Positions 1-31,655 of a DNA stretch of 31,655 bases are shown piece after piece. Below the pieces are notes generated by a model. That model worked only from the letters and a program-made list of their open reading frames with translations. It did not search any database and was not told the origin of the DNA. The stretch is from IMG/VR virus record IMGVR_UViG_3300006751_000074, positions 1 to 31,655 of that record, one strand, 5' to 3'. The position numbers and the translations under genes were made by a program. How positions within the stretch are numbered: the first letter of the stretch is position 1; each line of letters begins with the position of its first letter. The DNA comes from a virus.

Positions 1-11
1 ATTTTGGGGGG
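1..11. repeat. Left copy of 11-bp terminal direct repeat
   Basis: The first 11 bases, ATTTTGGGGGG, are identical to the last 11 (31645-31655). The repeat lies between the co-chaperonin gene and the small terminase gene once the ends are joined, which is where a cos site is expected. It may be a filled-in cohesive end or an assembly overlap of a circular genome; sequence alone cannot decide. Confidence 0.8.
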
Positions 12-113
12 CGTGACGCTCATTTCCTGTGATCCTGGGGGGTGTTTTTTGTGCGTTGTAACGCCTTTTTGGGTGCGCCAGCCTACCCCGGCGCCTGCTT
101 TCGACCCTCGACC
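12..113. other. Non-coding left end, cos-like region
   Basis: I see no convincing gene here. A second TGGGGGG lies at 36-42 (the first is at 5-11). TTTTGTGC at 47-54 is repeated at 31625-31632, so the joined ends are flanked by short direct repeats, as is common around terminase cutting sites. GCGCC and GGCGC arms near 75-95 could form a weak hairpin, but no T-run follows on either strand, so I do not call a terminator. Confidence 0.45.
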
Positions 114-425
114 CTATGTTTTGTCGATCTTTGTCCATTCGACCCGCACCTCGTACGAATCAGAGACAACGCCGGCGATTTCCTCGGGCACAATCGCGGC
201 GATCCGTAGTCCCTCGAACACGCATTCGAGCCCCATATCGCGCCTAAATAGCACAATACAACCCGGTTTTATGCTTGGATCCGTTACTTCCGAGCCGACA
301 GAGAGCACCGCAGCCAGCGGACGCGGCACCTCAGCGCCTAAAACGATCCCGCTGTCCGTTTCCCGCTCTGCATCGAGCGGAGCAACCACCACCTGTCGGC
401 CTACTGCCTTAACTAATCGCGCCAT
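114..425 (-). CDS. groES-like: GroES/Cpn10-type co-chaperonin
   Basis: 103 aa, close to the ~95-100 aa of GroES. The Cpn10 pattern is visible in order: a VGRQVVV first strand (8-14), a mobile-loop segment ending in SGIVLG (25-30, compare GGIVL in GroES), AAVLSVG (38-44), KPGCIVLF (53-60) and a final strand LRIAAIVPEEIAGVV (73-87). A 15-residue C-terminal extension follows. In the family this protein caps GroEL; phage versions such as T4 gp31 replace host GroES for capsid folding. The start is ATG with GGGTAGGAA directly upstream; the stop is TAG. It points out of the left end, so after end-joining it lies about 220 bp upstream of the small terminase gene on the same strand, at the head of the late operon. 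I infer the major capsid protein as its client. Confidence 0.87.
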   Translation of the reverse strand: MARLVKAVGRQVVVAPLDAERETDSGIVLGAEVPRPLAAVLSVGSEVTDPSIKPGCIVLFRRDMGLECVFEGLRIAAIVPEEIAGVVSDSYEVRVEWTKIDKT

Positions 426-433
426 TTCCTACC

Positions 434-461
434 CTTACAGCAACCCGGGGCGCGCTGTCAA
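434..461 (-). promoter_or_regulatory. Candidate sigma70-like promoter for the co-chaperonin/late operon
   Basis: On the minus strand a perfect -35 TTGACA (461-456) is followed after 16 bases by TGTAAG (439-434), 4 of 6 matches to TATAAT. The predicted start is near 427, only a couple of bases before the ATG, so the transcript would be nearly leaderless. The -35 is perfect but the -10 is weak. Confidence 0.35.
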
Positions 462-464
462 TCG

Positions 465-752
465 TTGCTAGCCTTTCGGGTGGCTCTGCGCCACGCTGGC
501 GACGTGTTATTCGCCGACGCATACGTAATGCTCGAGCACCTGCGCCAGAAATGGGGCCGCTCTCTGTCGCTCTCGCTCGTCGCCGTCGGCTATCCTACAC
601 ACGGCGTTATGGCCGTTATAAAGGACCGAACCGGAACGCTGGCAACCATCCACGCCGATAACAATATCTCAGCCGCCAAACGCTCGACCGTCGAAGACAT
701 ACGCCAGGCCATGGCGTTAGCTGCCGACCGTGAGCGGCCCAAACGCCATTAG
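465..752 (+). CDS. Small protein of unknown function (95 aa or shorter)
   Basis: I do not recognise a family. Codon use (GCC, CTC GAG, CGC, GTC) is like that of the neighbouring genes, and the reading frame is more protein-like than its antisense frame. The longest version starts at TTG 465. In-frame GTG 504 and ATG 528 would give 82 and 75 aa, and none has a good Shine-Dalgarno sequence. The product is soluble, with a hydrophobic strand SLSLSLVAVGY in the middle and a charged C-terminal helix. It sits between the divergent co-chaperonin gene and the candidate origin, in the direction of the primase operon. A TTG start would begin next to the candidate minus-strand -35, so the shorter starts deserve equal weight. 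Confidence 0.55.
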   Translation: MLAFRVALRHAGDVLFADAYVMLEHLRQKWGRSLSLSLVAVGYPTHGVMAVIKDRTGTLATIHADNNISAAKRSTVEDIRQAMALAADRERPKRH

Positions 753-781
753 TGTTGGGTTGAGTGCAGTATAAACGCAAC

Positions 782-806
782 ACCGTGCAGGTTGTGTATG
801 GTTGGG
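782..806. repeat. Inverted repeat, left arm (25 bp)
   Basis: Pairs base for base with 919-943, with 22 of 25 matches. It includes a perfect 7-bp block ACCGTGC and a perfect 14-bp block TGTGTATGGTTGGG. The arms are separated by 112 bp of AT-rich sequence, too far for a simple terminator. A pair of protein-binding sites is more likely. Confidence 0.85.
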
Positions 807-918
807 CGCCAAACTCTTTTAATATAGAAATCACTCGTTTAATAGTGTCCGTTTTGTCCGTTTTCCCGGTTTTTAACCCATTCCGTGGGGAAATTTCCTT
901 AAAAAGAAAAGTTTCCAA

Positions 919-943
919 CCCAACCATACACATTCCGCACGGT
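919..943. repeat. Inverted repeat, right arm (25 bp)
   Basis: Reverse complement of 782-806 with three internal mismatches and no gaps (positions i and 1725-i pair). The inner block reads CCCAACCATACACA and the outer block GCACGGT. Confidence 0.85.
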
Positions 944-996
944 ACCACGTTTGCACCAGCACAAAACCCGACACAATCGAGCATTTTCCAGTTTTC

Positions 997-1023
997 TTGA
1001 CATACCACCCGCCCCGAACTAAT
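997..1023 (+). promoter_or_regulatory. Candidate promoter for the primase operon
   Basis: A perfect -35 TTGACA (997-1002) is followed after 15 bases by ACTAAT (1018-1023), 4 of 6 matches to TATAAT. The spacer is short, so this is tentative. It lies 39 bp upstream of the primase ATG, which has AAGGGG (1050-1055) as ribosome-binding site. Confidence 0.35.
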
Positions 1024-1061
1024 GATCGAACCATCGAAAGGGAATTCGTAAGGGGCTAGCA

Positions 1062-3425
1062 ATGAGCACGCTTGATCATAATTTCGACGAGCTGTCGTCG
1101 ATTCTTTCCGGTTTTTCTAAAAATAAAACAGGCTGGATCGCCCGGTGTCCAGCGCATAAGGACACCGAGCCGAGCCTATCGATCGGCCGAGGCTCCGAGG
1201 GTCGGATCCTTTTCAACTGCCACGCCGGCTGTACCGCCGAGGATATACTCGCCGCGATCGGCTGGTCATGGCAGCAAGTATTGCCGGAGCGAGAGCGGAA
1301 AGCCGGGCCGCCCGAGATAATCCGAGAATATACGTATACCGATCAGCACGGCGCGCCGCTCTATCAAGTCGTGCGTTTCGAGGCTGGCGCGCCTCACAAG
1401 TATAAACCGCGCTTTCTAGATGCCGCCGGCCGCTATCGGTTCGGGCTGCCCGCCTCAGGCTCGACGCTTTACCGTCTGCCCGACCTACTGGCAGCCAAAA
1501 AAGACAGCCAACCGATCCTAATCGTCGAGGGCGAGCGAGACGCCGAAAGCGTGTACGCGCTCGGGCTATGTGCCACGTGCAACACCGGCGGCGCCAATGG
1601 CTGGCGCTCGGAGTTTCGCGACCGCTTTCGAGGCTGCGACGTGTATATTTGCGGCGATAATGACGCCGCCGGCCGCTCGTTTGTGGCTACAGTAACCCGC
1701 AGCGTGCGCGAGGTGGCACACGCTGTGCGAATTATTCGGCTGCCCTACACCAAAAAAGGCGAGGACGTTACAGACTGGATCGGTGCAGGCGGCACGCTCG
1801 AGGCGTTGCGCGATTATATGAAAGCGGCGCACCGTATAACCGAAAAAGACCTCGCCGATCTCGACAAATTGCGCCAGCAAGCGGTATCAATGCGCCGAGC
1901 TGGACACGACGAGCCCGCCATTTTCGCCGCTCTCGATATGCTAAACCACCGGCAGCGAGTACCAGCGGCCACCGACGAGGTTAAAAAGCTCGCCAAACAA
2001 GCCACAGAGCGACCCGCAGGCGAACGGCCGCTCGAGCGTAAAAGCGAATTGACGATCGCGCGTTATGTGCTCGAGCAGCTCGGCCCGCGCGTGATATTCG
2101 ACGAGGGCAGCTTTTACAAGTACCAGCACGCCCGGCCCGGCATATGGTCGGAGGTGCCCGAATCGGTAGTCGCAAAGCAGATCAACGCCTTAGAGGGTCG
2201 GCTCTATGTGCACAGTAGCGACGAGGGAATCGAGCAGTACAGACCGCTCGCAATCAACGCCAGCATGACGCGCGGCGCTCTGGTGCTGGCTCAATACGAG
2301 GCAGCGCGGCCGGATTTTTTCGCCGAGGCGCCGCACGTTGTCGTGTGTCGAAATGGCGCGCTACAAGTAAACCCGGGATCAAACCGCGTCGAATTCACAG
2401 AGCACGACGATCAACACAGAGCCCGCGCCGCGCTCGCGATAGACTACGACGAGCACGCCGGCTGCCCTCGCTGGCTGGATTTCCTTTCTACAGTGCTACC
2501 AGAGCACCCCGAGCACGCCAGGCACGCACACGAGGCGCTACAAGAGTTTATAGGGATCGCATTGTTTGGGCTGGCTACCCGTTTTCAGCAGTGCTTGATG
2601 CTCTATGGCTCGGGCTCGAATGGGAAAAGCACGCTACAAGAAATAATCGCCGCGCTTTTTCCGCCCGAATCGATCGCCTCCGTCTCGCCCCAATCATTTA
2701 CAGACGATTACCACGTCGCGCACCTGTCGGGAAAACTGATCAACATATGCTCGGAGGTGCCCGGGATCGAGATTACCCGCTCCGATAGATTTAAGGCCGT
2801 CATTAGTGGCGATCTGCTCGTATGTCGAGAGCCGTACAAAAAGCCGTACACCACCCGTCTGCGCGTGGCGTGCTGTTTCGCGGCCAATGAATTACCAGGC
2901 TCTCGCGATTGTTCTTTCGGCTTCTGGCGGCGTTTTTTGCCGATCCCTTTCTCGGTTGAGATAGACGCACAGAAAAAAGATCCGAACATAGCGCGAAAAA
3001 TAATAGCCGCCGAGCTGCCCGGCTTATTCGCGTGGGCTATTGCGGGCGCCCGGCGCGCACTAGAGAGCGGCGCCTACACCTCGCCAGAATGCTCTGAAGC
3101 ATTAAAAGCCGAATGGATGAAATCAAGCGATAGCGTCTCGGCTTTCTGCGACGACATAATCCGCCGAGACTCAGGCGGGCGCGCCTGGATACCCGACCCG
3201 GCCGGCATACGAGCCGCCAAACTATACGAGCGATACGACGAGTGGTGTCGCACCTACCACCATAAACCGGTAAGCGTCGCCAAATTCGGCCGCCGGCTGT
3301 CCTCGCTCGGCGTACCGAAAGAACGCGGCGCCGGCTCGACGTTTTACAGAGTCGACGCCGATACGCTCTGGAGTGCAACAGAAACCGATCGCAGGCTATC
3401 AGGGCCGGATCTCAAATGGAATTAG
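1062..3425 (+). CDS. Primase-helicase (CHC2 zinc finger, Toprim, D5/SF3 helicase)
   Basis: 787 aa. The N-terminus carries a CHC2-like zinc finger (C29, H32, C53, C57; CPAH...CHAGC). A Toprim domain follows, with EGERD (156-160) and GDND (198-201), the acidic residues that bind metal in primases. The C-terminal half is a D5/P4-type superfamily 3 helicase: Walker A GSGSNGKST (516-524), a Walker-B-like strand KLINICSE (558-565), sensor FAANE (606-610) and FWRR (621-624) as the likely arginine finger. Such proteins make primers and unwind DNA at phage and plasmid origins. ATG 1062 has AAGGGG seven bases upstream. The gene lies directly after the candidate origin and heads the plus-strand replication operon. 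With no DNA polymerase gene in the window, I infer that the host polymerase extends its primers. Confidence 0.92.
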   Translation: MSTLDHNFDELSSILSGFSKNKTGWIARCPAHKDTEPSLSIGRGSEGRILFNCHAGCTAEDILAAIGWSWQQVLPERERKAGPPEIIREYTYTDQHGAPLYQVVRFEAGAPHKYKPRFLDAAGRYRFGLPASGSTLYRLPDLLAAKKDSQPILIVEGERDAESVYALGLCATCNTGGANGWRSEFRDRFRGCDVYICGDNDAAGRSFVATVTRSVREVAHAVRIIRLPYTKKGEDVTDWIGAGGTLEALRDYMKAAHRITEKDLADLDKLRQQAVSMRRAGHDEPAIFAALDMLNHRQRVPAATDEVKKLAKQATERPAGERPLERKSELTIARYVLEQLGPRVIFDEGSFYKYQHARPGIWSEVPESVVAKQINALEGRLYVHSSDEGIEQYRPLAINASMTRGALVLAQYEAARPDFFAEAPHVVVCRNGALQVNPGSNRVEFTEHDDQHRARAALAIDYDEHAGCPRWLDFLSTVLPEHPEHARHAHEALQEFIGIALFGLATRFQQCLMLYGSGSNGKSTLQEIIAALFPPESIASVSPQSFTDDYHVAHLSGKLINICSEVPGIEITRSDRFKAVISGDLLVCREPYKKPYTTRLRVACCFAANELPGSRDCSFGFWRRFLPIPFSVEIDAQKKDPNIARKIIAAELPGLFAWAIAGARRALESGAYTSPECSEALKAEWMKSSDSVSAFCDDIIRRDSGGRAWIPDPAGIRAAKLYERYDEWCRTYHHKPVSVAKFGRRLSSLGVPKERGAGSTFYRVDADTLWSATETDRRLSGPDLKWN

Positions 3426-3435
3426 GAGTAAACCC

Positions 3436-3924
3436 TTGCTAGCTATCATACTCGCGTCGTTTATCGCGCACCCGCCCATCCCGACCTATGAGGGTCCAAC
3501 GTCGATAGAGTGCCCCGCTACGGAAGCCGCAGAGCTAGCCGCGAGGATAGCAGACACCTCGGCGGAATGGATGCAAGCCGTGATACAAACAGAAAGCCGA
3601 GGCGTACCGACCGCAATCGGCGACGGCGGCAAGTCGATCGGCCTATTTCAGATCCAGCTTGCCACCTGCAAAAGCCTTTACAGCCGTTGCAAACGCGCCG
3701 ATCTGCTCGATCCGAGGTTCGCGCCAGTTATTGCCGGGCTAATATGGCGCTACCTTATAAAGAAAGTCGGCCGCGAAAACGCCGCTATCGCCTACACCTG
3801 CGGCCATAAGTGCCGACGCAAAAACGGAACGTGGTACACGCACACCAAAACCAGCCGTGGATACTTTCGCAGGCTCGGCCAATATATGGACGGATCGCAG
3901 TGCGCTGCGGATGGTTGCCAGTAG
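3436..3924 (+). CDS. Lytic transglycosylase (SLT family), probably exported
   Basis: 162 aa from TTG 3436, which has TAGGAG seven bases upstream; earlier in-frame codons lie inside the primase gene. The goose-lysozyme/SLT pattern is clear: catalytic E53 in IQTESRG, GLFQIQ (69-74) and AAIAYTCG (116-123, matching the family's A-Y-N-x-G block). The N-terminus MLAIILASFIAH is short and hydrophobic and may be an export signal or anchor. Seven cysteines suggest disulfides and an extracytoplasmic site. The family cleaves the glycan strand of peptidoglycan. It lies in the replication operon rather than beside the amidase, so it may act in entry, as a virion-associated enzyme, or as a second lysin; the sequence does not decide which. 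Confidence 0.8.
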   Translation: MLAIILASFIAHPPIPTYEGPTSIECPATEAAELAARIADTSAEWMQAVIQTESRGVPTAIGDGGKSIGLFQIQLATCKSLYSRCKRADLLDPRFAPVIAGLIWRYLIKKVGRENAAIAYTCGHKCRRKNGTWYTHTKTSRGYFRRLGQYMDGSQCAADGCQ

Positions 3925-4040
3925 AGCGCCGAGCGCCTGGCAGCGCAGCCGAGAGCGTTCTACGTTTCTTGTTTCTGTTAGACTGTGCTACGAATTGAGA
4001 CACTACAAGCAACCGTGAAAGCGGGAAAGGGCGAAAACTA

Positions 4041-4178
4041 ATGCCGAGCAACATACAAAGCGATCAAGACCATATTAAACAACTGCAAAAAAAGGTCTAT
4101 GACCTCGAGAAAGCACTCGCAGCGGCGCAGAAAAAAGCCACGCCGAAACAAAAGCCCGCGAAAACCAAAGACGAGTAG
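4041..4178 (+). CDS. Small coiled-coil protein with Lys/Ala tail (45 aa)
   Basis: An ATG at 4041 preceded by GGGAAAGGGCG opens a 45-codon frame ending in TAG at 4178, just before the GTG of the nuclease gene (4181). The first half is a predicted amphipathic helix (DHIKQLQKKVYDLEKAL) and the rest is lysine, alanine and proline rich. The good ribosome-binding site and tight spacing to the next gene support it. It could be a small DNA-binding or accessory protein for its neighbour, but I recognise no family. The 116 bp before it hold no gene that I can support. Confidence 0.65.
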   Translation: MPSNIQSDQDHIKQLQKKVYDLEKALAAAQKKATPKQKPAKTKDE

Positions 4179-4180
4179 CC

Positions 4181-4528
4181 GTGTCGGGACTAAGAAGCCG
4201 CCGGAAAGGGGCTGGTTACGAACGTCTCATCGCCCGCCGGCTGGCAGAAAAGACACCGGCCGGTAAGGTTTCGCGCGGCTATCAGTACCGAGGCGGCGAC
4301 GAATGCCCCGACGTAGACGTCGCCGGCGTGCTCTGGATCGAATGCAAGCGCCACAAAATGCCGAACATACGCGCCGCAATGCGTCAAGCGATAGCCGACG
4401 CGCCGAAAGGGCGGATCCCGGTAGCCGTAACACGCGCCGACCGCTGCGATGTCGGCGATATTGTTAGCCTAACGCTCGCCGATTTCGAGGAATTATGGGC
4501 CGTGTACTGGCAGAGCGTCAACCGGTAA
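4181..4528 (+). CDS. PD-(D/E)xK nuclease, Holliday-junction-resolvase-like
   Basis: 115 aa from GTG 4181, two bases after the preceding stop. The fold pattern of Hjc-like resolvases is visible: a basic N-terminus (RSRRKG), E14 in AGYERLIARRL, D44/D46 in PDVDV, and E54-x-K56 in WIECKRH. The rest alternates helices and strands (IPVAVTRADR, VSLTLADFEELW). Such enzymes cut branched DNA in phage replication, recombination or packaging. It closes the plus operon led by the primase, and its stop overlaps the convergent minus gene by 11 bp. The nuclease superfamily is firm; resolvase activity is inferred from size, motif order and context. Confidence 0.82.
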   Translation: MSGLRSRRKGAGYERLIARRLAEKTPAGKVSRGYQYRGGDECPDVDVAGVLWIECKRHKMPNIRAAMRQAIADAPKGRIPVAVTRADRCDVGDIVSLTLADFEELWAVYWQSVNR

Positions 4529-4760
4529 GCGCCCGCCGCGCCAGCTCCAGCACCTGCACGCCAGGCTGTCGGCCCGAGCGAGCCGTCGCCCGCATTAAAA
4601 ATGCTACCTTGTCGTCTTGCTGCGCTTGCTGCAACCACCGCGAAACCGCCCGAGGTTGAACCATACACAGCCGCGCAAACTGCGCCTTAGTGCGCCGCGC
4701 ACCCTCGCCGGCTGCCAACCAGTCGACCAGAATATCGCGCATTTCCTGTGCGCGCGTCAT
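4518..4760 (-). CDS. Small helix-turn-helix protein (80 aa)
   Basis: The start is set at ATG 4760, where ATGA overlaps the stop of the upstream MazG-like gene; the longer upstream frame only shadows that gene. The region TKAQFARLCMVQPRAVSRWL fits a helix-turn-helix with recognition helix around PRAVSRWLQQA, followed by a short basic segment that could be a wing. A role as a phage transcription regulator is an inference. It is the last gene of the 7135-4518 operon and converges on the nuclease gene. Confidence 0.65.
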   Translation of the reverse strand: MTRAQEMRDILVDWLAAGEGARRTKAQFARLCMVQPRAVSRWLQQAQQDDKVAFLMRATARSGRQPGVQVLELARRALTG

Positions 4761-4978
4761 TTGCCGCCCCTCGCACGCCTGGCCAATGCCTTGACCCGCT
4801 CGTCTAGCATGAAAAGATACGCAACGGCGTCTTGTATTTCCTCGTGTATATCGACCTCGAGTTTGTCGATCGACGCCTCGAAACCCTCGTCGCCGTAAAG
4901 TTTGGCGCCCTCGGTTAGTCTCGCCTCGACCGCAGCGGCAAACCGTCGCCACGCGCCCCGCTGTCTAAATTCAACCAT
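4757..4978 (-). CDS. Small MazG-like helical protein (73 aa)
   Basis: ATG 4978 overlaps the stop of the preceding gene by 8 bp. The longer in-frame upstream part is a shadow of that gene. Residues around EGAKLYGDEGFE and then LEVDIHEEIQDAVAYLFML resemble the acidic helices of MazG/all-alpha NTP pyrophosphohydrolase proteins found in many phages (EE-x-x-D pattern). These hydrolyse nucleoside triphosphates in the family at large. This copy is very short, so activity is uncertain. It could equally be only a structural relative. Confidence 0.6.
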   Translation of the reverse strand: MVEFRQRGAWRRFAAAVEARLTEGAKLYGDEGFEASIDKLEVDIHEEIQDAVAYLFMLDERVKALARRARGGK

Positions 4979-5174
4979 TGCCGCCGCCCTCGTATGCAGC
5001 GAGGCAAGCGTCGACACGGCTACGCCTTTCGCAGCAACGCCGATCGCGATAGTGGCCGAGACTCTGCTCAGCATCCCGCAGCGCGCGAACCGCCTTATAA
5101 AGCGCGTCGCCTTTGCTCGCCATATCCAGCCAGCCAGCCAACGAAACCGGCCGCTTGTGTTCGTTGTCTACCAT
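4971..5174 (-). CDS. Hypothetical protein (67 aa)
   Basis: ATG 5174 shares one base with the TAA of the upstream gene (TAATG), typical of translational coupling. The N-terminus is polar and the middle helical (WLDMASKGDALYKAVRALRDAEQSL), followed by an arginine-rich stretch with two adjacent cysteines and a glycine tail. I recognise no family. Continuous overlaps with both neighbours support it as a real gene. Confidence 0.6.
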   Translation of the reverse strand: MVDNEHKRPVSLAGWLDMASKGDALYKAVRALRDAEQSLGHYRDRRCCERRSRVDACLAAYEGGGNG

Positions 5175-5494
5175 TACGCACCCCTCGATCGCGGCATATT
5201 AGCCGCCGCCATTGCGACGCGAGCCTCTAAGATCGCGCGCTGTAAATGCACAGCCTCGGCCCGATTGCAGCCGACGCAGCGCGGCAAACCCTCGCCGCCC
5301 AATTCCCATAATAGACCGCCCTCGACGAGTGCCTCGGCAGACTCTAAGGCGGCGACTAGTTTCTCGAGCGCCTCGCCGGCCTTTTCTAGTCGTTGTTTTT
5401 CCCGGTAAATATTGCACGCCGCGCACCGTGTCGACGTGCCAGGCGCACCGCCGCACGCGTTACACTGAAACAAACCGCCCGTTCTTTTACCCAT
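5174..5494 (-). CDS. Small zinc-ribbon-like protein (106 aa)
   Basis: The start is fixed by GGAGG eight bases before ATG 5494. Cysteines C11, C14, C24 and C27 (CNAC...CAAC) fit one zinc site; C73 and C76 (CVGC) could form part of another. A helical middle (REKQRLEKAGEALEKLVAALESAEAL) separates them. No enzyme motif is visible, so it may bind nucleic acid or protein. Its RBS, start and first residues (MGKRTGGLF) lie inside the right-hand copy of a 52-bp direct repeat shared with the preceding gene. Confidence 0.7.
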   Translation of the reverse strand: MGKRTGGLFQCNACGGAPGTSTRCAACNIYREKQRLEKAGEALEKLVAALESAEALVEGGLLWELGGEGLPRCVGCNRAEAVHLQRAILEARVAMAAANMPRSRGA

Positions 5495-5523
5495 TCTTAT
5501 TACCTCCAACGCTGAGAGCCGCC
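5472..5523. repeat. 52-bp direct repeat, copy A (gene junction)
   Basis: Matches 5875-5926 at 45 of 52 positions without gaps; the last 22 bases (5502-5523) are identical. On the minus strand it covers the 3' end of the upstream gene, the GGAGG site, the ATG and the first nine codons of the downstream gene. Differences cluster between RBS and start. Confidence 0.9.
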
Positions 5524-5897
5524 AACCGGCGCGCATAAAAAACCACGTGCGACCCTTGCACACCGTGAAAAGAAAAAAGTTTCCGCAGTGCGCGGATCAC
5601 ACGCACAGCCCCGCTATAGCTAGTGGTCGAGCATATCTCGTTCACCTGGATAGAATCATCACCGGGCAAAGCGGCCAACGCGTAAACGCGGTATTGCGGC
5701 CGCTGTCCGTACATACGAGCGCGCCGCAAAAGGATCCGTGGCTCGATCTGATCTTGATACCTGCGCCAGTCGGCAATATCGTAAACCCGCAGCCGGCAAA
5801 GATTCGCAACCGCCTTCGGCTCGAATCGTAAATGTTTCTCCGTATTCTGCGAGACAGAAACGACCCGCCCGAATAAACCGCCCGCTCTTTCACCCAT
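5487..5897 (-). CDS. Hypothetical protein between two direct repeats (136 aa)
   Basis: ATG 5897 is preceded by GGAGG in repeat copy B, and its TAA overlaps the next ATG by 8 bp (ATGGGTAA). The N-terminus MGERAGGLF and C-terminus AALSVGG are encoded within the two repeat copies. The start therefore resembles the next gene's start, and the end resembles the ligase's end. The core has an arginine-rich helix (EPRILLRRARMYGQ), short strands and a basic segment (AVRVIRALRKLFSF). I recognise no family. The repeats suggest that it was gained as a unit. Confidence 0.65.
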   Translation of the reverse strand: MGERAGGLFGRVVSVSQNTEKHLRFEPKAVANLCRLRVYDIADWRRYQDQIEPRILLRRARMYGQRPQYRVYALAALPGDDSIQVNEICSTTSYSGAVRVIRALRKLFSFHGVQGSHVVFYARRLAALSVGGNKNG

Positions 5898-5926
5898 TGC
5901 CGTAACCTCCAACGCTGAGAGCCGCC
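5875..5926. repeat. 52-bp direct repeat, copy B (gene junction)
   Basis: Partner of 5472-5523, offset 403 bp. It spans the end of the ligase gene (AALSVGG...stop), a GGAGG site and the start of the 136-aa gene, in the same arrangement as copy A. Confidence 0.9.
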
Positions 5927-6792
5927 GACAGCGTGCAAGCCTGCGCGCCTTTGTCTGCGTGCCAGTCTACAAAACTAGGGTGTCGCAGCGCGCCGCTAGG
6001 GTATACCGCAAACCCGGCCGCCCGGAAAACCCGACCGACGTATTGCTCGGCGTGCGCTGCCATTTCGCCGCGCTGCCAGTCGTAAAGAGATCCCGCGTTT
6101 ACTGCGCCCGTGAGTTTGCCGCCCTTATACAGCCCACCGATTACAGACTTAACCGCGCCCGACGGTCTGCGGTTGAAACCCATGCAGACGTAATCCACCT
6201 CGAACCGTCGTTTTATTCGGATGCAATCGTCGCCGAAAGCGCCCTCGCTGCGCTTTGCGACTAACCCTTCCCAGCCCTGCCCGAGCACATACTCGCGCCA
6301 TATGCAATCAAGCCGCACGCCCATTATTAGCCAGCTACTCGCAAACGACCAGTTCGGCACGCACGCAACCAGCCCGCCCGAAAGTTTGCCGAGCCCCTCG
6401 AAATCCTCGTCGCCACCGACCAGCCTTTCGAGCCATTGCCGGCGCTCGCAGTGCGGCCGCTCGCCGTCCATTTGCACGTCGAAAGCGTAAAACATGCCCG
6501 CCCGATTACCACCTCGCGACCAGTGGGTGCCGTGCATAAACTCGCCGTAAAGCACAGCGCGACCGCCGCCAGCGGACAGCCTGATCGTTCCCTTGTGCGC
6601 GCCCGAGCGTGAGTAAATATCACAACGCCGACCATCGACAACCATACGCGCCGCGCAACCGTCCGCCTTAAGCTCGATCGTATCGAACCCGCGCTCGATA
6701 AGCTCGCACGCTACCGCCGATCGCTGCTCGTCGGTTTCCATCCGCGCGCCGATGTCGGTAAAATTTATTTTATTCGCTGTGCCGATCTGCAT
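5890..6792 (-). CDS. ATP-dependent DNA ligase
   Basis: 300 aa from ATG 6792, with GAGGGGG five bases upstream. Nucleotidyltransferase motifs are in order: I with catalytic lysine K42 (LKADGCA), LYGEFM (81-86), FYAFDV (101-106), IV EGLVAKR (175-181) and V RIKRR (192-196). An OB-fold part follows, with GGLYKGGKLTGAVNAG and RHPSFVDW (270-277), typical of small phage ligases. It seals nicks, probably in replication and repair with the Sak4, SSB and resolvase proteins encoded nearby. Its last residues AALSVGG fall in a direct repeat, and its leader is a near-copy of the leader of the upstream gene. A hairpin-T7 terminator ends 31 bp before its ATG, so expression may depend on read-through. Confidence 0.9.
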   Translation of the reverse strand: MQIGTANKINFTDIGARMETDEQRSAVACELIERGFDTIELKADGCAARMVVDGRRCDIYSRSGAHKGTIRLSAGGGRAVLYGEFMHGTHWSRGGNRAGMFYAFDVQMDGERPHCERRQWLERLVGGDEDFEGLGKLSGGLVACVPNWSFASSWLIMGVRLDCIWREYVLGQGWEGLVAKRSEGAFGDDCIRIKRRFEVDYVCMGFNRRPSGAVKSVIGGLYKGGKLTGAVNAGSLYDWQRGEMAAHAEQYVGRVFRAAGFAVYPSGALRHPSFVDWHADKGAQACTLSAALSVGGYGNG

Positions 6793-6813
6793 CCGTCCCC
6801 CTCGTGCTGTCCA
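6790..6813. repeat. 24-bp leader repeat, copy 1 (ligase start)
   Basis: Matches 7133-7156 at 23 of 24 positions. On the minus strand it reads from about 20 bases upstream through GAGGGGGACG to the ATG. It gives the ligase and the upstream zinc-protein gene the same ribosome-binding region. Confidence 0.88.
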
Positions 6814-6823
6814 CCTACACCAC

Positions 6824-6851
6824 AAAAAAACGCACGACCCGTTGTCGTGCG
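6824..6851 (-). terminator. Rho-independent terminator
   Basis: On the minus strand an 8-bp perfect stem (CGCACGAC, paired with 6831-6838 and 6844-6851) closes a 5-base loop and is followed by seven T (6830-6824). There is no T-run on the plus side, so it is directional. It lies just after the 90-aa zinc protein gene and just before the ligase leader. Confidence 0.85.
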
Positions 6852-6862
6852 CTCGATCTGGG

Positions 6863-7135
6863 TTAGTACAGCAAACAAAAAAGACACGTCGCCAGCTCAT
6901 CGGCGCACGTGCACCCCTCCGCGCGGATCTCGGCCTCTTGCCTGCGGCGCTTTTCCCGCCGCACCCGCGCCGCCGCCTCGCGCTTTTCTGCGAATGCGTC
7001 GCCGCACGCCGGGCACCACTCAGGATCGCAATGATGCCCGCAAGGATCTGGCGCCTGCGTGCCGCACCCGCGCGCGTCGTTGTACGCATTAACCCCGTGG
7101 CTCATTGCAACCATGTTTACTTGTTCCTTTGTCAT
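6863..7135 (-). CDS. Small cysteine-rich zinc-binding-like protein (90 aa)
   Basis: The start is set at ATG 7135 by GAGGGGG five bases upstream in leader repeat copy 2. Two cysteine clusters are present: C24, C32, C36, C41, C44 (ending CPAC) and C75, C77, C84, C87 (CTC...CLFC). They are joined by a highly basic helix (KREAAARVRREKRRRQEAE). This suggests a zinc-stabilised nucleic-acid-binding protein, but no named family is recognised. It is the first gene of its operon, divergent from the phosphoesterase gene, and is followed at once by the terminator. Confidence 0.65.
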   Translation of the reverse strand: MTKEQVNMVAMSHGVNAYNDARGCGTQAPDPCGHHCDPEWCPACGDAFAEKREAAARVRREKRRRQEAEIRAEGCTCADELATCLFCLLY

Positions 7136-7156
7136 TCGTCCCCCTCGTGCTGTCCA
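7133..7156. repeat. 24-bp leader repeat, copy 2 (zinc protein start)
   Basis: Partner of 6790-6813, offset 343 bp, with one mismatch next to the start codon. The unit between the copies holds exactly one gene and one terminator. Confidence 0.88.
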
Positions 7157-7268
7157 TCCCTGTAATTGTCCGACGTCCATACTATAGGCCAGCGGCCCAT
7201 TATGCAAGCAATAAACGGCGCGCTCGTTGTTTCTGGGTCTAACTATGCGAACACGCTAACCTTTACCC
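7136..7268. promoter_or_regulatory. Divergent intergenic region
   Basis: This 133-bp gap separates the minus operon (start 7135) from the plus operon (start 7269), so promoters for both should lie here. On the minus strand TATAGT (7186-7181) matches the -10 consensus at 5 of 6 positions, 46 bp before the ATG, but no good -35 is seen. No convincing plus-strand promoter is visible. Confidence 0.35.
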
Positions 7269-8612
7269 GTGAGCACGCGCGCCCAGTGGTACCCCTCCGA
7301 GGTCGAGAAATACAGCCACGCGTTGCGGCGTTTGTCCGAGGGTGCCACGCGAGGCGAAATCGCTGGCGAGTTAGGCGTACACCGAAACACCGTTCGCGCT
7401 GTCATAAAGCGCGCCGAGGCGTGGTCGCAAAGCCGGGAACGTCTCGAGGTAACACAGACGCCGTTAGGAAAAGAAGTAACCAGCACCGGGCGGATCCGAA
7501 CGCTGGCCGATCTTATGCTCGCCTGCGGTATCGATCGCCGCGCCTGGCGTTGCCGCTCGTATTCTTGCAATAAATGGGACGCAATGACGGCAGCGGTCGA
7601 CGGCGCCGGCAACGAGCTTCGCGAATTGTATCAGGTAAAAGCGCAATTCGAGCGGGTCGAGCCGTGGCAAAACAAAACGATCGACGTTATAAACCCGATC
7701 AAGCCTGAGCCGGTACAGCCAATCGAGCGATCGATCCGTCGCGCTCTGATTATCCCAGACTCACAAAACGGATTGATAAGACATAAAAACCGATTCGAGC
7801 CGACCCACGATCGGCGCGCGTGGGATCTATGCGTGCAAGTCTGCCAGCAAATGCAACCCGACGCCGTGGTAATGCTCGGCGATATGCTCGACTTTCCGAC
7901 GCTTTCCAGGTTCAGCACCACGCCGGCACAATCCGATCTGATACAACCCACGCTCGCCGAGTTGTACTGGTGGATCTCACAACTCCGACTTGTAACCGAC
8001 GCGCCGATCATCTACATAGCCGGGAACCACGAGGCAAGACTCGAGCGCGCCTTATTAGATTCGACAGCGCGCGACGTGGCGCTCGTGCACCCGGTCGACA
8101 GCACAGACACCCGGCCGTTGCTGTCGGTGCCTCGGCTAATGGCGCTCGACTCGCTGTCGGTGCAATACGTGGCGCCATATGGATCCGAGTTTTGGCTATG
8201 GGATAAGATACGGATCCACCACGGAAACATAGCGCGCACCGGCGGCGGCGCGACGGTTGCCTCGGCCCTGAAATCCGCAACCACCGACGAGATTTTCGGA
8301 CACGTGCACCGGCTCGCAATGGCTGGCAAACGGATCACAGACTCGCAAGGCGCGCGCAATGTTTGGGTAATGACGCCTGGTTGTATCTGCCGAGTCGACG
8401 CGCCCGTCGTGCCCGGCACAAAACCGCGTACCGACTGGCAGCAAGGGATCGGGGTTGTAACCATGACGCCACCGCACGCAGCCGGGCCGGCTCTGGTTTC
8501 AATGGAAGCGATACCGATCCAAAATGCGCGGATGGTATACGGCGGCGCGCTCTTGCACGGGCGCGATCGAACCGATGAGATTAGAACCGCAACCGGATGG
8601 AGCTGGTTCTGA
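7269..8612 (+). CDS. HTH-metallophosphoesterase fusion (calcineurin-like)
   Basis: 447 aa from GTG 7269; no good Shine-Dalgarno sequence is visible, so the start is not certain. The N-terminus holds a helix-turn-helix (GATRGEIAGELGVHRNTVRAVIKRA, residues 25-49). After a linker with a cysteine pair comes a calcineurin-like phosphoesterase: PDSQ (163-166), GDMLD (204-208), GNHE (252-255), HHG (317-319) and GHVH (344-347), the usual di-metal ligands with Q where many members have H. The family includes nucleases and phosphodiesterases; the DNA-binding head suggests that it acts on DNA. It leads a two-gene plus operon with the zinc protein that overlaps its end. Confidence 0.82.
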   Translation: MSTRAQWYPSEVEKYSHALRRLSEGATRGEIAGELGVHRNTVRAVIKRAEAWSQSRERLEVTQTPLGKEVTSTGRIRTLADLMLACGIDRRAWRCRSYSCNKWDAMTAAVDGAGNELRELYQVKAQFERVEPWQNKTIDVINPIKPEPVQPIERSIRRALIIPDSQNGLIRHKNRFEPTHDRRAWDLCVQVCQQMQPDAVVMLGDMLDFPTLSRFSTTPAQSDLIQPTLAELYWWISQLRLVTDAPIIYIAGNHEARLERALLDSTARDVALVHPVDSTDTRPLLSVPRLMALDSLSVQYVAPYGSEFWLWDKIRIHHGNIARTGGGATVASALKSATTDEIFGHVHRLAMAGKRITDSQGARNVWVMTPGCICRVDAPVVPGTKPRTDWQQGIGVVTMTPPHAAGPALVSMEAIPIQNARMVYGGALLHGRDRTDEIRTATGWSWF

Positions 8613-8871
8613 TTTGTTTTATTGTTCCCGTAAAAAAGCGCGCCTGTCGTTCGAGCAATGCCTCGATCTATTCGTCGACACTCACGCGCTAAACGATAGC
8701 GCCTCGCCCTGCTATGGCTGTCCGCTCGGCGCGCGCCACCGGTTCCGCCTGGCGTTCGACCGCGAACCGAGCCGCGCCGAGTTAGAAAAATACGTCGCAT
8801 ACTGCGGCGCCGGCCCGTCAATAGGGCGCCCGGTACTAGGCAAACGCCGCCGCCTACTTGACGATCCATAG
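8575..8871 (+). CDS. Small zinc-binding-like protein (98 aa)
   Basis: ATG 8575 lies 38 bases inside the end of the phosphoesterase gene, in another frame. This overlap and the protein-like frame after 8612 support it. Cysteines occur in FYCSRK, FEQC and SPCYGCPLG, a likely four-cysteine site, and the C-terminus is basic (GKRRRLL). No enzymatic motif is seen. Its stop overlaps the stop of the convergent minus gene by 18 bp. Confidence 0.68.
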   Translation: MRLEPQPDGAGSDLFYCSRKKARLSFEQCLDLFVDTHALNDSASPCYGCPLGARHRFRLAFDREPSRAELEKYVAYCGAGPSIGRPVLGKRRRLLDDP

Positions 8872-9138
8872 CGCCGGCAGATCGCCAGATACCGGCGCCA
8901 GATCCTCGAACACTCGCGCGCTCTGGTGCCACTGTACAGCCTCGATCTTACCCTGGTATGGCTCATCGAGCCGCACCGTAAAAAATGGCAGCACAGAGAC
9001 AACGGTCCCGAGTGTGTCGGGCGATATAAGAACGCGCAGGATCGTTTTATCTGTGGCGTGGGAAACAACGCACGCGCGCACAAACCGCACCCGCACACCG
9101 CGCGCCAGGCAGCGGCGCAACCCGTCGCGGTAACTCAC
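8854..9138 (-). CDS. Hypothetical protein (94 aa)
   Basis: I set the start at GTG 9138, which overlaps the TGA of the 24-codon frame upstream (GTGA). A longer frame from TTG 9192 exists but would cover that peptide. The protein is strand-rich (VRVRFVRACVVSHA, TVVSVLPFFTVRL) and ends in PALWIVK. I recognise no family. It is the last gene of the small minus operon 9698-8854. Confidence 0.55.
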   Translation of the reverse strand: MSYRDGLRRCLARGVRVRFVRACVVSHATDKTILRVLISPDTLGTVVSVLPFFTVRLDEPYQGKIEAVQWHQSARVFEDLAPVSGDLPALWIVK

Positions 9139-9209
9139 ACCAGCCCCAAAAAGATCGGAAGCTGCGCCGCGAGAAAGGACAGCAAGATCCAAACGAACGC
9201 GCGCCGCAT
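9135..9209 (-). CDS. Tiny hydrophobic membrane peptide (24 aa)
   Basis: ATG 9209 lies four bases after the lipoprotein stop, with AGGGA very close upstream. It opens a 24-codon frame: a basic MRRA start, then an almost wholly hydrophobic stretch (FVWILLSFLAAQLPIFLGLV). It ends in a GTGA overlap with the next gene. It fits a single-span membrane peptide. The RBS spacing is short, so translation is unproven. Confidence 0.45.
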   Translation of the reverse strand: MRRAFVWILLSFLAAQLPIFLGLV

Positions 9210-9213
9210 TTCC

Positions 9214-9435
9214 CTACTCATCGGCGGCCGCGCTCCAACCATCATCAAGGCAACGCATAACCACCGGCTGGACGTTGCCGTAGCTTTGCGCGTCGGCGCC
9301 GCCTGGCGCCAATTCCACCACGTTACAGCCGCACAAAACGCCCATGGTTTCCTGGTCGCCGTCGCACAAAGTAAAATCGAAACCGCACGCCACGCACAAA
9401 AGCGCGGCCACTAGGATCGCCCGTGTTCTTTTCAT
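9214..9435 (-). CDS. Small lipoprotein (73 aa)
   Basis: ATG 9435 is preceded by GGAGG ten bases upstream. The N-terminus is a lipoprotein signal: MKRTR, a hydrophobic core AILVAALLCVA, and a lipobox ending at C17. The mature part is small, acidic and has further cysteines (C24, C35, C37, C62), suggesting a disulfide-held domain at the outer membrane or periplasm. Phages use such proteins as spanins or superinfection-exclusion lipoproteins. It lies far from the amidase, so exclusion or another early role is as plausible as lysis. Confidence 0.68.
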   Translation of the reverse strand: MKRTRAILVAALLCVACGFDFTLCDGDQETMGVLCGCNVVELAPGGADAQSYGNVQPVVMRCLDDGWSAAADE

Positions 9436-9521
9436 TATGTTTTAGCCTCCGAAAGAAAAACGAAGGCGCGCGCCTATTACTATCGTAGTGCGCGACGGGT
9501 TGCGCGGCGAGAAACTATTCG

Positions 9522-9698
9522 CTAACCTCGGCGCGAGCTGTCGTCGGGCGCGTGGGGTTTTTGGGTTTCTCGCGCCTGCGCGTCTGGCGCCAGCTCATCG
9601 GACGCCACCCGGTGGAGGCTATCATTCTCGGCGTACTGGTTCGGGCACGTCTGGAAGTTTCCGATCTCGCCGCACGTCAAACAATATGAGGTGGCCAC
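9522..9698 (-). CDS. Small cysteine-motif protein (58 aa)
   Basis: GTG 9698 has AAGGGG six bases upstream, a strong site. The frame runs 58 codons to TAG at 9522. It begins MATSYCLTCGEIGNFQTCPNQ, with C6, C9 and C18 as possible zinc ligands, and ends in a polar, disordered tail. It heads the minus operon and is divergent from the HTH gene at 9744 with only 45 bp between them. Confidence 0.62.
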   Translation of the reverse strand: MATSYCLTCGEIGNFQTCPNQYAENDSLHRVASDELAPDAQARETQKPHAPDDSSRRG

Positions 9699-9708
9699 GT
9701 TTTACCCC

Positions 9709-9737
9709 TTGCAAGTATCTGCGTAATTTCCTAAGTT
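9709..9737 (+). promoter_or_regulatory. Candidate promoter giving a leaderless HTH transcript
   Basis: TTGCAA (9709-9714), a 17-base spacer and TAAGTT (9732-9737) would start transcription near 9744, the GTG of the HTH gene. Both boxes are weak. The lack of any Shine-Dalgarno sequence before that GTG makes a leaderless message conceivable. Confidence 0.25.
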
Positions 9738-9743
9738 TACCGA

Positions 9744-9935
9744 GTGCAAAATATCGAACTAGCTCCGTTTGATAGACTGGCAGACCGCGAGACGAAGGCG
9801 CGAGCCATGATCGTCTGTGGTGTGTCAGAGTCGACCGTCAGGAACTGGGTAGCAAGGCCGGGAACGATCCGGTCTTGCTACCTGCGTCGGCTCGCTCGAC
9901 TGCTACATTGTAACCTCGAGGATCTTATCCCGTGA
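9744..9935 (+). CDS. Small helix-turn-helix (Cro-like) protein (63 aa)
   Basis: GTG 9744, with no RBS visible. The product is essentially one helix-turn-helix domain: TKARAMIVCGVSESTVRNWVARPG with recognition helix around ESTVRNWV, then a C-terminal helix (YLRRLARLLHCNLEDLI) like the dimer helices of Cro/CI-type proteins. It probably regulates the divergent region at 9699-9743. Its stop overlaps the next start (GTGA). A later ATG at 9808 would remove the first helix and is less likely. Confidence 0.68.
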   Translation: MQNIELAPFDRLADRETKARAMIVCGVSESTVRNWVARPGTIRSCYLRRLARLLHCNLEDLIP

Positions 9936-10804
9936 AATTACCGACAAAACCATCGACCCGCTACTCGGAATTACAGCACGCGCGCGTGCTCATTTATAGC
10001 AGATCGAACGGGTTCGGTAAAACGAAACTATGCTCGCAGATACCGAACGCGCTTTTTCTCTGTACCGAGGACGGCGCTAACTTTTTAGACGTGGCCAGCG
10101 TTCGGCTTAATAGCTGGCAAGATTTCCGCGCCGTGGTTGCTGAGCTGGAAAAGCCCGGGCACGGTTTCGAGACGGTGGTTATAGATACGATCGATCGGTT
10201 GGTGCGACTAAAAGAGGATGATTGGTGCAAACAAAACGCGCCCAACACCCCGAAATCAAACTATCACGAGGGCTGCGACATTATCGAAAGGCAATTCGAT
10301 CGAGGGCTCGACCACCTCGGCCGGCTGCCCAACCTCGGGATCTGGTTGATCGGTAACTCTGTGGACGCCTCGAAAGGCGACGAGCCGACCCACTACGATC
10401 TGAAAATGCCGCGCAACCATGCCAAATGCCGAAACACCGTTCGAGACTTTGCCGACATTATCCTTTTCGGCGAGGTACGGCCGAACGGATCGCGCGTGCT
10501 GTATGCTAATCAGCGCGGCCCATTCCATGCAAAGGATAGAACCGATCGACTACCAGACGCGATCGAGCTGCCAGATAAAAATAAAAACTTCGAGGCAATA
10601 AGGAACGCATTTTATGAGCACACCAAACACGATCACAGCGATCGGAAAGCTACCGCGCCCACCAAAGGTAAGCGAGGGAACGCGAGACAACGGCAAAACG
10701 TGGCACCTGGCAAGGTTCACGGTAGAGACAGCGGAGCCGAGGACGAGCAAAGCCGGGGACCAGTACAACGCGCGGGAGTTTTGGACGTGCAAAGCGTGGG
10801 GTAA
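9932..10804 (+). CDS. Sak4-like RecA-fold single-strand annealing/recombination ATPase
   Basis: 290 aa from GTG 9932. The core (about 1-228) fits the phage AAA_24/Sak4 family: HARVLIYS, a P-loop ending NGFGKT (26-31), LFLCTEDGA (41-49), Walker B TVVIDTID (81-88), IWLIGNS (137-143) and DFADIILFGEVRP (172-184). These proteins pair or anneal DNA together with SSB. The P-loop reads SRSNGFGKT, with one more residue than usual and no first glycine. After residue 227 the frame runs 63 codons further through the ssb gene in another frame, and that tail looks non-native. One extra base before 10615 would bring the TGA of ATGA (10614-10617) into frame and give a normal-length protein, so a frameshift or sequence error is possible. 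Confidence 0.78.
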   Translation: MKLPTKPSTRYSELQHARVLIYSRSNGFGKTKLCSQIPNALFLCTEDGANFLDVASVRLNSWQDFRAVVAELEKPGHGFETVVIDTIDRLVRLKEDDWCKQNAPNTPKSNYHEGCDIIERQFDRGLDHLGRLPNLGIWLIGNSVDASKGDEPTHYDLKMPRNHAKCRNTVRDFADIILFGEVRPNGSRVLYANQRGPFHAKDRTDRLPDAIELPDKNKNFEAIRNAFYEHTKHDHSDRKATAPTKGKRGNARQRQNVAPGKVHGRDSGAEDEQSRGPVQRAGVLDVQSVG

Positions 10805-11027
10805 TCAGGCGCGAGCCATGGGCGCCTTAGATGCCGGCGCGCTGGTGTATGTTTCCGGCCAACTAAAATCGGAGAAATGGACACCTAAGGACGGACCCGA
10901 AAAGCGCGAGGTTTTTATCGACGTTTGGTCGGTGCTACCGCTCGAGGCTGGCGCTACATTAGCAGACGCCGCAACCGCAGCCGGCGGCATGGGCGGCCGT
11001 TTCGACGATGAGGATCTACCGTTCTAA
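10614..11027 (+). CDS. ssb: Single-stranded DNA-binding protein
   Basis: 137 aa. OB-fold pattern: NTITAIGKLPRPP, TWHLARFTVET, REFWTCKAWGNQA, ALVYVSGQLKSEKW and REVFIDVWSV, then a short linker and an acidic tip DDEDLPF. That is the classic SSB C-terminal peptide that docks partner proteins. It coats single-stranded DNA during replication and recombination. It follows the Sak4-like gene, a pairing seen in other phages, and its start lies 190 bp inside that frame. Its TAA shares a base with the next ATG. Confidence 0.9.
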   Translation: MSTPNTITAIGKLPRPPKVSEGTRDNGKTWHLARFTVETAEPRTSKAGDQYNAREFWTCKAWGNQARAMGALDAGALVYVSGQLKSEKWTPKDGPEKREVFIDVWSVLPLEAGATLADAATAAGGMGGRFDDEDLPF

Positions 11028-11236
11028 TGCCGTACGTCATGCGCCCCTGTCCAACCTGCGGATCGATCGTGCTGCATAACGGCCGCAAGTTTGAGCCCAG
11101 ACACGCGAAAGCCTGCGCCGAGGCGTCCGCACCGGTGCGCGCCTATTTCAAAGCGCACCAACGTTTCCCAAAACGAGACGCCGACGGCAACTATAACAAG
11201 ACACTGCAAGCGGAGATCGACGCGCTCGGCGGCTAG
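11027..11236 (+). CDS. Small C2HC zinc-finger protein (69 aa)
   Basis: ATG 11027 overlaps the ssb stop (TAATG). C8 and C11 (CPTC) with H26 and C30 (HAKAC) form a C2HC finger of normal spacing; a helical tail follows (AYFKAHQRFPKRD). It probably binds nucleic acid or partners SSB; its function is unknown. It ends the plus operon and overlaps the convergent minus gene by 4 bp. Confidence 0.7.
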   Translation: MPYVMRPCPTCGSIVLHNGRKFEPRHAKACAEASAPVRAYFKAHQRFPKRDADGNYNKTLQAEIDALGG

Positions 11237-11469
11237 TCTTCGGGCGGCCCAAAGTCGATCGAGGCTGTGGCGCTCGCGTCGTTTTCGACTAGCACCTTAA
11301 CGTCGGACGGTTCGATCTGCCGTAGCGCCCACTCGAGCCCGCGATACAGACACGCCTCGGCGGCCGTTTTGAACCTCGGATCCACGTGGTCGGGCAGCGC
11401 GCTGATTCCAATACGGATCGCATTGATTAGGATCGTCGCTAGTCTCGGATCTAATTCGGGCATGGGCAC
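11233..11469 (-). CDS. Hypothetical protein at the end of the late operon (78 aa)
   Basis: The start is either GTG 11469 or ATG 11463 (GTGCCCATG), both overlapping the end of the holin-like gene. The protein is mostly helical (RLATILINAIRIGISALP, AAEACLYRGLEWALRQI) with a short strand and an acidic end. There is no clear membrane span or known family. Its position after the lysis genes is all that suggests a late role. Confidence 0.6.
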   Translation of the reverse strand: MPMPELDPRLATILINAIRIGISALPDHVDPRFKTAAEACLYRGLEWALRQIEPSDVKVLVENDASATASIDFGPPED

Positions 11470-11846
11470 GCGCCTGTCGCTTTAATGTCGAGTTTCATTT
11501 CGCCGCGCTGCGTATAGCGGACGGTATCATCGACAGTACAGATCACCGAATGAGGCGGCCCGGCGACGAGCTTACAGTCGGCGGTTTTTTTCGCTTTGAC
11601 TGTGAGCGTGCCGCAACCAGCAATAAGCCCGATGATGATAAGCGAGCCGAGGGTCGTTTTTGCGGCCGTTGCTTTGATGCTTACGCCGGTCGTCGTCGCC
11701 AGCCTGAGCGCGACAGTAAGACAACCGATCAACACATACGCCCAATCGGGCAGCGCGACGGTTTCCAGATATGCCAGCACCCCGATCGCGATCGTGCCAA
11801 CGCCTAGCCATACGGTTCGGCTTTTGTACCATGCTTTTTTGTTCAT
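11451..11846 (-). CDS. Holin-like membrane protein with an internal lipobox (131 aa)
   Basis: ATG 11846 overlaps the upstream stop (ATGA). Two hydrophobic helices (about 12-30 and 34-50) after a basic N-terminus fit a small holin. A third hydrophobic stretch (66-77) is preceded by lysines and ends in LIAGC (C78), a textbook lipobox. It is followed by a soluble segment with C91, C103, C127 and C129. The C-terminal half therefore looks like a small outer-membrane lipoprotein, as in o-spanins, fused behind a holin-like part. No internal ATG, GTG or TTG is placed to start it separately. It lies after the amidase and the i-spanin-like gene, so a lysis role is likely. Confidence 0.65.
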   Translation of the reverse strand: MNKKAWYKSRTVWLGVGTIAIGVLAYLETVALPDWAYVLIGCLTVALRLATTTGVSIKATAAKTTLGSLIIIGLIAGCGTLTVKAKKTADCKLVAGPPHSVICTVDDTVRYTQRGEMKLDIKATGACPCPN

Positions 11847-19228: not shown

Positions 19229-21937
19229 CTATGCAGCCTCGAACGATTCGCCCGAGGTCCACTCGGTATGTTTGCTAATCATATCGGCCAGCATGGGGCC
19301 GGCGCTGCGATCGGAGCCGATCACAGTGGCGCCGCCCATATGGATATTTATAACCCGCGAGGGCTCGTCGCCGCCGCCGAGTTTCGGAGCCGCCCGGCGC
19401 GCTGCCGGTGGTTTACTCGCAGAGCCGCCGGCCGCTGCGGCCGCTTTACCGTAAGCAATGGCGGCCGCCGTATGCAAAGCGCCGCCGACGAAATCCAATC
19501 GAGCAAACGAGGCCAACGCCGCCGCGCCCTCGAATAACGCGAGGATTTTCGCTTTGTTTTTTTCTGAGCTTGCGAACGCGCTGCCGACGCGGCCCATTGC
19601 ACTAATTGCGCCAGGCGCGGCCGCTGCAACGGCGTTCCCTGTCGACTCACCGGCTGCTTTCATTTCGTCGAAAACCTTTTTCGACTCATCCCACCCGCGC
19701 CGAAAATGCCCCAGCGCCTCGTTCATTTGCCCGGCAAACCCTACGCCAACCTGCGCCGCGAATGCTAGGGAATCGCTGAAATTATCAAGCTGCGACTGTA
19801 CCATCCGCTCGCGCATTTGTTGCATGTTTTCTTGTATCTCTCGCGCGATTTCGAGCTGCCTGTCGCGCAGATCGGCGAGCGCGGCCTCGAACATTGTCGG
19901 ACCCTCGACCAGTTTATCGAGCGTGGATCGGGCGGCGCCGGCTGCGAGTTGTACCGCCCACTCGCGCGTTGCGTCTGCGGCCATTTGCTGAGTACGCGCG
20001 AGAGCCTCGGAAAGTTTGCCCTGTTTTAGTAGCTCCTCAGTGCCTCGGCTTTCCTCGTCGATCCGTAGCTTTGTACGGTTGAAAATAGAAAGCCGACCCT
20101 TTTCCATGATCGCCATTGTTTTACGCTCGCGCTCGGCGCGGTCGCGCGCTGCCTCGGCGAGTGTGCGCTCGTGCCGTTTCTGCGTTTCCCGTAAAGCCTT
20201 TTCCGCCTTAGACAAACCGCGCCGCGCTGTCGGCTCTTTCGGATCTTTGTCTGGATCTTTTTTCGCCTTGCCGATGCTCTCTAGCTCTTTTATGTCCTCG
20301 GCTAGTTGGTTCGCTTTCTCGCTGGCTGCCGTCATTTCCGCGTGTGCGTCGCCGAGCACGTGTATAAAATCGTCGGCGCCCGGGCCAGACGACCACGGGA
20401 ACACCTGACCGGTGACAACGAATTCCTCGACGGCGGCGAGCTTTTCGGCAGCGAGCGCGCGCGCAAGTACGAGCTGCGCTTTTGTTGCCGCGATTAACTC
20501 GAACCGCATTTCGGAAACTTGATCGGTATAACCTGAGCCGGCGCGCTCTGCGTGCCCGAGCGCCGCTTTAACTTTCTCGACTGCTACCGTTGTGTTTCCG
20601 ATAGCAAAGGCGGCCTTTGCCTGCGCGGCCGCGCTGTTCATAGAGCCGAAAGCCTCGTCCTGTAGATTTTCCACGGTTTCGAGGATCGCCATATTGTAGC
20701 CGACGCGCTCTAGCATGGCGCGCTCTATTGCGTCGGTGCCGTCCTCGCTCGACTCGGCTACCAGTTTCGTCTCTTTCGTTAGTTCCTCGTTTGCTGCGGC
20801 CGCCTCTTTCGCGCCGGCGCCGTATCCGCGTAGCACATTCGGCGCCGAGTTGCCGAAACCCTCGAGCGCCTCGGTTGCCTCGACAATGTTCCCAACCATG
20901 CCCGCCGTAAATAGGTTCGCGAAAAAACTTTCCTTTAGTTCCTTATTAAGCGGCCCCTGCATCATCTCGATCGTTTTGGCCAGCTTTTCCAATTCCTCGT
21001 TTGTTAGCCCTGCGCTATGGATGGAGTCTCGAAACGACGACTCGGAGATCACCCCATATTGAAACGCCTGCGCTTGCATCAATAGAAAACTCTGGTTTAC
21101 CTCGTGCCCGACGCCTTTCGTTGCCTTGCTGATCTCGTGCAAACCCTCGGCGAATTGTTCTTGGAAACTCGAGATCATGTTATCCCACGCCGCTTGCTGC
21201 TGCTGTAGCTGCGTGGTTACAGAGTCGGACAGCTCGACGGAGCCGTAGATCTCGCGCATTTTCTCGGCTGCCTGATTAACTAAAACCGTGCGCTGCTGGT
21301 TTTGCGAGAGCCCCATACCGACCAGCCCGAGTCGGCGTTCTTCCTCTTTGAATATCTCCGTGAGGTTTAGCCGTACTTTTAGCGCCTCGAGCCCCTCGCC
21401 GGTTAGTTTCACAGACACAGACGAGAGCGACTCGAAAGCAGACACCGCAGAAATGCCGAGAGACTGCGAGGCTTTCGTCGCCAGCTCGGCAAACTGCACG
21501 ACGTCTTTCATTTTCATCCCAGACGACACGGCCGCCCGGCCGACTCGCATTAAGCTGGTGTCGTCTATGGTAAAGCCAGACGCCTCGCGGAGTTTCTGCA
21601 AAAACTCGTCGGCGTGAGGGACGGCGGCCTCGAATGCGGCGCCAATAGCCAGCGAGGCAGCGCCGGCCTTTGCCATTGCGAAACCAGATTGCAGCGCGCC
21701 GAATAATTTACCAGCGAGCCCGAGCGCCTGGTTTACGCCAGTAGCCACCACGGCCCACGATTCCTTAAGCCCCGACATTGCGCCGGCCATTTTCTCGGAT
21801 GATGCCGCCGCGCGGTTTGTGCCTTTAGATATGTCGTCGAGTTGCTCGTTTACGTTTGCGAGTAGCTGGCTAACCTCGTCCTGACCGCTTAGCTTAAGCC
21901 GTAGCTCTGCCTCGACTCCCCCGCTTCCCATTGCCAT
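19229..21937 (-). CDS. Tape measure protein
   Basis: 902 aa, the longest late gene after the 950-aa tail-tip gene, and placed directly after the tail chaperone pair as in siphophages. Long helical stretches dominate, with hydrophobic membrane-like segments near 65-105 (LGLAGKLFGALQSGFAMAKAG, ASLAIGAAFEAAV) and near the C-terminus (FEGAAALASF, ALHTAAAIAYGKAAAAAGG). A charged coiled coil lies around 560-640 (KAEKALRETQKRHERTLAEAARD). It sets tail length and is ejected with the DNA; at about 0.15 nm per residue a tail near 135 nm would be expected. Two starts are possible (ATG 21937, ATG 21931); the first has AAAGGA upstream. No lysozyme motif is seen. Confidence 0.85.
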   Translation of the reverse strand: MAMGSGGVEAELRLKLSGQDEVSQLLANVNEQLDDISKGTNRAAASSEKMAGAMSGLKESWAVVATGVNQALGLAGKLFGALQSGFAMAKAGAASLAIGAAFEAAVPHADEFLQKLREASGFTIDDTSLMRVGRAAVSSGMKMKDVVQFAELATKASQSLGISAVSAFESLSSVSVKLTGEGLEALKVRLNLTEIFKEEERRLGLVGMGLSQNQQRTVLVNQAAEKMREIYGSVELSDSVTTQLQQQQAAWDNMISSFQEQFAEGLHEISKATKGVGHEVNQSFLLMQAQAFQYGVISESSFRDSIHSAGLTNEELEKLAKTIEMMQGPLNKELKESFFANLFTAGMVGNIVEATEALEGFGNSAPNVLRGYGAGAKEAAAANEELTKETKLVAESSEDGTDAIERAMLERVGYNMAILETVENLQDEAFGSMNSAAAQAKAAFAIGNTTVAVEKVKAALGHAERAGSGYTDQVSEMRFELIAATKAQLVLARALAAEKLAAVEEFVVTGQVFPWSSGPGADDFIHVLGDAHAEMTAASEKANQLAEDIKELESIGKAKKDPDKDPKEPTARRGLSKAEKALRETQKRHERTLAEAARDRAERERKTMAIMEKGRLSIFNRTKLRIDEESRGTEELLKQGKLSEALARTQQMAADATREWAVQLAAGAARSTLDKLVEGPTMFEAALADLRDRQLEIAREIQENMQQMRERMVQSQLDNFSDSLAFAAQVGVGFAGQMNEALGHFRRGWDESKKVFDEMKAAGESTGNAVAAAAPGAISAMGRVGSAFASSEKNKAKILALFEGAAALASFARLDFVGGALHTAAAIAYGKAAAAAGGSASKPPAARRAAPKLGGGDEPSRVINIHMGGATVIGSDRSAGPMLADMISKHTEWTSGESFEAA

Positions 21938-22711
21938 GCTGTCGCGTCCTTTCGTTGTGCTCGTCGACTTGCGTCTCTAAATACCTTACACCCTCGACGA
22001 TCGCCGCCGTGTAACCATCGGGCCACAAAGGAGGCAATCCGCGCTGCCGATCTCTGTAAATATCAACAATGGCTTGACGCTGTGCGGAGCCAGGCGCGCG
22101 GGCCGCGTACCACATTGGGCAACGGTCAAACTCGATCCCGCCGAGCACATACACCGGGCGGGTCGAATCACAGCCTAACTCGCGGCGCAGGGCTGGATCG
22201 ACTTCGCAGATCGAGCAGTCGTACTGCCCTTTGTCATTCCAGCCTTTCGGGCCGCTTTGCGTCGCGACGAGGTAGAGGCTTTTTTTTGGCGCTCGTCCAA
22301 ACGTGACAACCGCCAGATCACCAGCGCCAACCATTGCACGGTTGCCCATGGGATTTGCTGCACGCATTCGAGCGACAACGCCTCGACACCCGAAAACATA
22401 GCGCGCGAAACCTCGAACCCTTCCCAGTTATCGACGGACACCAGCCCGAGGCGGGCCGTCGTGTAGGACAGGGCGACGTTGTTTTCGCGGCCTAGCTCCG
22501 CACATAACGCGATCTCATATTCTGACAGCGGACGCAACTCGAAAAACGTCGGAGGCTCGTCGGTCAAAACCAACGCGCCGACGTCGAGAGCCTCACAGGC
22601 GGCGTAATCGTTTAGCGCCTGCGCCGGTGTTTTATCCGCGTCGATAGACGGATCGCCAATCGAGATCAGTCTTACGCGGTCGGTTGTTCTTGTCAGATTA
22701 GGTAGCGCCAT
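21894..22711 (-). CDS. Tail assembly chaperone GT, made by programmed -1 frameshift
   Basis: The frame 22367-21894 is in the -1 frame relative to the 178-aa protein upstream and overlaps it by 193 bp, the arrangement of the lambda G/GT pair. Reading through the A8 run (22287-22280), CAA AAA AAA, then slipping back one base, gives ...RQKK-SLYLVATQSG..., a 272-aa fusion (144 codons of G plus 128). The T part is protein-like (CSICEVDPALRRELGCD, YVLGGIEFDRCPMWYAAR, YTAAIVEGVRYLETQVDEH). The zero-frame tail of G beyond the A8 is low in complexity. GT recruits tail tube and tape measure in lambda-like phages. It ends 44 bp inside the tape measure gene. Confidence 0.85.
22175..22711 (-). CDS. Tail assembly chaperone G
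   Basis: 178 aa from ATG 22711, with AAAGGA six bases upstream. The folded part is about 1-143 (PLSEYEIALCAELGRENNVALSYTTARLGL; VQWLALVIWRLSRLDERQKK). The last 35 residues beyond the slippery run are basic and simple (ASTSSRRKAARKAG...). Position between the tail tube and tape measure and the frameshift overlap identify it. Most ribosomes should make this short form. Confidence 0.8.
   Translation of the reverse strand: MALPNLTRTTDRVRLISIGDPSIDADKTPAQALNDYAACEALDVGALVLTDEPPTFFELRPLSEYEIALCAELGRENNVALSYTTARLGLVSVDNWEGFEVSRAMFSGVEALSLECVQQIPWATVQWLALVIWRLSRLDERQKKASTSSRRKAARKAGMTKGSTTARSAKSIQPCAAS
22280..22287 (-). promoter_or_regulatory. -1 ribosomal frameshift site (A8 slippery run)
   Basis: On the minus strand the codons CAA AAA AAA GCC hold A AAA AAA, an ideal slippery heptamer in the zero frame of G. 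Slipping back one base continues as AGC CTC TAC CTC in the T frame. The 10-bp palindrome CGTCGCGACG and a GCCT/AGGC pairing follow within about 35 bases and could stimulate slippage. Confidence 0.85.
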
Positions 22712-22721
22712 AGTTGATCCT

Positions 22722-23951
22722 TTACGTAATAGAGATCCTACAGTCGGTGTTTTGTAGCCCTGTCTCGCCGCCGCCGCCGACGTCCGAGTAATTCTCGCCA
22801 GCCGCCAGTTTTACGGTGGTACCGATCCGGCCCTCTTGATCCTCGGCGCTCGGGAATTCGAGTACGTGCGCCTGGCCAAAATAGATCCCGAACATTTGCG
22901 AGGCAGACGTGCCGGCAACCATTGAAAATTTAGCCACCGCGTCTGGATTCTCGAACCGCGCCGGCCACTGGTCAAGCTGTCGAAAAACCGAAAACTCGAG
23001 CGTCGGTTGACGCTGCACGACACTAAAAGATCCGATCCCCTCGCTGGCGTTCGGGTTGACGTTTTCAACTAGCTCGAGCCCGGCGTCGAAACTCATAGAG
23101 GAAACGCGGATCGTCGAGCCGGCCGAGGCGCCGTAAGCAATGCGCGCCGATGTCCACGCCTGCGGGTTTGCATAATTCCACTCGTAAGGCTGAGGCGATC
23201 CGCCTGTAGCCTCCGACCAACCAGCAACAGAAAAATCTATTTCCATAGTGATCAATCCTCGCGGTTCCATTTCAATACGCAGCCCGGAAACCTGGCAGCC
23301 GACGGCGGTAGTTTCTACGCTCTCGTGATCTGTATATTTCAACGTCCACGAGTTTTTGCCGCCGTCGTTCCAGTCGAGCCCGTCGGTAAGGTATGCCGTA
23401 GCGGATCCGAATATCTTATTCCCGGTTGGAGTCGAAACCGCTGTCTGGCTCATAGTCGCCTCGTCGGGCGTGGCGCCTGTATCGATCTCACTCATCCAAC
23501 CCATTTGACTACCATCGCTCGCCGTATTCCATACGCAGCCCTGTCCTTTCGTAAACTGCGAGAGATCGGTCGCCTTAAACGTGCCAGTCGTTGATCCGGT
23601 TTCCGAATCGGTGTAGCCGCCGGCCGTTGCGTTGCCGAGCGCCTGCGCGATAAATTGCGTTACTGGGTTTGTGTAAAATGTCGGGCCGCCAGACGGATCC
23701 GAGGTGCTCGACCCGTGGACGTAGACTTTAGCGGTTAGCGTGCCGTTTCGGGCGCCGGCGATCGGCGGTACCGTTGTAAGACCCGATCGCACATACACGT
23801 GCTCGATCGCTTCCCATGTTAGCGAGCTGCGGTCGATAGGCTCGACGAGCCGCAGCGGAGACATTGATCCGGTTGCCGCGCTGCCGAACGTGGTTTCGAG
23901 TTGGAAATCGAGGGTGCCTAAACCGTAAAGTTTGGGGTTTGTGCTGCTCAT
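22722..23951 (-). CDS. Major tail (tube) protein
   Basis: 409 aa, with GGAGC eight bases before ATG 23951. Upstream of the chaperone pair and tape measure, as for siphophage tail tube proteins. The N-terminus YGLGTLDFQLETTFGSAATG and repeated beta segments (GTLTAKVYVHG, ITMEIDFSVAGW, IRVSSMSFDAGLELVENVNP) fit a tube protein. It is larger than lambda V (246 aa), so it may carry an extra surface domain. No family was recognised by motif; the call is by composition and gene order. Confidence 0.75.
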   Translation of the reverse strand: MSSTNPKLYGLGTLDFQLETTFGSAATGSMSPLRLVEPIDRSSLTWEAIEHVYVRSGLTTVPPIAGARNGTLTAKVYVHGSSTSDPSGGPTFYTNPVTQFIAQALGNATAGGYTDSETGSTTGTFKATDLSQFTKGQGCVWNTASDGSQMGWMSEIDTGATPDEATMSQTAVSTPTGNKIFGSATAYLTDGLDWNDGGKNSWTLKYTDHESVETTAVGCQVSGLRIEMEPRGLITMEIDFSVAGWSEATGGSPQPYEWNYANPQAWTSARIAYGASAGSTIRVSSMSFDAGLELVENVNPNASEGIGSFSVVQRQPTLEFSVFRQLDQWPARFENPDAVAKFSMVAGTSASQMFGIYFGQAHVLEFPSAEDQEGRIGTTVKLAAGENYSDVGGGGETGLQNTDCRISIT

Positions 23952-23987
23952 TTGAAATGCTCCGTTTTTTCTAAATGCCTGAAATCA

Positions 23988-24446
23988 TTACGTAAAAGTC
24001 GGTTGATAAAGCGTGGCGACCATCACCTCGAGTAGCGCCACCTCGCCAGCCATGCCGCCCGGCGAAAAACTGGCAGACGTTACCAGCCGGCGCGACACGC
24101 CGTCGGGATAGTAATCGGCGCGCGTTAAAGCGTAGGCGATAGAATCTCGATCCTGAAGTGCTGCCTTTTGTACGGCTTTCGCGCTCGCTCCGAGTTGATA
24201 CGAGATCGACACAACGGCCGACGTCTCGATCTCTGTCCACTCGGTACGGGTGCCCATGGGGCCGACGAGGGAAAAGTCGCCGTCGACCGTGAGGCAGAAA
24301 ACCCGAGAGCGGCCGATCGCTCGCAGATCCTCGCCGTCGTAAACTTTGCCGTTATAAACGAAATCGCAGCGCCCCGAAATATCGGTTTCGGCGTCGACCG
24401 CTTTAACGCGCGTTATAATGTCCTCGAGCGCGTCGGCGACTGTCAT
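23988..24446 (-). CDS. Tail terminator/completion-like protein (152 aa)
   Basis: Overlaps the previous stop by four bases (ATGA). The size and place between connector and tail tube match tail terminator proteins. Sequence: a helix at the start (VADALEDIITRVKAV), strands with an ETSAVVSISYQLG core, and a final strand GEVALLEVMVATLYQP. This fits a small alpha/beta protein that caps the tail tube. Family not proven. Confidence 0.62.
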   Translation of the reverse strand: MTVADALEDIITRVKAVDAETDISGRCDFVYNGKVYDGEDLRAIGRSRVFCLTVDGDFSLVGPMGTRTEWTEIETSAVVSISYQLGASAKAVQKAALQDRDSIAYALTRADYYPDGVSRRLVTSASFSPGGMAGEVALLEVMVATLYQPTFT

Positions 24447-25357
24447 CGGCTAAACCTCACGCTGGCGATCTTTTTGCCGCGCTCGAGCGATCCGACGGCG
24501 CCGTCGTTCGATTCGTCGTATGTTCTATTGGTTGCGAGCGCCTCAGTAAGCGCGCGATCTGCGAGCGTCTGCGAGAGATCGAAATACGTTTCTGGGTTGT
24601 CTTGAAAATTGCCGGGCAGATTGCGCCCGACCGACGCCCAATTCGAGATCACGCGGCGAGCGATTGCAGGCTTAAAGCTAAATGGATCGATAAACTGATC
24701 CAGCTCGAAACCGCGCGCCACGATCGCCGCTTTTATATCATCGGTCGCGCGTGCTATGTCTTGCCGGAAATCCTCGCCGTGTGTCGATTCGCTGGCGTAT
24801 ATATCCGACGCCATATCGGTATATCCTTTAAGCTCTTCGGTCGACAGGATAATCGGCGGCCATACGCGGCGCACAATGTCGAACATGGTCGATGCCAGGC
24901 GAGTCTCGCCGCCTAACTCGTACGTCCATTCGACCCGATAGTTGCGCCCGCGCGTATCGCATAGCCCGGCCGCCACGGCGTAGCTGAGCCGGGTACCGAC
25001 AAACGTCGAGCCGGTGGCGTGCGTGTATTGTACCGGTGTAGAGATCGACGCGCTAACGCCGTCGGTTACAGCGGTAACGCGAACCCATTCGGCTTGTCCG
25101 GTTGCGTTCGTTATCAGATACGAGCGCCCCACCTCGATCGATGTCGTGGCCGCGAGGCTAACGTTCGAGGTGGTGCCCGCATACGCGCCGGCGTCGAGCG
25201 TGGTATTTACTGCGTCCACGCTCGCCGCCGTTGGCGCCAATAGTTCCGCGCTGCCGGGTTTGTAAAGCGCAATGGTCGCAGATGTCGGCCGACCGTCCAA
25301 CCCTAAAACGTCGAACGATAAAGTCCCGCCAATATCTACAACCAGAGCGCCAATCAT
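24443..25357 (-). CDS. Head-tail connector/adaptor-like protein (304 aa)
   Basis: ATG directly follows the capsid gene stop (TAA ATG). The first half is beta-rich with repeated small strand units (NTTLDAGAYAGTTSNVSLAATTSIEVGRSYLITN, VTAVTDGVSASISTPV). The second half is helical (TEELKGYTDMASDIYASE, EDFRQDIARATDDIKAAIV), resembling gp6-type adaptor helices. Position supports a role joining portal and tail. The beta part may be an added surface domain. Confidence 0.65.
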   Translation of the reverse strand: MIGALVVDIGGTLSFDVLGLDGRPTSATIALYKPGSAELLAPTAASVDAVNTTLDAGAYAGTTSNVSLAATTSIEVGRSYLITNATGQAEWVRVTAVTDGVSASISTPVQYTHATGSTFVGTRLSYAVAAGLCDTRGRNYRVEWTYELGGETRLASTMFDIVRRVWPPIILSTEELKGYTDMASDIYASESTHGEDFRQDIARATDDIKAAIVARGFELDQFIDPFSFKPAIARRVISNWASVGRNLPGNFQDNPETYFDLSQTLADRALTEALATNRTYDESNDGAVGSLERGKKIASVRFSR

Positions 25358-26251
25358 TTAACTAGCACCAGCGGAGCCTACCGCGCCCCTCCAGTCTGTG
25401 TAACCGTCACTCTGCACGAGACGATCCACGATCTGAAGATTGTCGCTCTGTGAGTCGACTTGCATCCGCGGGCTGGGGCCTTTTGCCACGTACTTGATAA
25501 AACTCGAGCCACCGGCGCCAGGCGCGCCGAGCAAATGCCAGGAGTCGTTATCGGTGATCTCGGGTGAGACTACGACAGTAAGACCCGGCCCGAGCACGTT
25601 AACCTGTAAACCCGAGCTGGTGTACTGAGAGCCGGCGATCTGTTTCGCGACCTGCTCGAGAGCGGGCGGCACCACGAGAACGGACGGATTAAAAGGCGCA
25701 GGGATACCATGGTGCTGCACCTGATTTCTGGCCACGGCGAACGCTGTGGCGAGTGCGTCGTGGTCTAGATCAAGGTGCAGCGCATTGTCCGCAGTACCAG
25801 CCGCAAGCGGATGGTCTGAGGCGTAGAGGAAAGATCCGTCGGGACCGGCGACAGAGTGGCCACCCGTTAGCACGGTAAAAGCCGAGGCGTTCATAAAGTC
25901 GCCAGCCGCTAAACCCATTTGCAAAACGATCCGCGCCAGATCGGAGCCGTCCCAGAAATGGGAAGCCAACGCACTGATGAAAATCGAGTTGCTCGCTTCC
26001 GTCATTGTAAAGGTTTTATTAAACGTTTCGGCGGCCGAGTTGCCGGCGTAGTCGTTGCCCTCGGTATGCGCCGCATAGGCTGGCACGCCTCCGAAACCTT
26101 TCGCTTCAACCGTTAGGGTTGACGCCTCGCGCACGTCGCAGAAAGCGGTAAAGCCGCCGTCCTCGAGCGCCTGGATCATTCCCGAATAAAAAATTTCACT
26201 GGCGGCGGGATCGAGTATGTCGCCCCAGTCCGACGTTTTCATAATTGCCAT
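25358..26251 (-). CDS. Major capsid protein (gpT-like, HK97 fold expected)
   Basis: 297 aa, with GGAG ten bases before ATG 26251. The pattern DGSFLYASDHPL, then a helix ending VQHHGIPAPFNPSVLVVPPALEQVAKQIAGS and VLGPGLTVVVSPEI, resembles Mu gpT-type major head proteins. It follows the scaffold-like gene and precedes the connector, as expected. There is no obvious N-terminal delta domain for cleavage and no protease gene, in line with assembly on a separate scaffold. It is the likely client of the phage co-chaperonin. Confidence 0.78.
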   Translation of the reverse strand: MAIMKTSDWGDILDPAASEIFYSGMIQALEDGGFTAFCDVREASTLTVEAKGFGGVPAYAAHTEGNDYAGNSAAETFNKTFTMTEASNSIFISALASHFWDGSDLARIVLQMGLAAGDFMNASAFTVLTGGHSVAGPDGSFLYASDHPLAAGTADNALHLDLDHDALATAFAVARNQVQHHGIPAPFNPSVLVVPPALEQVAKQIAGSQYTSSGLQVNVLGPGLTVVVSPEITDNDSWHLLGAPGAGGSSFIKYVAKGPSPRMQVDSQSDNLQIVDRLVQSDGYTDWRGAVGSAGAS

Positions 26252-26264
26252 ATTGCTCTAGCTC

Positions 26265-26720
26265 CTATTTGATACCTATCCGAGAGTCGACGGTCGACTC
26301 CATTAAATGACGCCCGCCGATCGGCGTGCTTTTCCGTGTCCGTCCGGTACGCCGGGCGTTATGCTCGGCGGCCTTTTGGGCGCGTAGTTTTTGATCCAAT
26401 TCGAGCGGCCGGCATAATACGATCTCGTTATCCGAGCGGCACGATTCTACATAGACTTGGCTGTCGGGTACTATCATCCAGCCGCGCGCCTTAAGGCTAC
26501 CGATCCGGCCCTCGCGCGTGGTGCGGTAATAGACGAAAAGATCGGGCCGATAGCCCGGCCCGGCGAACGCTTGCGGGTTTGGCGCGGCGGCGTTGTACTT
26601 GTCGATCGAGGGCGGATCGATAATGTCGGGATTATATTCGATACCGTGCTCGATTAGATACGCCTCGATCTCGCTGCGTGGTTGGGCCGCCTGCGGCGCC
26701 GCTTTGCTTTTCGTTGCCAT
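26265..26720 (-). CDS. Head-module protein of unknown role (151 aa)
   Basis: Starts directly after the scaffold stop (TAA ATG) and precedes the capsid gene by 13 bp. The N-terminus is simple and basic (ATKSKAAPQAAQPR). The middle contains DLFVYYRTTREGRIGSLKARGWMIVPDS, which looks like a small folded domain, and the end is arginine-rich (HNARRTGRTRKS). Place between scaffold and capsid suggests a minor head or scaffold-associated protein. Family not recognised. Confidence 0.62.
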   Translation of the reverse strand: MATKSKAAPQAAQPRSEIEAYLIEHGIEYNPDIIDPPSIDKYNAAAPNPQAFAGPGYRPDLFVYYRTTREGRIGSLKARGWMIVPDSQVYVESCRSDNEIVLCRPLELDQKLRAQKAAEHNARRTGRTRKSTPIGGRHLMESTVDSRIGIK

Positions 26721-27407
26721 TTACTTACCGTCCTTTTTCCAGGGCTGGCTACCGGTATCGAAACCGAATAGCCAACCGAAAGTTTTCCCCACTTGCGACT
26801 GTGCGCGCGCGCCGGGATCGACCCGCGCGGCGCGTAGCATTTTCGATTGTTCTGCCGTCCACTCGGAGCCGGCCAGCTTACCCGAGGCGCCAGGCTGTGG
26901 CGTCGTAAGGGTCGGCGTGCTGTGGAATAGCTCGGGCCGATCGGCTCGAAACTTATCAAGGTGCGCCCGGCTGTCGTCTGTCAAAAGCCCGACGTCGTTT
27001 AGCGCAATGTCTGGCGCGAGCGTGAGGTACAGCGGATCTTTTAGCCCGCCGGCGTAGTGTGCCAGCGTGGCGTTATTCTTAGCCTGCGAGGCTGTGCGCG
27101 CTAACTCCTGCGAGAGTTGCTCGGTTGCTGCGCGTTGCTTTTCCATTTCGGCGGCCGCGATTGCTTTGTCGCGTTCCTGCCCGGTCATTTGCGCGAGCTG
27201 TAGTTTTTCGAGTTTCGATTCTAACTCCTGCGCCCGCTTGATGCTCTGCGCGTACTTGTCGGCAGATACGCCCGAGGAAAGAGGCACCGACGGCGCCGGG
27301 GGGACAGTCGAAGGGATGCCCGGCGCCGCCGGCGCGCCGGGCTCTGCCGGCGTGTTCGGTGGGGTTGTTGCGTGGGTCGTGGTTGGGTCTGTGGTTTGAT
27401 CTGTCAT
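26721..27407 (-). CDS. Capsid scaffolding protein
   Basis: 228 aa. A proline/threonine/alanine-rich N-terminus (PNTPAEPGAPAAPGIP) is followed by a long coiled coil (about 49-110; AQELESKLEKLQLAQMTGQERDKAIAAAEMEKQRAATEQLSQEL) and a basic, aromatic C-terminus (TFGWLFGFD...PWKKDGK), where scaffolds usually bind capsid. Position before the capsid gene and coiled-coil content match phage scaffolds. Confidence 0.8.
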   Translation of the reverse strand: MTDQTTDPTTTHATTPPNTPAEPGAPAAPGIPSTVPPAPSVPLSSGVSADKYAQSIKRAQELESKLEKLQLAQMTGQERDKAIAAAEMEKQRAATEQLSQELARTASQAKNNATLAHYAGGLKDPLYLTLAPDIALNDVGLLTDDSRAHLDKFRADRPELFHSTPTLTTPQPGASGKLAGSEWTAEQSKMLRAARVDPGARAQSQVGKTFGWLFGFDTGSQPWKKDGK

Positions 27408-27433
27408 TGTGTACAGTTATCCTCGTTTTTAGG

Positions 27434-28093
27434 TTAGTTTGCAAGCATCGATCTATACTTCCGCACAACCTCGGCAAACTCGGCCGGGCTGAGCTGTAGC
27501 AAATGCCACGCGGGTTTTTTATCTCGGCGCTTTGTTCGGCCGACGGCTTTCGATTTTATACGGTTCGAGACTTTCTTTTTAACCTTACCTTTGCTGCGCG
27601 TGTCGGTGCGCGACGAGCCGGCAAAGTATACGGCGACAGCGTGCTCGATCTGGCGGATTATAAAAATCGTTTCTCGGTTTCCGCCATATTCGCTTTGCAT
27701 TCGTTGGCGCCCGCGTTTTAGTACCTTCTTGAGCTTGACGATCTTTAGCCCGGGCTGGCGCCATAGCCCGCCCGTCAGAAATCCGTCTTTGATCGCTTTG
27801 CGGCCCGAGCGCCGTTTCGCCTGTCCGTAATCGGTATAAAGTAGCCGCGTTTTCCAATTCCAGAAATGCACGCCAATGTTGCCCGTTTTGATCGTCGGAT
27901 GGTCCTGAGCTACCGACCACGTTTTCTTAGGGTTTCGCGCCAGGCTCGGGACCGGTTTCCCGTCCGCCTGTATTCCGCGATTCTTTACGCGCTTTCGGAT
28001 TTTCATAAACGCTTCCCGGCCCATGCGTAAAAAGGCGCGTTTATTGGGTAGCTTGATCTCGCGTGTCTTTTTCTGGATCTTGAATTTGAGCAA
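27434..28093 (-). CDS. Basic head/tail morphogenesis protein (219 aa)
   Basis: TTG 28093 directly follows the portal stop, with GGGGGA five bases upstream. Very basic (MLKFKIQKKTREIKLPNKRAF, KGKVKKKVSNRIKSKAVGRTKRRDKK). The part MGREAFMKIRKRVKNRGIQADGKPVPSL recalls the start of Mu gpG-like virion morphogenesis proteins (a helix, then DGKPW-like), but the match is weak. Position after the portal suggests a minor head protein. Confidence 0.62.
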   Translation of the reverse strand: MLKFKIQKKTREIKLPNKRAFLRMGREAFMKIRKRVKNRGIQADGKPVPSLARNPKKTWSVAQDHPTIKTGNIGVHFWNWKTRLLYTDYGQAKRRSGRKAIKDGFLTGGLWRQPGLKIVKLKKVLKRGRQRMQSEYGGNRETIFIIRQIEHAVAVYFAGSSRTDTRSKGKVKKKVSNRIKSKAVGRTKRRDKKPAWHLLQLSPAEFAEVVRKYRSMLAN

Positions 28094-29692
28094 TCAATCC
28101 CCCAGCATTTGCGCGGCCAGATCGCTGGTCACACCTAAGAAAGCCTGTAGCATTGCGGCGCCGCTTTTCGGCGTTAGCTCGCCGCGTTTTACGGCGGTAA
28201 CGATATTAACCGCGCTCTGGATCTGGATGCCGGTATATTCGACAGACGGGATCCCGCCCTCGTCGGCTGGTAGCTGGCCGGCGGTTAGGTTGTCGCGCAC
28301 TCGCGCCTCGGCTTGCGTGCGGTTCATTTGGTGGCGGGATGCCACCACGTCGACCGGGCTCGAGATCCCGCGCTTAAACTCTAGCTCGTTTTGCTGTGCT
28401 TCCTGGTATTGGTCGCGCGGGTAGGTCACATTTGCGACGACCATTTCGAGGCGCGTTTCGTCTCGGTATCTCACGCGCCCCTGTTGCCAGTGGTAATTAG
28501 CCACGCGTTTGTGTATGTCCCACGTTTCCCGTAGTGCGGTCATATACATTGGGATCCGTTCCTGCCGTCGCAGCGTTAGCGCGTGCGCCTCCTGCTGCTT
28601 TGCCAGGCTCGAGCGGGCGGCGCCGAGAGCCGACCAAATGTCGGCGGGCAGCCCCTCGGTTACTGCGGCAAGCCGTAGTTGATTCTCGATGGTTTCGGTC
28701 AATGCCTTTATTTGCCCGGCCGATCCCGGGTTTTTGAAATCGAAAGAAAAATCGCCGGGGCTCTCGTGGCTCGTGATAACGGCGCCCGGGCCGATTACTA
28801 AGGCTTCCTCGGAATGATAACCCGAGGCGACGGCAATACTAAAACACTGAAAACGGCACACGTGATCGAGGTCCATCACGGCCGAGGATACCGCCAGCTC
28901 ATGAGCCAGCCAGCCGGCGCGAGGCTCGTCCCAGAATTCGCCCGGGCATGGATAGCTTGCGCGCCAGATAGCGGCCGGGATCGTCTCGTACCGATTGAGC
29001 CCGTCCATAAAAAGCGGGTTGTCTAATAGCCGCCCGTCCTCGGTATGATAAAACATTTCGCCCGGTGTCCAGGTTACAAACTGGCTCGAGTTGTCTTTTT
29101 GTGGCAGCTCGAAAGTAATCCAATCGGCCGAGGCGATCGAGGTGGGATCCGAGGCGTTCGTCTCGACGTGCGCCACCTGGTAAGGCGGATATAAACACCA
29201 CTTGATCCGACCGTTGATCCACGTTGGCTGTACAACCACCGATCGAAACAATACGCACCAGCGATCGAGCTGATACAAAAGCCCGGGCAGATCGCGCGAA
29301 TCCTCGCGCCATTGCATAACCTCGGGATGATCCTCGGGCAACCGCTCGCCTCTAACCGTTAGGTAAGTCTCGGGCGCGTGGTGGAATGTGCTCGCCAATG
29401 TGTTGACCATCATCGGCACCAGCCCGAAAAGCCGGATCCCCGAACCAATGCCGGCCGCTTGTTTTGTCCATTCGCGCGCAACCTGCGGGTGTGTTACCCG
29501 GGCGCGTGCTTTGACTAGCTCCATCGCGCCGGTGCCTTGATCTAAAAAGGCGTGTAGATTGGTATGGATCTCGTTTGTGTTCTTGCGACTGGCGAGCCGC
29601 GCCTTTCGCAATGAGTCGAGCACCACCTCGCGCGCTTTGCTTTTCCATAATCCGCCCGGTTGCTCTACTGGTTTCAGATCAAAGTATGCCAC
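28094..29692 (-). CDS. Portal protein
   Basis: 532 aa from GTG 29692, with TAGGAG nine bases upstream. The size, the position after the large terminase and the sequence character fit a portal ring subunit: helices near the N-terminus (VVLDSLRKARLASRK), strand-rich wing (IKWCLYPPYQVAHVETN, ADWITFELPQ), a stem-like helix region (AGQIKALTETIENQLRLAAVTEGLPADIWSAL) and a long helical crown (HKRVANYHWQQG, YQEAQQNELEFKRGI). The portal is the DNA gate and docking site for terminase and tail. Confidence 0.85.
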   Translation of the reverse strand: MAYFDLKPVEQPGGLWKSKAREVVLDSLRKARLASRKNTNEIHTNLHAFLDQGTGAMELVKARARVTHPQVAREWTKQAAGIGSGIRLFGLVPMMVNTLASTFHHAPETYLTVRGERLPEDHPEVMQWREDSRDLPGLLYQLDRWCVLFRSVVVQPTWINGRIKWCLYPPYQVAHVETNASDPTSIASADWITFELPQKDNSSQFVTWTPGEMFYHTEDGRLLDNPLFMDGLNRYETIPAAIWRASYPCPGEFWDEPRAGWLAHELAVSSAVMDLDHVCRFQCFSIAVASGYHSEEALVIGPGAVITSHESPGDFSFDFKNPGSAGQIKALTETIENQLRLAAVTEGLPADIWSALGAARSSLAKQQEAHALTLRRQERIPMYMTALRETWDIHKRVANYHWQQGRVRYRDETRLEMVVANVTYPRDQYQEAQQNELEFKRGISSPVDVVASRHQMNRTQAEARVRDNLTAGQLPADEGGIPSVEYTGIQIQSAVNIVTAVKRGELTPKSGAAMLQAFLGVTSDLAAQMLGD

Positions 29693-29703
29693 GTCGTATG
29701 CTC

Positions 29704-31056
29704 CTATGCCGTCGGCTGTGTCTCTGGGATCTTTTTATAGTCTCGATCATATCGTCCAAAATGCCACGCGGCCCAATAGCGGAGCGCGTCGGCGTGGTGG
29801 TCGTGCTTTCCTTTGCTCGCCACGTCATCGAACACTGTATACCCGTCTGGCGTTTTCCGCTCTCGCCAGCGGTAGTGCTGCATCGAAGCGAGCATACCAC
29901 GATCGGTTTTTGTTTGCTGCAAACGAGGCGCAAAGTATAGCCGCCGGTTTCCCTGCCAATCAAGCAACAACCCCTTAAGCACGTCGATCCCTCGGTTGAT
30001 ATTCTGGATAAACTTCCCGCGTGGCGCGTACACGGGTACGCCCTTAGTCCGGCGCCGTAGATCGTTCACCGCCTCCGACGGGTTCGGGTCGGCGTGGATC
30101 GCTGTTAGATCGTGGACACTGATGCCCCATTCTTTTGTTTTTTCCTCCACCTGCGCGATTAGGTGCCGGTGTGAAATCTGGTCCTCGGCTATCTCGTCGA
30201 ACACCACCGATCGCCCGTCCTCGCAAGTCTGGATCCAGATTGCCGCCGGCATGGACGGACCCCAATCGATCGCTACGTATGTTTTGCGCCGGTGCGTGGT
30301 GAATTGCCACGACGGATCGAGGCTCGCGATTGCGTCAAATTCGGGATAAACCAGCCCGCCCGAGGTATCGACCAGGCGGCCCATTACCTGCTGGTCGTAC
30401 TCGGAGGCGCTGATTCCGCAGGCAACCGAATCGAGGTAGCCGTCGGGTAGGTGCACATTGTCAAAACTGGTGCCGCGTATAATGTCGAAATTAGGGTTCC
30501 CGCTCGCGCGCTGCTGCGTGAAATGCCCAACCACGCCACCCGGGCCGCGCGGAGTTGTCGCGACTATCCCGTAAAGAATGGGCGACAGCGGATCGCGCCG
30601 GCGTTGACATAGCACATTCCAGGCGGCGAGGGATGCCTCGGGTCCGAGTAGCGCGCCCTCGTCGAGCACAAACCCGGCGAGGCTGGCGCCAGCAAAGCGC
30701 GACGGATCCGAAAGCGTGGCCACTAGAATGCGCGATCCGTTTATCATTTCGATCTGTCGGTTGCCTGGCGCTGTCCAGCGTCGGCGATCCAAACCGAACC
30801 CGTTTAGATTTTTTACGGTGTCCAGAAAGCCGCACAGCTCGGGCCAGATGCTCGAGTCGATTACCCGGAAACTGGGGCCGCCGATTAAATGCAGCGCGCC
30901 AGGCCGGCAGCGGAAAACCATCGACACCAGCTCGCGCACGACGGCGTAGGTTTTGCCGCCACCGACGCCCGAAAGGTAAAGCCGGTTTAGTGCCGGGCTT
31001 TTATGAAAGGCGCGCTGGCTGGGGTTCGGATTGTATGGCGGCAGAATCAGGCGCAC
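29704..31056 (-). CDS. terL: Terminase large subunit
   Basis: 450 aa from GTG 31056, which shares a base with the upstream TAG. ATPase: Walker A SGVGGGKT (29-36), Walker B GFVLDE (128-133), coupling motif ATTPRG (166-171). RNase-H-type nuclease: D264 in VAIDWG, D323 in IHADPN, and HDHHADALRY (418-427) with D419 and D423. It pumps DNA into the head through the portal and cuts concatemers. The adjacent genome end and terminal repeat suggest that the cut is near its own operon start. Confidence 0.93.
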   Translation of the reverse strand: MRLILPPYNPNPSQRAFHKSPALNRLYLSGVGGGKTYAVVRELVSMVFRCRPGALHLIGGPSFRVIDSSIWPELCGFLDTVKNLNGFGLDRRRWTAPGNRQIEMINGSRILVATLSDPSRFAGASLAGFVLDEGALLGPEASLAAWNVLCQRRRDPLSPILYGIVATTPRGPGGVVGHFTQQRASGNPNFDIIRGTSFDNVHLPDGYLDSVACGISASEYDQQVMGRLVDTSGGLVYPEFDAIASLDPSWQFTTHRRKTYVAIDWGPSMPAAIWIQTCEDGRSVVFDEIAEDQISHRHLIAQVEEKTKEWGISVHDLTAIHADPNPSEAVNDLRRRTKGVPVYAPRGKFIQNINRGIDVLKGLLLDWQGNRRLYFAPRLQQTKTDRGMLASMQHYRWRERKTPDGYTVFDDVASKGKHDHHADALRYWAAWHFGRYDRDYKKIPETQPTA

Positions 31057-31541
31057 TAATTAACGTCACCGGTGCTGGTTTGCGGATCCCAGTCTGGCCA
31101 CGGTTCCCACGCTACCGTTATTCGGTCGGGGTGTGTGCCGAGGTTCATTTCGGCTTGTAGCTTACTCGCAGACAGCGCGAGCGTTAGTAGTCTGTTTATA
31201 ACCGTGGAGGCGTCGCGGATCTCTTTTACTATCTCCGTCGGATCGGCGGCGCTTATATGGTCGCGCAGCGCGTCGGCTAGATATTTCGCCTGCGTCATGG
31301 CGACACGGTACACCACGTCGGGTCCTTGCTCGTCGGAGCTGCCGAGTTGCTCGAAAAACTTTCGCGTCTGCGCGTCTGGATAAATCTCTTTTAGCTTACG
31401 GCGGACGAATGCGTCGCCGGTTGCCGTGGTGCGTTTCTTTTTCGGCGTGCCGGTCGCGCTTTCCTGCGCCGAGTCGACGGTCGCCTCGTTTAGTTTGCGT
31501 TCACTCTTGCGAGCTTGTTTGTAGTCTCTTTTTTTCGCCAC
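31056..31541 (-). CDS. Terminase small subunit (probable)
   Basis: 161 aa from GTG 31541; an in-frame TAG lies 14 codons upstream, so no longer version exists with a usual start. The N-terminus is basic and disordered (MAKKRDYKQARKSERKL, TPKKKRTT). A helical middle (FVRRKLKEIYPDAQTRKFFEQLG, YRVAMTQAKYLADALRDHI) and a long helix (VKEIRDASTVINRLLTLALSASKLQAEM) could form the ring. It directly precedes the large subunit and lies next to the genome end where it would bind DNA. The call is by position and shape. Confidence 0.7.
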   Translation of the reverse strand: MAKKRDYKQARKSERKLNEATVDSAQESATGTPKKKRTTATGDAFVRRKLKEIYPDAQTRKFFEQLGSSDEQGPDVVYRVAMTQAKYLADALRDHISAADPTEIVKEIRDASTVINRLLTLALSASKLQAEMNLGTHPDRITVAWEPWPDWDPQTSTGDVN

Positions 31542-31644
31542 TGGTTCCGCAGCCTCTACCCGTCCGCCGATGGTGCCGGCCTATTCGTACCACTGGGACG
31601 GTTCCAGAGTAGGCGACTTTTCGGTTTTGTGCAAAAATTTTGGC
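31542..31644. other. Non-coding right end, cos-like region
   Basis: There is no gene here. CCACTGG occurs twice, at 31538-31544 (overlapping the terS start) and again near 31590, each near a GGTTCC, a possible pair of small-terminase sites. TTTTGTGC (31625-31632) recurs at 47-54. A near tandem ATTTTGG-C-ATTTTGG precedes the terminal G-run. Confidence 0.4.
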
Positions 31645-31655
31645 ATTTTGGGGGG
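31645..31655. repeat. Right copy of 11-bp terminal direct repeat
   Basis: ATTTTGGGGGG, identical to 1-11. Joining the ends through one copy places the co-chaperonin gene upstream of the small terminase gene on the same strand. Confidence 0.8.

Follow-up and report, generated by a model that had tools for sequence, protein, structure and literature searches.

The window analysed here covers positions 1 to 31,655 of the IMG/VR virus record IMGVR_UViG_3300006751_000074. Near its left end, the minus strand carries an open reading frame of 103 amino acids that starts with ATG and has a candidate ribosome-binding site of the AGGA type just 5' of it. This gene, its most telling motif and the neighbouring features that bear on its interpretation are collected in Table 1.

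Table 1. Features of the window discussed in the text
Feature	Coordinates	Strand	Basis or remark
Cpn10/GroES-family co-chaperonin gene, 103 aa	114..425	minus	stop codon 114-116; Pfam, PHROG, shuffle and codon-position controls, fold match
SGIVL motif, mobile loop residues 25-29	339..353	minus	alignment to E. coli GroES GGIVL; HMM alignment
Left 11-base direct terminal repeat copy ATTTTGGGGGG	1..11
Right 11-base direct terminal repeat copy	31645..31655
161-aa ORF, presumed small terminase subunit (terS)	31056..31541	minus	by position only, directly upstream of terL
Terminase large subunit (terL)	29704..31056	minus	phrog_2, 102.7 bits
Major capsid protein, Mu gpT-like, 297 aa	25358..26251	minus	Pfam Phage_capsid_4 and Mu-like_gpT over cut-off

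The 103-residue product matches the Pfam Cpn10 family (PF00166) at 26.5 bits (E 6.8e-6; cut-off 21.1), its residues 5-86 being aligned with positions 2-92 of the 93 in the profile. Its best PHROG is PHROG 3188, "co-chaperonin GroES" (36.9 bits, E 4.8e-9). With a control Cpn10 HMM built without this protein, it scored 17.3 bits, against 8.4 for the highest of 5000 shuffles of the same residues and 3.6 for the best-scoring of the remaining 268 stop-to-stop frames (60 aa or longer) in the window. The G+C content by codon position (0.68/0.43/0.61) is like that of the other genes of the phage. Because the family match, the shuffle and other-frame controls and the codon-position G+C agree, we consider the gene to be real. 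The same DNA is overlapped by a 155-aa plus-strand frame, but the idea that this antisense frame is the true gene and the minus-strand one spurious is almost certainly wrong, since the family match and the shuffle control favour the minus-strand reading, as does the codon-position G+C, which in the antisense frame (0.48/0.66/0.61) is unlike that of the other phage genes.

Judged by its sequence, the protein is thus a member of the Cpn10/GroES family, and a very divergent one. Indeed, it is the most diverged of those compared, with a Pfam score of 26 bits against 32-120 in the other 38 records, and its scores lie below the NCBIfam GroES equivalog and subfamily cut-offs (21.4 bits at best against 215; the others 14.1-19.4 against 96-136). 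The SGIVL of the mobile loop occupies the position of the GroEL-binding segment in GroES, and the IVL tripeptide is kept exactly with respect to E. coli GroES while most of the remaining sequence has changed. The loop itself is the shortest among 46 sequences, with 9 residues against 11-19, that is about 2 residues below the 11 of typical Cpn10s, and this shortness could weaken binding to GroEL. In addition, the roof hairpin is absent, only 7 residues separating the VG and VKxGD positions instead of the usual 13-15, a shortening by seven. The jumbo phage CBB likewise has a Cpn10 with a short roof, and so do a few environmental viruses. The combination of a missing roof and a short loop is the one mildly unusual feature of the finding. 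As a separate observation, two viral contigs (L141 and L143) have a Cpn10 match with a short roof inside a 206-aa open frame, possibly representing two Cpn10 domains or a fusion.

Structure prediction was informative when an alignment was supplied. From the single sequence, AlphaFold2 reached no usable model (pLDDT 38); an alignment of 46 Cpn10s drawn from viral and bacterial loci led to an eight-strand barrel (pLDDT 76, pTM 0.66). All of the 35 best PDB matches of this model found by Foldseek are GroES/Cpn10 or T4 gp31. With VIA-align, Z reached 11.5 for GroES and 9.2 for GroEL-bound gp31 (2cgt), against 6.4 for the best unrelated chain, and was 10.3 for E. coli GroES (1aon chain O). In a viral structure library, the named entries among the best 50 matches are all viral co-chaperonins or chaperonins. 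As the alignment is itself composed of Cpn10s, the predicted GroES-type beta barrel confirms compatibility with that fold rather than giving independent proof of it. An earlier note, made on the DNA letters alone, had read this locus as a GroES-type co-chaperonin and had proposed a profile search against Cpn10 and a structure prediction as checks; both agree with the assignment. The same note described a full Cpn10 with an SGIVL mobile loop, and this description holds for the motif and for the nearly complete coverage of the profile, the roof hairpin being the part that is missing.

The position of the gene gains its meaning from the ends of the record. An exact 11-base direct repeat occupies both ends (two 11-mers drawn at random from this contig would agree with a chance of about 2e-6) and supports the joining of the contig ends in a circular or cohesive-ended genome. 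Eleven bases is a usual cohesive-end length. The repeat sits in the gap beside the presumed terS and possibly stems from cohesive ends that were filled in or from an assembly overlap that was trimmed; a scan for independent records across the joined ends returned none that spans the junction. With the ends joined, the minus strand reads GroES, a gap of 216 nt, the presumed terS, terL, a probable portal protein (weak match, 15.4 bits), the capsid protein, a tape-measure-like gene and an Amidase_2 lysin. The presumed terS has no match in Pfam, PHROG or NCBIfam. Inspection of the fold and T-runs of this gap on the minus strand revealed no clear terminator. The earlier note had placed the co-chaperonin gene upstream of terS at the head of the late operon. 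The joining that this requires is supported by the repeat, terS keeps its name by position only, and the place at the head of the late operon is plausible from the shared strand and from the adjacency to the presumed terS after joining; the gene may be co-transcribed with the late genes across the 216-nt gap.

The plus strand carries genes for a primase-helicase, a RusA-like resolvase, a metallophosphoesterase, a Sak4-like protein and an SSB. An ATP-dependent DNA-ligase-like gene (5890-7089, minus strand) lies between plus-strand replication genes. Divergent from the GroES gene, a 95-aa plus-strand ORF (465-752) has phage-like codon-position G+C and no family match. The gap in front of the primase gene, which is richer in AT, contains a long inverted repeat (773-818 and 907-952) with two 46-nt arms that are 74% complementary and 88 nt apart; its fold as single-stranded DNA is much more stable than that of shuffled sequences (z -5.3), and it is a candidate replication origin or control site. 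The window contains neither Rfam matches nor tRNA. Two peptidoglycan hydrolases indicate a bacterial host. No Cpn60/GroEL match exceeds the cut-off in the window; the tape-measure-like gene gave a Cpn60 match of 16.7 bits, which is below the cut-off and was discarded as a chance resemblance in a long helical protein. Relatives of the GroES, TerL, the capsid protein and a 950-aa late protein were sought in viral contigs and none was found, and tblastn of the phage GroES against the phage collection gave no match. Within the viral collection searched, the phage is therefore an orphan.

A co-chaperonin in a phage of this size had been presented as surprising, phage examples being best known from large phages such as T4. 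Little of this surprise is left: the occurrence of GroES in phages well below the size of T4 is established by examples of about 40-59 kb that are published or deposited. A report of 2015 described Pseudoalteromonas phage B8b as the first siphovirus to carry GroES (PMC4294664), and its relatives among Shewanella and Vibrio phages (45-50 kb) also have the gene. Like the window, these are medium-small tailed phages with a Cpn10 gene within the late block, but their groES lies between the tail-completion and major tail genes and the roof of their protein is of about normal length (14 residues). In the HTVC023P-type pelagiphages, 82 phages with genomes of about 59 kb, GroES belongs to the core genes (PMC9599517); it is also encoded by Roseobacter phage CRP-901 (53 kb). 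These phages share the Cpn10 with the window and differ from it by their larger genomes (53-59 kb); in CRP-901, the gene is inside the structural block and the protein has a longer loop and roof. According to a Southern Ocean virome study, most of the viruses in it have analogues of GroEL/GroES (PMC8407431).

The closest layout is that of Xanthomonas phage PBR31 (MT119766, orf017; 39,980 bp), in which GroES is followed by one small gene, terL, portal, scaffold and capsid. As in the window, the Cpn10 gene is on the strand of the packaging and head genes and the phage has no GroEL. In contrast, the roof of the PBR31 protein is complete (14 residues) and its mobile loop is long (16), its identity to the protein described here is only about 18%, and the genome is 8 kb larger. 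The main text of the PBR31 paper does not mention GroES (PMC10975493). With the GroES phages of about 40-59 kb and the PBR31 layout known, both the small genome and the position of the gene have precedent. The window, at about 31.6 kb, is nevertheless smaller than the published GroES phages compared, and its protein is more diverged. A survey of other viral contigs for GroES near terminase returned few terminase matches and many groES-groEL pairs, possibly from host DNA or very large phages. We also observed that a 46-kb phage from Manatee Spring, a distant capsid relative, has a Cpn10-like gene (13699-14163) near its SSB gene and outside the late block.

Two further proteins frame the comparison. 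E. coli GroES matches the predicted fold and has the same IVL motif, with about 24% identity, but the phage protein lacks the roof hairpin and has a C-terminal tail of about 15 residues. T4 gp31 is likewise a phage co-chaperonin without roof loops, and differs by a mobile loop that is longer than that of GroES (22 against 16; PMC6318259), whereas that of the window is shorter than usual. The client of gp31, the capsid protein gp23, is about 56 kDa, and a wider chamber has been argued for it (PMC6318259); the capsid protein of the window, with 297 aa, is well below that size.

We consider it probable that the phage Cpn10 acts as a seven-fold ring lid on the host GroEL while phage proteins fold. 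Briefly, the 103-aa proteins would most likely assemble as a heptamer, and the ring would dock on the host GroEL through the IVL tripeptide in its mobile loop, the host chaperonin being the likely partner because no GroEL is encoded by the phage itself. The lid would then close the chamber during the folding of phage proteins, most likely those of the head or tail that are produced late in infection. Given the missing roof hairpin, the top of the dome should be more open, as described for T4 gp31. The reason advanced for T4, that the client outgrows the GroES chamber, cannot simply be carried over, since a capsid protein of 297 aa is small enough for an ordinary chamber. The suggestion that the capsid needs a matched cap is in this respect possible but not required, and the roofless lid could be relevant for clients other than the capsid protein. 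A further reading, which we hold to be unlikely, is that this compact, roofless, short-loop lid of an orphan phage lineage (about 31.6 kb) gives the chamber of the host GroEL another shape to suit the small capsid protein.

Two other functions have to be weighed against that of a lid serving phage proteins. The high divergence, the short mobile loop, the place next to the packaging genes and a weak second PHROG labelled "head morphogenesis" (20.8 bits) could together suggest that the protein has a Cpn10 fold but serves in the virion or its assembly, for instance as an accessory barrel of the head, and has ceased to work with GroEL. Such a loss of partnership is poorly reconciled with the exact retention, amid wide change, of the tripeptide used for GroEL binding, or with a best PHROG and structural neighbours that are co-chaperonins, and we regard it as improbable. 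Even less credible is a lid acting mainly against the host, competing with host GroES and redirecting or slowing host folding with no special phage client: it would accommodate a capsid protein of only 297 aa, for which no special chamber is obviously needed, and a lid unusual in two places (loop and roof), but the position beside packaging and head genes fits an assembly role and the sequence offers no evidence of an inhibitory one.

The preferred reading, a lid for the host GroEL, leaves unchanged the view that phages of many sizes carry co-chaperonins. What the locus adds is a strongly diverged Cpn10 without a roof, in a phage whose genome is smaller than those of the published examples compared, and hence a compact test case of which parts of a lid are needed to work with GroEL. 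Finally, if the doubtful proposal of a roofless lid adapted to a small capsid protein were true, it would mean that phage lids evolve for reasons besides the size of their clients.

Follow-up and report, generated by a model that had tools for sequence, protein, structure and literature searches.

The viral contig studied here, a record of 31,655 bp that was analyzed over its whole length (the window), carries a 136-aa gene bounded on both sides by copies of one gene joint. This gene was probably gained by recombination at a start-site joint, which is the best reading of the arrangement, with a foreign origin being the most likely one. Such a gain would make the locus a clear case of a phage gene-exchange unit that can be read from sequence alone, namely a joint with stop codon, Shine-Dalgarno sequence, and start codon that flanks one gene. 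The arrangement is already known in kind from mycobacteriophages; the unusual addition is that a portion of the joint recurs at the start of a gene in an unrelated phage.

Anatomy of the repeated joint

The gene order on the minus strand is a 90-aa gene, an ATP-dependent DNA ligase, the 136-aa gene, a 106-aa Cys-rich gene, and then small genes. The ligase (300 aa, 5890..6792) matches phrog_114 (E 4.2e-19) at residues 39-282, and because this match covers nothing beyond residue 282 of the 300, the repeat-encoded tail is an add-on outside the conserved ligase. The 136-aa gene (5487..5897) lies between the two copies of the joint. Family and profile searches gave no match for its product, and the predicted structure had a mean pLDDT of 42, which is too low for use. 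The 106-aa protein (5174..5494) has Cys pairs (CNACGG...CAACN) and was considered zinc-type by eye, with no firm family in Pfam or PHROG searches. The 90-aa gene (6863..7135), a Cys-rich reading frame upstream of the ligase, belongs to no Pfam family and matches PHROG only weakly.

The repeated joint, termed repeat A, has its upstream copy at 5872..5929 and its downstream copy at 5469..5526, both on the minus strand. The preliminary description had reported two copies, 403 bp apart, that match at 45/52 positions; we confirmed this for the frame starting at 5472 and extended the match to 49/58. This similarity is far outside chance, since the next best pair of 52-mers in the 31.7-kb record (all shifts of at least 20 compared) scores 34/52. 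Outside the repeat, identity falls immediately to 1–4 of 10 on both flanks. As also described earlier, each copy contains the end and stop codon of the preceding gene, the Shine-Dalgarno sequence GGAGG, and, from the next gene, the start codon and nine codons. The upstream copy thus holds the end of the ligase, GGAGG at 5906-5910, and the ATG of the 136-aa gene (5895-5897) with its first codons, and the downstream one comprises the last part of the 136-aa gene, GGAGG at 5503-5507, and the ATG of the zinc-type gene (5492-5494) with its first codons. Each copy has its stop codon overlapping with the start codon that follows (ATGGGTGA, ATGGGTAA). The translations agree with the reported sharing of the ending AALSVGG, found in the ligase (AALSVGGYGNG before the stop) and the 136-aa protein (AALSVGGNKNG before the stop), and of the beginning MG-x-R-x-GGLF, found in the 136-aa protein (MGERAGGLF) and the zinc-type protein (MGKRTGGLF).

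The longest exact run between the copies is 22 nt, up to and including GGAGGT. Because these 22 nt are identical and the 8-nt spacer between GGAGG and ATG holds five of the nine differences (hypergeometric p = 0.0013), the start-site parts appear to have been kept, while the spacer drifted or was replaced. At up to 3 mismatches, just two copies of repeat A occur in the window. The RNA of the repeat has no stable shared fold (z-scores +1.4, +0.4, and +0.7) and no Rfam match, and neither a promoter nor a stem-loop lies inside the repeated joint. A scan for sigma-70 promoters found no promoter-like site on the minus strand within 4500-7400. The hairpins close to where the 136-aa gene ends are only weak; a strong hairpin follows the 90-aa gene.

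A second start-site repeat, repeat B, was missed in the preliminary description. It consists of 19 identical bases (GGACAGCACGAGGGGGACG), or of 24 nt including flanks with one mismatch, and its exact copies at 6794-6812 and 7137-7155 stand directly before the ATG of the ligase (6792) and that of the 90-aa gene (7135). With leader and start codon included, the downstream copy spans 6790..6813 and the upstream copy spans 7133..7156 (both minus strand), and the 90-aa gene lies between them. A terminator-like hairpin of 11 pairs with a T-rich tail (6828..6854, minus strand) is situated between the 90-aa gene and the ligase. At up to 3 mismatches, 0.01 matches to repeat B are expected by chance, and scans of other sequences did not find it elsewhere. 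Across 42 hand-listed gene starts in the window, repeats A and B are the only strong pairs, with scores of 27.0 and 21.5 and the next at 11.5.

Start-site repeats in other contigs

A 17-mer of the repeat A leader was scanned across IMG/VR, which yielded 6 loci. In one of these, L005 (within L109, from a 162.8-kb viral contig), the match to the downstream copy of repeat A is exact over 25 nt (5503..5527, minus strand). This stretch, GGTTGGCGGCTCTCAGCGTTGGAGG, is found at L005 1899-1923; it ends at the Shine-Dalgarno GGAGG and is followed by AACCA and the ATG of a 102-aa open frame, a gene that is unrelated to those of the window. The preceding gene in L005 stops 25 nt ahead of the element, at 1873, and the AALSVGG frame is not translated within that gene. 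Because L005 shares the 25 nt downstream of the preceding gene’s stop, where they are untranslated, the element is conserved as nucleotides, not as a shared protein end. Among the findings that would speak against its reading, the preliminary description had named repeats explained only by conserved protein ends, and this alternative was rejected, as L005 carries the leader past the preceding stop with an unrelated gene next to it.

The L005 contig has one copy of the element at up to 3 mismatches. It contains no match to the terminase or primase of the window phage, which is weak evidence, coming from one record and without a positive control. The remaining 17-mer matches stop at 20 nt or less, and comprise 5 viral loci (three with the same sequence) and 17 loci in bacterial or archaeal genomes. 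Given two copies as queries and viral hits of four different kinds, we estimate the chance of 8 extra matching bases to be on the order of 1e-4. A variant pattern that included the start codon matched L005 and L007 and had no match in bacterial genomes; the L007 match sits within a reading frame (by eye) and was counted as chance. With short pieces as blastn queries, all matches were weak (E 0.5 to 9) and lay in phages and plasmids. We also considered that the 25-nt leader might be a portable element for translation start, able to pass by itself from one phage to an unrelated one and to settle in front of unrelated genes, with start sites being exchangeable and acting as recombination handles for single-gene addition; this is a tentative idea that we regard as unlikely. 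Were such movement of the leader to occur, phages could exchange start sites as parts, which would help to account for the addition of small phage genes of unknown origin with the expression of their neighbors left unbroken. Separately, L109 has a start-site repeat of its own (48/55, at 6730-6784 and 7528-7582, 798 bp apart), in which a hairpin and then GTAGGAGG stand before two different genes.

Repeats at gene starts are a fairly common feature of phage contigs. Our census covered 90 sequences (1.33 Mb), consisting of the window, the L005 contig stretch (L109), 5 other pattern hits, 3 named phages, and 80 primase relatives. In its looser form, at least one start-proximal repeat pair scoring at least 17 was present in 19/90 sequences (38 rows). 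The 90 take in the window itself, L109, which was picked for the element, and contigs that nearly duplicate each other, such as L065/L069 and L088/L089. When the start register was applied strictly, the census gave 4 pairs, in 3 of the 90. Three runs with shuffled sequences gave 0 pairs, but these contained about 7,700–8,200 start pairs versus 22,721 in the real set. The window pair is the strongest in the census except for the top row of L050, which is an internal tandem repeat. The nearest anatomy to the window is in L081, which was named by neither census and came from a wider repeat list: the first codons of one gene are present twice (16821 and 17082, 261 bp apart), with a Cys-rich open frame of 68 aa between the copies and the first copy cut short after 21 codons.

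Successive small genes in L065, L069, and L084 (about 8700-14000) are preceded by a leader motif (TAGAGTTCCACTCGTAAG) in arrays, with several of the motifs about 435–450 bp apart. These arrays resemble the Start Associated Sequences of cluster K mycobacteriophages, which PMC3203893 describes as a 13-bp motif that occurs in many copies per genome before start codons. Repeats A and B, and the L005 element too, are similar to these in standing directly before the start codons of unrelated genes. However, they differ from that description (PMC3203893) in forming two longer families with two copies each, with one copy in the L005 contig.

Origin of the 136-aa gene

We propose that repeat A is gene-joint sequence, running from the end of the preceding gene through the Shine-Dalgarno sequence and start codon to the first codons, and that the 136-aa accessory gene either entered by recombination at such a joint or brought its own copy. 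Two flanking copies would result, with stop, Shine-Dalgarno sequence, and start retained for every gene in the row. If the copies recombined with each other, the 136-aa gene would be lost and a single joint between the ligase and the zinc-type gene restored. The geometry of this deletion is as claimed in the preliminary description: exactly one gene would be removed, and the ligase and zinc-type genes would be kept in order with a working start site. The act of insertion, its direction, and its reversibility are inferred; the observations themselves are the anatomy, the repeat beyond chance, the deviating G+C, and the leader that is conserved as nucleotides. The earlier term “cassette design” goes too far, considering how common start-site repeats are (19/90) and that a regulatory reading stands beside it; the geometry was retained from that interpretation, and the composition of the middle gene fits a gain. 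The unique middle of the 136-aa gene has 55.8% G+C, below all local 342-nt windows tested (57.9–64.0%), although the same value is only at the 23rd percentile of the whole window, which counts against gene gain. Gene gain is further supported by a repeat that is above chance, has abrupt ends, and bounds exactly one gene; by the ligase tail lying outside the profile match; by the adjoining repeat B, which brackets a gene and a terminator; and by the like anatomy of L081 and the published case of Island3 and Brujita.

Boundary sequences are known from lambdoid phages. The idea of conserved boundary sequences is presented, with citations, in PMC3029335, which also contains the closest published case among the systems compared here. 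Gene 68 of Island3 is described there as being without homologs and as sharing about 50–60 bp at its 3' end with the 3' end of gene 67, Brujita has one recombinant copy, and recombination between the copies explains the presence or absence of gene 68 (PMC3029335). As in that case, the window has a small homolog-less gene whose 3' sequence and C-terminus are common with the preceding gene, a direct repeat at both gene edges, edges that fall on gene ends, and intact neighbors. Unlike Island3 and Brujita, where a single-copy relative is known, none was found in our searches, and repeat A extends over the Shine-Dalgarno sequence into the next gene, of which it includes the start codon and nine codons. 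In LRRHood and Cali, according to the same account, 29-bp direct repeats at gene ends bound extra DNA of 1.35 kb with four genes, and relatives have one copy (PMC3029335); the window is alike in its short direct repeats at gene ends, but has one gene between them. The PeSLs of T4-type phages are described in PMC4503421 as mobile regulatory cassettes with a promoter and a stem-loop, whose repeated joints were proposed to mediate gene shuffling. Repeat A is likewise a repeated joint sequence, but one without a promoter and without a stem-loop. The 136-aa gene also differs from a moron (a gene with its own promoter and terminator), as the sigma-70 scan gave no promoter-like site before it and hairpins near its end are only weak.

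The main alternative is that the repeat is a shared translation-start leader, akin to Start Associated Sequences, which is kept by selection or gene conversion for translation and has no role in the gain or loss of the middle gene. We consider this a tenable but less likely possibility. The copies differ at 9/58 positions, mostly in the spacer, and this pattern, with the upstream 22 nt including GGAGG identical and the Shine-Dalgarno–ATG spacer having taken 5/9 of the changes, fits long selection on a start site as well as it fits a scar of recombination. The recurring 25-nt leader could be regulatory, as it was found again before an unrelated gene in another phage; repeat B is likewise a leader repeat, and leader repeats are also present in the comparator contigs L065, L069, L084, and L087. 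The searches made also revealed no empty or differently filled slot, which weighs against gene gain. However, a leader of this kind is at odds with the presence of only two copies in the window, versus many per genome for Start Associated Sequences, with similarity that runs through nine codons past the ATG, beyond what a leader needs, and with the lack of a stable shared RNA fold.

A short tandem duplication of the joint and a gene, with one duplicate diverged beyond recognition, would account for the direct orientation, the spacing of one gene length, and the nine first codons in common. It is quite improbable, considering that flanking similarity drops at once to 1–4 of 10 on both sides and that the composition of the 136-aa gene is unlike that of its neighbors. 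Chance similarity or an assembly error is very improbable: the record is an assembled viral contig known from assembly alone, but the match of 45/52 compares with 34/52 for the next best pair, and the copies are non-identical and have at most 22 exact bases in common, which would be too short for the usual assembly joins.

Relatives of the phage

IMG/VR was scanned by 8-mers with the 136-aa, ligase, zinc-type, and portal-position (28094-29692) proteins, with no close relative found. Likewise, blastn of 4500-7300 and tblastn of the ligase and the 136-aa protein against 50,697 phage records found none. Across IMG/VR and these phage records, we thus found no relative with the ligase, 136-aa, or zinc-type gene, nor one with a single copy and no middle gene. 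Among the matches listed from phage records, those to the terminase (22–27% identity) and the primase (22–31%) are distant, and an alignment-guided scan of IMG/VR gave best-segment identities of 23–41% for the primase in the best 80 of 438 relatives. The phage is an orphan, with terminase and primase matches being distant throughout, among the matches listed. At E 0.01, no match to the seven genes of this stretch or to a 447-aa phosphoesterase was present in any of the 89 loci compared. This 447-aa protein (7269-8612, plus strand) has a helix-turn-helix region at its N terminus, joined with a metallophosphoesterase region.
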